This document shows, piece by piece, positions 1 to 64,000 of a DNA stretch of 64,000 bases (positions within the stretch are counted from its first letter, which is position 1; each line of letters begins with the position of its first letter). A program made the translations under genes and the position numbers. The stretch is from Lachnospiraceae bacterium (GTDB taxonomy: Bacteria; Bacillota; Clostridia; Lachnospirales; Lachnospiraceae). The stretch lies in NCBI GenBank assembly GCA_021201665.1, contig JAJQEO010000075.1:1-64000 (forward strand). Reading direction: 5' to 3'. The notes beneath the pieces were generated by a model. It ran no database searches and was not told where the DNA came from. It saw only the letters and a list, made by a program, of their open reading frames with translations.

Positions 1-2208
1 CAGCCGGAACAAGTTCGGCACACGGTCTTTTTCCGCCTTTTTTTCCTTCAGCTGCTCCCGCACGCGGGCGTCCTTCGGGTCTCCCAGGATCTCGCCCCGC
101 TCGCAGCGGTTATTGGTAATCCAGGAATTCCCATTGGAAAAACGGACGATCGTACGCTTGCAATGGTTTGTACAGAACGGGCAGGGCGAGTTTGCTTCCT
201 GCGTATAGGAAAAATTCTCAATCGCGTCCAGACCGATGAAGGTAGGTTCGAACGAAGCTGCCGCAGCAGCCTCCTCGCAATGCTCTTTTGTCAGCAGTGC
301 CGCGCCGATCGCCCCCATCAGCCCCGGATATGGCGCGCGTGTCACCTCCTGGCCTGTATACTGCTCGAGTGCGCGAAGAACCGCGTCATTCTGGAAGGTA
401 CCGCCCTGCACGACAATCGTGTCGCCGAGGGACTCCAGGCTGGAAATACGAATCACCTTTGTAAACACATTTTCGATAATAGACCGGCAAAGTCCCGCCA
501 TGATATCACCGGACTCCTTGCCGTTGCGCTGTTCCGTGACAATGCTGCTGTTCATGAACACCGTGCAGCGGCTGCCGAGCACGGCCGGGTTTTTCGAATC
601 AAACGCCGTCCGGGCAATATCTTTTACCGGAATATGTAAAGAAGAAGCAAAATTTTCCAGGAAAGAACCGCAGCCCGACGAGCAGGCCTCATTCACGACA
701 ATGTTGGTCACAATGCCGTGATCCACCCAGATCGCCTTCATATCCTGACCCCCGATGTCCAGGATAAAGGTAGCGTCATCCACATATTTCGCGGCAGCTC
801 TCGCGTGCGCCACCGTCTCTACCATGTGGCATTCCGTGCTCCAGGCCTTTGAAAAGAGCATCTCCCCATAGCCGGTCGAACCCGCCGCGATGATCTCCAG
901 CCTGGCTCCGGCTGCCTGATAGCGGTCGCGGATTGCGAGTATCGCCTTTTTCGCGACTATAAGAGGCTCGCCCTCGTTGGGCGAATAAAAGGTATCCAGA
1001 ATCCTTTCCTCATCGTCCATCAGGACAAATTTGGTCGTCGTACTCCCGGAATCAATGCCCAGATACGCCCGCACCGTCTCGCCAGCGCGGGGCTGATAAG
1101 GAACGCATTCCTCCAGCTGGTGGCGGGCCAGAAACTGCTCCCGCTCTTCCCTGGACGCAAAATAGGGCTTTGAAGGATCATATGCCGCATGAAACGAGCC
1201 AGTAGAGGATTCGTCCCCTGCAAATCTGCAGCTATCCCCGCCGGAAGCTTCCGGCAGCGGATCTGCTTCACTTAAAGCAGGACACGAACCGTCCTTTTCC
1301 TGCACGGCATACACCCCATCAGCCTCTCCGCCCATCAGCTTCTCCGTCAGTGTGTCGACTTCATAGACGGTTGTGCGGGCAGCAAACATGGATTCCAGCG
1401 AAAGAGCCGCCCCAAACGCGATCATAATTTCAGGATGCTCCGGTATCAGCGTTTCCTCCGGTGTCAGCTCCAGCCGCTCGGCAAACACTTTTACCAGCCT
1501 CGGATTGAATGTCAGAGGGCCGCCCTCGAAAACCACCGGCTTCTCTATATCAAGTCCCTGCGCCAGCCCGCCGATCGTCTGCTTCGCAATCGCATGGAAA
1601 GCTGACAGAGCCAGATCCTGACGCGCCACGCCCTGGTTCAGCAGCGGCTGAATATCCGTCTTTGCGTATACACCGCACCGTCCTGAGATATCATAAACGC
1701 AGGAGCCCTGCTCTGCGAGCGCATTGAATTCCTCAACCGGAGTCTTCAGGACCGTCGCGATCTCATCAATAAACGCACCCGTACCGCCCGCGCAGCTGCC
1801 GTTCATGCGCATATCCTTTACGTTAAGCGTACCGTCAGAGGCGCGGTTAAAAAAGATCATTTTCGCATCCTGGCCGCCCAGCTCAATCGCAGTACCGACA
1901 TCACTGTAATAAATCCGCAGCGCAATCGAATTTGCTACAACCTCCTGAATGTAGGGGACGCCCAGCCGGCGGGCGATCCCGCCTCCGCCGGATCCTGTCA
2001 GCGCCACCCGCAAAAGAGCGCCGGGAAACTCCTTTTTAAATGCATCGAGCGCAATGTACACGCTGTGTACCTGCGCCGCGTTATGTCTTTTGTAATCCGA
2101 ATATACGATCTGTTTTCTTTCGGGATCCACCGCAACAATCTTCGTCGTCGTAGAGCCTACATCAACTCCGACCAGAAACATCCGGGTATCTGATGTACTC
2201 TTTGGCAT
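1..2208 (-). CDS. 2-hydroxyacyl-CoA dehydratase activase, large fused form (3' end outside window)
   Basis: ATP-dependent activator of 2-hydroxyacyl-CoA dehydratase-type [4Fe-4S] enzymes (BadF/BadG/HgdC family, ASKHA fold). 736 codons are visible and the frame is open to the window edge. Domain 1 starts with the phosphate-1 motif VGVDVGSTTTK (residues ~13-23) and contains the cluster-binding segment GSCAGGTGAF. A second activase domain begins with LGIDSGSTTTK after a hydrophilic linker of ~60 residues and has its own NEACSSGCGSF. A CPFCxNxC-type cysteine cluster follows near the visible end. Two activase domains in tandem fit the ~1400-residue fused YjiL-like proteins of Clostridia, so an HgdB-like half probably lies outside. 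The ATG at 2208 is preceded by AGGAG. The substrate cannot be told from this part. Confidence 0.88.
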   Translation of the reverse strand, partial: MPKSTSDTRMFLVGVDVGSTTTKIVAVDPERKQIVYSDYKRHNAAQVHSVYIALDAFKKEFPGALLRVALTGSGGGGIARRLGVPYIQEVVANSIALRIYYSDVGTAIELGGQDAKMIFFNRASDGTLNVKDMRMNGSCAGGTGAFIDEIATVLKTPVEEFNALAEQGSCVYDISGRCGVYAKTDIQPLLNQGVARQDLALSAFHAIAKQTIGGLAQGLDIEKPVVFEGGPLTFNPRLVKVFAERLELTPEETLIPEHPEIMIAFGAALSLESMFAARTTVYEVDTLTEKLMGGEADGVYAVQEKDGSCPALSEADPLPEASGGDSCRFAGDESSTGSFHAAYDPSKPYFASREEREQFLARHQLEECVPYQPRAGETVRAYLGIDSGSTTTKFVLMDDEERILDTFYSPNEGEPLIVAKKAILAIRDRYQAAGARLEIIAAGSTGYGEMLFSKAWSTECHMVETVAHARAAAKYVDDATFILDIGGQDMKAIWVDHGIVTNIVVNEACSSGCGSFLENFASSLHIPVKDIARTAFDSKNPAVLGSRCTVFMNSSIVTEQRNGKESGDIMAGLCRSIIENVFTKVIRISSLESLGDTIVVQGGTFQNDAVLRALEQYTGQEVTRAPYPGLMGAIGAALLTKEHCEEAAAAASFEPTFIGLDAIENFSYTQEANSPCPFCTNHCKRTIVRFSNGNSWITNNRCERGEILGDPKDARVREQLKEKKAEKDRVPNLFRL

Positions 2209-2283
2209 GCTTTCCAATCTCCTCTTATCCTGCAACCAGTCCTGCATCCGATCATCTGAACCTATGCCGTTTTCTTCCCATGT

Positions 2284-2311
2284 ATTTTAACATTACCATT
2301 AATTATGTCAA
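2284..2311 (-). promoter_or_regulatory. sigma-A promoter for the activase gene
   Basis: On the minus strand, TTGACA (2306-2311) and TAAAAT (2284-2289) are separated by 16 bp, about 75 bp upstream of the activase start. Confidence 0.6.
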
Positions 2312-2368
2312 GTGAAAAAAGTCTAAACATTTTACAATAACTTTACGTTGCTTTTTGCGAGATTCTGT

Positions 2369-2638
2369 TGTATCATATGTCCATACTTGCGCAGCAAGTA
2401 TGGACGCAGGCCGCGCTAATCGCGAAGCGATTCTCAATTGCGCGGCTTTCATTGTATCATATGTCCGTACTCGCACAGCGAGTATGGACGCAGGCCGCGC
2501 CTTGCGCGAAGCGCAACTTTAATGCGCGGCTTTCATTGTATCATATGTCCACACTCATTTATGAGTGTGGACGCAGGCAATGTTCCGATTTTCGCAGAAA
2601 ATCGAGAACGGTACCGCACTTTATACGGCTCACATTAT
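2369..2638 (+). repeat. Family A structured repeat, three tandem ~84-bp units
   Basis: Units begin at 2369, 2453 and 2537, an exact 84-bp period. Each contains a 12-bp hairpin framed by constant GTCC and GGAC (arms ATACTTGC/GCAAGTAT, GTACTCGC/GCGAGTAT and ACACTCAT/ATGAGTGT). In units 1 and 2 a second nested hairpin follows, with outer stem GCCGCGC/GCGCGGC and inner stem AATCGC/GCGATT or TTGCGC/GCGCAA. Unit 3 has a different second hairpin (GTTC-CGATTTTC/GAAAATCG-GAAC). Arms differ between units but still pair. Single units recur at 16717 and 60843. The array ends just before the ribosome binding site of the next gene. Confidence 0.9.
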
Positions 2639-2652
2639 AAGGAGATGATTTT

Positions 2653-3960
2653 TTGGCATCGGATGACGCCACTGGGCTACTATTGGTAATATTGCTTCTG
2701 TTATTGCTTCTTTCCGCTTTCTTTTCTTCCGCGGAGACTGCGCTGACATGCGCAAACCGGATCCGTCTGCAGGCACTTGCGGACGAGGGAGACAGGAGAG
2801 CTCTTGCTGTTCTCAAAACAATCGAAAACCGTCCCAAGCTCTTAAGCTCCCTCCTGATCGGAAACAATCTGGTAAACAACTTTCTCTCCGCTCTGACGGC
2901 CTCCCTGGCTATCAAGCTGGCCGGCGACGGATCGATCAGTATCGCGACGGCGATCGTTACAGTGCTGATTCTGATTTTCGGGGAAATCACGCCGAAAAAC
3001 ATCGCCACGACCTACCCGGAGAAGCTTGCGCTTTTATATTGCCCTGTTATCAGCGGCCTGATGAAAATTCTGACCCCGGTGATTTTTATTATAAACTCTG
3101 TCTGCCGGCTTTTGCTGAAGCCGTTCCACATCAGCCTGGACGGTACGATGAACACAGTGACCGAGCAGGAGCTGCGCACCTTTGTCGACGTCAGCCACCA
3201 GGAGGGCGTGATCGAGAAGGAAGAGCGCGAAATGATCTACAATGTCGTGGATTTTGGTGACTCGCTGGTCAAGGATGTGATGCTGCCCCGCTCAGAAGTG
3301 GTTATGGTCAGCGACACGGACTCTTTTGAAGAAATCAAGGAAACCTTCCGGCAGGAAAAATATTCCCGGCTCCCGGTATATCACGAGGATCCGGCGCATA
3401 TCGTCGGCATCCTGAATATCAAAAAGTTTTTCTGCTACGACGACGAAAACGGCTTCAATATCGAAGAGGCTATGTACAAGCCACATTTTACCTATGAGTT
3501 TAAAAAAACCTCGGACCTGCTTATGGCCATGCGCAAGGATTCCGCCAGCATGGCAATCGTCCTTGATGAATATGGAGAGACCGTCGGCATCGTCTCCCTG
3601 GAGGATCTGATTGAGGAAATTGTCGGCGACATCCGTGATGAATATGATGAGGATGAGGCAGACCTGATCCGCAAGATAGACGAGCGTGAGTATCAGATCG
3701 AGGGGTCGGTAAAGCTCGATGATATTAATGATAAGATCGGCCTGTCACTGGAATCGGAGGCCTGCGACTCGATCGGCGGACTGATCATTGAGCTGCTCGA
3801 CGATCTCCCGGAGGAACAGGATTCCGTCACTATGGAGGATGGCACCGAGCTCTCCGTGCTGAAGATGGAGGAAAACAAGATCGAGCTCGTGCGGCTGCTT
3901 CTGGCGGAGGAGAATCCGGAAGAAAGTGCGTCTGGAGGCGGTAACTCTGATGAATGCTGA
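2653..3960 (+). CDS. CNNM/CorC-type (hemolysin C-like) membrane protein with CBS pair
   Basis: 435-residue integral membrane protein with the HlyC/CorC architecture. An N-terminal DUF21 domain with about four hydrophobic helices (residues 5-150, including FFSSAETAL and the GEITPKN motif) is followed by two CBS domains (about 205-325) and a C-terminal CorC_HlyC domain (about 345-420) with the typical DDIND and GG motifs. The family takes part in Mg2+/Co2+ or Na+-linked ion transport; haemolysis is only a historical label. Translation begins at TTG 2653, set by an AAGGAG site; no in-frame ATG is better placed. The gene stands alone, with family A repeats upstream and a strong terminator downstream that it shares with convergent trkH. 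Confidence 0.9.
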   Translation: MASDDATGLLLVILLLLLLLSAFFSSAETALTCANRIRLQALADEGDRRALAVLKTIENRPKLLSSLLIGNNLVNNFLSALTASLAIKLAGDGSISIATAIVTVLILIFGEITPKNIATTYPEKLALLYCPVISGLMKILTPVIFIINSVCRLLLKPFHISLDGTMNTVTEQELRTFVDVSHQEGVIEKEEREMIYNVVDFGDSLVKDVMLPRSEVVMVSDTDSFEEIKETFRQEKYSRLPVYHEDPAHIVGILNIKKFFCYDDENGFNIEEAMYKPHFTYEFKKTSDLLMAMRKDSASMAIVLDEYGETVGIVSLEDLIEEIVGDIRDEYDEDEADLIRKIDEREYQIEGSVKLDDINDKIGLSLESEACDSIGGLIIELLDDLPEEQDSVTMEDGTELSVLKMEENKIELVRLLLAEENPEESASGGGNSDEC

Positions 3961-4139
3961 GCCGCAATGAAGGATTTTTGCGGCAGATAAAAGCGATTCT
4001 GATTCCGAAGGCCACTAAATACTGTAATCCTGCTTTAGAAAAGCCCATTCCGTAAGATTGCGTACCCGTCTGGTCGTAGAATTATATTCTATGAAAATAG
4101 ATGCACCATACCAGCAAATACAGCAAGCGGCACACCCCG

Positions 4140-4173
4140 AAAAAGAAGCGTGACAAATGCCACGCTTCTTTTT
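4140..4173 (+). terminator. Bidirectional intrinsic terminator
   Basis: Perfect 13-bp stem (4140-4152 with 4161-4173) and an 8-nt loop. A/T runs flank both sides, so it can end both the CNNM gene and convergent trkH. Confidence 0.85.
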
Positions 4174-4239
4174 ACGCACAGGAAACCGACAAGCCGTCTC
4201 CTGCTCAATTACAGAGTATTATGTACAGATTCTCATTTC

Positions 4240-5676
4240 TTATTTTCTCCACGTACTCCTCGAAAACAGGATCAGCATCGGGAACAGCTCCAGCCTCCCG
4301 GCCAGCATGTCAAAGATCAGCACCAGCTTGGACAGATACGAAAATCCGGCAAAGTTCCCGGTCGGTCCCACCACCTCAAGACCGGGACCGATGTTGTTCA
4401 GGGTAGCCGCCACTGCTGTGAAATTGGTTGTAAAATCATAATTATCGATGGAAATCACCAGCAGCGACAGGGCGAATACCGCCGCATAAGCGATCAGGAA
4501 CACATTCACCAGCCGCACGGTGGATCGTTCCAGCGCGTGACCGTCTATTTTCAGTTTCCGGACATGGTGCGGGTGGGTGATCACATCCAGCTCGTTGCGG
4601 ATGGATTTGACCAGGATCAGGATGCGCTGCACCTTGATACCGCCGCCGGTGCTGCCCGCGCAGGAGCCGATACACATCAGAATCACCAGAATCGTCTTGG
4701 AAAAGCTTGGCCACAGGTTAAAGTCTGTCGTGGCAAAGCCGGTCGTCGTAATGATCGTACCCACCTGGAATGCTGCCTGCTGGATGGTCTGCAGCACACC
4801 GTCAAACATTCCATAAATGTTAATCGAAATTAAAACAATTGATGCCAGGATGATCAGCAGATAAACGCGCACCTCCGTCATGCCGAAGGCAGACTTCCAT
4901 TTTCGTTTCCAGAGCAGGTAGTAAAAGCTGAAATTGATGCCGAACATAATCATAAATATGGTTGTAACAACCTGCAAATAAGTATTATAGCTGGCCATAC
5001 TGTCATTTCTGATACCAAATCCGCCGGTGCCGGCCGTACCAAACACCGTGATCAGGGAATCAAACAGCGACATACCGCCGAGAAGGAGGAGCCCAAGCAT
5101 AATCAGGCTCAGCGCCACGTACATGCGGTAAAGAAGACCAGCCGTCCCTTTCACCTTCGGCACCAGCTTGCCCACGGACGGACCGGTGCTCTCTGCCTTC
5201 ATCATGTACATATTTCCCCCGCCCGCCAGAGGCAGGATCGACATAACAAACACCAGCACGCCCATACCGCCGATCCAGTGCGTAAAGCTCCGCCAGAACT
5301 GCAGACAGCGCGGCAGGGTCTCCACATCGGTCAAAATGGTAGAGCCGGTCGTCGTAAAACCGGAAACGATCTCAAAAACCGCGTCTATGTAATTCGGAAT
5401 CGCGCCCGCGATCACGAAGGGAAGGGCGCCGAACGCGCTCATGAAAATCCAGCACAGGGATACCGTCACAAATCCCTCTCTGGCGTGCATGGTCTTGCTT
5501 TTGGGCCCTTTCAGGGTCAACAGAAGCCCCGCCGCCACACAGAATCCCATCGCGGAGAGCAAACCGAAGCCCTCTCTCTCCCAGTAGATCAGAGCGACGA
5601 TCAGGGCTGGCGCCATCAGGACCGCCTCCAGAAGCAGCACCAGTCCCAGAATGTACCGGATTAATTTATAATTCAT
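4240..5676 (-). CDS. trkH: Trk-type potassium uptake protein, membrane subunit
   Basis: 478-residue K+-translocating subunit of a Trk/Ktr system. The four-fold pore-loop pattern of the superfamily is visible: TTTGST near residue 110, GTAGTGGFG near 220, a TTTGFAT loop and a GSCAGSTGGG loop near 390. Many hydrophobic helices start at residue 5. It lies downstream of trkA on the same strand, and TrkA is expected to gate it through its cytoplasmic face. The 396-bp gap to trkA is long for an operon, but no terminator is seen between them. The start is the ATG of MNYKLIRY; its ribosome site (AAAGG, somewhat distant) is weak. Confidence 0.93.
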   Translation of the reverse strand: MNYKLIRYILGLVLLLEAVLMAPALIVALIYWEREGFGLLSAMGFCVAAGLLLTLKGPKSKTMHAREGFVTVSLCWIFMSAFGALPFVIAGAIPNYIDAVFEIVSGFTTTGSTILTDVETLPRCLQFWRSFTHWIGGMGVLVFVMSILPLAGGGNMYMMKAESTGPSVGKLVPKVKGTAGLLYRMYVALSLIMLGLLLLGGMSLFDSLITVFGTAGTGGFGIRNDSMASYNTYLQVVTTIFMIMFGINFSFYYLLWKRKWKSAFGMTEVRVYLLIILASIVLISINIYGMFDGVLQTIQQAAFQVGTIITTTGFATTDFNLWPSFSKTILVILMCIGSCAGSTGGGIKVQRILILVKSIRNELDVITHPHHVRKLKIDGHALERSTVRLVNVFLIAYAAVFALSLLVISIDNYDFTTNFTAVAATLNNIGPGLEVVGPTGNFAGFSYLSKLVLIFDMLAGRLELFPMLILFSRSTWRK

Positions 5677-6072
5677 TTCTGTTACGACCGACCTTTCGTA
5701 ATTGCATCATGCAGCTGTTCAGAACAGGTCTTCGCATATGCAGCGAGAACCGTATGAAAGCATGTTTTATGTATCGTGTATCTTTCTCAGATTGATGTCC
5801 GGCGAACCAAGGAATTCGGATTTCAGGAAAATTCGCCCGGAGCAAGATCTGGAGAACATCGGTCACAGCCATCATCGGCGCGGAAAACAGCCGAACTGGG
5901 ACCTGGGGCATCAGCAGCTCAGAGGGGACATCCAGCCTGATGCACCAGCGGCTCAGAAGCCATCCCACCTGGATCATCAGCGATGAGAGGTATCCTGATC
6001 AGGTCATCAGTGCCACAGGAACCCCTCCCTACTCGGTTTATCGGTGGTTTGGTTCTAAAAAACGTCCCCCGG
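5677..6072. other. trkA-trkH intergenic region, no gene recognised
   Basis: 396 bp between the trkA stop and trkH start. A 103-codon minus-strand frame (5666-5977) crosses the trkH start, but its composition is not protein-like and it lacks a ribosome site. No convincing terminator or promoter was found. Confidence 0.5.
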
Positions 6073-7440
6073 TCACTGGTTATGAGAGAGAATGTCATCA
6101 ATGTCCTTGAGTCCCCTCTCCTGCGTGACAATGATCACGCTGTCTCCGATCTTCATCTGATCAGAGCCGCGTGGGATAATAATTTTGCCGTCACGGTAAA
6201 TACAGGCCACCAGGATCCCTTTCCGGATCGGCAGCTCCTGCAGCGTCGCCTGCGTCACGCGCGACTGGCCGCGGATAATGAACTCCAGAGCCTCCGCCTT
6301 ACCGTCAATAATTTTATGTAAAGTCTCCACATTGCTCCCACAGGTATTTTTCATAGAGCGTGCGTAACGGATAATCATTTCCGCCGTGATATCCTTCGGA
6401 TGGATGATGGTATCCAGATCCAGCTCCCGGATCACCTCGTCAAAAGCAATGCGGTTGATCTTGGTGATAATCTTTTTCTGTCCGCCGGTCTTTTTGGCGT
6501 ACAGAGATACCAGGATGTTCTCCTCGTCAATATTGGTCAGTGCGGCAAAGCACTCAAAATCCTCAATCCCCTCTTCGGAAAGCAGCTCCTTATCTGTGCC
6601 GTCGCCATGGACAATCGTTGCTTTCGGGAGCATTTCACTGAGTTCCTCACAGCGTCCATAGTCTTTTTCGATAATCTTGACACGCATTCCCACTGCCCCG
6701 AGCATTTTCGCCAGATAGTAAGCCATCGGGCTGCCGCCGACGATCATAATGTTTTTTACCTGGTTCGAGACAATCCCAACCTGCCGGAAAAACTGGTTCG
6801 CGTCATAGCCGCCCGCCACGATAGCAATCTGATCCTTCCCCTGCAGCACTGTGTTGCCATCCGGAATGATCAGATCCTTGCCGCGCTCAATGGCGCAGAT
6901 CAGGATATTTTCATGCACCTTGTTTGACAGATCCGCAATCCGCAGCCCGTCCAGCACGCTGTCTTCCCGGACGCGGAATTTCAGAATGTCCACGCGGTTT
7001 TTCACAAACGAGTCGACATCAATCGCGGACGGAAACCGCAGATTCCGCGCGAGCTCAAGCGCCGCTACCATATCCGGGTTAATAATCAGGGAAAGGTGAA
7101 ATTTATCACGGATGTAAGCCGACTCTGAATGATATTCCGGATTGCGCACACGGGCGATCGAATGACATTTCCCGCCATCCTTGACCATCAGGCAGCACAG
7201 AAGGTTGATCTCGTCCGACCCTGTCACAGCGATCAGCAGATCCGCAGTCTCCACCCCGGCCTCCACCTGCGTCGAATGGCTCGCGCCGTTTCCTGTGACA
7301 CCCATCAGGTCGTACTGACCGGTGGCATCCTCCACAAGCTCCTCTTTCTTATCAATGACTGTGACATCATTTTCCTCGTCACAAAGCTCCGCGGCCAGAG
7401 CCATCCCTACCTTGCCCAGGCCAATGATAATGATCTTCAT
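6073..7440 (-). CDS. trkA: Trk system regulatory protein, double RCK/TrkA_N
   Basis: 455-residue peripheral subunit that binds NAD(H)/ATP and gates TrkH. There are two tandem Rossmann units: GLGKVGMALAAEL at residues ~7-19, and a second at ~230 (MIVGGSPMAYYLAKMLG). Each is followed by a TrkA_C-type domain; the C-terminus ends in a region of IPRGSDQM character. The full length matches double-RCK TrkA of bacteria. ATG 7440 has GGGAG upstream. trkH follows on the same strand. This gene is preceded by the aminotransferase with an 87-bp gap, so the three may be co-transcribed, though no functional link is evident. Confidence 0.94.
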   Translation of the reverse strand: MKIIIIGLGKVGMALAAELCDEENDVTVIDKKEELVEDATGQYDLMGVTGNGASHSTQVEAGVETADLLIAVTGSDEINLLCCLMVKDGGKCHSIARVRNPEYHSESAYIRDKFHLSLIINPDMVAALELARNLRFPSAIDVDSFVKNRVDILKFRVREDSVLDGLRIADLSNKVHENILICAIERGKDLIIPDGNTVLQGKDQIAIVAGGYDANQFFRQVGIVSNQVKNIMIVGGSPMAYYLAKMLGAVGMRVKIIEKDYGRCEELSEMLPKATIVHGDGTDKELLSEEGIEDFECFAALTNIDEENILVSLYAKKTGGQKKIITKINRIAFDEVIRELDLDTIIHPKDITAEMIIRYARSMKNTCGSNVETLHKIIDGKAEALEFIIRGQSRVTQATLQELPIRKGILVACIYRDGKIIIPRGSDQMKIGDSVIIVTQERGLKDIDDILSHNQ

Positions 7441-7527
7441 CTGATTTTTCTCCCGTACCTGTCATACTATGATTCGAGCGGCAAAAGGGTATGATACCAC
7501 GATCCCCGATGTCATGAATCTCTTAAA

Positions 7528-8874
7528 TTATTTAGCAGAGAGTCCATATTCCCCGGCAAGCTTCTGAAATTCCGGCAGCGCGTTCACGATTGTCTCGTAG
7601 GAAACGCAATAGGCCAGACGCACATAGCCCGGACACGCGAATGAACTGCCCGGCACAGCCAGGATATGATATCTTTTTGCCGCCTGCACAAAGTCTGCTT
7701 CCGCAGCCGCCAGGATGTCCTTCTGCTCTGCAGATTTAATTGACGCAGCTTTTGTCGCCGTGTTTTCGTTTGTCCCTGCTTCTGTAATTTCAGTTCCTGC
7801 CGCCGCAGTTTCCATGCCGCACCCGTCGGATGGAGATTTGCTCTTTGCCCGATTCGCCGCCGGCACCTTCAGCCACAGATAAAACGCGCCCTGCGGACGG
7901 ATACAGTCAAACCCCATACCGGTCAGTCCTTCGTAAAGAGTCTTACGGTTCCGGTCGTAAAAATCCAGGTCTGCCTGGCAGTCCACGCACCGTCCCACCG
8001 CCAGCTGAATCAGGGACGGAGCGTTCACACAGCCGCTGATGCGGTTCGCGATCGTCGCTGCGTCAATCGTCACAGCGCTCTCACTCAGCTCATCCGGGAT
8101 CAGCAGATAGCCGATGCGCTCGCCCGGCAGGGAAAGAGACTTACTGTAAGAATAAACCACCATCGTATTGTCATAATATTTTGTCACAAACGGAACCGCC
8201 GCCCCGTCAAAGACCAGCTCACGGTACGGTTCATCCGAAATCAGGTAAATTTCATGGCCGTAGGCCGCCTGCTTCTCATTTAAAATCGCTGCCAGGGCAC
8301 GAATCGTCTCTTCGGAATACACGACACCGGTCGGGTTATTCGGATTGTTGATAATCACAGCCTTTGTCTTCTCATTGATCTTTGCGCGGAACGCCTCCAG
8401 ATTGACCTGGAAGGTCTCCGTATCCGGCTCTACCGCCACCAGCATGCCGTCATAATTCGTCACATAAGCGCGGTATTCCAGAAAATAAGGCGCGAAGGTG
8501 AGCACCTCGTCCCCCGGATCCAGCACCGTCTTGAGCGCGACATTCAGCCCGCACCCGGCGCCGACCGTCATGATCAGGTTCCGTCCCGCAAAGCTGGTCC
8601 CGAACCTATGATTCAGGTTCTCCGCGATCGCCTCCCGCACCTGCGGATAACCCGCGTTGCTCATATAGCCATGTACAAAAAGAGGCTCCTCTTCATCGAG
8701 AATCTCCTTAATCGCCTCTCCTACTCTCTGCGGCGCCGGCACATTCGGATTACCAAGGCTGAAATCGTACACCTTGTCCACGCCATAAAGCTCCGCCATC
8801 TTTTTTCCTTCCTCAAACATCATCCGGATTGCGGAATTGTTCTCCAGAAACGGACGCATCTTCTTTGCTATCAC
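7528..8874 (-). CDS. Pyridoxal-phosphate aminotransferase, class I/II, with acidic insertion
   Basis: Fold-type I PLP aminotransferase (aspartate/aromatic aminotransferase-like). Visible motifs are the GNPNVPAPQ N-terminus, NNPNNPTGVVYS for cofactor and substrate binding, SDEPYRELVF, and SYSKSLSLPGERIGY carrying the Schiff-base lysine. The preferred start is GTG 8874, with AGGGGG eight bases upstream; it gives VIAKKMRPF, normal for the family, and 448 residues. A longer frame reaches 8934 but lacks a ribosome site. An Ala/Thr/Glu-rich hydrophilic insertion of ~45 residues (about 7715-7860) sits between the WLKVP strand and the conserved C-terminal domain. The amino-acid substrate is not predictable. 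Confidence 0.88.
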   Translation of the reverse strand: MIAKKMRPFLENNSAIRMMFEEGKKMAELYGVDKVYDFSLGNPNVPAPQRVGEAIKEILDEEEPLFVHGYMSNAGYPQVREAIAENLNHRFGTSFAGRNLIMTVGAGCGLNVALKTVLDPGDEVLTFAPYFLEYRAYVTNYDGMLVAVEPDTETFQVNLEAFRAKINEKTKAVIINNPNNPTGVVYSEETIRALAAILNEKQAAYGHEIYLISDEPYRELVFDGAAVPFVTKYYDNTMVVYSYSKSLSLPGERIGYLLIPDELSESAVTIDAATIANRISGCVNAPSLIQLAVGRCVDCQADLDFYDRNRKTLYEGLTGMGFDCIRPQGAFYLWLKVPAANRAKSKSPSDGCGMETAAAGTEITEAGTNENTATKAASIKSAEQKDILAAAEADFVQAAKRYHILAVPGSSFACPGYVRLAYCVSYETIVNALPEFQKLAGEYGLSAK

Positions 8875-9178
8875 TATCGTATCCCCCTGTATTTTCTCTT
8901 TATGGTTCCTGTTCAGGTACCTTCCCGGTATCATTTTTTCCCGGTCCAGGACTTTGAATAAACCCTGCCGTACGAAAACTTCGTCATTACTTTACTACAA
9001 CCGTACTGTCTTTTCAAGACTGTTTTTTTACCTGTTTTTGTAAAGTATTCTTTTAAAATTTCTTAATTATTTGTATGTTGCTTCATTTATCTATATGTGT
9101 TATTGTCCCCAAGGTATTATAAAACTGTTTATTACAAAACGCTTATTACAAAACTCAGGAGGAACTCAGGATTTCTAA

Positions 9179-9207
9179 TTGACAATTTTAAAAAATAGCT
9201 ATAAAAT
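9179..9207 (+). promoter_or_regulatory. sigma-A promoter upstream of Lrp/AsnC gene
   Basis: TTGACA (9179-9184), 17-bp spacer, TAAAAT (9202-9207). An A/T-rich stretch precedes it. Transcription would start near 9214, only ~15 bp before the hairpin at 9228. Confidence 0.75.
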
Positions 9208-9227
9208 CAGACTATATCAACGACAAG

Positions 9228-9258
9228 GACGTCATGGAGATTTCCATGGCGTCTTTTT
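9228..9258 (+). terminator. Promoter-proximal terminator-like hairpin (possible attenuator)
   Basis: 11-bp stem (9228-9238 with 9243-9253, one G-U pair), 4-nt loop, then TTTTT. It lies 20-45 nt into the predicted leader of the Lrp/AsnC transcript, so it either attenuates that gene or ends a very short RNA. Confidence 0.6.
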
Positions 9259-9352
9259 CTATGCGCATGTCTGCGCACGCAGATTTCCGGCTGCTATTGT
9301 CGGATACGACCAACGCAGACGAGAAGGGGAATTCCCCTGTTCGATTGTATAA

Positions 9353-9385
9353 AGCCGGGCAAGAGGTTTTGCCGCTGAGGCAGCG
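9353..9385 (+). repeat. Family D repeat, copy 1
   Basis: About 33 bp starting AGCCGGGCAAGAGGTTTTG, matched with a few changes at 25373-25405. It lies between the leader hairpin and the Lrp/AsnC start. The second copy folds better than this one. Confidence 0.5.
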
Positions 9386-9415
9386 TGAAAATCCCCCGGG
9401 AAAGGAGCCTTTGAT

Positions 9416-9901
9416 ATGGATGCAATTGATCACAAAATCATTTTAGCCTTAAAGGAAAACGGACGGCGCAAGGCTTCCGATATCAGCCACGAAATCCATC
9501 TCTCCGTCTCCTCCGTGATCGAGCGGATCCGAAAGCTGGAGGCGTCCGGCGTGATCCAGGCTTATACCATCATCATGGATGACGCTAAAATCGGCAATGA
9601 TCTGACCGTGCTGATGGAAATCAGCCTGGAGCATCCTCGTTTTACAGAGCCTTTTGTGGCGTATGTGCGCGAGAATCCGCATATTGTCTCCTGTTATTAC
9701 CTGACGGGAGAGTTTGATTACATGCTGAAAATCTGCTGCCATTCTTCCCGGGAGCTGGAGGAAATTCACCGCGAGATCAAGCAGCAGGACGGAGTGCGTC
9801 TGACAAAGACCCATTATGTGCTTTGCACGGAGAAAAACAGCTTCTCCTCAATGCCGGACTTTTCAGAGGATAAATGGATGTCCGCAAAGGGAGCCTCATG
9901 A
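9416..9901 (+). CDS. Lrp/AsnC family transcriptional regulator
   Basis: 161-residue DNA-binding regulator. The N-terminal winged helix-turn-helix (residues 1-60) opens with the family signature MDAIDHKIILALKENGR. A C-terminal RAM/AsnC_trans_reg ligand-binding domain (65-150) has the GEFDYMLKI strand typical of the effector pocket. Such proteins form octamers and respond to amino acids. ATG 9416 has AAAGGAG at the right distance. Expression probably runs from the promoter at 9179 past a terminator-like hairpin. It is divergent from the aminotransferase at 7528-8874, a plausible but unproven target. Two hairpins follow the gene. Confidence 0.93.
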   Translation: MDAIDHKIILALKENGRRKASDISHEIHLSVSSVIERIRKLEASGVIQAYTIIMDDAKIGNDLTVLMEISLEHPRFTEPFVAYVRENPHIVSCYYLTGEFDYMLKICCHSSRELEEIHREIKQQDGVRLTKTHYVLCTEKNSFSSMPDFSEDKWMSAKGAS

Positions 9902-10019
9902 GGATCAGCCTCCCTGCGCCATCCTTATAAGCGAGCAGGGAAGGCGATCCGGGTACCTGCCAGTTGAGCAGGCCGAATCAGGCTGCGGCATTAAAATTTC
10001 CACTTGCAGCACCGCACAA

Positions 10020-10084
10020 AAAAGGGATTCCCGGGTTGTACTGACAGCTGTAGTCATGCCAGATTGCAACCCAGGAACCCTTTT
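10020..10084. terminator. Long imperfect inverted repeat after the Lrp/AsnC gene
   Basis: AAAAGGG-TTCC-GGGTTG (10020-10038) pairs with CAACCC-GGAA-CCCTTTT (10066-10084) around a ~27-nt loop that contains a small palindrome. It lies between convergent genes. Confidence 0.5.
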
Positions 10085-10104
10085 GCATAATATTTATCAC
10101 TGCC

Positions 10105-10150
10105 AGCCTGACTCAGAGCATCCTGCTTAAGTCAGGCTCCTCGTTTTACC
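10105..10150 (+). terminator. Intrinsic terminator between convergent Lrp/AsnC gene and leuA
   Basis: 9-bp stem AGCCTGACT (10105-10113) with AGTCAGGCT (10130-10138), followed on the plus strand by CCTCGTTTT. Confidence 0.6.
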
Positions 10151-10166
10151 TGCCTTTTAAGCGCCC

Positions 10167-11843
10167 TCACTCCTGCGCCTGCTTCACTACCATATGGTTG
10201 ATCGCCGTCAGCAGCGCGTCCACCGATGCCTTGATGATATCGACATCCAGGCCGGCGCCCCAGTGCAGCTCGCCGTCCTTGCGGGAGCGAATGCCCACAT
10301 AGGCGATCGCGCGGGAGCTGGAGCTCTGCTCCAGTGCATGCTCCTCATAGGTCATAAGATCATATTCCAGGCGGAAATGCTTCTTCATCGCGTTGCTCAC
10401 CGCATTCAGGCGGCCGTTTCCGGAGGCGACAATGACATTGGTCTTTCCGGCGCAGGTAACGGTCACCTCGGCGATGATACCATTATGCTGCTTGAAATGC
10501 ATCTCCCGGATGTTGTACGGCTCGGTGATATTCTCGAAGCGATCCTTGAACAGCTGGAAGATCTCCTCCGGCAGCAGCTCCTTATGCAGCTCGTCGGAGA
10601 CACCCTTTGCCGCGTATCCCATCGCCTCGCGCATTTTCTTCGGCAGCTTCAGGCCATAATTCTGCTCCAGGATATAGCCCACGCCGCCCTTTCCGGACTG
10701 GCTGTTGATGCGGATCACATCCGCGTCGTAGGAACGCCCGATGTCGGTCGGATCGATCGGCAGATAAGGAACTGTCCAGGTATCCAGCTGATTCTCCTCG
10801 CGATACTTCATACCCTTGGCAATCGCGTCCTGATGGGAACCGGAGAACGCTGCAAATACAAGGGCTCCTGAATAAGGACTTCTCTCGTCTACCTTCATGC
10901 CGGTATACTTCTCATACGCCTCGGATATTTTTGTCATATCGCTGAAATCCAGCTCCGGGTCAACGCCCTGTGCGTACATGTTCATCCCCAGAGTCACAAT
11001 GTCCACGTTGCCCGTTCGCTCGCCGTTTCCAAACAGAGTTCCCTCAATACGATCCGCGCCTGCGAGCATCCCCATCTCCGCGTCCGAAATGCCGCAGCCT
11101 CTGTCATTGTGCGGATGCAGGGAAATTACCACATTCTCGCGGTATTTCAGGTGGTCATTCACATACTCAATCTGGCTCGCATAGACATGGGGCATCGACA
11201 TCTGTACCGTACTCGGCAGGTTGATGATCGCCTTTCGGTCCGCCGTCGGCTGCCAGACATCCAGCACCGCATTGCAGACCTCGACTGCGTAATCCACCTC
11301 CGTGCCCGTAAAGCTTTCCGGGCTGTATTCAAAGCGGTAATTTTCTCCCGCTTCCTCCGTCAGCTGTTTTAAAAGCTTCGCGCCATCAACCGCAATCTCG
11401 AGAATTTCTTCCTTCGATTTGCGGAATACCTGCTCGCGCTGTGCCTTCGAAGTCGAATTATACACATGGACAATCGCGTTCTTCGCGCCTTTTAAAGCGT
11501 CAAAGGTCTTGCGGATGATATGCTCTCTCGCCTGCGTGAGTACCTGGATCGTCACATCGTCCGGGATCAGGTCGTCCTCAATCAGGCGGCGCAGAAACTG
11601 AAATTCCGTATCCGAAGCCGCCGGGAATCCGACCTCGATCTCCTTAAAGCCCACCTCAACCAGGAGCTTGAAAAAGCTGATCTTCTGATCCAGCGTCATC
11701 GGCACCACCAGCGCCTGGTTGCCGTCGCGCAGATCCACACTGCACCAGACGGGCGCGTGATCCACATATTCCTTCTCCGCCCACTTCATACTTCTTTCGG
11801 GCGGCATAAAATACTGACGGGTATACTTTTTTGGGTTCATCAT
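10167..11843 (-). CDS. leuA: 2-isopropylmalate synthase
   Basis: First committed enzyme of leucine synthesis: condenses acetyl-CoA with 2-ketoisovalerate. 558 residues from ATG 11843, which has AAGGAGAG upstream; the longer frame to 11930 lacks a ribosome site. The HMGL-like TIM barrel shows the metal/substrate motif SVDLRDGNQAL near residue 38, the HPHNDRGCG segment (metal-binding His) and GNGERTGN. A C-terminal LeuA dimerisation/allosteric domain holds ASGNGRLNAV. The size and the MNPKKYTRQYFMPP-type N-terminus fit the longer, yeast-like LeuA2 class. A T-box leader precedes it, so tRNA-Leu charging should control it. No other leu genes are in the window. Confidence 0.95.
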   Translation of the reverse strand: MMNPKKYTRQYFMPPERSMKWAEKEYVDHAPVWCSVDLRDGNQALVVPMTLDQKISFFKLLVEVGFKEIEVGFPAASDTEFQFLRRLIEDDLIPDDVTIQVLTQAREHIIRKTFDALKGAKNAIVHVYNSTSKAQREQVFRKSKEEILEIAVDGAKLLKQLTEEAGENYRFEYSPESFTGTEVDYAVEVCNAVLDVWQPTADRKAIINLPSTVQMSMPHVYASQIEYVNDHLKYRENVVISLHPHNDRGCGISDAEMGMLAGADRIEGTLFGNGERTGNVDIVTLGMNMYAQGVDPELDFSDMTKISEAYEKYTGMKVDERSPYSGALVFAAFSGSHQDAIAKGMKYREENQLDTWTVPYLPIDPTDIGRSYDADVIRINSQSGKGGVGYILEQNYGLKLPKKMREAMGYAAKGVSDELHKELLPEEIFQLFKDRFENITEPYNIREMHFKQHNGIIAEVTVTCAGKTNVIVASGNGRLNAVSNAMKKHFRLEYDLMTYEEHALEQSSSSRAIAYVGIRSRKDGELHWGAGLDVDIIKASVDALLTAINHMVVKQAQE

Positions 11844-11987
11844 GGCTATCGTCTCTCCTTTTCGTTTGATAAAATAATGTTTTTCGATGCAATGAAACAG
11901 TTGATGTCCATCTCCAAAACAGTAGGGCACAAATCAGTCTGCTGCGCTTAGGACACATATTTTGATGCTGTTCTAAACCGATAGACA

Positions 11988-12461
11988 AAAAAACCGCCTC
12001 TTAAGGCTTATTTACGCCCTAAGAGACGGAAGATTACAAAACCTTTCGCGGTACCACTCTCATTTATGATTGCTCATACACTCTGCGGATACGGACACGC
12101 AATTACACTGCCAGTCATATATCCTTCCCATGGTAACGGTCGGGTGCCGTCTGCGTCTACTCTTCCGCGTCTCCCATAAAATCCACTTCCTGTATCAGGC
12201 TGAATCAGATATCAGACAGGAACGATTGCTTCCTGAAGCTGCATATTTACAGCTCCTGTACTGAATCTTGATGAATCCTGGGCAGGCTCCGGATATCAGA
12301 TATCTGTGCTATGGTCGAATCCGCGAAATTTCGGACAGCCGCTCGGGAGCGAGTTCCGCCAATCCCTGATGATGTCTCGCACCAGACGACATCTCTCTGA
12401 AAAAAGAAAACAAGCGTACTATTCTCCGTCCTCGCATTTTGCAATTTGTAAAATTTTCAAC
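11988..12461 (-). promoter_or_regulatory. T-box riboswitch leader of leuA, probable leucine (CUC) specifier
   Basis: Read on the minus strand. The T-box core AGAGTGGTACCGCG (around 12050) is followed by a terminator with CCGTCTCTTA pairing to TAAGAGGCGG and a U run ending near 11988. Further 5', CAGAGAG and TGGTGCGAG form the stem I distal elements. The triplet CUC (12353-12351) directly follows GGAA on the 3' side of stem I, where the specifier loop is expected. CUC is a leucine codon, which agrees with leuA downstream. The leader is ~470 nt, longer than most T-boxes, with extra sequence between stem I and the antiterminator. The T-box call is firm; the specifier is inference. Confidence 0.88.
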
Positions 12462-12467
12462 GCGTTT

Positions 12468-12496
12468 AGTTTAGCATTGAAGAAAGGGTTTGTCAA
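12468..12496 (-). promoter_or_regulatory. sigma-A promoter of the leuA T-box leader
   Basis: Minus strand TTGACA (12491-12496), 17-bp spacer, TAAACT (12468-12473). Transcription start expected near 12461. Confidence 0.75.
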
Positions 12497-12539
12497 CCGG
12501 AAAATTCAGCCTCTGCAGCGGTAATTCAGCCGTCGGGAA

Positions 12540-15182
12540 TCAATCTTTAATCTGCGCCCCCAGCACTTCTTTCGCCTTTTCCAGCGCCGCGTCCACACCT
12601 GCCGGGTTCTTACCGCCGGCCTGCGCCATATTCGGGCGTCCGCCGCCGCCGCCGCCCACCAGGGCCGCGATGCCTTTGATGAGGTTGCCCGCGTGAGCGC
12701 CCTTCTTCATCGCGCCGTCGGTCACGGCCGCCATCAGGCTGACCTTGCCGTCCGTCACGGACGCCAGAAGCACCACGCCCTCGCCGAGCTTCGCTCGCAG
12801 CTGGTCGCCCAGGTCGCGAAGGCCGTTCATATCCACGCCCTCCAGCTTTGTCGCGAGCAGCTTCACGCCGTTCACCTCGCAGACCTGATTCATGACATCG
12901 CCGAGCGCATCCTTGGCCAGCTTGCTCTTTAAGGACTCGTTTTCGCTGTAAGCCGCTTTCAGCTCGGCCTGCAGCGCCACGATCTTCTCATGAATCCCGG
13001 CCGGGGTGGTCTTTAAGAGCTTTGCTGCGTCGGTCAGCTCCTGCTCCATCTTTCTGTAATAAGCGAATACGCCTTCTCCGGTCAGCGCCTCGATACGCCG
13101 TACACCGGCCGCCACGCCCGCCTCGGAGACGATCTTAAAGGTCGTAATTGCAGAGGTGTTTGCCACATGGGTACCGCCGCAGAGCTCTTTGGAGAAATCG
13201 CCCATGGAGACTACGCGTACCTCGCTGCCGTATTTTTCGCCGAACAGTGCCATCGCACCGGTCTTTTTGGCGTCCTCAATGCTCATGATCTCGGTCACCA
13301 CCGGAAGCGCCGCCGCGATCTCGCGGTTCACCAGCTCCTCGGTCTGCGCAATCTCTTCTGCCGTCATCGCCTGGAAATGCGCAAAGTCAAAACGCAGGCG
13401 GGTCGGTGTCACGAGGGAGCCCTTCTGCTCTACGTGAGAGCCGAGAACGGTCTTTAAAGCTTTCTGCAGCAGATGCGTCGCGCTGTGGTTGCGGCAGGTG
13501 TTTGCGCGTCCTGCCTTGTCGACCTTCAGCGTCACGGTATCTCCGGTCTTGATCATGCCCTCTGCCATATAGCCGACATGGCCATACTTGCCGCCGAGCA
13601 GATGGATCGTATCCTCTACCACAAAGCGTCCGGCCGCGCAGGAAATGGTGCCCTTGTCGCCCTCCTGGCCGCCCATGGTGCCGTAGAACGGGGTCTGCTC
13701 TGTGATCACGGTGCCGCGCACGCCCTCAGTAAGCGCCTCGGTGAGCTCGGTGTCTGTCGTAAGCACGGTAATTTTTGAATCACAGGTCAGTGTCTCATAG
13801 CCGACAAATTCTGTGGTAACTGCCGCCGGGATCTGGTCGTACACGGTCGCGTCTGCTCCCATGTAGTTCGTTGTCGCGCGGGCTGCGCGGGCCATCCGGC
13901 GCTGCTCTTCCATGCAGGCCTTAAAGCCGTCCTCGTCGATGGTATAGCCCTTCTCCTCCAGAATCTCTTTAGTCAGATCCAGCGGGAATCCATAGGTATC
14001 ATAAAGGACAAACGCATCCTTTCCTTCCAGAGTCGTTTTGCCCTCTGTGGAAAGCTTCGCTTCCAGATCGTTTAAAATCGAAAGTCCCTGATCGATCGTG
14101 CGGCTGAATTTTTCTTCCTCCTGAGAGAGAACCTTGAAGATAAACTCCTTTTTTTCTTCCAGCTCCGGATATCCTGCCTTTGAGCCCTCGATCACGGTCT
14201 CGGAAAGCTTCGAGAGGAAGCTGCCCTCGATGCCGAGCATCCGCCCATGTCTCGCCGCGCGGCGGATCAGGCGGCGCAGCACGTAGCCGCGGCCCTCGTT
14301 GGAGGGCATAATGCCGTCCGAAATCATAAATGTCGAGGAACGGATATGATCTACAATCAGGCGGATAGAGATATCCTTTTTCTCATCCGTCTTATAAACG
14401 TTCTTCGCCACCTCACAGACCTTATCGCGCAGCGCCTGGATGGTATCCACATCAAAGATGGAATCCACATCCTGCACCACCACCGCCAGGCGCTCCAGGC
14501 CCATGCCGGTGTCGATATTTTTCTGCTTCAGCGTCTCATAATTGCCGTTGCCATCATTTTCAAACTGGGTAAAGACATTGTTCCAGATCTCAATATAGCG
14601 GTCGCAGTCGCAGCCGACCGTGCAGTCTGGCTTCCCGCAGCCGTACTTCGCGCCGCGGTCATAATAAATCTCCGAGCACGGACCGCAGGGACCCGCGCCG
14701 TGCTCCCAGAAGTTATCCTCCTTGCCAAAACGGAAAATCCGCTCCGGAGCGATGCCGATCTGCTCATGCCAGATGTCCCACGCCTCATCATCGTCCTGGT
14801 AAACAGACGGATACAGGCGGTCCGGATCCAGGCCGACCACCTCGGTCAGGAATTCCCAGGACCAGGCAATTGCCTCTTTTTTGAAATAATCGCCAAAGGA
14901 AAAGTTGCCAAGCATTTCAAAAAAGGTGCCGTGACGGGCAGTCTTGCCGACATTTTCAATATCGCCTGTGCGGATACACTTCTGGCAGGTCGCCACCCGC
15001 TTTCTCGGCGGAATCTCCGCCCCCGTAAAATAAGGCTTCAAAGGCGCCATGCCCGCATTAATCAGCAGCAGACTCTTGTCATTATGCGGCACCAGTGAAA
15101 AACTGTTCATTACCAGATGATCCTTGCTCTTGAAAAAGTCCAGAAACATCTGTCTCAATTCGTTAACTCCGTATTTCTCCAC
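12540..15182 (-). CDS. alaS: Alanine--tRNA ligase
   Basis: Cytosolic class II synthetase that charges tRNA-Ala; 880 residues. The catalytic core begins LRQMFLDFF and contains the class II motif 2 region (FEMLGNFSFGDYF) and motif 3 (GLERLAVV). The editing domain has the zinc-binding HSATHLL and CGGTH signatures, and the C-terminal DHHA1 domain ends in a Gly-rich GGGGGGRPNMAQAGG segment. A four-cysteine segment (CGKPDCTVGCDCD) near residue 180 is also seen. GTG 15182 is preferred: GGAGG lies eight bases upstream and the protein then starts at the usual point. A longer frame to 15224 has no ribosome site. No T-box was found upstream, and the one at 12 kb belongs to leuA. Confidence 0.96.
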   Translation of the reverse strand: MEKYGVNELRQMFLDFFKSKDHLVMNSFSLVPHNDKSLLLINAGMAPLKPYFTGAEIPPRKRVATCQKCIRTGDIENVGKTARHGTFFEMLGNFSFGDYFKKEAIAWSWEFLTEVVGLDPDRLYPSVYQDDDEAWDIWHEQIGIAPERIFRFGKEDNFWEHGAGPCGPCSEIYYDRGAKYGCGKPDCTVGCDCDRYIEIWNNVFTQFENDGNGNYETLKQKNIDTGMGLERLAVVVQDVDSIFDVDTIQALRDKVCEVAKNVYKTDEKKDISIRLIVDHIRSSTFMISDGIMPSNEGRGYVLRRLIRRAARHGRMLGIEGSFLSKLSETVIEGSKAGYPELEEKKEFIFKVLSQEEEKFSRTIDQGLSILNDLEAKLSTEGKTTLEGKDAFVLYDTYGFPLDLTKEILEEKGYTIDEDGFKACMEEQRRMARAARATTNYMGADATVYDQIPAAVTTEFVGYETLTCDSKITVLTTDTELTEALTEGVRGTVITEQTPFYGTMGGQEGDKGTISCAAGRFVVEDTIHLLGGKYGHVGYMAEGMIKTGDTVTLKVDKAGRANTCRNHSATHLLQKALKTVLGSHVEQKGSLVTPTRLRFDFAHFQAMTAEEIAQTEELVNREIAAALPVVTEIMSIEDAKKTGAMALFGEKYGSEVRVVSMGDFSKELCGGTHVANTSAITTFKIVSEAGVAAGVRRIEALTGEGVFAYYRKMEQELTDAAKLLKTTPAGIHEKIVALQAELKAAYSENESLKSKLAKDALGDVMNQVCEVNGVKLLATKLEGVDMNGLRDLGDQLRAKLGEGVVLLASVTDGKVSLMAAVTDGAMKKGAHAGNLIKGIAALVGGGGGGRPNMAQAGGKNPAGVDAALEKAKEVLGAQIKD

Positions 15183-15576
15183 AACTACGCCTCCGTTTTT
15201 TATTTTCATAATCCTCTTGATCATTTTGCGCCGACATTCCTGGTTTCACGCGGTCTCTGCGGCAGCCACTGGCTATACGACACTTTCTGCCGCAGGCTTG
15301 TCAACAGATTATCCGCAGACTCTTATCGTGAAAAGGCTCTTGCCGTCGCGCACTGTGAATCATGATAGCACAGTGTTTTTTTTATTTCAATATAAAATCA
15401 GGCAAAATCCAGATGTTTCGGTGTTTTTTCCGATGCTCTTTCCGATGTTTTCTTCGATTTTGCCGGAACTTCTTCTCTATTGTACTTACTATCATTTTTC
15501 AGCAGGTGACATGTCTGAAAACCAGGCTATCTAAAATGTCGCTTCGCGAAATGGGCCCGGTCTGCGTCGTCAGTTT
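15183..15576. other. alaS upstream region
   Basis: 394 bp between the stop of the RNase HI fusion and the alaS start. A hairpin with stem CACTGTG/CACAGTG (15351-15375) is followed by eight T on the plus strand, although no plus-strand gene lies upstream of it. A perfect 10-bp hairpin (15566-15575 with 15579-15588) overlaps the stop codon of the fusion gene and probably ends it. A minus-strand TTGACA lies near 15300 without a good -10. Confidence 0.5.
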
Positions 15577-16626
15577 TCAACTGACGACATATTGCACAAC
15601 ATCTTCTATCAGGTCGCCCCCGTCTGCCGCGCTCGTTGCCAGACGGTCGCAGCGCTCGTTCTCCGGATGGCCGTCGTGCCCCTTTACCCAGTGCCAGGTG
15701 ATCCGGTGCGGTCCGGCCGCGGCCAGCAGCCGTTTCCAGAGGTCTACGTTTTTGACGGGGTCAGTCTTATTGCGCATCCAGTTTCGTTTGATCCAGCCGT
15801 CCAGCCAGTGCTGATTGAACGCATTGATCAGATACTGTGAATCCGAATACAGCTCGACCTCACAGGGACGGTTCAAAGCTTCCAGTCCGACAATCGCCGC
15901 CATCAACTCCATGCGGTTGTTGGTCGTTTTAATATAGCCCTGCGAAAGCTCTTTTTCATGCAATGCACCGGCAGCATCCGTATACTGTAAAACCACTCCG
16001 TAACCGCCCGGTCCGTCCGGATTGCCCCGAGCGGCTCCGTCGGTGAAAATGCGGATCGTTTTATTCGCGGTTTTCGCAGGATTCGCCGCCGGTTCTGTGA
16101 CGGGGGCAGGCTGCGTGGTTTTTTCCGATTCCTTATCCGATACAGATTGCGCGGACTCTTCCGGTTTCTGCAGCATCTCCCGGATTTGAGCAGCGACACG
16201 CTTTGACCCGGCGGCGTCGCGCCCCGCCGAGTTCACACCCACAACAATCGGATCGTTGTAGGCGAGTACCGGGAAATAAAAATCACACCTGGTCTTGTCA
16301 TTGCAAACATTGACCGGAACACCCATTTCTTTACAGTCTGTATAAATCTCCTGATTGAGTCTGTTGTCATTCGTCGCGGCGATGACCATCACGGCGCCGC
16401 AAATGTCTTCTTTGTCATATTTTTTCCGCAGGATGGTCAGCCGGCCGGCTCCCTCCAGGGTATGCAGCTCCGGATTGACCTCCGGCGCAATCACAAAAAG
16501 ATGGTCGGTAAAATCCACCAGCGCGCGAATCCGCCGCTTAGCGATCGTACCGGCTCCGACTACTACCACCTTTTTATCCGAGAGATTCACAAAAATCGGG
16601 AAGTATTTTCTATTTTTGTTTGCCAT
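15577..16626 (-). CDS. Fusion: siroheme-synthase-like (CysG/Met8 N-terminal) NAD(P)-binding domain + ribonuclease HI
   Basis: 349 residues. Residues 1-150 form a Rossmann domain typical of precorrin-2 dehydrogenase/sirohydrochlorin ferrochelatase: [24 protein letters not shown], and the [15 protein letters not shown] segment. A linker of ~40 residues rich in Ser/Glu/Pro follows. Residues ~190-340 are a complete RNase HI with all catalytic positions ([28 protein letters not shown]) and the WVKGH loop. RNase HI cleaves RNA in RNA:DNA hybrids. The C-terminal domain looks active; the N-terminal domain could be enzymatic or a redox/ligand sensor. ATG 16626 (GGTGA upstream) is chosen over 16638. 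I know of no standard role for this pairing. Confidence 0.85.
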
Positions 16627-16716
16627 GTAATTCACCATTTATTTTATTATGTTTTTCGTTAATTACCATTTAGAGCAGCAGACCTGTCAGAACGGCCACT
16701 CAAATTTTTCCATCAT

Positions 16717-16800
16717 TATATCATATGTCCGTACTCGCGCAGCGAGTATGGACGCAGGCCGCGCCAATCGCGCAGCGATTTTTAGTTGCGCGGCTCTCAT
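16717..16800 (+). repeat. Family A structured repeat, single unit
   Basis: 84 bp, the same length as the units at 2369-2638. Hairpin 1 arms are GTACTCGC/GCGAGTAT between GTCC and GGAC. Hairpin 2 has GCCGCGC/GCGCGGC outside and AATCGC/GCGATT inside. It lies upstream of the RNase HI fusion, transcribed away from it. Confidence 0.88.
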
Positions 16801-16925
16801 TATATCATGCACCCCCAAAAATGAAAACCTAAAATTTACAGCGAAACCGCGATCGCCGCTTTTCTTTTAAAAAACACTTGCGCCCCCCAAACCGTGATAT
16901 AAACAGATAGAAACAACCACCATTA

Positions 16926-16954
16926 CAGAAGCCCGGTAAAATCAGGAGCTTCTG
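16926..16954 (+). other. Hairpin upstream of the 14-codon ORF
   Basis: 7-bp stem CAGAAGC/GCTTCTG with a 15-nt loop. A CGGTAAAA word occurs both inside and just after it. Confidence 0.4.
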
Positions 16955-16995
16955 CGGTAAAACATTTACCTGTTAAAAAAGAAGAGGGAAACACA

Positions 16996-17040
16996 ATGAG
17001 CAAATTGAATCAGACATGGAGTATTAGAGGCGGCAAGTAA
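16996..17040 (+). CDS. Candidate small ORF, 14 residues (MSKLNQTWSIRGGK)
   Basis: ATG 16996 follows GAGGG at a good distance and the frame ends at TAA 17040. The peptide is short and basic, with one Trp and a Gly-Gly-Lys tail. Its length suits a leader or signalling peptide or a RiPP-like precursor, but no modifying enzyme, protease or transporter is adjacent. A hairpin (16926-16954) precedes it and a long perfect hairpin (17148-17184) follows. No plus-strand gene lies directly downstream. I do not recognise it and translation is unproven. Confidence 0.3.
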   Translation: MSKLNQTWSIRGGK

Positions 17041-17147
17041 ACTGTCACTGTGCAAAAAACAGTCAAAGAGAACCTCTGTCCCTTTTATTTTTCTTCCATT
17101 GAAACAGATCTTTGAGATACCGGCAATTTCGAGATATGATTGCATGA

Positions 17148-17184
17148 CCGCTGTACCGCTTATTTCCATCATCCGGTACAGCGG
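17148..17184. terminator. Perfect 11-bp hairpin between small ORF and antitoxin gene
   Basis: CCGCTGTACCG (17148-17158) pairs with CGGTACAGCGG (17174-17184). There is no strong U run; TACTGTTTT follows on the plus strand. It may end transcripts from both sides. Confidence 0.5.
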
Positions 17185-17278
17185 TACTGTTTTGCACACG
17201 GCAGCATAAGGAATTTCCCAGCTTATGCCGGGCACTGCCCGGCGCAGCGGTCGGGGGAAACAGCCAATTTCTGTCACT

Positions 17279-18304
17279 TCAGGACATGCTCAATGTCTTT
17301 GTGTATTTGAATTGAATAATATCATATGGTGCGGTTTCAATATAAGCATCTTCCCGGTGCATTGTCTCAACGATTTCATTTTTTGACATGCTGCCAAAGC
17401 GTCTGATGACAGCATCAAGAATTTCCCTGTCTTCCAATGTAAGATACAAATACTCCTTAACCGGAGCAGACAGAAATCTGTACGCCGTTCCATCGCCCAT
17501 GTCAATTTCTTCGCAGTGTACTGTGCCAAGATCAACGATAGATTCGTATGCCACCGGAACAGCTCCCATAGGGAAAGCCCGGTATACCAGCCCTGATATG
17601 GCGCATCCGCGACGCTTATAAGAAAGTGCATCCGCGTACCACAGCATCTTCATCAGCTTAACACGAAACAAACTCTTCACCCTCGGAGAATTGGCATAGT
17701 AATGAATCATATCAACCACCGCATCCAGCGATAATTTTTTCCCTCCATTTGCCTCCGGATTATGGAGAAAACAAGCATATTTCGACATAATGGTACTTTT
17801 CAAATACCGGTCATGCTCTTTCTCAAAAAGAACAGCGCCTGTCTCTGTGTACTTAGCATAAGACGTAGCAGAAAGGGATTTTTTTTCTGCCTCGAGCAGC
17901 TGCAGAAACCACTCAGGATCCTCATCCAGCTTACGAAGAATCGTATCATGTGCTATGTCCTGTACCTGATGGCTTTCGTAACGAGTAATGGTCTTTCCGC
18001 CCCATCCCAGCAAAAGGCATAAATCACTCTGGCTAATACCATATTTAGCGCGAATAGCTGCTATCTGGTGTGATGTAAGCAATCCCGCTTTTTCACGATA
18101 GGAATTTTTCATAGCTATATCGTTCATGGAAATCTGCTGCTCATCTGCATACAGCTCATCCGCCGAATCACAGTAAAAGTATTCAGCATTGTATTCCACA
18201 GGTACTCCCTTAAACATATTGTTTTCTACAATTGTAACCCTTTGCACCTCATGTTCTTCCATGCAGCAAAGGCATAGTTTTTTTTCTGTACTCATGATCG
18301 TCAT
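17279..18304 (-). CDS. MqsA-like antitoxin: zinc finger + XRE-type HTH + Panacea (DUF4065)
   Basis: 341 residues from ATG 18304 (AGGAGG nine bases upstream; the frame extends to 18322). The N-terminus has a CLCCMEEHEV knuckle and a second cysteine region, as in MqsA/YgiT zinc fingers. Next is an HTH (residues ~70-130, ISQSDLCLLLGWGGKTITRYE). The C-terminal part (~190-335) looks like the Panacea/DUF4065 antitoxin domain (RVKLMKMLWYADALSYKRRG, ISGLVYRAFPMGAVP). It directly follows the MqsR-like toxin gene, almost overlapping it, and would repress the shared promoter by binding the palindrome at 18778. The gene looks intact although its toxin appears broken. Confidence 0.82.
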   Translation of the reverse strand: MTIMSTEKKLCLCCMEEHEVQRVTIVENNMFKGVPVEYNAEYFYCDSADELYADEQQISMNDIAMKNSYREKAGLLTSHQIAAIRAKYGISQSDLCLLLGWGGKTITRYESHQVQDIAHDTILRKLDEDPEWFLQLLEAEKKSLSATSYAKYTETGAVLFEKEHDRYLKSTIMSKYACFLHNPEANGGKKLSLDAVVDMIHYYANSPRVKSLFRVKLMKMLWYADALSYKRRGCAISGLVYRAFPMGAVPVAYESIVDLGTVHCEEIDMGDGTAYRFLSAPVKEYLYLTLEDREILDAVIRRFGSMSKNEIVETMHREDAYIETAPYDIIQFKYTKTLSMS

Positions 18305-18318
18305 AAACATGCACCTCC

Positions 18319-18756
18319 TCATTGCCTTCTGTACGGAAACATTTCAGCCCCAAAGGGAATCTCAGCATAATGAAATGACATAACAAAAGTCATAGGATTT
18401 CCAAAATCCGAGAGCAGCTCCACACGAATTTTGATATAGACATCTCCTTTGCCATTATACACTTTTCCAAACTCACGCATCTCACTTCTGTTGGGAAAGC
18501 GCAGATCACTGACAGTCTGCATGTATTCTTCAACTGTCAAAGTCTGCAATTCACGTTTCATAGCTGCTACCGGATTTTCATCAGGAAATAAATCTGCAAC
18601 AGTGAACTTATTTGTAAATTTCCGGTCTCTATTTTGATCAACCCGACGCTCTGCCTGGAATGTAATCCTGGCATTGTGCTGCAACGCATATCAAAGATTT
18701 TGCAAATAGGAGTTCACTTCAAGCTCACTTTCAATTCTGGTTCGTATATCTGACAA
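18319..18756 (-). pseudogene. MqsR-like toxin gene interrupted by an in-frame TGA
   Basis: From TTG 18756, behind GGCGGAGG, the frame reads SDIRTRIESELEVNSYLQNL, then TGA (18693-18691), then continues in the same frame without other stops for 124 codons. The part before the stop (alternating charged helix) and after it (YALQHNARITFQAERR) read as one N-terminal region. The C-terminal half has a GDVYIKIRV strand and a FVMSFHYAE strand that resemble the end of MqsR (VYLKITV, VSF), an mRNA interferase. No ribosome site precedes the next possible starts. The simplest view is a nonsense mutation that silences the toxin. Family assignment is moderate. Confidence 0.65.
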
Positions 18757-18777
18757 GTTTCTGTACCTCCGCCTATA

Positions 18778-18824
18778 ATGGTATCATCTGATACCATCAT
18801 AGGCTTAGACATAAAAACTGTCAA
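18778..18824 (-). promoter_or_regulatory. Promoter and palindromic operator of the toxin-antitoxin operon
   Basis: Minus strand TTGACA (18819-18824), 17-bp spacer, TATGAT (18796-18801). A perfect palindrome with 9-bp arms, ATGGTATCA/TGATACCAT (18778-18797), overlaps the end of the -10 and the start site. This is the position expected for autorepression by the antitoxin. Confidence 0.8.
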
Positions 18825-18891
18825 GTATCGTCTTATACTGAATGTCTTTTTATGCGCCAGGTACAACGATACTTTTATGTACAAAATAGTA

Positions 18892-18921
18892 TTGACATTT
18901 TCCCCCAAATACCTCTATACT
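18892..18921 (+). promoter_or_regulatory. sigma-A promoter of the DAHP synthase gene
   Basis: TTGACA (18892-18897), 18-bp spacer, TATACT (18916-18921). The leader is ~110 nt and holds a 10-bp hairpin (about 18955-18979, ATACTTCGCA/TGCGAAGTAC) that resembles the core of family B. Confidence 0.72.
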
Positions 18922-19039
18922 GATACGCGCAAAGACGGAAGATCACTTTTTTCATACATACTTCGCAGCAGGTGCGAAGTACGGTTCCAAATAATCGCGT
19001 TTATTCTATACTTTTATATAAGGAAAGAGGTACACTCAA

Positions 19040-20074
19040 ATGTCGATGAATTTTGTGAAAAAGCTCCTGATCCCGGCGGAGGTGAAAAAGCAGTATCCGC
19101 TTCCGCAGAAGGTGGTGGAGGCCAAGCAGAGGCGGGACGCTGAAATACGGGATGTCATCACCGGGAAATCGGATAAGTTTCTGGTGATCATCGGTCCGTG
19201 CTCGGCGGACAGCCCCGAGCCGGTGATGGAATACGTACACCGGCTCTCGGCCGTGCAGGATCAGGTCGGCGACCGGCTGATCCTGATTCCCAGGATTTAT
19301 ACGAATAAGCCCCGCACGACCGGCGAGGGCTACAAGGGCATGATCCACCAGCCGGATCCGGAAAAACGTCCGGACGTATTCGCGGGACTGGTGGCCGTAC
19401 GCTCCCTGCATACACGGGTGATTGAGGAGACCGGCCTCACTTCGGCGGACGAGATGCTCTATCCGGAGAATTACCGTTATCTGGACGATCTGCTCTCCTA
19501 CGTGGCGATCGGTGCCCGGTCTGTTGAGGATCAGCATCACCGCATGACGGTCAGCGGCATGGATGTGCCGGCCGGCATGAAAAATCCGACCAGCGGAGAT
19601 TTGTCCGTGCTTCTGAACTCGGTCGTGGCGGCGCAGGCAGGGCACACCTTTATTTACCGTGGCTGGGAGGTCAATACGACCGGCAATCCGCTGGCGCATG
19701 TCGTGCTGCGCGGCGCGACTAACAAGCACGGAAACGCGATCCCGAATTACCACTACGAGGATCTGATCCTGCTGCATGAGCTCTACGAAAAGCGGAACCT
19801 GGCGAACCCGGCTGTCGTCATAGATACCAACCATTCCAATTCCGGGAAAAAATATCTGGAGCAGATCCGCATTGTGGAGGAGGTACTGCACAGCCGCAGC
19901 TATTCGCCGCAGCTGAAGACACTGATCAAGGGATTTATGATCGAAAGCTACCTGGAGGATGGTGCGCAGAAAATCGGCTGTGAGCCGCATGTATACGGCA
20001 AATCCATCACGGATCCTTGCCTCGGCTGGGAAAAATCCGAGAAGCTGATTTATGAAATTTACAAAAAATGCTGA
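19040..20074 (+). CDS. aroF: 3-deoxy-7-phosphoheptulonate synthase (type I DAHP synthase)
   Basis: First step of the shikimate pathway: condenses phosphoenolpyruvate and erythrose 4-phosphate. 344 residues, the length of the AroF/G/H class. Visible motifs are IIGPCSADSPEP (metal/PEP site), RIYTNKPRTTGEGYKG, the KNPTSGDLSVLLN segment and IDTNHSNSGK. The N-terminal ~45 residues carry the extension that gives feedback control in this class; which amino acid inhibits it cannot be told. ATG 19040 follows AGAGG. The gene is monocistronic, with a promoter at 18892 and a hairpin after the stop. Confidence 0.94.
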   Translation: MSMNFVKKLLIPAEVKKQYPLPQKVVEAKQRRDAEIRDVITGKSDKFLVIIGPCSADSPEPVMEYVHRLSAVQDQVGDRLILIPRIYTNKPRTTGEGYKGMIHQPDPEKRPDVFAGLVAVRSLHTRVIEETGLTSADEMLYPENYRYLDDLLSYVAIGARSVEDQHHRMTVSGMDVPAGMKNPTSGDLSVLLNSVVAAQAGHTFIYRGWEVNTTGNPLAHVVLRGATNKHGNAIPNYHYEDLILLHELYEKRNLANPAVVIDTNHSNSGKKYLEQIRIVEEVLHSRSYSPQLKTLIKGFMIESYLEDGAQKIGCEPHVYGKSITDPCLGWEKSEKLIYEIYKKC

Positions 20075-20120
20075 AAAGAGTTTATAGTTCAAACATACAA
20101 TGGAGCAAAATATGAATATT

Positions 20121-20147
20121 GGCACCATGCACTCGCCGCATGGTGCC
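20121..20147 (+). terminator. Hairpin after aroF
   Basis: 10-bp perfect stem GGCACCATGC/GCATGGTGCC with a 7-nt loop. No U tract follows, so termination efficiency is uncertain. Confidence 0.5.
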
Positions 20148-20214
20148 AGATGAATATGAAGTATTTTCAGGCATCCGGTGTCCAGCAGCCAGGGAAAAGA
20201 ACCAAATTCAGTTA

Positions 20215-20243
20215 TTGACGTTTGGATAAGTACGCTATATAAT
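20215..20243 (+). promoter_or_regulatory. sigma-A promoter of the MATE gene
   Basis: TTGACG (20215-20220), 17-bp spacer, consensus TATAAT (20238-20243). A short GC-rich hairpin with seven T (about 20262-20289) follows within 45 nt, the same layout as at 9179-9258. Confidence 0.75.
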
Positions 20244-20353
20244 CATCTGCGGAATTTTTGCCGAGAGGCCGGCTGTCAGGCTCTTTTTTTGTTGCAGATG
20301 ATCATTGGGAGAAATGAATTGCAGATCCACAAAAAATACAGGAGGGAAAAGAC

Positions 20354-21733
20354 TTGAATAAAGAAAAGACACAGACAATCACCGAAGAAAACAAGATGGG
20401 CGTCATGCCTGTAAACCGGCTGCTGATCACGATGGCACTGCCGATGATGATTTCCATGCTGGTGCAGGCGCTTTATAATGTAGTAGACAGCATTTTCGTG
20501 TCCCGGATCAGCGAGGACGCGCTGACTGCCGTTTCCATGGCTTTCCCGATGCAGAACCTGCTGATCGGACTGGCCACCGGCATTGCAGTTGGTATGAATG
20601 CCCTGGTTTCCAGGGCGCTCGGCGAGAAAAAAAGCGATACGGCGAACCGCATGGCGATGCACGGCGTGTTTTTGGCTGTCTGCAGCTACCTGCTGTTTCT
20701 GGTGCTGGGACTCACGATTTCCAGAGTCTTTTTTGTTGCGCAGGGAGCCACGGAAGAGATCACGCAGTACGGACATGATTATCTCTCCATTATTATGTGC
20801 GTCAGCTTCGGTGTTTACATTGAAGTCATCTACGAGCGGCTGCTCCAGTCGACCGGCAAGACCATTTATACCATGTTCACGCAGGGCATTGGTGCGATCA
20901 TCAATATCATCATGGATCCGCTGCTGATCTTCGGTATCGGCGTTTTTCCGAAGATGGGCATCAAGGGGGCCGCTACCGCCACCGTTCTTGGGCAGATTGT
21001 CGCGGCCATTCTCGCGGTCGCTTTTAACGCGAAAGCAAACGACGAGCTCCATCTGGATTTCCGCAAATTCAGACCGGAATTAAAGGCGATCGGCAATATC
21101 CTTTTCATTGGCATTCCGTCTGTCATCATGGTTGCGATCGGTTCTGTCATGACCTTCTGTGTCAATAAAATCCTGGTGGCTTTCTCTTCCACGGCCGTGG
21201 CGGTATTCGGCGTGTACTTCAAGCTGCAGAGCTTCGCATTCATGCCGGTATTCGGCATGAACAACGGTATGATCCCTATCATTGCCTACAATTACGGTGC
21301 ACAGAAACCGGACCGGATCATGAAAACGCTGAAGCTCTCCATCTTTTACGCAACCTGCATCATGGTGATCGCATTCCTCATCTTTCAGACGCTTCCCGGG
21401 CAGCTTCTCGGACTCTTCAATGCATCTGAAGAAATGCTCTCGATCGGAATCCCGGCGCTGCGCACCATCAGCATCGGTTTCCTGATCGCCGGCGTCTCCG
21501 TCATCTGCTCCTCATTTTTCCAGGCAATGGGCAACAGCGTCTACAGCATGCTGATCTCCTTTATGCGGCAGCTGGTTTGCCTGATCCCGCTTGCGTTTCT
21601 GTTCGCGCAGACCGGCGATGTCACAAAGGTGTGGCTGGCTTGGCCCATCGCGGAGGTGGTCTCCGTTTTGTGCGGGCTGTTCTTCCTCAACCGGGTCAAT
21701 AAGCAACTGATCCGGCCGATGCGGGAGGCATAG
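20354..21733 (+). CDS. MATE family efflux transporter
   Basis: 459-residue inner-membrane drug/cation antiporter with about 12 hydrophobic helices in two related halves (MPVNRLLITMALPMMISMLVQALYNVVDSIFVSR opens the first; FLFIGIPSVIMVAIGSVM-like segments open the second). The start is TTG 20354, set by AGGAGGG seven bases upstream. It belongs to the NorM/DinF-like bacterial clade by length. It is a single gene with its own promoter, possibly attenuated by a leader hairpin. The substrate is unknown. A terminator pair follows. Confidence 0.92.
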   Translation: MNKEKTQTITEENKMGVMPVNRLLITMALPMMISMLVQALYNVVDSIFVSRISEDALTAVSMAFPMQNLLIGLATGIAVGMNALVSRALGEKKSDTANRMAMHGVFLAVCSYLLFLVLGLTISRVFFVAQGATEEITQYGHDYLSIIMCVSFGVYIEVIYERLLQSTGKTIYTMFTQGIGAIINIIMDPLLIFGIGVFPKMGIKGAATATVLGQIVAAILAVAFNAKANDELHLDFRKFRPELKAIGNILFIGIPSVIMVAIGSVMTFCVNKILVAFSSTAVAVFGVYFKLQSFAFMPVFGMNNGMIPIIAYNYGAQKPDRIMKTLKLSIFYATCIMVIAFLIFQTLPGQLLGLFNASEEMLSIGIPALRTISIGFLIAGVSVICSSFFQAMGNSVYSMLISFMRQLVCLIPLAFLFAQTGDVTKVWLAWPIAEVVSVLCGLFFLNRVNKQLIRPMREA

Positions 21734-21759
21734 GAAATCAGATAGGAATCATCAAGCTG

Positions 21760-21800
21760 AAGGCGGCTGCACTTCCCGAAAACAGGAGGCGCAGCCGCTT
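21760..21800 (+). terminator. Terminator of the MATE gene
   Basis: Stem GCGGCTGC (21763-21770) with GCAGCCGC (21791-21798), extended by partial pairing inside the loop, then TTAAATATT. Confidence 0.6.
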
Positions 21801-21832
21801 AAATATTGGTTTTCTCATTTATAATCTATTCA

Positions 21833-21871
21833 AAAGCTGTCAGTATATTTTATATTGAAACTGACAGCTTT
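21833..21871. terminator. Perfect 12-bp inverted repeat, convergent terminator for pepT
   Basis: AAAGCTGTCAGT (21833-21844) pairs with ACTGACAGCTTT (21860-21871) around a 15-nt A/T-rich loop; on the minus strand TTTTG follows. Confidence 0.6.
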
Positions 21872-21980
21872 CCATGAGAATCTATATTCGGTTCTTAATA
21901 AATTCATGCTAAATTCTTTCGTACATATCTGGCAGCAGATGCAAGGTATGTCATAAAGTGTCGGCTATGCCGACGGATTC

Positions 21981-22028
21981 CTTATGGCTCCGGCTACTTA
22001 GCTCGTTGCTTCGCGGGAATAAATTGTC
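21981..22028 (+). repeat. Family C repeat, copy 1
   Basis: A ~45-bp segment that includes GCTTCGCGGGAATAAA and is matched at ~80% by 55153-55198 (shared CTCCGGCT, GCTCG and GCTTCGCGGGAATAAA). It lies after the pepT stop. Confidence 0.55.
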
Positions 22029-22040
22029 CTGCCATCTGAC

Positions 22041-23366
22041 TCACACATCCATCCCGGCATACAATCTCACAATTTCCTTCAACTCCCGCACAACCGCATC
22101 CATCCCTTCTGCCGTGATATGCTCATAAGGACCATGGAAGGCGTATCCGCCCGTGCCGAGGTTCGGACACGGCAATCCCATGAAGGAAAGGCGCGCTCCG
22201 TCTGTGCCACCGCGGATGGGTACCGTCTCCGGAACAAGTCCCGCGCGTCTGGCTGCTTCCTTCGCGTTGTCGATCAGATGCATGCAGTTCTCGATCTGCT
22301 CGCGCATGTTCCGGTACTGCTCCCGCAGGGTAAGGGTCACCGTCCCTTCCCCATACTTTTCGTTTAGCAGCTTTGCGATATGGCGCATCGTCTCCAGACG
22401 GCACTCGTACATGGCAGCACTGTGATCACGGATGATGTACTCCAGGCAGGCCTCTGAGACATCCCCGGACATGCCATGCAGATGATAAAAGCCCTCATAG
22501 CCTTCTGTATCGCGGGGCGTATCTCCCGCCGGGAGCATAGAGTTAAATTCCATGGCAACCAGCGCCGCGTTGATCATCGTATCCTTGCTGCTGCCGGGAT
22601 GCACGGAAAATCCACGGATTTTTACCTTCGCTGCCGCAGCGTTGAAATTCTCATACTCGATCTCATTTTCCGCGCCGCCATCCACGGTGTAGGCATACTT
22701 CGCGCCAAACCCGGGTACATCAAACGCATCCGCGCCGCGCCCGATCTCCTCGTCCGGCGTAAATGCCAGGCAGATTTTTCCATGCGGGAAGCCTTTTCTT
22801 TCCCCGGCACCCGAACAGCCGATTATTTTCTCACTGCCCAGGCAGCTGGTATACTCCTCTCCGTTCAGACAGCTTCTGCCTCCTCCATTGTCTGCCTGCA
22901 GAATCTCCTCCGCCATCGTCAAAATCTCCGCAATCCCGGCCTTGTCGTCCGCGCCGAGCAGCGTATTCCCATCCGCCGTGATCAGGGTGCGTCCCTTTAA
23001 AGCCGGTAAATGCGGAAAATCTTTCACCCGGATGACCCGTCCGCTCTCACCCAGCATGATATCCTCTCCGTCATAATTTTCTGTCATACAGGGCTTCACG
23101 CCCTCGCCGCTAAAATCCGGAGCCGTATCCATATGGGCGATAAAACCGATCGCCGGAGCGTTCTCGTACCCGGGAGTCGCAGGAACTTCTCCATAGACAT
23201 AGCCCTGGTCATCCACCCGCGCACGGGCGATCCCCAGTTCCTTCATTTCTTCCACAAGAAGCCTGGCCAGATCCAGCTGCCTGGCAGTAGACGGCACTGT
23301 CTCGCTTTCCTCGTCACTGGTTGTGTAAATTTTTACATATCGCAATAATCTCTCATATGCACGCAT
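22041..23366 (-). CDS. pepT: Peptidase T (tripeptide aminopeptidase)
   Basis: 441-residue cytoplasmic M20-family zinc aminopeptidase that releases the N-terminal residue of tripeptides. Metal and catalytic motifs: HMDTAPDFSG, GADDKAGIAE, TPDEEIGRGAD, the lid motif FSVHPGSSKD and the final GTGGYAFHGPYEH. It is ~30 residues longer than E. coli PepT because of a Gly/Cys-rich hydrophilic insertion (about 22790-22900 in the DNA) between the AEIL helix and the PHGKICLAF strand. Upstream, 23404-23447 holds a small hairpin. The gene stands alone and is convergent with the MATE gene. Confidence 0.94.
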   Translation of the reverse strand: MRAYERLLRYVKIYTTSDEESETVPSTARQLDLARLLVEEMKELGIARARVDDQGYVYGEVPATPGYENAPAIGFIAHMDTAPDFSGEGVKPCMTENYDGEDIMLGESGRVIRVKDFPHLPALKGRTLITADGNTLLGADDKAGIAEILTMAEEILQADNGGGRSCLNGEEYTSCLGSEKIIGCSGAGERKGFPHGKICLAFTPDEEIGRGADAFDVPGFGAKYAYTVDGGAENEIEYENFNAAAAKVKIRGFSVHPGSSKDTMINAALVAMEFNSMLPAGDTPRDTEGYEGFYHLHGMSGDVSEACLEYIIRDHSAAMYECRLETMRHIAKLLNEKYGEGTVTLTLREQYRNMREQIENCMHLIDNAKEAARRAGLVPETVPIRGGTDGARLSFMGLPCPNLGTGGYAFHGPYEHITAEGMDAVVRELKEIVRLYAGMDV

Positions 23367-23782
23367 CCTGTATCCATCCTTTCTTACAGACCCTCTTAAG
23401 CCAGAGCCAAAGCTGTGCTATTTTTTGCCGGAAAATGTTTTTGGCTCATGACTGGTTATAGCTTTTTATAATGTTCCAGGCAATCGACATTCTGATACCG
23501 ACGTTATTATACCCATGATCCCTCTTTTTTTCAATAGAGCAGATTCGTTGACCTTTCGGAGAAAAGACTATGGAAGCTCTGTAAGAAACTGTAAAAGCCG
23601 TTGTAAAGCAAAAGCTGTTGTAAATGCGCTAAATGCTGTCGTAAATCAAAAGTTCTGTTTGACATTACATGTCCGGATGTTTAGAATAAGAGCTGAATCG
23701 CTGAATCCGATTATAATTTAATTTATTTTCAGGTGATTGCAATATGGGGTCACGATCTTATGCCAAAATAAGGAGACACATT
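23367..23782. other. Divergent pepT / nitroreductase intergenic region
   Basis: Contains a hairpin GAGCCAAA/TTTGGCTC (23404-23447), three imperfect repeats of a GC(C/T)GT(T/C)GTAAA word spaced 18-21 bp apart (about 23595-23655), and the promoter at 23659. No gene is supported. Confidence 0.5.
23659..23687 (+). promoter_or_regulatory. sigma-A promoter upstream of nitroreductase
   Basis: TTGACA (23659-23664), 17-bp spacer, TAGAAT (23682-23687), about 95 bp before the start codon. Confidence 0.65.
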
Positions 23783-24295
23783 ATGGAATATTTAAAACTG
23801 GCGGAGAAGAGATACTCCGTTCGCAAATTCAAGCCGGAGCACGTCAGACAGACCGATCTGGACATTATTCTGCGGGCCGGACAGGTTGCGCCGACGGCAG
23901 TAAATAAGCAGCCGCAGCGTGTACTTGTCATCAACACAGACGAGAGCGCGGCAAAGCTAAAGCTGTGCTCGGCATCCCAGAGCCATGCGCCGACAGCCCT
24001 GCTCGTCTGCTACGACAGGACAAAATGCTGGAAGCGGCGCTACGACGGCAATGAAAGCGGAGAGGCGGACGCTTCCATTGTCACAACACATATGATGCTC
24101 GCCGCTGCGGATATTGGAGTGGGTTCTGTCTGGGTCATGAGTTTTGATCCTGAAAAGACCAGAGAGACTTTTTCCCTGCCGGAGGAATATGTGCCGGTCG
24201 CTTTTCTGATGTTAGGCTATCCTGCGGAAGATGCAGAACCCGCGCCGCTGCACATGGAGAAGCTGCCCCTGTCGGAACTGGTATCCTACGTGTGA
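23783..24295 (+). CDS. Nitroreductase family protein (FMN-dependent)
   Basis: 170 residues from ATG 23783, which follows AAGGAG; the frame is open from 23744 but no ribosome site lies there. N-terminal EKRYSVRKFKPEHV is the FMN-phosphate-binding signature, APTAVNKQPQRVLV forms the next flavin contact, and the DIGVGSVWVMSF and MLGYPAE segments complete the fold. The short length puts it with small clostridial nitroreductases. It probably oxidises NAD(P)H, with an unknown acceptor. The MNT-HEPN pair follows on the same strand within 40 bp, so co-transcription is possible but a functional link is not obvious. Confidence 0.88.
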   Translation: MEYLKLAEKRYSVRKFKPEHVRQTDLDIILRAGQVAPTAVNKQPQRVLVINTDESAAKLKLCSASQSHAPTALLVCYDRTKCWKRRYDGNESGEADASIVTTHMMLAAADIGVGSVWVMSFDPEKTRETFSLPEEYVPVAFLMLGYPAEDAEPAPLHMEKLPLSELVSYV

Positions 24296-24335
24296 TATCG
24301 AAGTAAACCAAAATGTGAAGGGAAGCGATCACGTT

Positions 24336-24698
24336 ATGAACAATTTCAAAAATATGTGGGACTTTCCCATTGTCGATGGGGTGTCACTTCCTGACGCAAA
24401 CCGTATTCATCCTCTCATGCAAAAAAGAGTGGAGATGCTTGTACAGGTCCTGAAAGAAGACGGGAACATCCGCAGAATTGTTTTATTTGGAAGCTCGCTG
24501 GAATTTCGATGTGACAGCTACAGTGACATTGACCTCTATATTGAAAAATATGACCCGGATACGAAGCTCTGTCGCCTCCCCGATCTGGATTGTGGCGTGG
24601 ATATCGTAACGAACCAGCCTCATACTTCCAGGCTCTATCAGGAAATAGATCGGACAGGTCTGCTGTTATTTGACAGAGAGCAGGCTCCGAACCAGTAA
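24336..24698 (+). CDS. MNT-type minimal nucleotidyltransferase (TA component)
   Basis: 120 residues from ATG 24336 (GAAGGGAAG upstream). The pol-beta-like nucleotidyltransferase core is clear: RRIVLFGSSLEFRCDSYSDIDLYIEK (residues ~45-70), with the GS(x)n-DxD metal site and a third acidic position in LDCGVDIV. It lies 91 bp before a HEPN-domain gene. In known MNT-HEPN toxin-antitoxin pairs the nucleotidyltransferase modifies the HEPN toxin with AMP units. The motif set is intact, so activity is plausible. Confidence 0.82.
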   Translation: MNNFKNMWDFPIVDGVSLPDANRIHPLMQKRVEMLVQVLKEDGNIRRIVLFGSSLEFRCDSYSDIDLYIEKYDPDTKLCRLPDLDCGVDIVTNQPHTSRLYQEIDRTGLLLFDREQAPNQ

Positions 24699-24789
24699 TA
24701 GAAAATGCAAAAGATTCTTTAACTCCACAATGGGTAAAAATAGTATCGATCCCCGGACAGCTAAACAAACAACTAAGGTGGAGGGCATC

Positions 24790-25302
24790 ATGTGTGATAT
24801 TCGCTTATTCCGAAGTGCACGAATGGATTATAGAACCGCTGAAATGATCTGGCGGGAAAAGACAAATGATGAAATGATTTTAAATAACGCCGCTTACCAT
24901 TTGCAGCAGGCTGTGGAAAAGGTCTTAAAGGGCGCTCTGGAATGTGTCGGAGTTACGGTTCCATATTCGCATAAAATCAGCAAGCTTGTAGCCATGGTTT
25001 TCAACAACGGAGCTAATCTTACCATCACTGACTGGCTGGATGACCATGCGGAAATGCTGAGTGAATGGGAGACGGAAACACGGTATAACATGGATTTCCT
25101 CGTCGAAAAGCGGAAGCTGGACCGCGCAATGGAGGAGGTTCGAAATTTTATGGAAATAAATGGCATAAAAGACTCACTGAGGGAAGAGCTGCTGGAACCC
25201 GAAAAAAAAGCAAAGCTGCTGCTCTGCCTCCCTGAAGAAAAAAGGAACTGCTCTGAATTTGAGCTGAACTGCTACTATATTCTGTTTAAAAAGAAACTAT
25301 AA
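24790..25302 (+). CDS. HEPN domain protein, partner of MNT nucleotidyltransferase
   Basis: 170 residues from ATG 24790, placed by GGTGGAGGG; the frame extends back to 24670 without a ribosome site. The helical HEPN core (residues ~10-125) shows YHLQQAVEKVLKGALE and YSHKISKLV, the PF05168-like pattern. The R-x4-6-H catalytic motif of RNase HEPN toxins was not seen, so it may be a non-nuclease or differently acting member. A ~40-residue C-terminal tail rich in Lys/Glu and then hydrophobic residues follows. It forms a two-gene unit with the upstream nucleotidyltransferase and ends in a terminator. Confidence 0.8.
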   Translation: MCDIRLFRSARMDYRTAEMIWREKTNDEMILNNAAYHLQQAVEKVLKGALECVGVTVPYSHKISKLVAMVFNNGANLTITDWLDDHAEMLSEWETETRYNMDFLVEKRKLDRAMEEVRNFMEINGIKDSLREELLEPEKKAKLLLCLPEEKRNCSEFELNCYYILFKKKL

Positions 25303-25325
25303 TACATTTTTCTCAAGCCTCAGCA

Positions 25326-25366
25326 GGCAGGAGGTTTCCTTTTAACTTCCTGCCCGCCGTTTTAAT
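25326..25366 (+). terminator. Terminator of the MNT-HEPN unit
   Basis: 11-bp stem GGCAGGAGGTT (25326-25336) with AACTTCCTGCC (25344-25354), then CGCCGTTTTAAT. Confidence 0.7.
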
Positions 25367-25370
25367 GCGC

Positions 25371-25453
25371 AGAGCCGGGCAAGGAGTTTTGCGGCTAAAG
25401 CCGCACCCGGCTCGCGCGGGCGAGTAGGAGTTCGGCCAGCCTCCTCCTACTCG
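25371..25453 (+). repeat. Family D repeat copy 2 and adjoining hairpin
   Basis: 25373-25405 matches 9353-9385. Here the outer stem GAGCCGGG/CCCGGCTC encloses TGCGGC-TAAA-GCCGCA. It is followed by a 10-bp hairpin CGAGTAGGAG/CTCCTACTCG (about 25421-25453). Confidence 0.6.
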
Positions 25454-25591
25454 ATCCTGCATTTAAATCATATCAATTCGCGTCTGCCATCCAGGACATT
25501 ATATCAACGCACTATGTCTGCATTGCGTCTAAAGCATTCCATCTAAGGTATTCCATTTAAGAACTGCCATTTAGCAGCTTCCATCTGATGC

Positions 25592-26389
25592 TTACCACAT
25601 CTGCATGTAGTCGCGCATCCAGAAATAAAGATCCGGATACTCATGGGGAGCGAACCGTCTTCCAAAGAATCGCTCTACCAGATGGATATATCCCGGCTCA
25701 TACCGTCCGCCCATCAGTGCTTCGAGCGCCTTGAACACGCGCCAGGATTCATCGTAGCCCATCGTGTTCATCCCCGGAGCCTGCCGCATTCCGAAAGGAA
25801 GTGCCGGCGGATGAGGCGGTCTTCTTCTTGCGCCGCCCAAAGGCGGCGTCGGATGTCCCGCACCCGGTCCCCTCCTGCGGCCCCCGGCCGGACCTCGCAC
25901 ACCGCCGCCCATCGGAGCGCGTCCCAGCGGACTGACAGGCACACGGCCTCCGCCCGGAGCGGCATTTCCTGCCACTCCACGGCCCGAACCAGCCTGGGGT
26001 GCCATTTTACCTCCTGCCGAGCCACGCTCTGCGCCAGGTGCCGTCCTATGTCCCGACATCCCCGGAGTGCCTGCGCCTGACCTTTGCATTCCGGCTGCGC
26101 CCTGCGAACCTTTGCCGCCGGTAGAACCGCCTTGAGACCCCCTGCCGCCAATTGGGCTGCCCAGCGAACTCCGTCCGCCGGACGAGCCTCCATGTGCACT
26201 TCTGCCGCCGGGTCCTCCCTGAGAGCCTCTGCTGCCGGACGAGCTGCCCATAGAGCCTCTATTGCCGGATGGGCTGCCCATGCCGCCGCCTCTGGAAGAA
26301 CCGCCTCCCGCTCTTCCGGAGCTGCTTCCTCCGCCCGCGCGTTTTCCCGCGCCGGACATCGAATGTCCTCCTCCTGCTCTTTCTGCCAT
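25592..26389 (-). CDS. Gly/Ser/Arg-rich low-complexity protein with conserved-looking C-terminal domain
   Basis: 265 residues from ATG 26389, which follows AGGGGG. Residues 1-205 are Gly/Ser/Arg/Pro/Ala-rich with loose repeats (GGSSGG, GSRGSQGG, GGRGSQGGS), positively charged and lacking hydrophobic segments or a signal peptide. The last ~55 residues change character: MGYDESWRVFKALEALMGG followed by aromatic-rich YFWMRDYMQMW, which looks folded. The layout recalls disordered nucleic-acid-binding or surface-coat proteins, but I do not recognise a family. Overlapping open frames on both strands come from the GC-rich repeats. The gene is isolated, with no obvious partners. Confidence 0.65.
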   Translation of the reverse strand: MAERAGGGHSMSGAGKRAGGGSSSGRAGGGSSRGGGMGSPSGNRGSMGSSSGSRGSQGGPGGRSAHGGSSGGRSSLGSPIGGRGSQGGSTGGKGSQGAAGMQRSGAGTPGMSGHRTAPGAERGSAGGKMAPQAGSGRGVAGNAAPGGGRVPVSPLGRAPMGGGVRGPAGGRRRGPGAGHPTPPLGGARRRPPHPPALPFGMRQAPGMNTMGYDESWRVFKALEALMGGRYEPGYIHLVERFFGRRFAPHEYPDLYFWMRDYMQMW

Positions 26390-26527
26390 AATGATATCCC
26401 CCTTCCTAACCCGGACAAGCCGGAATCAAAATCAGCTTTTCCGTTTTAAATTCCAGCATTTTTACATCTTCTTCCGCCCGCACCCAAGTGCATAAGTCAG
26501 TATAACATCCTCAGGGTCAAAAAACAA

Positions 26528-28315
26528 TCAGGCGTTTTCCTGTATCAGCACTTCCTTCCCACGAAACGCAAAGCCATATTTTCGCACCGTTTCAATCCCC
26601 CGTGCTTTCAGATCGGTCTCATACTTCATATCCTCAATCTGCTGCAGCGCCCGCTTCGCGGTATCCTCCAGGGTTTCCTCTTTTTTCGGATCAAACACTT
26701 TGAATTCAATGATAATCCCATCCGTTTTCCCGTTTCTCGGCTCAATTGAAACATCGTAACGGCCGAAACCACTCTCCCGGTTGGATGTCAGGATATGGGT
26801 TCGGTCCAGATCCGCAATCAGCCCCAGAGTAAATCCATGGTAAAACTGCTCCGCCACTTCACTCTCTGATGTCGCGCTGCCCACATCAAAAAAACTGAAT
26901 GTCCGCAGTGTCACCTTTTCCATATAGCGCTGCATCCCTTCTAGATTCCCGGCAAGCAGCATGCGGATAAACTCCGTATACTCGTCATACGACTCGGCAA
27001 ACCATTTTTTCACCAGCTTCCGAAACGCGACCCGCACCTCGAAATTCGTCAGTGCAATCTCATATCTCCCCTCCGAATACTCCCATTCCGGGGATGCTTC
27101 CGCCAGCGTATCCTGCTGCCAGAGAGACTCCTCCTCCAACTCCTGCATCCAGAGGGGAGTTATGTCAGAAGCACTCGCCGATTCCATCAGGCTTCGCACG
27201 ATCTTCACATAACCTGTCGTCAAAAACCAGCTCCAGATCGTTTTGGAATCTCCGCGCAGCTCCCCATAAGTAATTGATTCATCAATCTCCGTCTCTATCG
27301 TCCCGCCCTGCAGCAGGATTTCAAACTCATCCTTTATTTTCAGTGAGCCTTCCCGAACCAGATTGCCAACCAGTGCGTTTCCGCTGGTATTCATCCAGTA
27401 AGGCTCCAGCCTTCCGCTTTTCAGAAAATTCAGAATCGACCAGGGATTATAAATCCCCTCCTGTCTTCCAAACTGAAACCCGTCATACCAGCGTTTCACC
27501 GATTCCCTGCACTCAGAGAACCCATAGGTATCCAGCGCGTCAAAAACCTCGTTCTCCGTAAAGCCAAAGCTGTCCTCGTACTGCTCCGTGGTAGTCGTCA
27601 CGACCGCCAGATTGTTCAGATCCGAAAAAATCGACTCCTGCGTAATCCTTGTAATACCGGTCATCAAGCCCCTTCTCAAATAGGGATTGTCCTTAAACGC
27701 GGCATGAAACATGCGGCGAATATATTTGATAGCCAATTCCCAGTATTTTTCTGTAAAGGCTTCCAGCATAGGGGTGTCGTACTCGTCAATCAAGATCAAC
27801 GCAGTCTCTCCGTAATGCTTATACATGCATCGAGACAGAAACCGAACCGAATTCATACATTCCTCATCGGAAGCCTTCTGTGCCGTTATCTCTAAAAAAC
27901 TTTCTTTTTCAGCCTCCGATAATTTTTCAGATTCCAATAAATAAGAATGCTGCTCGAACAATTGTGCCAGTTCCAACCGTATGGCACGGCACATGCTCCC
28001 GTAGCTGTCCGGCTTCACATTCGCCAGGCTCAGGCTGATCACCGGAAGTGTCCCCTGCATGGCCATGAGTTTCTCTTCTCCTGAAATATAGAGACCGTCA
28101 AACAACTCCGTCCGATTCTGATAGCGAACCGAAAAGAATGTTTCTACCATATTTAAAGTCAATGTCTTTCCAAAACGCCGCGGCCTCGTAATCAGCGTCA
28201 CCTGATCCGCGCTTTCATACCAATCCTTAATAAAGCGCGTTTTATCTACGTAAAACACATCTCTGTCGATAATATCCTCAAATTTCGTTATCCCCAGAGC
28301 GACTTTTTTCTTCAC
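26528..28315 (-). CDS. AAA-ATPase-like / PD-(D/E)XK nuclease-like protein (DUF1703 family)
   Basis: 595 residues from GTG 28315, which follows AAGGAG; an upstream ATG at 28333 contains that ribosome site. The N-terminal AAA-ATPase_like domain starts with FYVDKTRFI and has the phosphate loop ITRPRRFGKTLTLNM (residues ~40-55) and a Walker B-like ALILIDEYDTPML. The C-terminal PDDEXK_9 domain (about 480-590) has the SNRESGFGRYDVSIEP segment and IIEFKVFDPKKEE, the D...ExK nuclease core. The family is very common and often multicopy in gut Clostridia and Bacteroidetes; its function is unknown. A paralogue lies at 62194-63876. Confidence 0.88.
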   Translation of the reverse strand: MKKKVALGITKFEDIIDRDVFYVDKTRFIKDWYESADQVTLITRPRRFGKTLTLNMVETFFSVRYQNRTELFDGLYISGEEKLMAMQGTLPVISLSLANVKPDSYGSMCRAIRLELAQLFEQHSYLLESEKLSEAEKESFLEITAQKASDEECMNSVRFLSRCMYKHYGETALILIDEYDTPMLEAFTEKYWELAIKYIRRMFHAAFKDNPYLRRGLMTGITRITQESIFSDLNNLAVVTTTTEQYEDSFGFTENEVFDALDTYGFSECRESVKRWYDGFQFGRQEGIYNPWSILNFLKSGRLEPYWMNTSGNALVGNLVREGSLKIKDEFEILLQGGTIETEIDESITYGELRGDSKTIWSWFLTTGYVKIVRSLMESASASDITPLWMQELEEESLWQQDTLAEASPEWEYSEGRYEIALTNFEVRVAFRKLVKKWFAESYDEYTEFIRMLLAGNLEGMQRYMEKVTLRTFSFFDVGSATSESEVAEQFYHGFTLGLIADLDRTHILTSNRESGFGRYDVSIEPRNGKTDGIIIEFKVFDPKKEETLEDTAKRALQQIEDMKYETDLKARGIETVRKYGFAFRGKEVLIQENA

Positions 28316-28452
28316 GATTATCCACTCCTTCATATGCCTCCGGCATGGTAATTGTCATGGAATCCATTTCATCACTTATTTCCACCATGTAATGCGGTAA
28401 TGCTTCAAAAGCTGTCCTTTATAAAGGCAGTATAGCATAGCCTTACTAAAAA

Positions 28453-28496
28453 AACCACCGGTAATTCCCATCAAAAAAAGGATCGTTACCGGTGGT
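28453..28496 (-). terminator. Terminator of the MBL hydrolase gene
   Basis: 11-bp stem ACCACCGGTAA (28454-28464) with TTACCGGTGGT (28486-28496); the minus-strand product ends in a run of seven U. Confidence 0.85.
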
Positions 28497-28511
28497 GTGT
28501 TCTATTTGTAT

Positions 28512-29330
28512 TTATATCTTCTGTTTATTGTATACAATATTTCCCCGGCCGCCGTCTGCCCGCTGCATCTGAGGCGTCATCGCCTTCGCGATCAGACCAT
28601 GGGTTCCTCTGAAATCAAACGGTATGTCATCCGTCCTGCCAGCTTTGATATCCTCACAGACCGCAATCACATCCTCAATGATCTCCTTATGGCCGTTTCC
28701 ATCACCATGCGACAGATATACCGTGTCAAATCTGCCCTTAATCTTCCCATTCAGGCATTTTAAGCTCTCCTCGTATTCCGTGACAGTAGTCGAATAGGTG
28801 TCATACAGGAAAGTAAAGTAATTGCAGGCGTCTCCGAGCAGAACCGAACGCTCCTCAGGGATCAGCATTACGACCGAGCCCCTGGTATGCCCGGGGCAGG
28901 CAAATATCTCTATATGAATCCCGCCCAGATCAAAGCTCATGCCTTCCTTCAGGTCATGGAAGCTCCCGCAGTCTGCCGCCGGAATCAGGTCATCCTCTGT
29001 AACTCCGAGCTCCGGCGGGCACAGAGACAGTCCATCACACCGCATCCCGTAATCACTGTGCGGAACGTAAATATAATCGTCCTCATGATTCATATAGACC
29101 GTATCAAACTCACCGGCACCCATTGCGTGATCCACATGTCCATGGGTCAGAAGCACCGTCACCGGCTTGTCTGTCAGCTGATCCACACAGCTTTTCAGGC
29201 TGCCGATACCGCTTCCGGTGTCGAGAAGTGCCGCTTCCCGCTCTCCTTCTACCAGATACATCAGTTCTGTGGAAAAGGCATAAATCCTTGTCACATGCTC
29301 CGTCAGCTTTTCCGTTTTAAATTTCAGCAT
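28512..29330 (-). CDS. MBL-fold metallo-hydrolase
   Basis: 272-residue metallo-beta-lactamase-fold hydrolase. The metal ligands are visible: THGHVDHAMG (HxHxDH) near residue 65, CPGHTRGS near 152, the LLGDA aspartate, and SHGDGNGH near 210. It resembles glyoxalase II-like or general MBL hydrolases; the substrate is unknown. ATG 29330 has AGGAGATAA upstream. It is followed by a strong terminator. proC lies 98 bp upstream on the same strand, so it might be read through from the proline genes. Confidence 0.88.
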   Translation of the reverse strand: MLKFKTEKLTEHVTRIYAFSTELMYLVEGEREAALLDTGSGIGSLKSCVDQLTDKPVTVLLTHGHVDHAMGAGEFDTVYMNHEDDYIYVPHSDYGMRCDGLSLCPPELGVTEDDLIPAADCGSFHDLKEGMSFDLGGIHIEIFACPGHTRGSVVMLIPEERSVLLGDACNYFTFLYDTYSTTVTEYEESLKCLNGKIKGRFDTVYLSHGDGNGHKEIIEDVIAVCEDIKAGRTDDIPFDFRGTHGLIAKAMTPQMQRADGGRGNIVYNKQKI

Positions 29331-29428
29331 TTAATTATCTCCTGCTATTCCTTTAGTTATGACCTGTGCATACCGGCCGCTTAAGAACGTGTTCAGTCGG
29401 CCACTGCATTACAAAGTAAAAACCATGG

Positions 29429-30316
29429 TCACTTTCCCACTGTCTTGTCATACGCCGCCTTCACCGCGTCCATCGCGGCGCTGCGGAGCCCGGCTCTCTC
29501 CAGGGCATGCACACCCGCGATCGTCGTCCCGCCCGGCGAGCATACCGCATCCTTCAAAGCTCCCGGATGGCTGCCGCTCTCCTGCACGAGTGAGGCCGCG
29601 CCAATCAATGTCTGGCATGCGTAATCTATGGCTTTTGCCCTCGGCAGGCCACACTCCACGGCTCCATCGGAAAGTGCCTCGATAAATAAATATACATATG
29701 CCGGGCCGCATCCGGATAAAGCGCTGGCCGCATCAATCAGATGCTCCTCTATGTAATCCAGCCGTCCGGTCGCGGACATGATCTGGTCAAACTGCTGCAG
29801 CTGGTCTGGGCGAACCTCCGGCGACGCGCATGCAAGCGTCATCCCTTTGCCAATCGAGACGGGCGTATTCGGCATGATCCGGATGACCGGGTACGCGCCT
29901 CCTGCCATTCGCTGGATATCCGCGATCGTCAGGCCTGCGGCCATGGTGACCAAAAGTACGCCTCTTGCCCGTTCGGTTACAGACGCCCCGTTTGCGATCT
30001 TCTCGTTTTCATCCTGCTCGTTGCCTTCCCCTTCCGTTCTTTTTCCCATGCAGAACCTCTGAGCCAGCACTTCACGCAGCGGAAGCAGCATCTCCTCCAT
30101 CATCGCAGGCTTTACGCCAAGAAAAATAATCTCGCACACAGAGGCCACATCCCGATTGCTTCCCGTCCGGGCGCCCAGTTCTGCGGCAAGTGTCTCTGCT
30201 TTGGAGGCTGACCTGTTGGCAAGCAGGATCTGTGTCGGGTCAACCGTACGCGCCACCGCTCTGGCAATCGCGGAGCCCATATTTCCACAGCCGATAAAAC
30301 CAATCTTTCCAGTCAT
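29429..30316 (-). CDS. proC: Pyrroline-5-carboxylate reductase
   Basis: Last step of proline synthesis, NAD(P)H-dependent. 295 residues from ATG 30316 (AAAGGA upstream); the open frame reaches 30469 but has no ribosome site there. N-terminal Rossmann motif IGFIGCGNMGSAIA; C-terminal dimer domain with ALSGCGPAYVYLFIEAL and the signature SPGGTTIAGVHALE. A ~28-residue Glu/Asn-rich hydrophilic stretch (DNA about 29960-30055) is inserted before the LLVTMAAGL strand. It lies downstream of proB and proA on the same strand, separated from proA by a family B structured element. Confidence 0.94.
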   Translation of the reverse strand: MTGKIGFIGCGNMGSAIARAVARTVDPTQILLANRSASKAETLAAELGARTGSNRDVASVCEIIFLGVKPAMMEEMLLPLREVLAQRFCMGKRTEGEGNEQDENEKIANGASVTERARGVLLVTMAAGLTIADIQRMAGGAYPVIRIMPNTPVSIGKGMTLACASPEVRPDQLQQFDQIMSATGRLDYIEEHLIDAASALSGCGPAYVYLFIEALSDGAVECGLPRAKAIDYACQTLIGAASLVQESGSHPGALKDAVCSPGGTTIAGVHALERAGLRSAAMDAVKAAYDKTVGK

Positions 30317-30386
30317 GTCTAAATCCTTTCTATACAATACCGTCTTTTTTCCTTGCAAAGTATTCTGCCGATGAGTCTCAGGCGAA

Positions 30387-30577
30387 GATGCATCGTAACT
30401 GTTCAGTGCCTTCACAGTTACGAGGGGAAAAGCCCATTTAAAATCGCTTCGCGATGGGGAATATCCCATGCGAAGCGTGGGATGCCACCCGGCGAGGGCT
30501 TTTCCCTGTTAAATATACGTTTTCTTACGTACCTCGCAGCGAGTGCGAGGTACTGTCCTGAATAGTTACGATGCATC
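30387..30577. repeat. Family B structured inverted-repeat element, copy 1
   Basis: 191 bp in the proA-proC gap. The ends are a 20-bp inverted repeat with one mismatch (30387-30406 and 30558-30577). Inside are GGGAAAAGCCC/GGGCTTTTCCC, which encloses two small hairpins, and a 10-bp hairpin with core GCAGCGAGTGC (about 30531-30555). A shorter relative is at 49636-49738. Confidence 0.75.
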
Positions 30578-30633
30578 CCATATCGTGACATCTGTCAGAA
30601 TCCTTCATGCGAATGTACCATGCTGTAGCACGG

Positions 30634-32139
30634 TCACCGCACGTTCCCGTTTCCATGAATGATATACTTATAGGTAGTGAGCTCCTCAAGCCCCATCGGT
30701 CCTCTGGCATGCAGCTTCTGGGTGGAGATGCCCATTTCACAGCCAAGCCCGAATTCACCGCCGTCAGTAAAGCGCGTCGACGCGTTTACATATACAGCCG
30801 CAGAGTCGATCGACTGCGCGAACTGCTCGGCCGCCGCATCATTTCTGGTGATGATCGCGTCTGAATGCCCGGTCGAATGCTCCGAAATATGCGTGATTGC
30901 GTCTGACAGAGAATCTACGACCTTCACCGCCAGAATGTAGTCCAAAAATTCCGTGTCAAAGTCCTCCGGTCCAGCCGGAACCAGAAACCTTTCTGTCTCG
31001 CCGCCAATTCCATCCCGGATACGCTGCAGTCGCTGTACTACCGGGTGCGTCTGGGCAGGAACAACCGTTACGGACGTTTCAGAACCATCACCCTTCAGGG
31101 CAGCCGCCTCTTTCCTGGCCTCCTCTTCAATCAGAGTTTCCCCGGAATCTGCTTCTGTCTCACTGCCGCTGTTTTCCGGAACAGGAAGGATGTCTTCCAT
31201 GTCTGCTTCTTCTACAATCTCCTCATCCTGGATCAGAATCTGTGCCGCCCTTTCATCCAGCCGCAGCTCCACCGGGGGGTCCAGCTCCTGCAGACGGTCG
31301 TCAATCAGACGTTTTTTCAGTTTTGGAAGGAACTCTTCCGCGATATCCTTGTGTACGACGCAAACCTCCTCCGCGTTGCACACGCTCGGACGGCTGGTCT
31401 TCGCATTCACGATAATATTGAGAGCCATCTCCTGATCTGCCGCGCGGTCCACATAGACATGGCAGATACCGGTCCCGGTCTCGATACAATTGACCGTAGC
31501 GTTTTCCACGCAGGCGCGGATCAGTCCCCTGCCTCCCCTGGGGATCAGCAGATCGACATAGCCCTTGGCCGTCATCAGCTCCATCGAACTCTGCCTTGTC
31601 GTATCCTGCACAAGCTGCACAAGGTCTTCCGGCAGGCCGACCTTTGCCAGACCGTCGCGAAGTGCGTTTGTGATCGCGTTCGCGGATAAAAAGGCCTCCT
31701 TGCCGCCGCGCAGGATACAGGCATTTCCGCTCTTAATACAAAGCGCCGCTGCGTCACTGGTAACGTTCGGCCTGCTCTCATAGATGATGGCGATCACCCC
31801 CATCGGCACGGAACGCTTCTGAATCAGAAGCCCGCCCGGGCGGGTCGTCTCGCGCAGCACACGGCCTACCGGATCCGGCAGAGCCGCCACATCAAGGATG
31901 CCCTCAGCCATCGCCTGAATCCGGCCGGTCGTCAGCAGCAGCCGGTCAAGCATGACATCGGAGATCGTCCCCCTGGCACGATCCATGTCCTTTTTGTTTT
32001 CACTTAAGATTTCATCCGAGTGCCAGAGCAGCGCGTCCGCCATCGCCTTGAGAGCGTCGTCCTTCTGCTTCGAGGAAACCGTCAGCAGCCCGGGAGCCGC
32101 CGCCTTTGCTTTTTTCAAAATCTCCGCTGTCGTTATCAT
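30634..32139 (-). CDS. proA: Glutamate-5-semialdehyde dehydrogenase (gamma-glutamyl phosphate reductase)
   Basis: Second step of proline synthesis: reduces gamma-glutamyl phosphate with NADPH. 501 residues, ~85 more than the usual ~415. Motifs: [36 protein letters not shown] and the catalytic-Cys segment [12 protein letters not shown] near residue 255. The extra length is an acidic, Pro/Glu/Ser-rich insertion (DNA about 30990-31240) after the ERAAQIL helix and before [10 protein letters not shown], leaving all catalytic motifs intact. The C-terminus ([21 protein letters not shown]) is normal. It lies between proB and proC in biosynthetic order. Confidence 0.95.
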
Positions 32140-32422
32140 AGCTGTTCCTTTCCGGGATTACCCCCATTTGCTTTCATTCATGCCAGGCGCCAATAATGTT
32201 GAACTTTACTTTTCATTGTGTAACTTGTCAAAGGTTTCTTATGCCTCATCCCGCGGCAAGCCTCCTCTGCGAGTGAAATCACTTTTCATCGTGCTATTTC
32301 CACGAGGCACCGAACCTCTTGTTAAAGAATAAACGATTCGCCAGCCAAAGGGAAGCACAAATGAGTGCCTGCATTCTCTCTTTGGCAAGTCTGCATCAAG
32401 GTCAATGCCCTCAGATATGTGC
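32140..32422. other. proB-proA gap with an 80-codon unassigned frame
   Basis: A minus-strand frame (32239-32481) overlaps the end of proB and encodes a basic peptide with LPFGWRIVYSLTRG in the middle. It has no clear ribosome site. It might be a domesticated fragment or part of a dispersed repeat. No terminator separates proB from proA. Confidence 0.35.
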
Positions 32423-33196
32423 TCAGAATACTTTCTTCGCCACAAACCGGGTGCCAACCTCTTTTCCTTCCATAATATCATACAAAATCTCCGGATGGTC
32501 TCCGTTCGCGATAATCATATCGCAGCCCGCATCCATGGCGATCTGTGCGGCATTCAGCTTCGCGGACATGCCGCCGGTGCCAAAATCACTCCCGGCGCCG
32601 CCTCCCAATGCACGCAGCTCGGGCGTGATCTCCTCCACCCGCGAAATCAGCTTCGCGTCCTGGTTCTTATGCGGATCCGCGGTAAAAAGTCCGTCAATAT
32701 CGGAAAGCAGCACGACCAGATCCGCATCGACAATCGTCGATACCAACGCCGCCAGACTGTCATTTTCACCGATAAAGAACTCCTCCGTGGCGACCGAGTC
32801 ATTCTCATTGATGATCGGAAGCACATGAAAATCCAGCAGCCGGAAAAACGTGCGGTGCAGATTTACCCGGCGCGACTCATCCTCAATATCCGAGCGTGTC
32901 AGTAAAACCTGCGCAACGCAGTGATTGTACTGCTGGAACAGCTTGTCGTACGTATACATCAATTCACACTGGCCAACCGCGGCCGCAGCCTGCTTTGTCG
33001 AAATGTCTTCCGGCTTTTTCAAAAGCCCCAGCTTGCCGGAACCCATCCCCGTCGCACCGGAGGAAACGAGCAGAATCTCATTGCCCGCGTTTTTAATATC
33101 ACTAAGTACCTTGCAAAGCATCTCCACGCGGCGGATATTCAGATTGCCCGTGCTGTGCGCCAGCGTAGATGTGCCTACCTTTACTACCAGTCTCAT
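32423..33196 (-). CDS. proB: Glutamate 5-kinase (short form, no PUA domain)
   Basis: First step of proline synthesis: phosphorylates glutamate. 257 residues from ATG 33196, preceded by GGAGAGG; the frame extends to 33358 without support. It has the amino-acid-kinase fold: VVKVGTSTLAH, LVSSGATGMGSGKLG, INENDSVATEE, LLSDIDGLF and GTGGMSAKLNAAQIA. The C-terminal PUA domain of the ~370-residue enzymes is absent, which is common in Firmicutes. proA and proC follow. Feedback control by proline acts on this enzyme in other bacteria. Confidence 0.95.
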   Translation of the reverse strand: MRLVVKVGTSTLAHSTGNLNIRRVEMLCKVLSDIKNAGNEILLVSSGATGMGSGKLGLLKKPEDISTKQAAAAVGQCELMYTYDKLFQQYNHCVAQVLLTRSDIEDESRRVNLHRTFFRLLDFHVLPIINENDSVATEEFFIGENDSLAALVSTIVDADLVVLLSDIDGLFTADPHKNQDAKLISRVEEITPELRALGGGAGSDFGTGGMSAKLNAAQIAMDAGCDMIIANGDHPEILYDIMEGKEVGTRFVAKKVF

Positions 33197-33293
33197 TTTC
33201 TGCCTCTCCATGAATGTATATTTTTTGAACCTTAACCCGGATAAACCGGAGCTGAAATTCTGCCATATTTCGCAAAAAACCATTTTTAAATGC

Positions 33294-34442
33294 TTAATCA
33301 AGAACGCGGAATGATTCGCATGTGATAGTCGAATTGCGCCCCTTTGCCAGATCACCAACGATTTCTACATATTTACCACTCGCGTGTGCTTCTATAGCCC
33401 TGTCATATTCATCTTTTTCCAGATTTGCGACTGCGGTTTTTTTATGATCACTGTCATCCAGATATATTAACGTAATTTTCCCTGTCTTTCTTTGTGATAC
33501 ATCTGGAGCAGATTCCAGTTTTTTTATCCTGCCAATAATTGTGGTTGCTTTATTTTTGGCTTCCCTTATTTTTGAAATCACAGTTTCAATTGGCTGGCCA
33601 TAGTCACGAGACAATCGAATGTGATTTGTCCGACACATGTTATTTTTTACAGCCGGGTCCCATTCCGCTGTAAATTCTATATCAGCTGTGTCTGAGTCGG
33701 AGGTTAAACCATTCAATGCCTCATAAAAATTCACACTGATTGCAGAATCACCCTCCCCTGATACCAGGGGTTCGGTTTCTCCTTTATCAATCTGACTTTT
33801 TATTGCGAACAGATTGTTCATTACACGGCTGGTAACCTTTCTGGTAAGAGAATCCGCACACTGTTCCTCTTCGGAAAAAATGCTGAGCTGCCTGTATCCT
33901 TTTTTCTCATCTAATTCAGCAAAAGGACACACAACGGACACGATATAGCTTCCAACTTCAGTCTGTCCAAATCTGCATTCAGACAAAAATTTCGTAACCA
34001 CATCGTCTGGACGGCCCTGATGAATTTTTCTCGGATGAATCACATCCATAGCCGCTGCGGCAATCATTTTTTTCGTATTTTCATACAAAGATATGGCATC
34101 ATCAAACAGGATATTTCCAGCTTCTACTTCCTTTTTATCCAGCCGGATTTTAAGGATATCTGTATTCGGGTTCAATAAATACAGCATCATCTGTTCTATG
34201 GGTCTTTGTTCTGCATCCGCAACCGTTTTAACAGCATGATACATTGCCGTTTTGTAGTCTCTGAGGTTTTTGTCCAGAGGAACTACAGCCTGAAAGAAGT
34301 CAGATTCGCGCTCTATTTGATAAACTCTTATATCGGTCCGTTTTGTCTGAAATTGACGCCACCCCGTAGCTTTTAAATATTTAATGAACGCAAGAGGGTT
34401 AATGCGATCGGATAAGTCCAAAAAATTAACCGAATATATCAT
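33294..34442 (-). CDS. Uncharacterised protein, second gene of a two-gene unit
   Basis: 382 residues from ATG 34442, which follows AGGAGG and overlaps the upstream stop (ATGA). I do not recognise the family. The N-terminal half (1-200) is mixed alpha/beta with conserved-looking aromatics (ATGWRQFQTKR) and a KIHQGRPDDVV turn. The middle has HIRLSRDYGQPIETVISKI. The last ~60 residues look like a small beta-barrel (KITLIYLDDSD, YDRAIEAHASGKYVEIVGDL, ESFRVLD). There is no signal peptide and no catalytic motif I can name. The tight overlap with a DUF4365-like gene suggests a defence or toxin-antitoxin-type unit, but this is inference. Confidence 0.6.
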   Translation of the reverse strand: MIYSVNFLDLSDRINPLAFIKYLKATGWRQFQTKRTDIRVYQIERESDFFQAVVPLDKNLRDYKTAMYHAVKTVADAEQRPIEQMMLYLLNPNTDILKIRLDKKEVEAGNILFDDAISLYENTKKMIAAAAMDVIHPRKIHQGRPDDVVTKFLSECRFGQTEVGSYIVSVVCPFAELDEKKGYRQLSIFSEEEQCADSLTRKVTSRVMNNLFAIKSQIDKGETEPLVSGEGDSAISVNFYEALNGLTSDSDTADIEFTAEWDPAVKNNMCRTNHIRLSRDYGQPIETVISKIREAKNKATTIIGRIKKLESAPDVSQRKTGKITLIYLDDSDHKKTAVANLEKDEYDRAIEAHASGKYVEIVGDLAKGRNSTITCESFRVLD

Positions 34443-34720
34443 GGCCATTCCTCCTTTGCAATTTTCTCAAGCATTTCATTAAGAGTTTCAAGATTAATCA
34501 CATTTTTCTTTTCAAGCCTGACATTAACAGTCGCTGAGTTCGCTGATACTTCTTCTGATGAAAATTCAGCCCAGTACATACATCCTCTGATTAAAAGTTC
34601 TTCCGAAGTCCAATGAATCCACTCGTCTTCATCCTCCGGCAGAATCAATAACCCCAAAATCACAGGCACACACAAGTCATTAAAGTTCTTCGCTCTTTTC
34701 CTGCTCTCACCTGTAGGCAT
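34439..34720 (-). CDS. DUF4365-like protein, N-terminally truncated
   Basis: 93 residues. The stretch FNDLCVPVILGLLILPEDEDEWIHW plus the following CMYWAEF and the KKNVINLETLNEMLEKI tail match the C-terminal half of DUF4365 proteins as I know them. Full-length members carry ~90 more residues of an endonuclease-like fold. Upstream in the same frame a GGAAGGGAG-ATG start is followed by only seven codons, then TGA, eight sense codons, and this ATG, which has no ribosome site of its own. The gene has probably lost its 5' part; the family E repeat begins 75 bp upstream. It could also be called a pseudogene. Confidence 0.5.
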   Translation of the reverse strand: MPTGESRKRAKNFNDLCVPVILGLLILPEDEDEWIHWTSEELLIRGCMYWAEFSSEEVSANSATVNVRLEKKNVINLETLNEMLEKIAKEEWP

Positions 34721-34795
34721 AACACTTTTGCATCCGAAATTGCTTCATTCGAAAAGCAAATTAACCATTAACTCCCTTCCGAAGCTTTACATATC

Positions 34796-34975
34796 AAAAG
34801 GAGGCGGACGATCCGCCTCCCTTTTGTCCGCGCACAAATTATAGCAAAAATCATACGCTGCCGCAAGATATACTTTTTATTATCGGTATATTCGGTTCTT
34901 TTGCAACAAGTCACACTCTGTATTAAAATATAGCATTTCCATTTTTGCGAAGGTGTGACTTGTACTATCATTACT
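34796..34975 (-). repeat. Family E repeat, copy 1 (left edge of the glycoside cassette)
   Basis: About 180 bp, ~80% identical to 42984-43160 in the same orientation. On the minus strand it holds TTGCGG (34861-34866), a 17-bp spacer, TATAAT (34838-34843), then a terminator with stem GGAGGCGGA/TCCGCCTCC (34800-34820) and TTTT. The distal part has an 11-bp inverted repeat, ACAAGTCACAC (about 34906-34916) with GTGTGACTTGT. Confidence 0.85.
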
Positions 34976-34985
34976 TTCTATATAA

Positions 34986-37664
34986 TTATTCCCGGATTTC
35001 CAACAATACTGCCCCTGTAATACCGCTTTTACAGGTCGGTGGTTCCGGGAGTGTACCATATACCGTCGGATATACTGACATCTGGCGTTCCAGCGTTGTT
35101 GCTACTTCAATACGAACCCTGTTTTCCCCTTTTCTGATCATTTCTTCCGGTATTACATATTGATAGACTGGAACAATCTGGATTCCAAGGCTTCTGTCAT
35201 TTATAAATACCTCTACTCCTTCACCCGCGTCCATAATAGTTAAACGGTATTCCGATATGTTCTCGCAGATGAAGGAATTTTCATATGCAGCGAACCCTGA
35301 AAATTTCGGATAATCCAGGTGCATCTGATCCGGAATTTTCTTCCATTCTGCCTCAGCAAAGTCTGGATAATCAATAGATCTGCATTTGCTTCTTTTCCAT
35401 AACTCCTGGTTCCAGTTTACCTGCACATATCTTACACTCCTCCTGTCTACACTGGTATTCTGACAGGCAATTTCGCAATCACTTTCCATTAAAATAATGC
35501 TTTTTCCTGGTTCCAGCGAAAATACGATACTGTCCTTCTCTTTTTCCACTTTCTCGCACGTATTATTCCATGCATCATATGCATAAATTCTGTCTCCTGA
35601 GAGTTCTCCTGGATGCAGCAGTAGTCTTCCCTCATACGTTGCTGTTCCCTCATTAACGATATAAAAAAGCTGCTCTCTGTTTTCATATTGATAATGCAGG
35701 CAGCGGATTCTGTCATTGGAAGGAGAGATTCTCTGCTCCATGATTTTGTTGTCTCTGAGATAGTCTGCCAGCTGCTCCAATTCTGCCGTCTCCGCTTTAA
35801 ATACAGATCTTCTTACTCTTCCGCTGCAGACTTTTTCCGGCAAGCCGCCTGCAAATACGACCGGTATATGCTTCTCCTGCAAGCAAAAAACTGCTTCTGC
35901 CAAATCAGCCGTTATATACTGCATATATGGAATAATGACCGCAGCATACTCATTTTCGTTAATCATCAGTCTTTCATTTTGATACACCGTATGATAATAA
36001 CTTTTTTCCGTAAAAACATCCTGTGGGATAATATCATAATCAATCTGATGATCGTATAAAAGGTGTCCCACTTTGTCCATTCCCAGATATGCTCCCATCC
36101 ACTCGCCTTCCGCATGATAAAGCAGCGCTACCTTTGAGCAGCTCTTTCCATCACTGATCAGTTCGCAGATACGATTCATATATTTCATCAATTCTCCAAA
36201 GTGACGATATTGCGGATTATTTCCATGGGCATAAAAGTGCGGCGGGCAATCCGGATCCGGAAATTCTTTCGCGGAAAAAGCATGCGGCACAAAATGATTA
36301 ATTCCTCTTACCATGAAATGATCTGCCAGATATTTTTCCAGCTGCACACCTTCTGCCCATCCGTAATTTCCAAATATCTCACAAACCGATCTGCCGCTTT
36401 TATTTGCATCAATCGCAGCCAGAGAGCTCCCCAGTTTTCCGAGTGAATAATGATAAAATTCTCCATCCCGGGACGAAAATGAATATTTATCATTGTTGTA
36501 AGAAATATCTTCGCCCTGTGGAAAAACCTGCCCTCCAATATCATCAATTCCTGACATTGTCTGTCCGCGCTGCGCTCTGAAATAATGTCCGAGTGACGTT
36601 CCTGTCCGGGTATGTAATCCATTATCTTCTACCAGATGGCCAATATATTCCACATGATGTTCCCTGCACCAGTTTCCAATCTGCTCTGAAAAACATTCCG
36701 CGACCAGCTGCGACATAATGTCCATATAACTGTGACGAGCGCTTGCCTTCCATAATTCACTGCCTTCATTTTCCCATAAATAAATCAGATTTTTTTCAAA
36801 ATCCTCCTTCCATTCCTTTCTCAATCGGATTTCCAATTCATCGCTCCACGGGAGATTCTCCACTACGCCAATTCCTGATGTTGTTTCATATAGATGCCCG
36901 TTTCCCAATTCTGGTTCATCTGAAAAAAATCCTGCAATCGTATTTCCAAAGAATTTTTTATAATGCTCATAGTGAGGTTCATAAACTGCATCCAAAAGAA
37001 CCTTACAGGATTCATGACTGAGCATATTAATATAATTTCTGTGAAAGCCTGCATTCCTGGTAAGATACAACCCATAGACTCTCCACTTCCCTTCCGGAAC
37101 CTGAAAACACAGCTTTCCCTCTTTTTCCGTCCGGGACAAAGGAATTACTTTATTCTCTTCTGTGTCAAGCCTGAATGCATAGAACCCCAGGCAGCGATCG
37201 TCTGTAAATACTCTGTTGTCATTTTCATTGGTATGACCCAGTATTTTTTCAACCTCAGTTTCTACATTTGGCAATGGTTTCCCCGCATCCGGATAATCTA
37301 TCTCTATCGTTTTCTGATCGCATTCCCATGTCCGATAACAGAGAACCTGCCTGCGCAGTCTGTCATCCTGCTCTTCTATAGCGCCATTGGCATATCCCGT
37401 TGGAAAATGTGCATCGTCCAGAATCCATACACGCATATTTTTTTTAGAAGCCTCATCGAGAATGACATCCATCGTCTCCCACCATTTGGGGCCGCAAAAA
37501 TCCGGGTGCGGACGACTTTCTACGCAAAATTCTCTGATATTTGCATCATAAATAACGTTCACATATTCTCTTAATTTTTCCTCAGATTCTCCATGCACCC
37601 AGAAAAAAGGCAGAATATAGTTCCCCTGTTTTCCGGATACAACCTTCCCTAATTTATCCACCAT
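34986..37664 (-). CDS. Putative glycoside hydrolase, GH106-like
   Basis: 892 residues from ATG 37664 (AGAGGG upstream). No signal peptide, so cytoplasmic. The N-terminal region reads like GH106-related enzymes: LPFFWVHGESEEKLREYV, FCVESRPHPDF and KNMRVWILDDAHFPTGYANG. The likely acidic site is FFSDEPELGN near residue 255. The central part continues the barrel (HLVEDNGLHTRTGTSLGHYFRAQRG), and the last ~150 residues form a jelly-roll-type galactose-binding-like domain (VEVFINDRSLGIQIVPVYQY). GH106 members are alpha-L-rhamnosidases, but the substrate here is not certain. It is last in the AraC-GPH-GH3-GH106-like array and 33 bp from the GH3 gene. Confidence 0.7.
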   Translation of the reverse strand: MVDKLGKVVSGKQGNYILPFFWVHGESEEKLREYVNVIYDANIREFCVESRPHPDFCGPKWWETMDVILDEASKKNMRVWILDDAHFPTGYANGAIEEQDDRLRRQVLCYRTWECDQKTIEIDYPDAGKPLPNVETEVEKILGHTNENDNRVFTDDRCLGFYAFRLDTEENKVIPLSRTEKEGKLCFQVPEGKWRVYGLYLTRNAGFHRNYINMLSHESCKVLLDAVYEPHYEHYKKFFGNTIAGFFSDEPELGNGHLYETTSGIGVVENLPWSDELEIRLRKEWKEDFEKNLIYLWENEGSELWKASARHSYMDIMSQLVAECFSEQIGNWCREHHVEYIGHLVEDNGLHTRTGTSLGHYFRAQRGQTMSGIDDIGGQVFPQGEDISYNNDKYSFSSRDGEFYHYSLGKLGSSLAAIDANKSGRSVCEIFGNYGWAEGVQLEKYLADHFMVRGINHFVPHAFSAKEFPDPDCPPHFYAHGNNPQYRHFGELMKYMNRICELISDGKSCSKVALLYHAEGEWMGAYLGMDKVGHLLYDHQIDYDIIPQDVFTEKSYYHTVYQNERLMINENEYAAVIIPYMQYITADLAEAVFCLQEKHIPVVFAGGLPEKVCSGRVRRSVFKAETAELEQLADYLRDNKIMEQRISPSNDRIRCLHYQYENREQLFYIVNEGTATYEGRLLLHPGELSGDRIYAYDAWNNTCEKVEKEKDSIVFSLEPGKSIILMESDCEIACQNTSVDRRSVRYVQVNWNQELWKRSKCRSIDYPDFAEAEWKKIPDQMHLDYPKFSGFAAYENSFICENISEYRLTIMDAGEGVEVFINDRSLGIQIVPVYQYVIPEEMIRKGENRVRIEVATTLERQMSVYPTVYGTLPEPPTCKSGITGAVLLEIRE

Positions 37665-37696
37665 ACCGCACACCCTCTCTAAAACAGATAAAATGA

Positions 37697-40090
37697 TTAT
37701 ACCGGCTGTTCATATGCCCTGGCACAGAATCCTCGTGTTCTTCCATCAATCGCAGCGTCCTCCGCCATTTCAAAAGAATCCGTCAGCCGGAGATCTCTGG
37801 AGCTTCCGCCTACATGAACGGTCATTTTCCCCTTTTCAACAATCCAGTTCATTTCTGTATCCAGAAACGCAAACTGACTCGGTTTCATCTCAAAGCAAAT
37901 AGTTTTCGTCTCTCCCGGCATTAAAGACACACGATAAAATCCCGCCAGCTCCTTAGCCGGACGAACCATAGATGCGACCTCATCCGTCATATAAAGCTGA
38001 ACCACTTCATCTCCAGCTACCTTACCGGTATTTGTTACATCAACTGATACTTTGATACTGTCTTTAACTGTAACTGATTTGGTCACATTCAGGTTCTGAT
38101 AATCAAACGTTGTATAACTGAGACCTTCTCCAAAATAGAATAAGGGTTCTTTGTCCCCTTCTACATATTTGCTGATAACCATACCTCCCCCCGGCGTATA
38201 TCCGCTTCCATTCTGGGAAGAATGAAATACAGGAATCTGTCCTTCAGTTTTTGGTGCAGTGATCGGAAGTCTTCCTGCCGGATTATAATCACCGAACAGA
38301 ACATCCATCAATGCTTTTCCTCCTGTTTCCCCCGGGTACCAGTTCTCAAGAACCGCGTCAAAGCTGTCTGCAATTTTTCCGCAGCATAACGGTTTGGCAT
38401 CCATATGTACAAACACAGACGGTGTCCCTGTTGCTGCAAGCTCTAAAGCCAGTTCTTCCTGAACACCTGTCAGGCCAATCCGATCGCAGTCAATCCCTTC
38501 TCCAGTCGTACAGTTCGTTCCCCATCCATATTTACCACCCATGCAGACGATAACAACATCCGCTTCTTTTGCCGCGTCAACAGCAGCTTTGAAACCACTT
38601 CTGTCTGTTCCTGCAACCTCACAGCCTTTTTTGCAGATAATCTCAGCATCCGGACATTTCTCTCTGAGTGCCTGCAAAACGGTGAGTGTTCTGCCATCAT
38701 AAATTTCCCGAAGTTTCTCTTCAATTTCAGGAGCTGTTCCACGTACGGTACTTCCCTCAAAATAGGGAAGGAAAAATGGATTTTTCTCAGCGTCTTTCAT
38801 TGCTGCCATGCCCGGCATATCCCCCATGGAACCTGACATATCTCGATCAAGCTGAGCAGGATAAGTATAACAGCCAAATAGCAATCGGACACTATCTGCA
38901 TGCGGTCCGATCAGCGCAATCCTCCGCTTTCCTTTTTCTAGCGGCAGGATGCCATCATTTTTCAGAAGCACAATCGATTCCTGTGCTGCTTTATACGATG
39001 CCAGAATCGTTCTGGATGCATCAAACGCATCTGCAAGCCATTCTTTTTTCGCTTTTGGCTGTTCCATCAGGCCATACTTTAGCTTAATTTCAAGTATCCT
39101 CTGTACCGCCTGATCCAGCAATTTGATATCAATTAATCCTTCTGCCATCGCCTCTCCCAGTGCCTGGCCATAGCCAAAAGGCATCGGTAATTCTATGTCA
39201 AGCCCTGCCCGAAGTGCTTTTACTCCGGCTGTTTTCGCATTCTCCGCCACCTTCAGATCAACCATCCGATCAAGAGACATATAATCAGATACGACAATGC
39301 CCTCAAATCCCATTTCTTCACGCAGCAAATCGGTCAGAATTTTTTTTGACCCGATGATCAGTTCATTATCCAAAGTTCCGTACGAGTTCATGATGGAATC
39401 CAGACCCGCTTCCGTAATCGCAGCCTGAAACGGCTTTCCATAAACTTCACGCAGTTCCCTGTCAGTAACAGGATTCGCCGCCATGTTCAGACCACCCAGA
39501 CAATTTCCATATCCGAGAAAATGTTTTCCTGTCGCAATTACCCCATCCTCTCCCGGGGTTCCCTGAAGCCCGCGGACAAAGGCAACACTCATCGCAGATA
39601 CGAGGGAAGGATCCTCCCCATATGTTTCTGCTACACGTCCCCATCTGGGATCTCTGGCTACATCCATAACCGGTGAAAGTGCCTGATAGACGCCGGTTGC
39701 CTGCATCTGCTTACGAATGATCGTTGTCATTTCCTCTACATTTTCAGGGTTCCATGTGGCAGCAAGGCCAATGGCAGAAGGGAAAACCGTAGCATCCGGA
39801 TGCAGATATCCAGACAAAGCCTCTGCATGCACAATAGCAGGAATCCCACAGGCTTCTAATACCATCTCCTGAATCTTCTCTACTTCATCAGCAGTCTGTT
39901 CTTTTCCGTCCGGAGTAATCAAAATGGCTACTTCTCCCAGACCACTTACAAACCGCTTTAAAACCTCAGATGGTACAGGGCCGCCTGCAAACATGCAGAG
40001 AACCTGGCCGATCTTCTGTTCAACTGTCAGATCATTTAAAATCATCCGCGCTCTTTCTTTTAAGTCTGAAGATTTACTATCATTCATCAT
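37697..40090 (-). CDS. Glycoside hydrolase family 3 (beta-glucosidase-like)
   Basis: 797 residues from ATG 40090 (AGAGGT upstream); the open frame continues to 40240 without a ribosome site. GH3 N-terminal barrel with DPRWGRVAETYGEDP, GKHFLGYG and the nucleophile region GIVVSDYMSLDRM. The GH3 C-terminal domain (VLLKNDGILPL, IALIGPHADS, GGKYGWGTNCTTGEGIDCDRIGL) and an Fn3-like C-terminal domain follow. No signal peptide, so it probably acts on imported oligosaccharides or glycosides from the adjacent symporter. The specificity (glucosidase, xylosidase or other) is not predictable. Confidence 0.92.
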   Translation of the reverse strand: MMNDSKSSDLKERARMILNDLTVEQKIGQVLCMFAGGPVPSEVLKRFVSGLGEVAILITPDGKEQTADEVEKIQEMVLEACGIPAIVHAEALSGYLHPDATVFPSAIGLAATWNPENVEEMTTIIRKQMQATGVYQALSPVMDVARDPRWGRVAETYGEDPSLVSAMSVAFVRGLQGTPGEDGVIATGKHFLGYGNCLGGLNMAANPVTDRELREVYGKPFQAAITEAGLDSIMNSYGTLDNELIIGSKKILTDLLREEMGFEGIVVSDYMSLDRMVDLKVAENAKTAGVKALRAGLDIELPMPFGYGQALGEAMAEGLIDIKLLDQAVQRILEIKLKYGLMEQPKAKKEWLADAFDASRTILASYKAAQESIVLLKNDGILPLEKGKRRIALIGPHADSVRLLFGCYTYPAQLDRDMSGSMGDMPGMAAMKDAEKNPFFLPYFEGSTVRGTAPEIEEKLREIYDGRTLTVLQALREKCPDAEIICKKGCEVAGTDRSGFKAAVDAAKEADVVIVCMGGKYGWGTNCTTGEGIDCDRIGLTGVQEELALELAATGTPSVFVHMDAKPLCCGKIADSFDAVLENWYPGETGGKALMDVLFGDYNPAGRLPITAPKTEGQIPVFHSSQNGSGYTPGGGMVISKYVEGDKEPLFYFGEGLSYTTFDYQNLNVTKSVTVKDSIKVSVDVTNTGKVAGDEVVQLYMTDEVASMVRPAKELAGFYRVSLMPGETKTICFEMKPSQFAFLDTEMNWIVEKGKMTVHVGGSSRDLRLTDSFEMAEDAAIDGRTRGFCARAYEQPV

Positions 40091-40142
40091 ACGATACCTC
40101 TTTTTCTTTTCTTCTGTCATCAGCAGCTGCCTGTCATGCCTG

Positions 40143-40231
40143 GAAAACAGCAGCATTACGTTACTCGTTCTCTCCGCGCCCCGCAGCGAGTGCGTAGCGC
40201 GGGGGTGACCTGTAACAGCATTACTGCTGTT
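40143..40231. repeat. Inverted-repeat hairpin overlapping the symporter stop (family B-like core)
   Basis: Outer arms AAAACAGCAG and CTGCTGTTTT pair, with partial pairing further in. The centre CGCAGCGAGTGCG-like core matches family B. It overlaps the last codons of the GPH symporter and could reduce read-through to the GH3 gene. Confidence 0.5.
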
Positions 40232-41576
40232 TTTCCGCATTCATCTCGTCCAGCGGGCGGAATAAGATACAGCATATGATGGGAATAAGCATCAAAACTG
40301 CCGGAATAAGCCCATAAGCGATACGGATCACCATTACAGCCGAATCTGTCTGTACCTCTGCTGTACCAACATAGCCGCCAATCTGCAGCAGCAGCCCCAT
40401 CAGAAAGGAACCGGCTGCGCCTCCGACTTTAACGAAAAAGTTGACGACCGCAGAAATGGATGCCTCCATTTTCGGAAGGTCCCTGGACACATTATAATCA
40501 GATAACTGCATGATCACCGGTGGCCTCATATATGACATCGGGAGTGTTGCAATCCCGGAAACAATCGTTCCAATTACCAGCAGGATAACATTTTTATTCG
40601 CAAGGAAAAGAAGTAAATATCCAAATATGGCCAGGATGGATGAATACATTGTAAGTGACATAACACTATGTTTTCTCATTAATGCCGGAAATGCAAACAT
40701 AAACAGAAGCATAACAATGGAACACATCTGAATGATAGAGTACAGGGACAGATTTCCCACCACACTTGTAAAGTAATACGCTCCAACCGCCATTCCCTGC
40801 ACAAGCTGCGGAACTGTTGCCGTAATAGCAAGCAGCCATACATACCGGTTCTTGCGAAGCATCAGAAGGATATCCCGAAAGTGTACTTTCTCTTCTGGCT
40901 GCTTTTCTGTATCCCCGCTGCCTTCCGGTTCCTTTTCTTTTACAAATACAAATCTGAGAATTCCAAGCAACGCGAGGGGAATCGCATACATACCAACCAG
41001 ACGTCCCCATTCGGATGAGGTGTTTCCAATGCGGGCAACAAAAATCGGAAATGTCATAGATACAACCATGCATCCGAGTGAAAGAACAATTCCTCCTGTT
41101 GCTGCAACCTTTGCGATAGCCTCGGGAGTACGGAATGCGCGAATATAATATGGTGTCTCTGCCGCTGCCAGCAATGTCTGAAATACGGAAAACACCATCG
41201 TATACATAATAAAAATCCAGATAGCTTTGCCGGTCGTTCCCCACTTTTCCGGCGTACAGAATAAAGCGTATGTACATATCCAGGCACAGATGATTGCCGG
41301 TTCATATGTCCGTCCTTGTCCAAAACGTGTATGCGTATTGTCAACAATATATCCGGCCGCCAGATCAGTAAAACTGTCAAATATTTTGCTTGCCATAAGA
41401 AGACTTCCCACAAGCATTGGGGACAGTCCCAATACATTTGTACAATACAGCGAGAGATACGCTGTGACGATAACAACTACACAGCCTATTGATATTCCTC
41501 GTGTCTGCCATGCCATATTTTTCCAGAACGGCACATAATTCGGATCTGTAAGTTTCATAGCTTTCGTTCTTCTCAT
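40221..41576 (-). CDS. Glycoside-pentoside-hexuronide (GPH) family sugar:cation symporter
   Basis: 451-residue MFS-type permease with 12 predicted helices; ATG 41576 follows GGAGG. The N-terminal GPH signature region is present (SKIFDSFTDLAAGYIVDNTHTRFGQGRTYEP, residues ~60-95), with helices and loops through residue 445 (conserved VQGMAVGAYYFT, VGGAAGSFLMGLLLQIGGY). It should import the glycoside that the two hydrolases cleave. An AraC regulator lies immediately upstream with a terminator between them. Confidence 0.9.
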   Translation of the reverse strand: MRRTKAMKLTDPNYVPFWKNMAWQTRGISIGCVVVIVTAYLSLYCTNVLGLSPMLVGSLLMASKIFDSFTDLAAGYIVDNTHTRFGQGRTYEPAIICAWICTYALFCTPEKWGTTGKAIWIFIMYTMVFSVFQTLLAAAETPYYIRAFRTPEAIAKVAATGGIVLSLGCMVVSMTFPIFVARIGNTSSEWGRLVGMYAIPLALLGILRFVFVKEKEPEGSGDTEKQPEEKVHFRDILLMLRKNRYVWLLAITATVPQLVQGMAVGAYYFTSVVGNLSLYSIIQMCSIVMLLFMFAFPALMRKHSVMSLTMYSSILAIFGYLLLFLANKNVILLVIGTIVSGIATLPMSYMRPPVIMQLSDYNVSRDLPKMEASISAVVNFFVKVGGAAGSFLMGLLLQIGGYVGTAEVQTDSAVMVIRIAYGLIPAVLMLIPIICCILFRPLDEMNAEKQQ

Positions 41577-41651
41577 AATTTCCTCCATTCTTTTTTAACC
41601 GGGTTGAACTGAATTATGCAGGTGAGCTCTCCCTGCTGTTAAAGCAAGTAT

Positions 41652-41695
41652 AAGAAAAAAAGAGACATTCGCGTTATACGTTTTGTCTCTTTTGT
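41652..41695 (-). terminator. Terminator between AraC gene and symporter gene
   Basis: Minus-strand stem AAAAGAGAC/GTCTCTTTT, with further pairing of GTATA/TATAC outside it and a long U run. The symporter operon may therefore have its own promoter in the 41700-41740 stretch. Confidence 0.65.
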
Positions 41696-41744
41696 ATACT
41701 GTTTGTATTCATTTGAATGTTATCTTTTATACGAAATATCCCTG

Positions 41745-42950
41745 CTATTCTGTAAATTCAATCATCTTATTCTCTTTTCGATATATTTCCGGAGTAGTTC
41801 CATAATATCTTTTAAAAAACTGGCTGAATCTGCCAGGAGAAGAAAACTGCATATAATCTGAAATCTGACCAATAGATTCATTCGAATAACGCAACAGATT
41901 CGCTGCTGCCCGGACTCTGTGCTCTATAATATAATCCCGTATGCTTTGCCCTGTTTCCTTTTTGAAAAGCCCCGTCAGGTACGTGCGGCTGACTGACAGT
42001 TCCTTTGCCATCTCTTCTACTGTAAACCTGGAATATAAATGTTTGGCGATGTAATTTTTACACTGCTCTACATGCGGATTCTTCACGCGTTCCTGTTTTT
42101 CTCTTAGTACTTCCTGAGAGAAACGATATGCGATCTGCTTAGATATTTCATAAATCTCCGTTACACTCTTCGCGACAGATATTTTCTGCAAAAAGAGATC
42201 CGAAAGATCATAGCAAATATCAGGTCTTGCATTACCCCGGATCGCAGCTCTCGATGCAAGTGCAATTTCTGTAACTGCAGTATATTCCATCTGCTTGAAA
42301 TCACTGTCCCTGGCTATGACTCCAACCTTTTGCAGCACATCTTCACGGCTCGATTGTTCTTCATTCTTTAAAATCCGGACAATTTTTTCAACCTCACCAT
42401 TCTCAACCATCTGAAAAAACTGAAGCTCCTCCTGATACGTATATCTGGCTCTGTTCGCCATCTCATTGTTCATCTGATGCTGAATCACCTCATACCTTTC
42501 CAGATCAGTAAACCCTTCCTGAAAATTGGGAATTTCAGGATCTTTATTCATTTCTCCTGACAACATAAAACATATCAGGGAAATCATATCTTTCATTCTG
42601 AAAAAAGAGAAACAGGGAATGGGCATCTCTCTGTTTTGCCTATGGAAATGCACATGAAAATTCCATCTCTGCTGTTTCGACAGAAATTCACCGCCCATTG
42701 GACCTGCGATACAGACACGCATCTCACTAAGCGGAATGATTGCAAAGTATACATTTTCTTCCGCCATAATCAGTTGTAATTGATCCAGCTCCGTCTTCTG
42801 AGAACACAGTATCTCTTTCAGAGCGTCCAGTTTATACGAAATTTCCTCCGCATCGGACAGCAAAGCTCCATCCGTTGATAAAAAAATAATGTCCAAACGA
42901 AACAGATTCTGAAGTTTGTTTTTTACAAATCGTTCTTTATCAGATAACAT
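41745..42950 (-). CDS. AraC family transcriptional regulator of the glycoside cassette
   Basis: 401 residues from ATG 42950 (GGGAGGAG upstream); the frame extends to a TTG inside the leader terminator. The first ~280 residues are a sensor region of unrecognised type, predominantly helical after residue 130. The C-terminal ~100 residues are a two-HTH AraC domain (FTVEEMAKELSVSRTYLTGLFKKETGQS and the second helix pair at YMQFSSPGRFSQFFKRYYGTTP). It probably activates the downstream symporter and hydrolase genes. Its leader contains the promoter and terminator of family E copy 2. Confidence 0.9.
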   Translation of the reverse strand: MLSDKERFVKNKLQNLFRLDIIFLSTDGALLSDAEEISYKLDALKEILCSQKTELDQLQLIMAEENVYFAIIPLSEMRVCIAGPMGGEFLSKQQRWNFHVHFHRQNREMPIPCFSFFRMKDMISLICFMLSGEMNKDPEIPNFQEGFTDLERYEVIQHQMNNEMANRARYTYQEELQFFQMVENGEVEKIVRILKNEEQSSREDVLQKVGVIARDSDFKQMEYTAVTEIALASRAAIRGNARPDICYDLSDLFLQKISVAKSVTEIYEISKQIAYRFSQEVLREKQERVKNPHVEQCKNYIAKHLYSRFTVEEMAKELSVSRTYLTGLFKKETGQSIRDYIIEHRVRAAANLLRYSNESIGQISDYMQFSSPGRFSQFFKRYYGTTPEIYRKENKMIEFTE

Positions 42951-42983
42951 GCTGCTCCTCCCGCTTTCACCTATTCGTTCCTG

Positions 42984-43160
42984 CAAAAGGAGGCGGACGA
43001 GCCGCCTCCTTTTTGTCTGCGTACAAAATTATAGCAAAAAACATGCGCCGCCGCAAAATATACTTTATTTTATCGGTATATTCAGCTTTTTGCAACAAGT
43101 CCTGACTAAATTATAATGTTTCCAGTTATACAGAGGTATGACTTGCACTGATAATGATAA
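42984..43160 (-). repeat. Family E repeat, copy 2 (right edge of the glycoside cassette)
   Basis: Same order of elements as at 34796: CCGCAA (43051-43056) and ATTATA (43028-43033) on the plus strand give a minus-strand TTGCGG-17-TATAAT promoter. A GGAGGCGG/CCGCCTCC terminator with a U run (42989-43010) follows. It is directly upstream of the AraC gene. Confidence 0.85.
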
Positions 43161-43179
43161 AAAACGCTGTACTGTTTTT

Positions 43180-44838
43180 CTACTGTCCTTTTTCCAGACT
43201 CCCCGCCGCAATCACTTTCCCTGACTTCCGGTCAAAGAGCAGGACATTTCCGCCTTTAATATTAAGGCTCATCTTTTCACCTATCCGGAAGGTGGTATTT
43301 CCAAACACAACGCTGGTGAGCAGATATTCTCCCACCTTTAATTTAACAGTGGACTCCATACCGGTGGGCATGGCGCCATAAATGGTGGCGGGAATCCATC
43401 CGTTTTCGGTGAGTTCGATCGCTTCGGGGCGAATGGCCAACACAAAGTCCTCGTTTGTGATTTCCGGCTCTTCCTCCACTGCGTAGTCGCTTTCGTCCAC
43501 CTTGGCGATGTGATATTTGAAGACCTCGTCCTTGTTGCTCTTCTCCACGGCCTTTTTATCCTTCAGGCTCTCCGTCCGGGCAGTCTCGGCCGCTGCGGCG
43601 TCCCGGTCTCTTTTCGCAAACCAGTCCTTCAGATCCAATGGCGATTCCGGGCGAAACGTGACCTGAAATCCATCCAGAAACTGCAGCGCCAGGCTGCCGC
43701 TTCCGTCCGCCGCCTGTTTTCCCTTCGCTTCGATAAAGTTTATGGATGGGTTTCCTACAAAGTCCGCCACGAAAAGATTCTGCGGGCGGTTGTAGACATC
43801 CAGCGGGGCATCGTACTGCTGCAGGACGCCGTTGTTGATCAGACAGATTTTAGTAGCCAGCGTCATGGCCTCCATCTGGTCATGCGTCACATAGACGAAG
43901 GTGCTTCCGGTCTCCACATGCAGGCGCTGCAGCTCGTAGCGCATCTCCAGGCGGAGCTTCGCGTCCAGGTTGGACAGCGGCTCGTCCATGAACAGCACCT
44001 CCGGCTCCGGGGCGAGGGTACGGGCGATAGCGACACGCTGCTGCTGTCCTCCGGAAAGCTCCGCCGGATAGCGATCCATAAACATACCGATCTTTACAAT
44101 CCGGGAGACTCTGCGGACAGTCTTGTCGATCTCCTCCTTCGTCAGCTTTCTCGTCTCCATGAGAACCTTGCCGTTTTGAACCACGGCATAGTTTTCATCC
44201 AGAGACTGTCCTTTTGCCTCGTAAGATTTGCGGATGGAGGCTTCCTTCTGCGCGTATTCCTCCGCCTTTCTTTTGGCAGCCGCATCCGGATCCGACGCCT
44301 CATGGATTTTCAGATTGAAAAGCTCCTTCGCCGTGTACATGGACAACGTAAACGCATCGATCAGCTTCAGGTAAACTCTGTCGGTGTCCAGCTTTCCCCG
44401 CTTGTCCCGGCACTCTTCCACCAGCTCTTTGATCTTTTTGCCATTTTTCAGCGCCTTCGCCAGCTCGCCCGCCTTCATTGCCTCAAAATCATATTTGGGC
44501 AGCGGTTCTTTTACGTTGGAGAGGCCAAAGGCGATGTTTTTATAAACCGTCATATTCGGCCAGAGAGCGTAATTCTGGAACAGAAATCCGACCTTCCGCT
44601 TGTTTGCCGGGATGTTGATCCCGGCCTCGCTGTCAAAGACCACCCGGTCCCCGATCCGGATCTGTCCGCTCGTCGGCGTCTCCAGGCCCGCGATCATGCG
44701 CAGAATCGTCGTCTTTCCGCATCCGGACGGGCCCAGGAGCGTGATAAAAGAGTTATCGGCGATATCCAGATCCAGATGATCGACCGCGTAAAATTTCCCC
44801 CATCGTTTCGTAATATTTCTCAGTGTAATTTCCGGCAT
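43180..44838 (-). CDS. ABC transporter ATP-binding protein with large insertion in the helical domain
   Basis: 552 residues; CUT1/Fe3+/polyamine-type ATPases are usually ~350. Walker A GPSGCGKTT (~36), Q-loop FQNYALWPNMTVYKNIAFGL (~88), signature LSGGQQQRVAIARTLA (~265), Walker B VLFMDEPLSNLDAKLR and H-loop YVTHDQMEAM are all present. About 145 charged residues (DNA about 44090-44520) separate the Q-loop region from the signature. The C-terminal TOBE-type domain is also enlarged by a Lys/Glu/Asp-rich stretch (~400-450). It overlaps the permease operon with 1 bp between genes and follows the binding protein and permease in order. Confidence 0.9.
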   Translation of the reverse strand: MPEITLRNITKRWGKFYAVDHLDLDIADNSFITLLGPSGCGKTTILRMIAGLETPTSGQIRIGDRVVFDSEAGINIPANKRKVGFLFQNYALWPNMTVYKNIAFGLSNVKEPLPKYDFEAMKAGELAKALKNGKKIKELVEECRDKRGKLDTDRVYLKLIDAFTLSMYTAKELFNLKIHEASDPDAAAKRKAEEYAQKEASIRKSYEAKGQSLDENYAVVQNGKVLMETRKLTKEEIDKTVRRVSRIVKIGMFMDRYPAELSGGQQQRVAIARTLAPEPEVLFMDEPLSNLDAKLRLEMRYELQRLHVETGSTFVYVTHDQMEAMTLATKICLINNGVLQQYDAPLDVYNRPQNLFVADFVGNPSINFIEAKGKQAADGSGSLALQFLDGFQVTFRPESPLDLKDWFAKRDRDAAAAETARTESLKDKKAVEKSNKDEVFKYHIAKVDESDYAVEEEPEITNEDFVLAIRPEAIELTENGWIPATIYGAMPTGMESTVKLKVGEYLLTSVVFGNTTFRIGEKMSLNIKGGNVLLFDRKSGKVIAAGSLEKGQ

Positions 44839-44839
44839 A

Positions 44840-46633
44840 TCAGTTCCCTCCTATTCCCTGATCCAGACTCGCCCCGGTCAGTTTATTCACAATCGTATTG
44901 AAAAACAGGATCGTTACAATCAGAATCAGATTGATCGCGCTGGAAAATGCGTACAGTCCCATCTCATCAAAGTAGTCCAGCGTCGTTGAGAGGATGAAGC
45001 CCTGCGTACAAAGAAGCAGGAACAGGGACAATTCGCGCAGACAGGTCATAAACGGCAGCATATAGCCGCTGATGATCGAGGATTTCTGGATCGGGATGAT
45101 GATGCGCAGCATCCGCTTGTACCAGGGAATATCCTGGATAATGGCGGCCTCCTCGATTTCATTGCTCAGCTGGAGCATGGAATTGAGCGCGCTCCGGCTG
45201 GCAAACGGAATGTACTTGACCGTACCGGCGATAATCAGGATCGTATACGTATTGAAGAGGTTGATCGTTCCGTTCGAAAACAGGATGAAAAACGCGGCGC
45301 TCACCGCGATCGACGGCATCAGGTAAGGCAGAAACGCCATACTGTTGACATAGTTCGCCCATCTGCTTCTGCGGTTTTTAGATACCGCGTAGCCGATCAG
45401 AGTGCCGATGGTGCCGGCGATCAATGCGCAGCTGACAGACACCAGAAGCGTTCCTTTAAAGGCATTCCAGATCGTGCTGTTAAAAAGAATGCCCATCTGC
45501 CCATACATTCCATTTTCTGTCACGTTCTCGCTTGTCAGCCACCATTTTGTCGTCAGATTGCTTAGGTTCCCCGTATACAGGAAGCTGTAGTCTCCCGGGT
45601 TCGGCAGGAAGGTCTCCAGCGCGAACAGCAGGATCGGGAAAATGCTGGTGAAAAAGGTCACTACGATCAGCACAATCGCAACCGCATACTTGCCGACCTT
45701 TCCGATGTTGATCTTTGAGAGCTGGCCGGATTTTCCGGTCACGGTGGTGTAATTCTTCCGGCTCTTTAAGCTGATCTGGTTCATCCCCAGAATGATGATG
45801 CCGAAGATCATCATGATGATCGCCAGAATGCTCGCCTCACCGGTATATTTCGAATTCATGGAAATATATTTGGTAGAAAGTGTCGTCAGTCCCAGATAAT
45901 GTGGCACAGGATAGCTGCCCACGGCTGAACCGAACACCAGCAGAATCGTGGAAAGAATCGCCGGCTTGATCATCGGGATCGTCACGCGAAACATGGTCTT
46001 CCACTTGGGTGTATCGAGAATGGTCGCCGCCTCCTCCAGGTTGGCATCCATATTCCGAAAAATACCGCCGATCAGGATGTAGGCGAAGGGCGCGTAGTGC
46101 AGTCCCAGGACCACTGCGCATGGGAACAGCCCCTGGCACCACCATTTGGGCATCATGATGTTAAACAGCGACGCAAGCAGACCGTTGGAGGTGCCTGTGA
46201 CCGCATTACTGTTAAACATGTTCTGCCAGACCACGGCCAGCGTCCACTGCGGCATGATGTAAGGGAAAATAAAAATGCCGCTTAAGTATTTTCTGCATTT
46301 CATATTGGTCCGGGTCACCAGAAATGCAAAAATGCCGCCGTATAAAATCGAAATCACACAGGTATAGACTGCCAGCAAAAACGTGTTCCACAGCGGTTTC
46401 CACAGGTTTGTCCTCGCCAGCTTGCTTGTAAACAGATCCACATAATTGGCCGCCGTATACCCGGAGGCTTTTCCCGTCAGATACGCGTCGATCGTGCCCG
46501 GATGGATCTTAAAGGTGTCCTGCACAATAGCGACAATCGGCGCGACCGTGGTAAAGGTCAGTACAATTCCAAACAAAAGCAGGATGATGTTCTGCGGTTT
46601 GGAGAAGAAAGTTCTGATTTTATTTTTCGTCAT
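44840..46633 (-). CDS. ABC transporter permease, two permease domains fused (FbpB/AfuB-like)
   Basis: 597 residues from ATG 46633 (GGAG upstream). About 12 hydrophobic helices in two BPD_transp_1 domains. Each half has an EAA loop that docks on the ATPase: EEAATILDTPKWKTMFRVTIP (~215) and EEAAIIQDIPWYKRMLRIIIP (~500). The fused layout is typical of ferric-iron, thiamine, 2-aminoethylphosphonate or sugar-phosphate importers. A ~400-bp gap with a strong hairpin separates it from the binding-protein gene, which would allow more binding protein than permease. Confidence 0.92.
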   Translation of the reverse strand: MTKNKIRTFFSKPQNIILLLFGIVLTFTTVAPIVAIVQDTFKIHPGTIDAYLTGKASGYTAANYVDLFTSKLARTNLWKPLWNTFLLAVYTCVISILYGGIFAFLVTRTNMKCRKYLSGIFIFPYIMPQWTLAVVWQNMFNSNAVTGTSNGLLASLFNIMMPKWWCQGLFPCAVVLGLHYAPFAYILIGGIFRNMDANLEEAATILDTPKWKTMFRVTIPMIKPAILSTILLVFGSAVGSYPVPHYLGLTTLSTKYISMNSKYTGEASILAIIMMIFGIIILGMNQISLKSRKNYTTVTGKSGQLSKINIGKVGKYAVAIVLIVVTFFTSIFPILLFALETFLPNPGDYSFLYTGNLSNLTTKWWLTSENVTENGMYGQMGILFNSTIWNAFKGTLLVSVSCALIAGTIGTLIGYAVSKNRRSRWANYVNSMAFLPYLMPSIAVSAAFFILFSNGTINLFNTYTILIIAGTVKYIPFASRSALNSMLQLSNEIEEAAIIQDIPWYKRMLRIIIPIQKSSIISGYMLPFMTCLRELSLFLLLCTQGFILSTTLDYFDEMGLYAFSSAINLILIVTILFFNTIVNKLTGASLDQGIGGN

Positions 46634-46779
46634 CAAGCCCGCTCCTTTCTCTGATTTTCTAAACTTGGTGTTGCTGAAAATTCATGGCTGCATCCTGATG
46701 AAGAGATTCGGTGTTCAGATCCGCTCGCTGACACAGGATGCTTTTACGGATGCCGACAGCAGAGAGGATTGTATCAGCA

Positions 46780-46809
46780 GGGGCGCCGCACAGGCTCATG
46801 CGGCGCCCC
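46780..46809 (-). terminator. Strong hairpin between binding-protein and permease genes
   Basis: Perfect 10-bp GC-rich stem GGGGCGCCGC/GCGGCGCCCC with a 10-nt loop. It lacks a U tract on the minus strand, so it is more likely an mRNA-stabilising or partial stop element. Confidence 0.55.
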
Positions 46810-46945
46810 TTGTTTCATCTTTTATGAAATGGAATCCCGCTTTATGGGAGTTCCGCGCTGCCGCGCTTTTTTACATATGCAGACAACCTCACCTGTGCGG
46901 CTTGTGCATCCGCCAGAGTTTTTTGCCCGACAGGGAACCCGCATA

Positions 46946-47033
46946 CCTCTAAAGATTCCCTGTATTTCGTCAGCAGCCCCGTTCATCTGCCAAATCACAG
47001 CGTTTTGTCACTGTATTTTGTCAGAAACTCAAT
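46946..47033 (-). repeat. Two degenerate copies of the binding-protein C-terminus
   Basis: The intact protein ends IELLTKYSDSAE. After its stop the DNA encodes IEFLTKYSDKTL (about 46991-47033) and then LLTKYRESLE (46946-46980). They look like remnants of 3' duplications or deleted paralogues. Confidence 0.6.
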
Positions 47034-47040
47034 CGCGCCA

Positions 47041-48381
47041 TTACTCCGCAGAGTCACTGTACTTCGTCAGGAGCTCGATCCAGCTGCCGACTGTGAAGGA
47101 TACGGATGCGCAGTATTCCGGATCTTCCAGAACCAGCTCGCCAGTGGTCGTCCACCAGTCATAGCCGCGGTCGTTCTTTGCGTCGTAAACGTTCTCGCCA
47201 TCCTCATTGTAGCCGCCGGTGCTGTGCTGATAGGTCGCCTCAGTTGCCTCTGCTACTTCCGGATTGGAGGAGTAGCCGCCCATGTCCTTGCCCCATGCGC
47301 TGAATCCGCTCTCGGTGCAGGTCATGTACTGGATAAACGCACATGCGGTCCACGGAAGCGGGCTGTTGTCTGTCACAAACAGATAATGGCAGTATCCAAA
47401 GCCGCCGATGCCCGTATAGCCGTCCTCATAAGCAGCAACCTTGATGTTGTTTACAGAAACGCTGTCAGACTCTTCTACCGAACGAAGCTTGGAATAAACC
47501 AGCAGGCCACACTGATCCGTCGCGGAATCGGTTACCAGCGTATTGCAGATCGGGCCGTCGTCTGTCTGCTCGTTGTAGCTCTCTACCCAGAGCTTGATCC
47601 ATGCCAGCGCGTAAGCGCCATTCTCACCCAGGCCAAGGTCTTCCGCATCCTGAGCAAGCTCGTCGATGTACGGCTTGAAGTATGCCTTGTCCTCATCATC
47701 CAGTGCGTCATACGCTTCCTTCAGCCAGGTCGCGTAGGTATCTTCGGTGAGCATGTACAGGAAGTTCTTTCCTACGATCTCAGAGTCGATGTCCATATAC
47801 AGTGCATGTACACCTTCTGCCACGAAATCCCAGCAGTTGTCATAAACCGCGTCGCCGGTGCAGTTGTACATAAATACTTTGTTCAGCGTCTGCAGCGGAA
47901 GATATCCGTCATACTCATCCGCGGTCGTCCCGTTCGCCTCAGCCCATTCCAGCGGGATGTAGGTCTTCAGGATGCCGGTCTGCACCATCTTGGACTCGAT
48001 CTGGTTGCCGTCCTGGATCAGTGTCATGGAGAAGGTGCCTGTCTCCTTCAGGGAGTCCGCAGTCAGCTGCTCGAAAATCTTGTTGTTCTTCGGCTGCTGC
48101 CACTCATACTCCAGAGTATAGGATGAGTCAATGCTCTGCAGATACTCAATAAAAAGCGGGAGTGCGCTGGATCCGCGGCTGGAATTGCCCACGCCGTAGA
48201 AGGTCGCGCCGTTGGACTCCTCGATCGCCTTGAGTGCCAGCTCTTCCATGGTCATAGTCTGCGCCTCTGCAATGATCTGATCCACCTCGGAAAGCTCCTC
48301 TGCGGACACCCCTGTATACGCTCCCAGGGACATCGCTGCCATACTCGCGGCAAGTGTAAGTGCTAAGAATCTTCTTTTCAT
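47041..48381 (-). CDS. ABC transporter extracellular substrate-binding protein
   Basis: 446 residues from ATG 48381 (GGAGG upstream). Sec signal peptide (residues 1-26: KRR, then ALTLAASMAAMSLGAY, cleavage after VSA); no lipobox cysteine, which is unusual for a Gram-positive binding protein. The mature part has a type 2 periplasmic-binding layout with ITLIQDGNQIESKMVQTG-like strands early and acidic helices throughout. Ligand residues cannot be assigned. It is followed by the fused permease and the ATPase. The response regulator gene lies 280 bp upstream on the same strand. Confidence 0.82.
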   Translation of the reverse strand: MKRRFLALTLAASMAAMSLGAYTGVSAEELSEVDQIIAEAQTMTMEELALKAIEESNGATFYGVGNSSRGSSALPLFIEYLQSIDSSYTLEYEWQQPKNNKIFEQLTADSLKETGTFSMTLIQDGNQIESKMVQTGILKTYIPLEWAEANGTTADEYDGYLPLQTLNKVFMYNCTGDAVYDNCWDFVAEGVHALYMDIDSEIVGKNFLYMLTEDTYATWLKEAYDALDDEDKAYFKPYIDELAQDAEDLGLGENGAYALAWIKLWVESYNEQTDDGPICNTLVTDSATDQCGLLVYSKLRSVEESDSVSVNNIKVAAYEDGYTGIGGFGYCHYLFVTDNSPLPWTACAFIQYMTCTESGFSAWGKDMGGYSSNPEVAEATEATYQHSTGGYNEDGENVYDAKNDRGYDWWTTTGELVLEDPEYCASVSFTVGSWIELLTKYSDSAE

Positions 48382-48663
48382 ACGGTTTCCTCCTTGTCTG
48401 GCTGACTTTCCGCCGGACAGGTTTTGAAAAATTCTGCTATGACTATACATGACTCACAGCAGATGCTTCCATCCCTGTTTCACGACTCTGCGGAAAAGCC
48501 GGATGCCATTTGCTTTGCCATTGCTTTACTTCTTGCTACATGTCTCGATTTTAGCAAGTTCAGGAGGAAATATCCATAAGTCAATTCTGCTCTTTTTTGT
48601 AGAATTCTGATATTCTGCACAGTTTTCTTTTTGTATTCCCGATATTTTTGTATGTATTTCACA

Positions 48664-49431
48664 TCATCTTTTCCCGGACTGGTATTCCGATGGGGTCATC
48701 CCAGCCAGTTTCTTGAATGTATTGGAAAAATAGGCGATGTCCTTATATCCGACCTGCTCCGCCACCTCGTAAACCTTGCTGCGGCAGTCCGAAAGCAGCT
48801 CCATCGCCCGGCTCATCCGGTATCTGGTGATGCAGTTCATCACCGTGATCCCGGTCTCTTTTTTAAACATGCGGCTGAAATGGCCTTCGCTGAGTCCGAC
48901 CGCGCCGGACACATCCCGGATACTGATCTCACTTTCCATATAATGTGCTTCAATGTAACGAAGCGCCTCCTGAATGTACCGGCTCTTCGCTTCATTTTTC
49001 TCTTCCGATATAGCTGTCCCGGCTTCTGCTCCGCCTTCCCGGCTTCTTCTCCACGCAATCCTTTCCTTCACCCGAAGAATGACCTTCTCCAGTTCTCCGT
49101 CCTCAAATGGCTTCAGAATATAATCATCCGCGTAAAGCTTCAAGGCCTCCCGGGCGTACTCAAATTCATCGTAGGCGGTCAGAAAAATCACAGATACTGC
49201 ATTCCCCTCCCGCCGCAATTCCCTCAGCATATCGATTCCGCTCATTTTCGGCATGCGGATGTCGCAGATCATCAGATCCGGCTGCAGCTTTCTGGCCAGC
49301 TCCAGTCCTCCGAATCCGTCCCCTGCCTCTCCGACCACTTCAAACCCCAGCGAGGCCCAGTCCGTCTGCTTCACGATCCCTCTGCGTACAAACGGTTCAT
49401 CATCGACTACAAGTACCTTGTAAAGAGGCAT
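48664..49431 (-). CDS. Response regulator, REC + AraC-type HTH (HptR/YesN-like)
   Basis: 255 residues from ATG 49431 (GGAGATGGAG upstream). Receiver domain 1-120 with VVDDEP, the phospho-acceptor Asp in MICDIRMPKMSG, TAYDEFEYA and the KPF lysine. A linker rich in Glu/Ala follows, then a C-terminal AraC DNA-binding domain (residues ~150-250, ISIRDVSGAVGLSEGHFSRMFKKETG and YKDIAYFSNTFKKLAGMTPSEY). It pairs with the histidine kinase encoded upstream and probably activates the transporter genes downstream. Confidence 0.93.
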   Translation of the reverse strand: MPLYKVLVVDDEPFVRRGIVKQTDWASLGFEVVGEAGDGFGGLELARKLQPDLMICDIRMPKMSGIDMLRELRREGNAVSVIFLTAYDEFEYAREALKLYADDYILKPFEDGELEKVILRVKERIAWRRSREGGAEAGTAISEEKNEAKSRYIQEALRYIEAHYMESEISIRDVSGAVGLSEGHFSRMFKKETGITVMNCITRYRMSRAMELLSDCRSKVYEVAEQVGYKDIAYFSNTFKKLAGMTPSEYQSGKR

Positions 49432-49460
49432 TTTTCTCCATCTCCTCTCCATTTTTCCAG

Positions 49461-49587
49461 TCCGCTGCCATGGACACATACAGGCCAATGTTCTGCCTCA
49501 GGATCTGCTGCCATGGACGATACGGGGCAATGTTTTGCCTCAGGATCCGCTGCCATGGACGCATATGGAGCAATGTCTTTTCAATGC
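49461..49587. repeat. Tandem repeat, three copies of ~42 bp
   Basis: Copies start at 49461, 49504 and 49546; each contains CTGCCATGGAC and CAATGTT or CAATGTC. It lies between the kinase stop and the response-regulator ribosome site. Confidence 0.8.
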
Positions 49588-49635
49588 TTCCGTTTTAGGC
49601 AGCTGCCTGGAGCCAAACTTCATTATCTTTCTGTC

Positions 49636-49738
49636 AGAATTCGAAACTATTCACTCCATTCACAGTTACGTGCTATATACCTTCATTCATACCTTGCAGC
49701 ATGTGTGGGGTACTTTCCTGAATAGTTATCGGAATTCT
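49636..49738. repeat. Family B element, copy 2
   Basis: Ends AGAATTC/GAATTCT with adjoining ACTATTCA/TGAATAGT. Internal CATTCACAGTTACG and a hairpin core TACCTTGCAGC match copy 1 at 30387-30577. The central ~90 bp of copy 1 is absent. Confidence 0.7.
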
Positions 49739-49747
49739 AATGTAACG

Positions 49748-51601
49748 TCATATTCCGTTATCATTTTTCCAAATTTCTAACGAATCCGGCATACCTTTCG
49801 GTTGTTCCCGGACCGGCATGCGGATCGTCACCTTCGTCCCGCATGGACTCACCCACTCTGCAGTCAATCCATAAGCCTCCCCATAATAAAGCCGCAGGAT
49901 CGTGTTCACGTTATACAATCCGATATGCCCCGAACGATGTGCGTCTGTTTCTCTCTTTAATTGCTCCATAATCTGCGGATCCATGCCGCAGCCATCGTCT
50001 GTGACCTCTATCATTAATACCTTGGTTTGCGCCTCCGGCTGCAGCTCGTACTGCCTTTCCGTTTGCATTTGAGGCTGCGTTTCAGGCCTGCTACCGGAAC
50101 AGGTTTCAGCGCACAAATCAGGTGCCAGAAAAGCACGCACACAGACGTGTCCCTGCTCACAATCCTTCAGTCCATGAATGACCGCGTTTTCCACAATCGG
50201 CTGCACGATCAGCTTTGGCACCGGAATCCCGCAGAGCTCCTGCGGAAGGCTGATTTCAAACAAAAACCGTCCCTCAAAACGGATTTTCTGAATCTGCGCG
50301 TAGCAGTCCACCAGATCCATCTCCTCGCGCAGAGAAAGGAACTGACTCCCGGAGATACTGGTTCTTAAAAGTCTGGCCAGTCTGGTCGAAAGGGTCGCGA
50401 TCTCCGGAATCCCGTTTTCTTTGGCTACCCACTTAATCGTATCCAGCGTATTGTACAGAAAATGAGGATTCAGCTGTGCCTGCATCATGGCGATCCGGGT
50501 TTCATCCAGCTGTTTTTGCTGCCCCACCTGCGTTTCCATATATTGTTTCAGTTCCAGAGTCATACGGTTGAAGCAGATAGCAAGCTCTCCCAGCTCGTCC
50601 GGGCGGTCCGCCCGCATCTGCACCTGCGTATCCAGCTGGCCCTTCTGTACCTTTTCCATCGCTTCTTTGAGTGCCCGTATCGGACGGAACAGCTGCCCGG
50701 AAAGGGCTGCGGACAGGAAAATGCCCAGCACTGTAGTTGCCAGAACCATCCAGAACAGCACCGAATACATGGACTGCAGTGTCTGAGATGTCAGCACAAC
50801 GGGACGGAGCAGAGCGAAATACAGTCCGGTTTCCCCGAGGCTCATCATGTAAACGCGATTGTTTTCATAATCCTCCTGCAGGCTCTCTCCCGCCAGATAC
50901 CTGGACTTTAAGATCGAGCCAATCTGCGTGCTTTTGGCCGTTCCGGCACTGTACACGGTTTCCAGAAATTCATCCAGAATGCAAAAACCATCCTGATTTC
51001 CAAACAGCCCGTTCAAAATTTCTCCAAAACCGTCCTCGTCCATGAAAGCGGTCACATAGCCAATGCATTGTTGGTTCTCATCCAGAACAGCCGACGCAGC
51101 CGACAAAAGCAGACTCACGTCATCGTAATTCTGCGCCCTCTGAATCACCATCTCACTCGTCTCGGATAAAAGAGACGCCCTTAAAATTCCCCAATAAACA
51201 GGCAAAGTTTTCTGATGCGGAGAGGTGCTGACCGAAAACTGGCATGTTCCATCTGCAGAATAGATCTCAAATTCTGCCATTTCCCGAAGCTGTGCCGTCT
51301 CTTCATAAAGCCGGGCATAAACTTCCGTAGCCATCCCGCTTCGTCCCGTGGCGAGCGCCTCCGCGATCAGCGCATCTGACGCGAGGCTTTCCAGCGTTTC
51401 ATCCAGATCGTCAAAAAATTCCAACAGAGTCTCGTTTACCACCTGCGCCTCCTCCAGATCCAGTTTTCTCGAATCGTCCGTCAGCTTCACGCGAAACAAT
51501 TCGATCAGGAAAACACTGCACAAAACCAGCGGAATCAGAGAGACGAGCAGAAATCCGAACAGCAGCTCACGCTTAAATGATTTTCCGATAAAGGTTTTCA
51601 T
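49748..51601 (-). CDS. YesM/HptS-type sensor histidine kinase
   Basis: 618 residues (M3 at 51601 is preferred because the AGAGGA site abuts the first ATG). The order is TM1 (~13-35), an extracellular sensor region (~36-275), TM2, HAMP (RPIRALKEAMEKVQKGQLD, ~310-360), the His_kinase domain with the phospho-acceptor in QLNPHFLYNTLDTIKW, and HATPase_c with VENAVIHGLK, DDGCGM and GHIGLYNV. A ~40-residue Gln/Glu/Pro-rich insertion (DNA about 50020-50140) splits the HATPase between N and G1 boxes. It is encoded between a binding lipoprotein and its response regulator, as in HptARS-type three-component systems. Confidence 0.93.
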   Translation of the reverse strand: MKTFIGKSFKRELLFGFLLVSLIPLVLCSVFLIELFRVKLTDDSRKLDLEEAQVVNETLLEFFDDLDETLESLASDALIAEALATGRSGMATEVYARLYEETAQLREMAEFEIYSADGTCQFSVSTSPHQKTLPVYWGILRASLLSETSEMVIQRAQNYDDVSLLLSAASAVLDENQQCIGYVTAFMDEDGFGEILNGLFGNQDGFCILDEFLETVYSAGTAKSTQIGSILKSRYLAGESLQEDYENNRVYMMSLGETGLYFALLRPVVLTSQTLQSMYSVLFWMVLATTVLGIFLSAALSGQLFRPIRALKEAMEKVQKGQLDTQVQMRADRPDELGELAICFNRMTLELKQYMETQVGQQKQLDETRIAMMQAQLNPHFLYNTLDTIKWVAKENGIPEIATLSTRLARLLRTSISGSQFLSLREEMDLVDCYAQIQKIRFEGRFLFEISLPQELCGIPVPKLIVQPIVENAVIHGLKDCEQGHVCVRAFLAPDLCAETCSGSRPETQPQMQTERQYELQPEAQTKVLMIEVTDDGCGMDPQIMEQLKRETDAHRSGHIGLYNVNTILRLYYGEAYGLTAEWVSPCGTKVTIRMPVREQPKGMPDSLEIWKNDNGI

Positions 51602-51688
51602 GTCCATTCCTCTATACTAAAACAATGTGTAAAGCACTTTCTTTTTGCAAAATCAAACATTACATCCGCTGTGATCATCCACACAAAT

Positions 51689-52765
51689 CTATTTCATCAG
51701 CTCCGCCCACTCATTGAGAATCTCCTCCCGCCACTGTACAGCCAGCTCCAGGTCAAAATCAATCAAATCAAAGGTCTCCTCCTCCTGCTCAAAATCAGTC
51801 CGTACGCTCCTGCGGCTCATGGTTTCCACAGCCAGTCTCTGTACATCCTCACTCACGATAAAATCCACAAACTGTTTCGCATTTTCCAGATGTTTCGTCC
51901 CCTGTACGATCGCGCAGCCGTCCGGCACCGCGCTCGTCCCTTCCTCAGGGTAGACAATCGTCAGATCATCTCCCGCCAGGATCCGCTTTCTCGCCGTCTC
52001 CTCCAACGTAATTCCTATCAGGCGCTTTCCGGAGACCACCTGGTCCACCACATCGCCGGAGCCTTCCGCCATCTCTCCATCCAGCGCACCGGCAAACGCC
52101 CGAAGCGCCTCATCCACTCCCAGATCCAGTGCCTGAATCATCGTCACCAGCATCGTGTAGCTGCTGCCGGAATTTGCCGGATCCGCAAAGGCGATCATCC
52201 CATCCCAGTCGCCGGACAGAAGATCCGCAAAGCTCTCCGGCGCCTCCGACGCGTCCACCAGCTTACTGTTATAGATCAGGACAATCGGCAGCCGGGTAAA
52301 GACCGTCCAAAAATCCCCGTCCGAGACATACTCGGCAGAGAGCAGATCCGCTGCACTGCTTCTGTACGATTCAAAATAATCTTTACAGGACTCATAGCTT
52401 TCCACCCCTCCGCCGAACATAACGTCGCATTCCTCTCCCGCAGCAATCCGGTCCAGGAGCTCCGCCGTGCCACCGTCCGTCACCTCCACCCAGATGCCGG
52501 TCCGCTCCTCAAACTCACGGATGATCGGCTCGTAAACCTCCTCTTTGTGGGAAGTAAAAACAATCAGGCGGTTCGAGTCTTCGAGGGCGGGCAAGAACGC
52601 ATCCTCTGAGGATTTTTCCCGGCAGCCTGTACAAAACAGAACCAGAAAAAGCGGCACCGCCGCACAAATATGGAAAATTCTCGAACCTCTCTCCAACACT
52701 ATGCCAGATGAATGCGGCACAAACCACAAATATATGTTATACGCAAACTGCATCACCCGTCTCAT
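51689..52765 (-). CDS. Substrate-binding lipoprotein, probable sensor partner of the kinase (HptA/AfuA-like)
   Basis: 358 residues from ATG 52765 (GAGG upstream). A long N-terminus leads into a hydrophobic stretch and lipobox LFCTGC with the lipidated Cys near residue 48. The mature part is a Fe3+/sugar-phosphate type binding protein: LIVFTSHKEEVYEPIIREFEERTG, CDVMFGGGVES, FADPANSGSSYTMLVTM and VPDGCAIVQGTKHLENAKQFVDFIVS. Located first in a binding protein-kinase-regulator series, it resembles HptA of staphylococcal HptARS, which senses hexose phosphate. The ligand is inferred, not shown. Confidence 0.88.
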   Translation of the reverse strand: MRRVMQFAYNIYLWFVPHSSGIVLERGSRIFHICAAVPLFLVLFCTGCREKSSEDAFLPALEDSNRLIVFTSHKEEVYEPIIREFEERTGIWVEVTDGGTAELLDRIAAGEECDVMFGGGVESYESCKDYFESYRSSAADLLSAEYVSDGDFWTVFTRLPIVLIYNSKLVDASEAPESFADLLSGDWDGMIAFADPANSGSSYTMLVTMIQALDLGVDEALRAFAGALDGEMAEGSGDVVDQVVSGKRLIGITLEETARKRILAGDDLTIVYPEEGTSAVPDGCAIVQGTKHLENAKQFVDFIVSEDVQRLAVETMSRRSVRTDFEQEEETFDLIDFDLELAVQWREEILNEWAELMK

Positions 52766-52962
52766 GAAACGCCTCGTCCTTTCAGAAAATCAGATCAGCT
52801 GGATTTACACGGAATTTACTACAAAGAGCGGAGTATTGTCCAATCCGGCCATCAGCAGCAGTCGTCGGACGATGAAACAGGCAAAGACCAGATGCAGCCC
52901 CGCCATCCCCACTTTCTGCATGCTCCCAAAATCATTTTCACCATTACCTTGAAATAGTTACA

Positions 52963-53724
52963 TTATCTATACAATGTTCTCAATTCCTCTAAAATATCTT
53001 TTTTCGTTTTACCTTTAATTCCCAGCTGCTTCAAATCCACTTCTTCCGATTCCATTCTTCCTGTAAATTCACTCACATCGGCAAAAACCGAATCTGGCAC
53101 GTGCAAAGATGTCTCCTGCTCATAATCAAGTAATTCTGTCAAACGAAAGACATCATTCTTATGCTTACGGATGTTTTTGCTGTCTATCTGTTCTCCTGCC
53201 GTTCTTCTGGCTGTCAGGTCCAGCCATGCCTTTATTTTGAATAATATCAGATATGGTACATCCAAAACGGTAACACCTGCCACATGCGTCCGCCCCTGTT
53301 TTAACAAGTCATAATAATCATCATCCAGCAGAATTGCTGAAAGGCTGGAAACATTTTCATCAATCGGCAGCGGAGTAAGAACTGCTTCTTCCGGCAACGC
53401 TATCACATCCGTTTTTCTCGTAAACAGTTCAATCATCACCGGATAATCTTTCGACACAGGATTCATAAAGCGATAAAACTGCGGTTCTCCTGTACTTTTA
53501 TTCCGATGCTCGTACCCTGCGCGCAGCACATATTCCCAAAAACGTTTTCCAAAGGAAACATCTATAGCCTCAACAATCAGAACAAGATCAATATCTTTTG
53601 TAGCTCGAAAGTCCATACCTTCATCTGTCATCAGCAGGTCGCAGGCTGTCCCTCCAATAATCGCATACTGATCCCCATATCCCTGAAACCATTCTCTGAA
53701 ACTCTCAATTCCTCTTACTATCAA
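52963..53724 (-). CDS. AbiEii/AbiGii-like nucleotidyltransferase (putative toxin)
   Basis: 253 residues. TTG 53724 follows GGAGGACGA and lies inside the upstream gene, overlapping it by 20 bp. The nucleotidyltransferase core is YAIIGGTACDLLMTD followed by FRATKDIDLVL (residues ~20-50), the pattern of AbiEii-type enzymes. Downstream parts (VTVLDVPYLILFKIKAWLDLTARR) match the helical half of the family. The overlap with a wHTH-type gene is the standard cognate antitoxin-toxin order. Members of the AbiE group transfer nucleotides to tRNA or give phage resistance. No transmembrane part or extra catalytic domain is visible. Confidence 0.8.
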   Translation of the reverse strand: MIVRGIESFREWFQGYGDQYAIIGGTACDLLMTDEGMDFRATKDIDLVLIVEAIDVSFGKRFWEYVLRAGYEHRNKSTGEPQFYRFMNPVSKDYPVMIELFTRKTDVIALPEEAVLTPLPIDENVSSLSAILLDDDYYDLLKQGRTHVAGVTVLDVPYLILFKIKAWLDLTARRTAGEQIDSKNIRKHKNDVFRLTELLDYEQETSLHVPDSVFADVSEFTGRMESEEVDLKQLGIKGKTKKDILEELRTLYR

Positions 53725-54664
53725 TCGTCCTCCACACCTGTGTCAGCATTTCTTCTACAGCCTCTTCAGTTCTTTCATCCCGATCATCCCGCAGAGAAAT
53801 TGCCAGAGAAAGCCTGTCCACGCACGCGCCATCTGACAATTTTTTCGGATCATATCTCCATAATTCCAATGCACACTGATCTTCAGAGCTTAGCAGTTGT
53901 TTTGAAGCTACATCCTCCCACGCCGCGATGCTGTCCGCAGCCAAAACCGTTACAGTCGGAGGATTCAACATGGAATATTCCGAGAGCGCACGATAACCGC
54001 TTAAAAGAAGCTCTTCTTTTATCTCTGCTTTTGGTACATAAATTACCCGTTTCACCGGATTCCGGAAAAAATCGATTGCTGCCGCAAACATTTCCTCCGG
54101 TTTTTTCTCTGAAAATATGACTTTCTGCACACCACGCTTTTCCGTATGCAGTAAATCCATTTCCTCCAACTGCCTCGATGCACGGGAAACAGAGGTAGGC
54201 GTAAACCGCAGTTTATCAACCGCTTTACTCGTCAGCATCTCCCCGCAGCCCTGATAAATATAATAAAGCAGCAAAAGCTGTGCAGATGGAAGCATTGCTT
54301 CCACATCTGGCCGCTCCCCGTTACATCGTTCCTGAAGATATACGGCCATAAACGGAAGATAAATCTGCTTTCCATCCACGATAAACGGTATCCGTTCACG
54401 CAGCAGATATTCTTTCTGACGGTAAGTAAGGGATTCCGGCACAAGAACAGCTGGCATCCCTGCTGCCCTTTGGATTCGGTCAATCTGTTTCCTGATTGCA
54501 CTCGCAGCATCTAATTCCGTCTTTGGATAAAGAAATATTGCTCCTTTTCCATCAAGAGTGATCATCTGCATCCGATACCGGGCATGAATAAAATTCGGCA
54601 AGGATCCTATTTTATCGTCTTTATATATCACGCGAATACCAAGCACACGATTTAAAAATTCCAA
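53705..54664 (-). CDS. wHTH protein, putative antitoxin/regulator paired with the nucleotidyltransferase
   Basis: 319 residues from TTG 54664, chosen because AAGGGGAG is nine bases upstream; the longer frame to 54727 covers the promoter. The N-terminal ~125 residues are a nuclease-like or sensor-like alpha/beta domain of unknown type (MQMITLDGKGAIFLYPK, LRERIPFIVDGKQIYLP). A winged HTH lies at ~140-195 (MLTSKAVDKLRFTPTSVSRASRQLEEMDLLHTEKRG). The C-terminal third resembles AbiEi-like antitoxin tails in being helical and acidic. It overlaps its partner by 20 bp. It could autoregulate the promoter at 54699. Confidence 0.68.
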   Translation of the reverse strand: MEFLNRVLGIRVIYKDDKIGSLPNFIHARYRMQMITLDGKGAIFLYPKTELDAASAIRKQIDRIQRAAGMPAVLVPESLTYRQKEYLLRERIPFIVDGKQIYLPFMAVYLQERCNGERPDVEAMLPSAQLLLLYYIYQGCGEMLTSKAVDKLRFTPTSVSRASRQLEEMDLLHTEKRGVQKVIFSEKKPEEMFAAAIDFFRNPVKRVIYVPKAEIKEELLLSGYRALSEYSMLNPPTVTVLAADSIAAWEDVASKQLLSSEDQCALELWRYDPKKLSDGACVDRLSLAISLRDDRDERTEEAVEEMLTQVWRTIDSKRN

Positions 54665-54698
54665 CGCAGCATTACTCCCCTTTTTAATTTTTATTTGT

Positions 54699-54727
54699 AT
54701 TATAACTTGTTTTTTGTTTTTATTCAA
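54699..54727 (-). promoter_or_regulatory. sigma-A promoter of the AbiE-like pair
   Basis: Minus strand TTGAAT (54722-54727), 17-bp spacer, TATAAT (54699-54704). The start site would fall about 30 bp before TTG 54664, supporting the shorter protein. Confidence 0.75.
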
Positions 54728-54852
54728 TTAAAAGTTAAAATAAGATTGTTTTTTCCGCCACCATCCGCTTTACCTCATCATCCGGGATGCTCCCGTCCAG
54801 GATGATCGTATTCCAGTGCTTATATACGCTTGCTTCAACTCTTCTTCCGATA
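54724..54852 (-). pseudogene. 3' fragment of an MmcQ/YjbR (DUF419) gene
   Basis: Minus frame ending at TGA 54724 reads RRVEASVYKHWNTIILDG and then SIPDDEVKRMVAEKTIL, the typical C-terminus of MmcQ/YjbR proteins. No 5' part is present. Confidence 0.6.
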
Positions 54853-55056
54853 TCCTCCTAACGCTATTTCCAGCAGTTCTGCCGCCACCTGATGATCCCT
54901 GATTCGCATGAGATTGTCCCAGACATCCACTTTGCCAAGCAGGTTCATCCCGCCATGCCATACCAGTTCATCATCTATGTATAAGCCGGCCGCCCTGGTC
55001 TGGGTCATACGTCTCCGCATGATCAACAGTCTCCTCAAACGAATTGATATCTTCAT
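54835..55056 (-). pseudogene. 3' fragment of a phospholipase-D-like helicase gene
   Basis: The frame reads IDDELVWHGGMNLLGK followed by VDVWDNLMRI and AAELLEIAL, a stretch I associate with the C-terminus of DEAD/DEAH helicases that carry a PLD-like domain. Nothing of the helicase core is present. It joins the MmcQ/YjbR fragment, suggesting an old deletion. Confidence 0.5.
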
Positions 55057-55149
55057 ATGCTATTGGTATATGTCCATTTTAGTAGTGTCTCATTGCCCGG
55101 GAATTTGACTGCGCTTTAGTCCGTCCTAAACGCGTGCCACTGGTACTCA

Positions 55150-55198
55150 GTTTCTTCATAACTCCGGCTGCCTGGCTCGCTGCTTCGCGGGAATAAAA
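55150..55198 (+). repeat. Family C repeat, copy 2
   Basis: Matches 21981-22028, including GCTTCGCGGGAATAAA. Part of a ~450-bp stretch (55060-55520) with no gene. Confidence 0.55.
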
Positions 55199-55520
55199 GG
55201 AAAAGGGTTACACTTCGCTCGAGCCGCGCAAGGTAATGTGCAGAAAATTTTCGACATTTTCGCAATTTTCCAAAATTATTTCGGACTTTTCGTCAGGCGC
55301 CCTGTTTTTTAGACTTCCGTTCTTGTCCTTTTTCTTCATTCGTATTAAGATATTATAAGAAAACCGCTTCGCATAATGTTCCAAAATCCGGCGATTTTTT
55401 CGTTAATATATCTGTCGTTAATATACAGACAATTATGGCACCCGAATTACGATGCAGCTCATAAACATAACATGTAACCAAATCCCTAATAAGATTCCCC
55501 ACCATAAAGGAGGCGTACCC

Positions 55521-58142
55521 ATGGCAGCATTTGAAAAAGTAAAAAGCGGTCTCTCCGGTCTGGACCGGATCCTGGATAATATCCGGCTCGGCGACAATGT
55601 CGTCTGGCAGGTGACTGATTTGTCCGAATATCATTTTTTTGTAGAACCGTACATCCGGCAGGCTATCGAAGATCAGCGGAACCTTGTCTACATCCGCTTC
55701 GCCCAGCATCCGCCGATCTTCCCTCTTCCCGAGGAGCCGGAGCTTTCGAAGGACTGTGAGGTCTCCTGCATCCTTCCGGAGGGAGGAATTCACGTCTATC
55801 GATTTGACCCGGAGGTCGGCTTTGAGCAGTTCACGGTCGCCATCCACGATGTGATCACAAAGGAGGGCCGGGACGCTTTTTATGTGTTCGACAGCCTCTC
55901 CGAGCTGCAGTCAGCCTGGTATACAGACCTGATGATGGGCAACTTTTTCTGTGTGACCTGCCCTTATCTGTTTATCCTCGACACGGTCGCGTTTTTCCCG
56001 CTGATCCGGGGGCGGCATTCCTTCGACGCAGTCGCGCGCATCCGCGAAACGACACAGCTGCTGCTCGATGTGCACTCGGACGGCTCCGCGATCTATGTCC
56101 ACCCGCTCAAGGTCTGGAAGCGCTATTCGTCCACCATGTTCCTGCCGCATTTTTGCAGCGGAACGGACGATAACTTTGAACCGCTGACCGATCCGGTAGA
56201 GGCCAGCCGCTACTATTCCCTGATCAAATCCTCCTCGACCTTTAAACAGGAGCAATCCTACGATAGCTACGACCGCTTCTTCTCCAAGGCAAAGGCGGAC
56301 TATCAGGCGGGATATTTTACGAAAAATACGGAATCCATGATCATCGAGAGCATGATGAGCCGCGACCCGAAAATGCAGGAGCTGATTCACCAGTTTTTCG
56401 AGGCGGAGGATTACTTTACCCTGCGCGACCGGATGATCGGCAGCGGCGCGATCGGCGGCAAGGCCTGCGGCATGCTGCTGGCCCGCAAGATCGTAGAAAA
56501 AAAGCTGGACGGCTACCACAAGCATGCGGAGCAGCATGATTCCTTCTACATCGGCTCCGACATTTTTTACACCTACATCGTCTCCAACGGCTGCTGGAAC
56601 CTGCGCATTGCGCAGCGCACCAGCGAGGGCTACATGGAAAAGGCCGGAGAGCTCAAGGAAGGCCTGCTTCACGGCAAATTTTCTGCGGCGACCCGCGAGC
56701 AGTTCCGGAATATGCTGGAATACTATGGCCAGAACCCGATTATTGTCCGCTCCTCCAGCCTTCTGGAGGACGGCTTCGGCAATGCGTTCGCCGGGAAATA
56801 CGAGTCCGTCTTCTGCCCCAACCGGGGTGAGATTGAGGAGCGCATGGAGGCCTTTGAGAACGCGGTGCGCATCGTCTACGCCAGCACGATGGACCCGTCC
56901 GCCCTGGAATACCGCCGCAGCCGAGGCCTCGACCACAAGGACGAGCAGATGGCAATCCTGGTGCAGCGCGTCTCCGGCGCCTATTACGGTCCCTATTTTA
57001 TGCCCTGTACCGCCGGTGTGGGCTACAGCTACAGCGCTTACAAATGGATGCCCGATATGGATCCGTCCGCCGGCATGCTGCGCATCGTGATGGGACTCGG
57101 CACAAAGGCGGTCGACCGCACGGAAAACGACTATCCGCGCCTGGTCAACCTCGACCGCCCGGAGGTCACCATGCTGACAAATGTTGCGGACAAACACCGC
57201 TTTTCCCAGCACAAAATCGACGTCATCAATATGGAGAAAAATCAAGTGGAGGAGGTGTCCCTTTCCACCCTTGTCCCCTATATGCCCCGCTGGTACAAAA
57301 ACACCGTGCTGGAGCACGACACCGAGGCGGAGGACCGCCTGCGCGAGGCCGGACGCTACCGGGACGTCTTCTTTGTCAGCTGCCAGCAGCTGCTGGCGAA
57401 CCGCAAGTTCACCTCGATGATGAAAAAGACCCTGCACGAGCTTCAGGAGGCCTACGGAAACCCGGTCGATATCGAATACACAGTAAACTTAAGCAAGGAA
57501 AACGATTTCGTCGTCAACCTCCTGCAATGCCGTCCGCTGTATGTCGGCAAGGACGGCGGCAAAATCCAGATGCCGGACGTCCTTCCGGAAAAGGTGTTCT
57601 TTGAAATCCGTGAATCCTCCATGGGACAGTCCTGTGTCCGGCCGATCGACGTCGTGATCCAGGTCGAGCCAAAGGAATACTATGAATTCGAGCATGTAAA
57701 AAAGCCCCTGGTCGCGGAAGCGATCGGAGCCGTCAATCAATATTACAAGGGAAAAGGACGCCACATCCTGCTCACCGTACCGGGCCGCATCGGCACCAGC
57801 TCGCCGGAGCTCGGCGTACCGGTACGCTTCGTGGACATCTCCGGCGTCGACGCGATCTGCGAGGTAACCGACAACCGCGCCGGATACATGCCCGAGCTCA
57901 GCTACGGCAGCCACATGTTCCAGGATCTCGTGGAGGCCGACATCTTCTACGGAGCGATCTTCGGCGACCGCCGCACTATTTCCTATCAGAGGGACTTCTT
58001 TGAGGGACAGCCAAACCTCTTCCCGCAGATCTGCCCCGACTGCGCGGAGCTGTCCTCCATCGTGCGCGTGTATGAAGCCGAAGACATGAAGCTGTGGGTG
58101 GACGGGATCCAGAACCATGTGATCTGTGCGATACAACACTAA
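55521..58142 (+). CDS. PEP/pyruvate-binding (PPDK-like) protein with RecA/KaiC-like N-terminal domain
   Basis: 873 residues from ATG 55521, placed by AGGAGG. Residues 1-200 look like a RecA/KaiC-type domain: GLSGLDRILDNIRLGDNVVW at the start and a Walker B-like AFYVFDSLSELQSAW, but the expected P-loop is missing. The central ~400 residues are the ATP-grasp domain of PEP synthase/PPDK: GSGAIGGKACGMLLAR, IIVRSSSLLEDGFGNAFAGKY and LLQCRPL. The phosphohistidine swivel (GGxTSHAA) and the PEP-binding barrel were not found, so it is not a complete PEP synthase. The C-terminal ~200 residues are unrecognised. The gene is single and convergent with the P-type ATPase. Confidence 0.82.
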   Translation: MAAFEKVKSGLSGLDRILDNIRLGDNVVWQVTDLSEYHFFVEPYIRQAIEDQRNLVYIRFAQHPPIFPLPEEPELSKDCEVSCILPEGGIHVYRFDPEVGFEQFTVAIHDVITKEGRDAFYVFDSLSELQSAWYTDLMMGNFFCVTCPYLFILDTVAFFPLIRGRHSFDAVARIRETTQLLLDVHSDGSAIYVHPLKVWKRYSSTMFLPHFCSGTDDNFEPLTDPVEASRYYSLIKSSSTFKQEQSYDSYDRFFSKAKADYQAGYFTKNTESMIIESMMSRDPKMQELIHQFFEAEDYFTLRDRMIGSGAIGGKACGMLLARKIVEKKLDGYHKHAEQHDSFYIGSDIFYTYIVSNGCWNLRIAQRTSEGYMEKAGELKEGLLHGKFSAATREQFRNMLEYYGQNPIIVRSSSLLEDGFGNAFAGKYESVFCPNRGEIEERMEAFENAVRIVYASTMDPSALEYRRSRGLDHKDEQMAILVQRVSGAYYGPYFMPCTAGVGYSYSAYKWMPDMDPSAGMLRIVMGLGTKAVDRTENDYPRLVNLDRPEVTMLTNVADKHRFSQHKIDVINMEKNQVEEVSLSTLVPYMPRWYKNTVLEHDTEAEDRLREAGRYRDVFFVSCQQLLANRKFTSMMKKTLHELQEAYGNPVDIEYTVNLSKENDFVVNLLQCRPLYVGKDGGKIQMPDVLPEKVFFEIRESSMGQSCVRPIDVVIQVEPKEYYEFEHVKKPLVAEAIGAVNQYYKGKGRHILLTVPGRIGTSSPELGVPVRFVDISGVDAICEVTDNRAGYMPELSYGSHMFQDLVEADIFYGAIFGDRRTISYQRDFFEGQPNLFPQICPDCAELSSIVRVYEAEDMKLWVDGIQNHVICAIQH

Positions 58143-58250
58143 AATTAGCCGCAAATCTTAATCTGAACAATATTTCTTTTCCAGAAAACATCAACGCCAT
58201 AATCAGTTTAGAGCAATACGTCTATAAAGGAAAAAAGTAATTCCAGCAAA

Positions 58251-58280
58251 GGACGCGAGGCTTGTAAACCACTCGCGTCC
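58251..58280. terminator. Convergent terminator hairpin
   Basis: 9-bp perfect stem GGACGCGAG/CTCGCGTCC, 12-nt loop, between the PPDK-like gene and the P-type ATPase gene. Confidence 0.6.
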
Positions 58281-58286
58281 CGAGAT

Positions 58287-60404
58287 TCATAATAAGTCGC
58301 CCATACTCCGCATCCCGATCAGCAGCGTCGAGGTATTGTGCAGCAGCGCGGAAGTCGTCGGCGCCAGTATGCCCAACGTGCCCAGCGCGATCAGGGAGGT
58401 GTTGAATCCGACGATCACCCGGTAATTCTGCCGGATCCGCCCCATCAGCGCGTCGCTGAGCCGCTTTAGTGTGACCAGCTCGTACAGATCGTCGGCACCG
58501 ACCGTGATGTCGGCAATCTCCCGGGCGATCTCTGCGCCGTCGCTGATCGCGATGCCGACGTCCGCCGCGGAAAGCGCGGGGGAGTCGTTGATACCGTCCC
58601 CGATCATGATCACCTTGCGGCCCTGGGATTTTTCCCGGTCTACAAATTTTGCCTTGTCTTCGGGCAGCACCTCCGAATAATATTCATCCACGCCGACCTG
58701 GGCGGCCACAGCAGCGGCTGTCCGCTCGCCATCGCCAGTCATCATCACAATCTTGCCAATCCCCGCCTCCTTCAGAAGACGCAGGGCTTCCCCGGCCTCC
58801 GGCCGGATCGGGTCCTCGATGCAGATAACGGCAGCCAGCTCATTTTCAACCGCAAAATACAGGTGCGAATACTCTGCCGGGAGGGAATCAAACAGCTCCT
58901 GCTTTCCTTTCGGAATCGTACAGCCTTCGTCCTCGAATACGAAGTGATAGCTTCCGATCACCATCTTCTTGCCATCCACCATGGAGGAAATGCCATGCGC
59001 CACAATATAGGAAACGGTGGAATGCTTCTCCTCATGTGTCAGATGCTTCTGCTCTGCTGCCTTTACGACTGCTTTTGCCATGGAATGAGGAAAATGCTCC
59101 TCCAGGCAGGCTGCCGTGCGGAGCAGCTCATCTGGCTCTTCCCCGTCAAAGGAAACCACATCCACAACGGTAGGCTGCGCTTTCGTGAGTGTCCCGGTCT
59201 TGTCAAAGACGACCGTGTCCGCCTCCGCGACAGCCTCCAGGAACCGCCCGCCTTTTACAGTGATGCTGTGCGCGCTCGCCTCACGGATCGCTGAGAGTAC
59301 CGAAATCGGCATCGCCAGCTTCAGCGCACAGGAAAAATCTACCATCAGCACGGAGACTGCCTTGGTCGCATTGCGCGTGAGCAGCCAGGTAAGCGCCGAG
59401 CCGCCCAGCGTGTACGGAACCAGCCTGTCCGCCAGATGCTCCGCTTTGCTCTCAAGCGAGGACTTCAGCTTTTCCGTGTCCTCGATCATCGCAACGATCT
59501 TTTCATAGCGGCTGCTGCCGCCAGTTTTCTCCACACGGATGGTCAGCTCCCCTTCTTCAAGAACCGTCCCCGCGTAGACATAACCGCCCTCGCATTTACG
59601 CACCGGAATGCCCTCACCGGTCATCGACGCCTGGTTCACCATGCCCTCGCCGACCATGACCTTCCCATCAAATGGGATAACCGTTCCCATGCGCACACGA
59701 ATCACATCTCCGGCTCTGATCTCAGAAACTGGAACTAATCTTTCACATGGGTGGCTGTCTTTTCCTGTCTTTTCACTAAGGGCAGTTTCTTCCTCGACCA
59801 GCCACACCTTTGTCACCCCGAGTGACATGCTTCTGGCCAGGTCGCCGACTGAACGCTTGTGCGTCCATTCCTCGAGTGTCTCGCCGATGCCGAGCAGGAA
59901 CATCACGGAAGAAGCTGTCGTAAAATCTGCCCGCAGTACAGACACCCCGATCGCCGCCGCATCCAGCACCGGCACCTCAATCTTACGCGCCGAGAGCGTC
60001 CGGATCCCTTTCCAGATGTAGGGAACCGCTTTCGCACAGGTAATCGCCGTACACAAAGGCGCCGGAAGAAAAATCCTGCGTCCAAAATGCACAATCGTCT
60101 GCGTCACCAGCTTATCAAAATATTCACTGTTTAATTCCCGGCCGCTGCTTGCAAAATAGGATTCCGGAACCGCCCGCTCTGCCTGCCGGCCCTGAAACTT
60201 CTGCAGCAGACGAAGCACCGCACTGCGGCTGCCGCTGTAGCAGATCACCACGTCCGCCGTCCGCTCATAGATTTTGGCAGACTTCACATTCTCCTGCGTA
60301 TCCAGATAATACTGCAGAACATCCGCCTCGTGAAAGCTCAGGCGTCTCCGGAGCAGATGCACACGCAGCCGCCCTCTGATTTCATGCTTGATCTGAAACC
60401 TCAT
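58287..60404 (-). CDS. P1B-type heavy-metal ATPase lacking the CPC motif
   Basis: 705 residues. The N-terminal ~65 residues resemble an HMA-like fold without its CxxC (HEIRGRLRVHLLRRRLSFHEAD). The actuator has MTGEGIPV, the P domain FDKTGTLT, then the MMTGDGERTAAAVA and GDGINDSPALSAADVGIAI hinge motifs. The ion-site helix reads FSCALKLAMPI instead of CPCALxLATP, so the metal is not Cu/Zn by the usual rule. The ~8 membrane helices are short. It overlaps the upstream DUF6110-like gene by ATGA. Such pairs are common in Lachnospiraceae; the transported ion is unknown. Confidence 0.9.
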   Translation of the reverse strand: MRFQIKHEIRGRLRVHLLRRRLSFHEADVLQYYLDTQENVKSAKIYERTADVVICYSGSRSAVLRLLQKFQGRQAERAVPESYFASSGRELNSEYFDKLVTQTIVHFGRRIFLPAPLCTAITCAKAVPYIWKGIRTLSARKIEVPVLDAAAIGVSVLRADFTTASSVMFLLGIGETLEEWTHKRSVGDLARSMSLGVTKVWLVEEETALSEKTGKDSHPCERLVPVSEIRAGDVIRVRMGTVIPFDGKVMVGEGMVNQASMTGEGIPVRKCEGGYVYAGTVLEEGELTIRVEKTGGSSRYEKIVAMIEDTEKLKSSLESKAEHLADRLVPYTLGGSALTWLLTRNATKAVSVLMVDFSCALKLAMPISVLSAIREASAHSITVKGGRFLEAVAEADTVVFDKTGTLTKAQPTVVDVVSFDGEEPDELLRTAACLEEHFPHSMAKAVVKAAEQKHLTHEEKHSTVSYIVAHGISSMVDGKKMVIGSYHFVFEDEGCTIPKGKQELFDSLPAEYSHLYFAVENELAAVICIEDPIRPEAGEALRLLKEAGIGKIVMMTGDGERTAAAVAAQVGVDEYYSEVLPEDKAKFVDREKSQGRKVIMIGDGINDSPALSAADVGIAISDGAEIAREIADITVGADDLYELVTLKRLSDALMGRIRQNYRVIVGFNTSLIALGTLGILAPTTSALLHNTSTLLIGMRSMGDLL

Positions 60405-60736
60405 ATGTCCTCATCGGCTTCTTCGCCATCTTCGCTGTCTTCGTCGTCCTCGTCTTCCTCTTCATCGTCATCAAACTCGAAGTCAAAAGCATCACCAAAT
60501 ACAGCGTCCTCTTCCGCGCGTTCCTCATTAATCATCTGCGCCTCGGCATAAATATCCTCCGCGCCCTCCTGCACGGCCGCAGCTGTATCCAGAATGCACT
60601 CCTTCGCACGCAGCACGGCAGCCGTACACTGTGTGTAAAACTTTCTCGCGTCCTTACTCGTCAGAATCTTAATCCCGGCCGTTCCAAACAAAACTCCCGC
60701 CGCAAATAATCCCGCTCCTGCTTTTTTCACTGCCAT
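60401..60736 (-). CDS. DUF6110-like small protein with acidic tail
   Basis: 111 residues from ATG 60736 (AAGGAGGAA upstream); the frame reaches 60943 without support. One N-terminal hydrophobic helix (GAGLFAAGVLFGTAGIKIL, ~6-24), then a conserved helix with SKDARKFYTQCTAAVLRAKECI, and a 28-residue tail almost entirely Asp/Glu. Its four-base overlap with the ATPase gene points to translational coupling. The acidic tail may collect metal for the pump or control it; this is inference. Confidence 0.8.
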   Translation of the reverse strand: MAVKKAGAGLFAAGVLFGTAGIKILTSKDARKFYTQCTAAVLRAKECILDTAAAVQEGAEDIYAEAQMINEERAEEDAVFGDAFDFEFDDDEEEDEDDEDSEDGEEADEDI

Positions 60737-60842
60737 AACAAATTCCTCCTTCTTAAGTATAAATCGTATCTTCCTGCTACTGTGGTTTCTTATTTCTGCA
60801 ATTTTGATGTGTAAAACAGCAAAATCAGGACTCCAGTTTGTC

Positions 60843-60926
60843 CGATATATGTCCCACATCGCATGCGATGTGGGATGCAGGCCGTGCCATCGCGCGCATG
60901 CGCGATTTCTAATGGCACGGCTTTCC
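60843..60926 (+). repeat. Family A structured repeat, single unit
   Basis: 84 bp. Hairpin 1 arms CACATCGC/GCGATGTG follow GTCC; hairpin 2 has outer GCCGTGCC/GGCACGGC and inner ATCGCGC/GCGCGAT. The sequences differ from all other units but the pairing is kept. It lies between purC and the DUF6110-like gene. Confidence 0.85.
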
Positions 60927-60939
60927 ACGGCAGGGCTTC

Positions 60940-61812
60940 TCACGCAAGCTCTTCCCCGGTCAGCAGTCTGTAAGCCTGCAGATATTTATCAATCGTCTTG
61001 TCCACGATCTCCTCAGGCAGCGTCCAGTCATTTCCTGGATTCGCCTTCAGCCAGTCGCGGGCAAACTGCTTATCAAAGGACGGCTGCGAATGCCCCGGCT
61101 CATAGCCGTCCGCCGGCCAGAAGCGCGAACTGTCCGGAGTCAGCATCTCGTCGCCGAGCACGAGATTCCCTTCCTCGTCCAGGCCGAACTCAAACTTCGT
61201 ATCCGCGATAATAATCCCACGGCTGAGCGCGTAATCCGCGCATTTTTTGTATAAAGCTATCGTACAGTCTCGAAGCTTCGCGGCGTACTCCTCTCCCTTG
61301 CCCGGGAAATACTTCTCCAGATGCGCGATGCTCTGCTCGTAGGAAATATTCTCATCATGATCCCCGATCTCTGCCTTCGTAGACGGCGTATAAATCGGCT
61401 CGGGGAGCCTGTCAGACTCCTTAAGACCCTCCGGCAGCGTAATTCCGCAGACCGTGCCGTCCTTCTGATAGCTGGCCCAGCCGCTGCCCGTGATATAGCC
61501 GCGCACAATACACTCGATCGGCAGCATGGAAAGCTTCCGGCAGAGCATGCTGTTGCCGTCAAACTCCGGTTTCCGGAAAAACTCCGGCATATCTTTAACA
61601 TCCACCGAGATCATATGGTTCGGGAGAATATCCCTCGTCATGTCAAACCAGAACCGGGACATCTGTGTCAGGACTGCTCCTTTCTTTGCCACCTGATTCT
61701 TTAAAATCACATCAAAACAGCTGATGCGGTCTGTTGCCACCATAATCAGGCTGTCGCCATTGTCATAGATCTCACGTACCTTACCCTCTTTAATCGGTTT
61801 CCATTCACCCAT
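60940..61812 (-). CDS. purC: Phosphoribosylaminoimidazole-succinocarboxamide synthase
   Basis: Purine synthesis: joins CAIR and aspartate with ATP to make SAICAR. 290 residues, the length of the fungal/Clostridia-type enzyme. Motifs: EGKVREIYDNGDSLIMVATDRIS at the N-terminus, the signature CIVRGYITGSGWASYQ, EIGDHDENISYEQ and the ADTKFEFGLD / GDEMLTPDSSRFWP pair for ATP and substrate. ATG 61812 has AGGAG upstream. No other pur genes are adjacent, so it is a stand-alone gene with family A repeat DNA at its 3' side. A purine riboswitch was not seen upstream. Confidence 0.95.
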   Translation of the reverse strand: MGEWKPIKEGKVREIYDNGDSLIMVATDRISCFDVILKNQVAKKGAVLTQMSRFWFDMTRDILPNHMISVDVKDMPEFFRKPEFDGNSMLCRKLSMLPIECIVRGYITGSGWASYQKDGTVCGITLPEGLKESDRLPEPIYTPSTKAEIGDHDENISYEQSIAHLEKYFPGKGEEYAAKLRDCTIALYKKCADYALSRGIIIADTKFEFGLDEEGNLVLGDEMLTPDSSRFWPADGYEPGHSQPSFDKQFARDWLKANPGNDWTLPEEIVDKTIDKYLQAYRLLTGEELA

Positions 61813-62193
61813 ATTGTCATACGCTCCTGTCAGAAAATGTCAGCAAACGACGCAAATCGTTTTGCTTTGCACCAGACGAAGAACCGCGGAAGCAGCCTTT
61901 CCTCATGTGTCCACGTGCATATAATTGTACGGACGAAAGCTGCGCCAATTTTAATGCGCTTCTCACTGCACACTTTGTTGTCAATTTATCCTTCGCACCT
62001 TAGCTATCCTATCACAAAATACGCTTTTGCGCAATGCATTAGTTACGCTAAAGATATCCAAAAAGTTCCCCCTCAGCTCACGAAACCACATAAATTTCGC
62101 TTTCTTTGTTGTCTCCGTTCTTATTCTGTGCTAAAATGCCTGCAGAGCAAAAAGCAATCGTGTGCAAAATACAAGCGAAAGGAAGGGTCTTTT
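61813..62193. other. Divergent purC / DUF1703 intergenic region
   Basis: 381 bp. Plus-strand promoter TTGTCT (62109-62114), 17-bp spacer, TAAAAT (62132-62137), about 60 bp before the next start. The rest shows no gene or strong hairpin. The open frame that begins at 61837 is not coding. Confidence 0.5.
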
Positions 62194-63876
62194 ATGGAAA
62201 AATCAATTGCCATCGGTCTTCAGGATTTTGAAAAGCTCCGGCGGCTGAATGCTTTTTATGTTGATAAGACCCGGTTTATCGCCGACTGGTGGCAGTCGAT
62301 GGACGATGTCACCCTGATCACAAGGCCGCGGCGCTTTGGCAAAACCCTGACTATGAGCATGATAGAATGTTTTTTTTCAGTTGACTGCGGAAACAGTGAT
62401 TTATTCAAAGGCCTGGAAGTCTGGAACAGTGAGAAAATGAGGCGGCAAATGGGCTGTTATCCCGTGATTTCTCTCAGTTTTTCAGACATCAAGGAGCGTT
62501 CATATCCGCAGGTACGAAACAAAATATGTGAAAGTATTGTCGATTTATATAACCGTTTTGATTTCCTGACGGAGGGAGATTTGTTAAACGAGCGGGAAAA
62601 AGAATACTTTTATAAAGTTTCTCCAAAAATGGATGACTCGGAAGCATCCATTTCCCTGCGCCGTTTATCCGGATATCTGTATAAATACTATCACCAGAAG
62701 GTGATCATCCTTCTGGACGAATACGACACTCCCATGCTGGAAGCGTTTACCGGCGGATATTGGGATGATCTGACTTCCTTTACGAGAAGTCTCTTTAACG
62801 CGACATTTAAAAACAACCCCTATATGGAGCGTGCAATATTAACAGGTATCACCAGGATCAGCAAAGAATCCATCTTTTCTGATTTGAACACACTTAAGGT
62901 AATCACCACGACTTCCGATGAATACGCAGACTGCTTTGGCTTTACGGAATCCGAGGTTTTCGCCGCACTTGACAGCTATGGATATTCGGATCGGAAACAG
63001 GATGTCAAAGACTGGTATGATGGTTTCTCCTTCGGTCAGAGGAAGGATATTTACAATCCCTGGTCCATTCTTAACTTTCTTGACACCGGTCAGCTCGCGC
63101 CTTATTGGGCAAATACCAGTTCTAATACGCTGGCAAACGCGCTGATCCGCTCCGGGAGCAAGGATATCAAAATCTCTTTCGAAGCTCTGCTCTGTGGGAA
63201 CACGATCCGTACGCGGATTGATGAACAGATTGTCTACAGCCAGCTTTCTGAAAAGGAAAGCGCCATCTGGAGCCTCTTTCTTGCCAGCGGCTATCTGAAA
63301 GTGGTCCGCAAAGAGTTTGACCAGCTAAAAGGACGCAGCTTCTACGAGCTTTCATTAACCAACCTGGAAGTGCGGGTTATGTTTGAAGACCTTATCCATG
63401 GGTGGTTTGCCGATTACGACAGCAACTACAACGACTTTGTAAAATCCCTGCTGCAAAATGACAAAAAGGCAATGAATGTGTACATGAACCGGGTCGCGCT
63501 AAATACGTTCAGCTTTTTTGACACAGGGAAAAAGCCGTCCGAAGAGAGCGAGCCGGAGCGCTTTTATCACGGCTTCGTCCTTGGACTGATCGTCGATCTG
63601 GCAGACCGTTATTCCATCCAGTCAAACAGAGAGAGCGGATTCGGACGTTATGATGTCATTCTGGAACCAAAAGAGGGGAAAGTTCTGGCATTTATTATAG
63701 AATTTAAAGTCTTTGACGCTGAGGAAGAGAATACCCTGGCTGACACAGTGCAGCGGGCTCTGCAGCAGATCGAAGATAAAAAATATGCTGCCACGCTGAT
63801 CGCAAAAGGGATACCCCCTGAAAACATCCGCAAATACGGATTTGCTTTTAAGGGAAAGGAAGTGCTGATCGGTTAA
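62194..63876 (+). CDS. AAA-ATPase-like / PD-(D/E)XK nuclease-like protein (DUF1703 family), second copy
   Basis: 560 residues from ATG 62194 (GGAAGGG upstream); the frame extends to 61837 without a ribosome site. Same layout as 26528-28315: FYVDKTRFIADWW, phosphate loop ITRPRRFGKTLTMSM, VIILLDEYDTPML, ITRISKESIFSDLN, then SNRESGFGRYDVILEP and FIIEFKVFDAEEE for the nuclease core. It has diverged clearly from the first copy and lacks a ~35-residue acidic stretch of that protein. The family is multicopy in gut anaerobes, function unknown. Confidence 0.9.
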   Translation: MEKSIAIGLQDFEKLRRLNAFYVDKTRFIADWWQSMDDVTLITRPRRFGKTLTMSMIECFFSVDCGNSDLFKGLEVWNSEKMRRQMGCYPVISLSFSDIKERSYPQVRNKICESIVDLYNRFDFLTEGDLLNEREKEYFYKVSPKMDDSEASISLRRLSGYLYKYYHQKVIILLDEYDTPMLEAFTGGYWDDLTSFTRSLFNATFKNNPYMERAILTGITRISKESIFSDLNTLKVITTTSDEYADCFGFTESEVFAALDSYGYSDRKQDVKDWYDGFSFGQRKDIYNPWSILNFLDTGQLAPYWANTSSNTLANALIRSGSKDIKISFEALLCGNTIRTRIDEQIVYSQLSEKESAIWSLFLASGYLKVVRKEFDQLKGRSFYELSLTNLEVRVMFEDLIHGWFADYDSNYNDFVKSLLQNDKKAMNVYMNRVALNTFSFFDTGKKPSEESEPERFYHGFVLGLIVDLADRYSIQSNRESGFGRYDVILEPKEGKVLAFIIEFKVFDAEEENTLADTVQRALQQIEDKKYAATLIAKGIPPENIRKYGFAFKGKEVLIG

Positions 63877-63910
63877 GATCGGCGAGTCATTTTAGCATCT
63901 CAGCACGCTA

Positions 63911-64000
63911 TTAATATTTTGCCATCCACTCTGGATCCCGATAGGGGCTGGATTCACTCATCTGGCAGTCGTGGCACAGATCGTCGGCAACCTCCAGAAT
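63911..64000 (-). CDS. C-terminal end of an unknown protein (start outside window)
   Basis: 29 residues before TAA 63911. The visible tail has a CHDC motif and the segment MSESSPYRDPEWMAKY. The CxxC may bind metal. Too little is visible for a family call. Confidence 0.5.
   Translation of the reverse strand: MLEVADDLCHDCQMSESSPYRDPEWMAKY

Follow-up and report, generated by a model that had tools for sequence, protein, structure and literature searches.

GTAG REPs and elements of the IS200/IS605 type follow a single-strand logic that makes use of hairpins. The small dispersed repeats (SDRs) that Elhai is said to have described in Nostoc in 2008 are reportedly 21–27 nt long, structured, subject to compensatory changes and nested insertions, and confined to subgroups; the repeat analyzed here is similar in all of these habits and differs from them in having 75–87 bp and two hairpins. 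For the Rickettsia palindromic elements (RPEs) and the CGTC REPs, we know of no mobilizing enzyme.

In the sections of Di Nocera 2013 (PMC3733652) that deal with GTAG REPs, the unit is a single hairpin of 20–40 bp with a GTAG-like foot, GYAG being allowed and degenerate forms occurring, and the RAYT (Y1_Tnp, PF01797) gene is flanked by repeats, although such REPtrons are missing in some species. The same sections place intragenic REPs in helicase and recBCD genes, mention TAG stops supplied by REPs, and locate uni-REPs close to where the genes upstream of them terminate at their 3′ side. CGTC REPs are characterized there by an unpaired CGTC, TGTC, or CCTC tag at one end, a stem of 8–9 bp, and no dedicated transposase. 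The RPEs, according to the portions of PMC10969869 and PMC2229807 that describe them, are palindromic mobile repeats of about 100–150 bp, found both between genes and in frame within unrelated genes.

Here we analyze a double-hairpin repeat in a 64-kb window (the whole stretch of Lachnospiraceae DNA under study, 64,000 nucleotides) and follow it through its genome and related genera. No published description of such a family was found in searches of the open-licence PMC literature. It probably represents a new family of small mobile elements that are REP-like, non-autonomous, and built of two hairpins, and its mobile nature, taken alone, is very likely. By the tests made, the family is close to the REPs and the RPEs in habit and a full member of neither.

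Like the GTAG REPs of PMC3733652, as characterized in those sections, the copies are short palindromes scattered over the genome; their stems vary while staying complementary, one hairpin has a GTAG-like foot, and some copies lie inside genes. Unlike them, the unit measures about 80 bp and contains two different tandem hairpins, most home-genus copies have a GCAG or GAAG foot, of which GAAG falls outside the GYAG allowed there, and no linked RAYT was seen beside the copies. With the CGTC REPs of that account the family shares the palindromic form, the lack of a dedicated transposase, and a TGTC and GACG at the foot of hairpin 1. This word is, however, paired in 35 of 35 copies (columns 4-33, 5-32, and 6-31 of alignment A3, below), on a stem of 11–12 bp rather than 8–9 bp, and because of this pairing the family falls outside the CGTC definition. 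In-frame insertion into unrelated genes recalls the RPEs, from which, compared by the descriptions in PMC10969869 and PMC2229807, the family differs in its two hairpins, its size of about 80 bp, the wholesale replacement of stems, the nested modules, and the phylum.

Results and Discussion

The units of the window and their surroundings are as follows.

2371..2376, plus strand: TATCAT preceding unit 1, resembling a −10 box (TTGCTT, 17 nt, TATCAT)
2376..2459, plus strand: tandem unit 1, with hairpin 1 at 2379-2405, the GCAG foot word at 2406-2409, hairpin 2 at 2410-2446, and the 3′ end CATTGTATCA
2460..2543, plus strand: tandem unit 2, with hairpin 1 at 2463-2489 and hairpin 2 at 2494-2530
2544..2638, plus strand: tandem unit 3, with hairpin 1, an AATGTTC..GAACGGTAC hairpin module, and a remnant of hairpin 2
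2653..3960, plus strand: downstream gene for a CNNM / CorC-type transporter with CBS domains
15514..15591, minus strand: diverged sixth copy of the ATGTCGTCAGT..ACTGACGAC subfamily, found with model R1
16724..16807, plus strand: single unit; the site is empty in the relative G027, with a net insertion of 84 bp
60848..60928, plus strand: single unit of a different stem subfamily, a model match

The five units of the preliminary description are all present, with starts at 2376, 2460, 2544, 16724, and 60848, and both the spacing of exactly 84 bp between the three tandem units and the stem arms quoted for them are correct. The common orientation given for these five holds, and the sixth copy, which that description lacked, lies on the minus strand. 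For unit 3, the earlier account is right about hairpin 1, which is normal, and needs amending at hairpin 2, which is a remnant preceded by another hairpin module. When folded as single-stranded DNA, all six window copies do better than dinucleotide shuffles of themselves, 200 per copy (z −4.3 to −6.5).

Unit 3 stops directly 5′ of the AAGGAG of the next gene. The TATCAT at the 5′ edge of the array, together with TTGCTT, forms a putative promoter, judging from its sequence; the same TATCAT occurs in the empty site of three relatives, and TATTAT in two others. The unit at 60848 sits between purC and the next minus-strand gene according to simple gene calls. The CNNM transporter gene (window 2639-3918) is inverted relative to its neighbors in G001 and G033. 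At the G033 locus (L052), an unrelated second palindromic insert, ACAGGCCGCG..CCGATTG, flanked by two ATGCAC words, lies 5′ of the CNNM gene and adjoins a family element.

Constant Words and Changing Stems

The element reads YATGTC, hairpin 1, GACG, the foot word GHAG, and hairpin 2 ending in GGCTYTC. Its fixed words (GACGHAGRC 3′ of hairpin 1 and GGCTYTC 3′ of hairpin 2) frame many different stems, which differ wholesale between subfamilies. Hairpin 2 keeps an asymmetric architecture, the framing words are constant across genera, and a conserved CTCTC word lies on the 3′ side of hairpin 2. Some copies contain an extra AATGTTC..GAACGGTAC hairpin, either between the hairpins or in the inner loop, and some nest a CCTCGCCGGGG/ATCCCG..CGGGAT module in hairpin 2. 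The foot word 5′ of hairpin 2 is GCAG in 27, GAAG in 20, GTAG in 10, and absent in 2 of 59 rows from the home genome (G000), and mostly GTAG in two other genera of the family, g28 and g62 (GTAG 49, GCAG 4, GAAG 1, none 4 of 58 rows). Its final G forms a G-U pair in A3, so that the word is not fully unpaired.

The compensatory pairing of the arms, which the preliminary description proposed from five units, is borne out by two larger alignments and by arm swapping. In A3, which comprises 35 diverse copies, 95.6% of the cells are paired, and both sides have changed in 18 of 24 pairs. Covariation scores 0.444, compared to 0.135 (sd 0.011) for shuffles, which ignore the relatedness of the copies and of which none in 500 reaches 0.444. 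Slid partners score at most 0.112, a comparison in which the structure, set by hand from the consensus of a MAFFT alignment that was not structure-fitted, is favored over its slid versions. The 22 copies of A1 give 96.0% paired cells, two-sided changes in 11 of 26 pairs, and a score of 0.172 versus 0.080 shuffled. Swapping the arms among 127 distinct hairpin-1 inserts lowers the pairing from 0.86 to 0.64; for 24 well-separated inserts, chance pattern matches included, it drops from 0.67 to 0.47.

Dispersal and Insertion

Copies are not confined to the window; they occur across the 4.7-Mb draft genome, both between and within genes. Neither of the outcomes that would have spoken against the preliminary reading, a lack of covariation in a larger alignment and a confinement of drifting copies to the window, thus came about. 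Model R2, built from the 35 diverse copies, gives at least 129 matches at E ≤ 0.01 (150 of 1964 candidates scored), model R1, built from 22 copies, at least 135 at E ≤ 1 (150 of 2349 scored), and unit 1 as a DNA query at least 51 BLAST matches (40 of 82 scored); these counts are approximate because of 6.15% contamination and contigs that repeat each other (L071/L072; C26/C118). A hairpin-pair pattern scan that allowed the hairpins to lie far apart returned 81 matches, versus 19 with a reversed control. An autonomous version with distant hairpins was considered and rejected, the scan having given instead lone copies of hairpin 1. There are 16 of these without hairpin 2 (L108-L122, two loci repeating each other), with the stem CGATTTTC/GAAAATCG or near. 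At least four of them (L110, L111, L120, L121) sit in flanks that together make up a larger composite palindrome, GCATCTACGCTTCGCTCCGGTC .. ACCGACCGGAGCGAAGCGTAGAT or close to it, and hairpin modules therefore occur in more than one repeat family. Weak model matches of 20-21 bits in a relative (L053 of G008, at 81-129, 221-269, and 5521-5574) possibly belong to another hairpin repeat.

Of 60 genomes searched with R1, matches appear in G000 and in 12 of 35 others of its genus (weakly in G024), and in none of 24 from other genera. With R2, 7 of 392 genomes of the order match when the best 11 candidates per genome are scored: G000 itself, five genomes spread over four further genera of its family (g28, g43, g56, and g62, with g43 represented by one match), and a weak match in another family. 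Within g62, 11 of 31 genomes have matches, from 24 down to 1 each. A pattern scan of named genomes places 78 of the 80 stretches listed, out of 95 in all, in Lachnospiraceae or Clostridiales MAGs; two matches in other phyla (L179, L190) are judged to be chance matches, being GC-rich, with 14 bits against R2 and long open frames on both strands. No match was obtained in phages (one query, window 2369-2545), plasmids (one query, one g62 copy), or viral contigs (one pattern).

The copies are interpreted as insertions because relatives have empty sites. At the 2369 site, five relatives lack the element directly after the TATCAT position; TGTTGTATCAT is kept in G031, G010, and G021 and TGTTGTATTAT in G008 and G014, each followed by its own sequence, and G008 has a weak match (21 bits) on the opposite strand in the same interval. 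G027 and G033 carry an element there, but with different stems. When 24 joined flanks were searched for in five relatives, nine spanning empty sites emerged beyond the 16724 site. Empty sites could be aligned for 10 of the 12 home-genus sites considered (approximately for L086, L084, and L032; L070 gave no alignment and L075 was filled), with a net insertion of about 75–84 bp and no constant target duplication across the ten. In g62, the sister species G369 lacks the element at five sites of G429, four of which aligned, L288 poorly, while L269 did not. Eleven copies share the same 81 nt in differing flanks, and further identical sets have six and four members.

A loose YRYNA motif precedes the element in the home genus. 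Counted over 141 of 142 rows with tandem copies retained, it has C/T at −5 in 71, A/G at −4 in 68, T/C at −3 in 68, and A at −1 in 56 of 79 older copies, and 58, 61, 58, and 45 at the same positions in 62 young ones. At three of the ten aligned sites (L082 and both L071 sites), the empty site lacks the base or bases that directly precede the element, and hence the motif is partly the element's own; the 3′ end of the young subfamily, CATTGTATCA, shows the same motif (TATCA). The motif was not seen 5′ of g28/g62 copies, whose junctions have a weak left-right match of 2-3 bp (z 4.0, the best among 56 length/offset tests) that hints at a short duplication. As regards the hallmarks of MITEs, terminal inverted repeats and a fixed target duplication, comparison of the ends by eye revealed no common inverted repeat, next to the lack of a constant duplication at the ten empty sites and the weak 2-3 bp signal of g28/g62.

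Thirteen insertions within genes were classified by hand. Eight of them stay open and in phase with the host gene: L005, L074, L081, two in L083, one in L071, and two in the RecD2-like gene of L076. The remaining five are one in L076 and those in L010, L082, L084, and L032. Above cut-off, Pfam assigns the hosts to AAA-ATPase-like and PD-(D/E)XK (L005), PD-(D/E)XK (L083), AAA_35 (L081), microbial PARG (L074), and RecD2 (L076) domains; the L071 host frame has no Pfam match. As 61% of the element frames are open and the chance of being in frame and open is about 0.20, the count of 8 of 13 has P 0.0014, a rough value since the cases are non-independent, three lying in one RecD2-like gene, itself broken, and two in one other gene. 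This RecD2-like helicase gene (G000:C66:73085-79306) contains at least three elements, one of them frame-shifting, as well as a short tandem duplication with the same effect on the frame. With the frameshifted gene of L010 (lactate-dehydrogenase-like by inspection) in mind, translational bypass and splicing were weighed as ways to tolerate intragenic copies; both were discarded, since that gene has already lost its upstream part and 8 of the 13 insertions keep the frame.

Gene Starts and a Possible RNA Leader

In g28 and g62, 51 of 53 copies have a sense start codon with a Shine-Dalgarno-like word downstream, 47 at 16-26 nt and four at 33-67 nt; the 53 come from 58 matches, leaving out L286 (truncated), L299, L233:8085, and one partner of each of two tandem pairs (L262:1289 and L281:1201). 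Such positions just 5′ of start codons differ from those given for uni-REPs in the relevant part of PMC3733652. Two gene types identified by inspection, galE-like and membrane protein, carry the element in two species each (L264/L281 and L269/L293).

This pattern would suit a cis-acting RNA leader, in which the two hairpins would control how well many mRNAs are translated or how stable they are, and would have multiplied by being useful. We nevertheless regard this as an improbable account of the family. Home-genus copies with a gene start within 70 nt mostly have it on the antisense side (14 versus 4 sense for 59 G000 copies, and 24 versus 3 for 83 others, with random positions hitting a start in 11% per direction); the rows cover 59 of 94, 83 of 121, and 25 of 28 matches, mostly higher scoring, with intragenic and tandem copies included. 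Copies also lie within genes, some of which they break, G369 does without the element at the five G429 sites, and most g62 genomes searched have no match. The start-codon placement in the two other genera may nevertheless reflect a role at the mRNA level.

Mobility could also be combined with a leader role. The element would be delivered, in g28 and g62, almost only to a few bases 5′ of a ribosome-binding site and in the sense direction, every jump giving a further gene the same structured 5′ leader, and it would be mobilized by an enzyme so far not connected with repeats of this kind. We consider this combination doubtful. Pairing between the conserved CTCTC word 3′ of hairpin 2 and the purine-rich Shine-Dalgarno region is conceivable, either at targeting or in the mRNA. 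The placement may come from targeting or from selection, and a selfish element alone does not explain the strict sense placement 5′ of start codons in g28 and g62.

In Search of a Mobilizing Enzyme

The REP-like character suggested in the preliminary description is retained insofar as the elements are small, palindromic, dispersed, and mobile, with a GTAG-like foot at hairpin 2; a link to a Y1 transposase of the TnpA-REP type, an enzyme that it proposed to look for elsewhere in the genome, is not supported. PF01797 has no match in G000 or in G013, G028, G031, G076, and G369 (completeness 99-100% for G076, G013, and G369, 65% for G028, and 90% for G031). The profile is present in 11 of 17 carriers and in 5 of 14 control genomes. 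No element copy lies beside a Y1 gene at 12 examined loci (12 of 23 matches, 34.7 kb).

These results bear on the possibility that the copies are REPs of the GTAG superfamily, moved by a RAYT (Y1) transposase that has since been lost or is distant from them. The GTAG foot prevailing in g28 and g62, the GCAG, GAAG, and GTAG feet of G000, and the Y1 genes of the 11 carriers are in its favor, as are the GYAG feet, missing REPtrons, intragenic REPs, and REP-supplied TAG stops of PMC3733652, so far as its account of GTAG REPs goes; the foot and these REP features would allow for an ancestral or distant RAYT. However, six carriers, three of them nearly or fully complete, are without a match, the 12 Y1 loci lack copies, and a single REP has nothing that corresponds to hairpin 1, so that we judge such an origin unlikely.

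Palindromes can be corrected by template switching at replication. If imperfect palindromes were repaired in this way, the arms would match through mutation rather than selection, and wholesale stem differences between subfamilies are what such correction would yield. Hairpin 2, however, has an asymmetric architecture that is kept, the framing words are the same across genera, and the spread to new sites is left unexplained; we regard this as the least likely of the alternatives.

A free-standing non-coding RNA, raised in the preliminary description, is set aside in view of the unrelated sites, the copies inside genes, and Rfam, which has no match above the gathering cut-off in the window and, when 14 loci and window 2300-2700 are searched at lax cut-offs, nothing beyond sub-threshold matches that lie away from the units.

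Conclusions

The mobile-element reading follows from the dispersed copies, compensatory stems, empty sites, tandem arrays, nested modules, gene insertions, and identical copies in different flanks, and past mobility of the element is well supported. In the mechanism that we propose, the folded strand with its framing words, rather than the stem sequence, would be the substrate of a mobilizing enzyme supplied in trans, and the pairing of the stems would be kept because the fold is what the enzyme would recognize. That this mechanism acts on single strands and is guided by the hairpins is a possibility to which we give somewhat less than even weight. The family resembles IS200/IS605 and the GTAG REPs in its hairpins, its GTAG-like foot, and its lack of a long duplication, and differs in that no such enzyme is linked to it; neither the PF01797 search nor the 12 Y1 loci yielded a mobilizer.

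A family with filled and empty sites, identical young copies, and carriers in which no Y1 gene was found (G076, G013, and G369) makes the question of the mobilizer testable. The element accounts for in-frame insertions seen among the predicted proteins of these bacteria, and if its start-codon placement in two genera is the result of targeting, it would be a means of equipping many genes with one leader.
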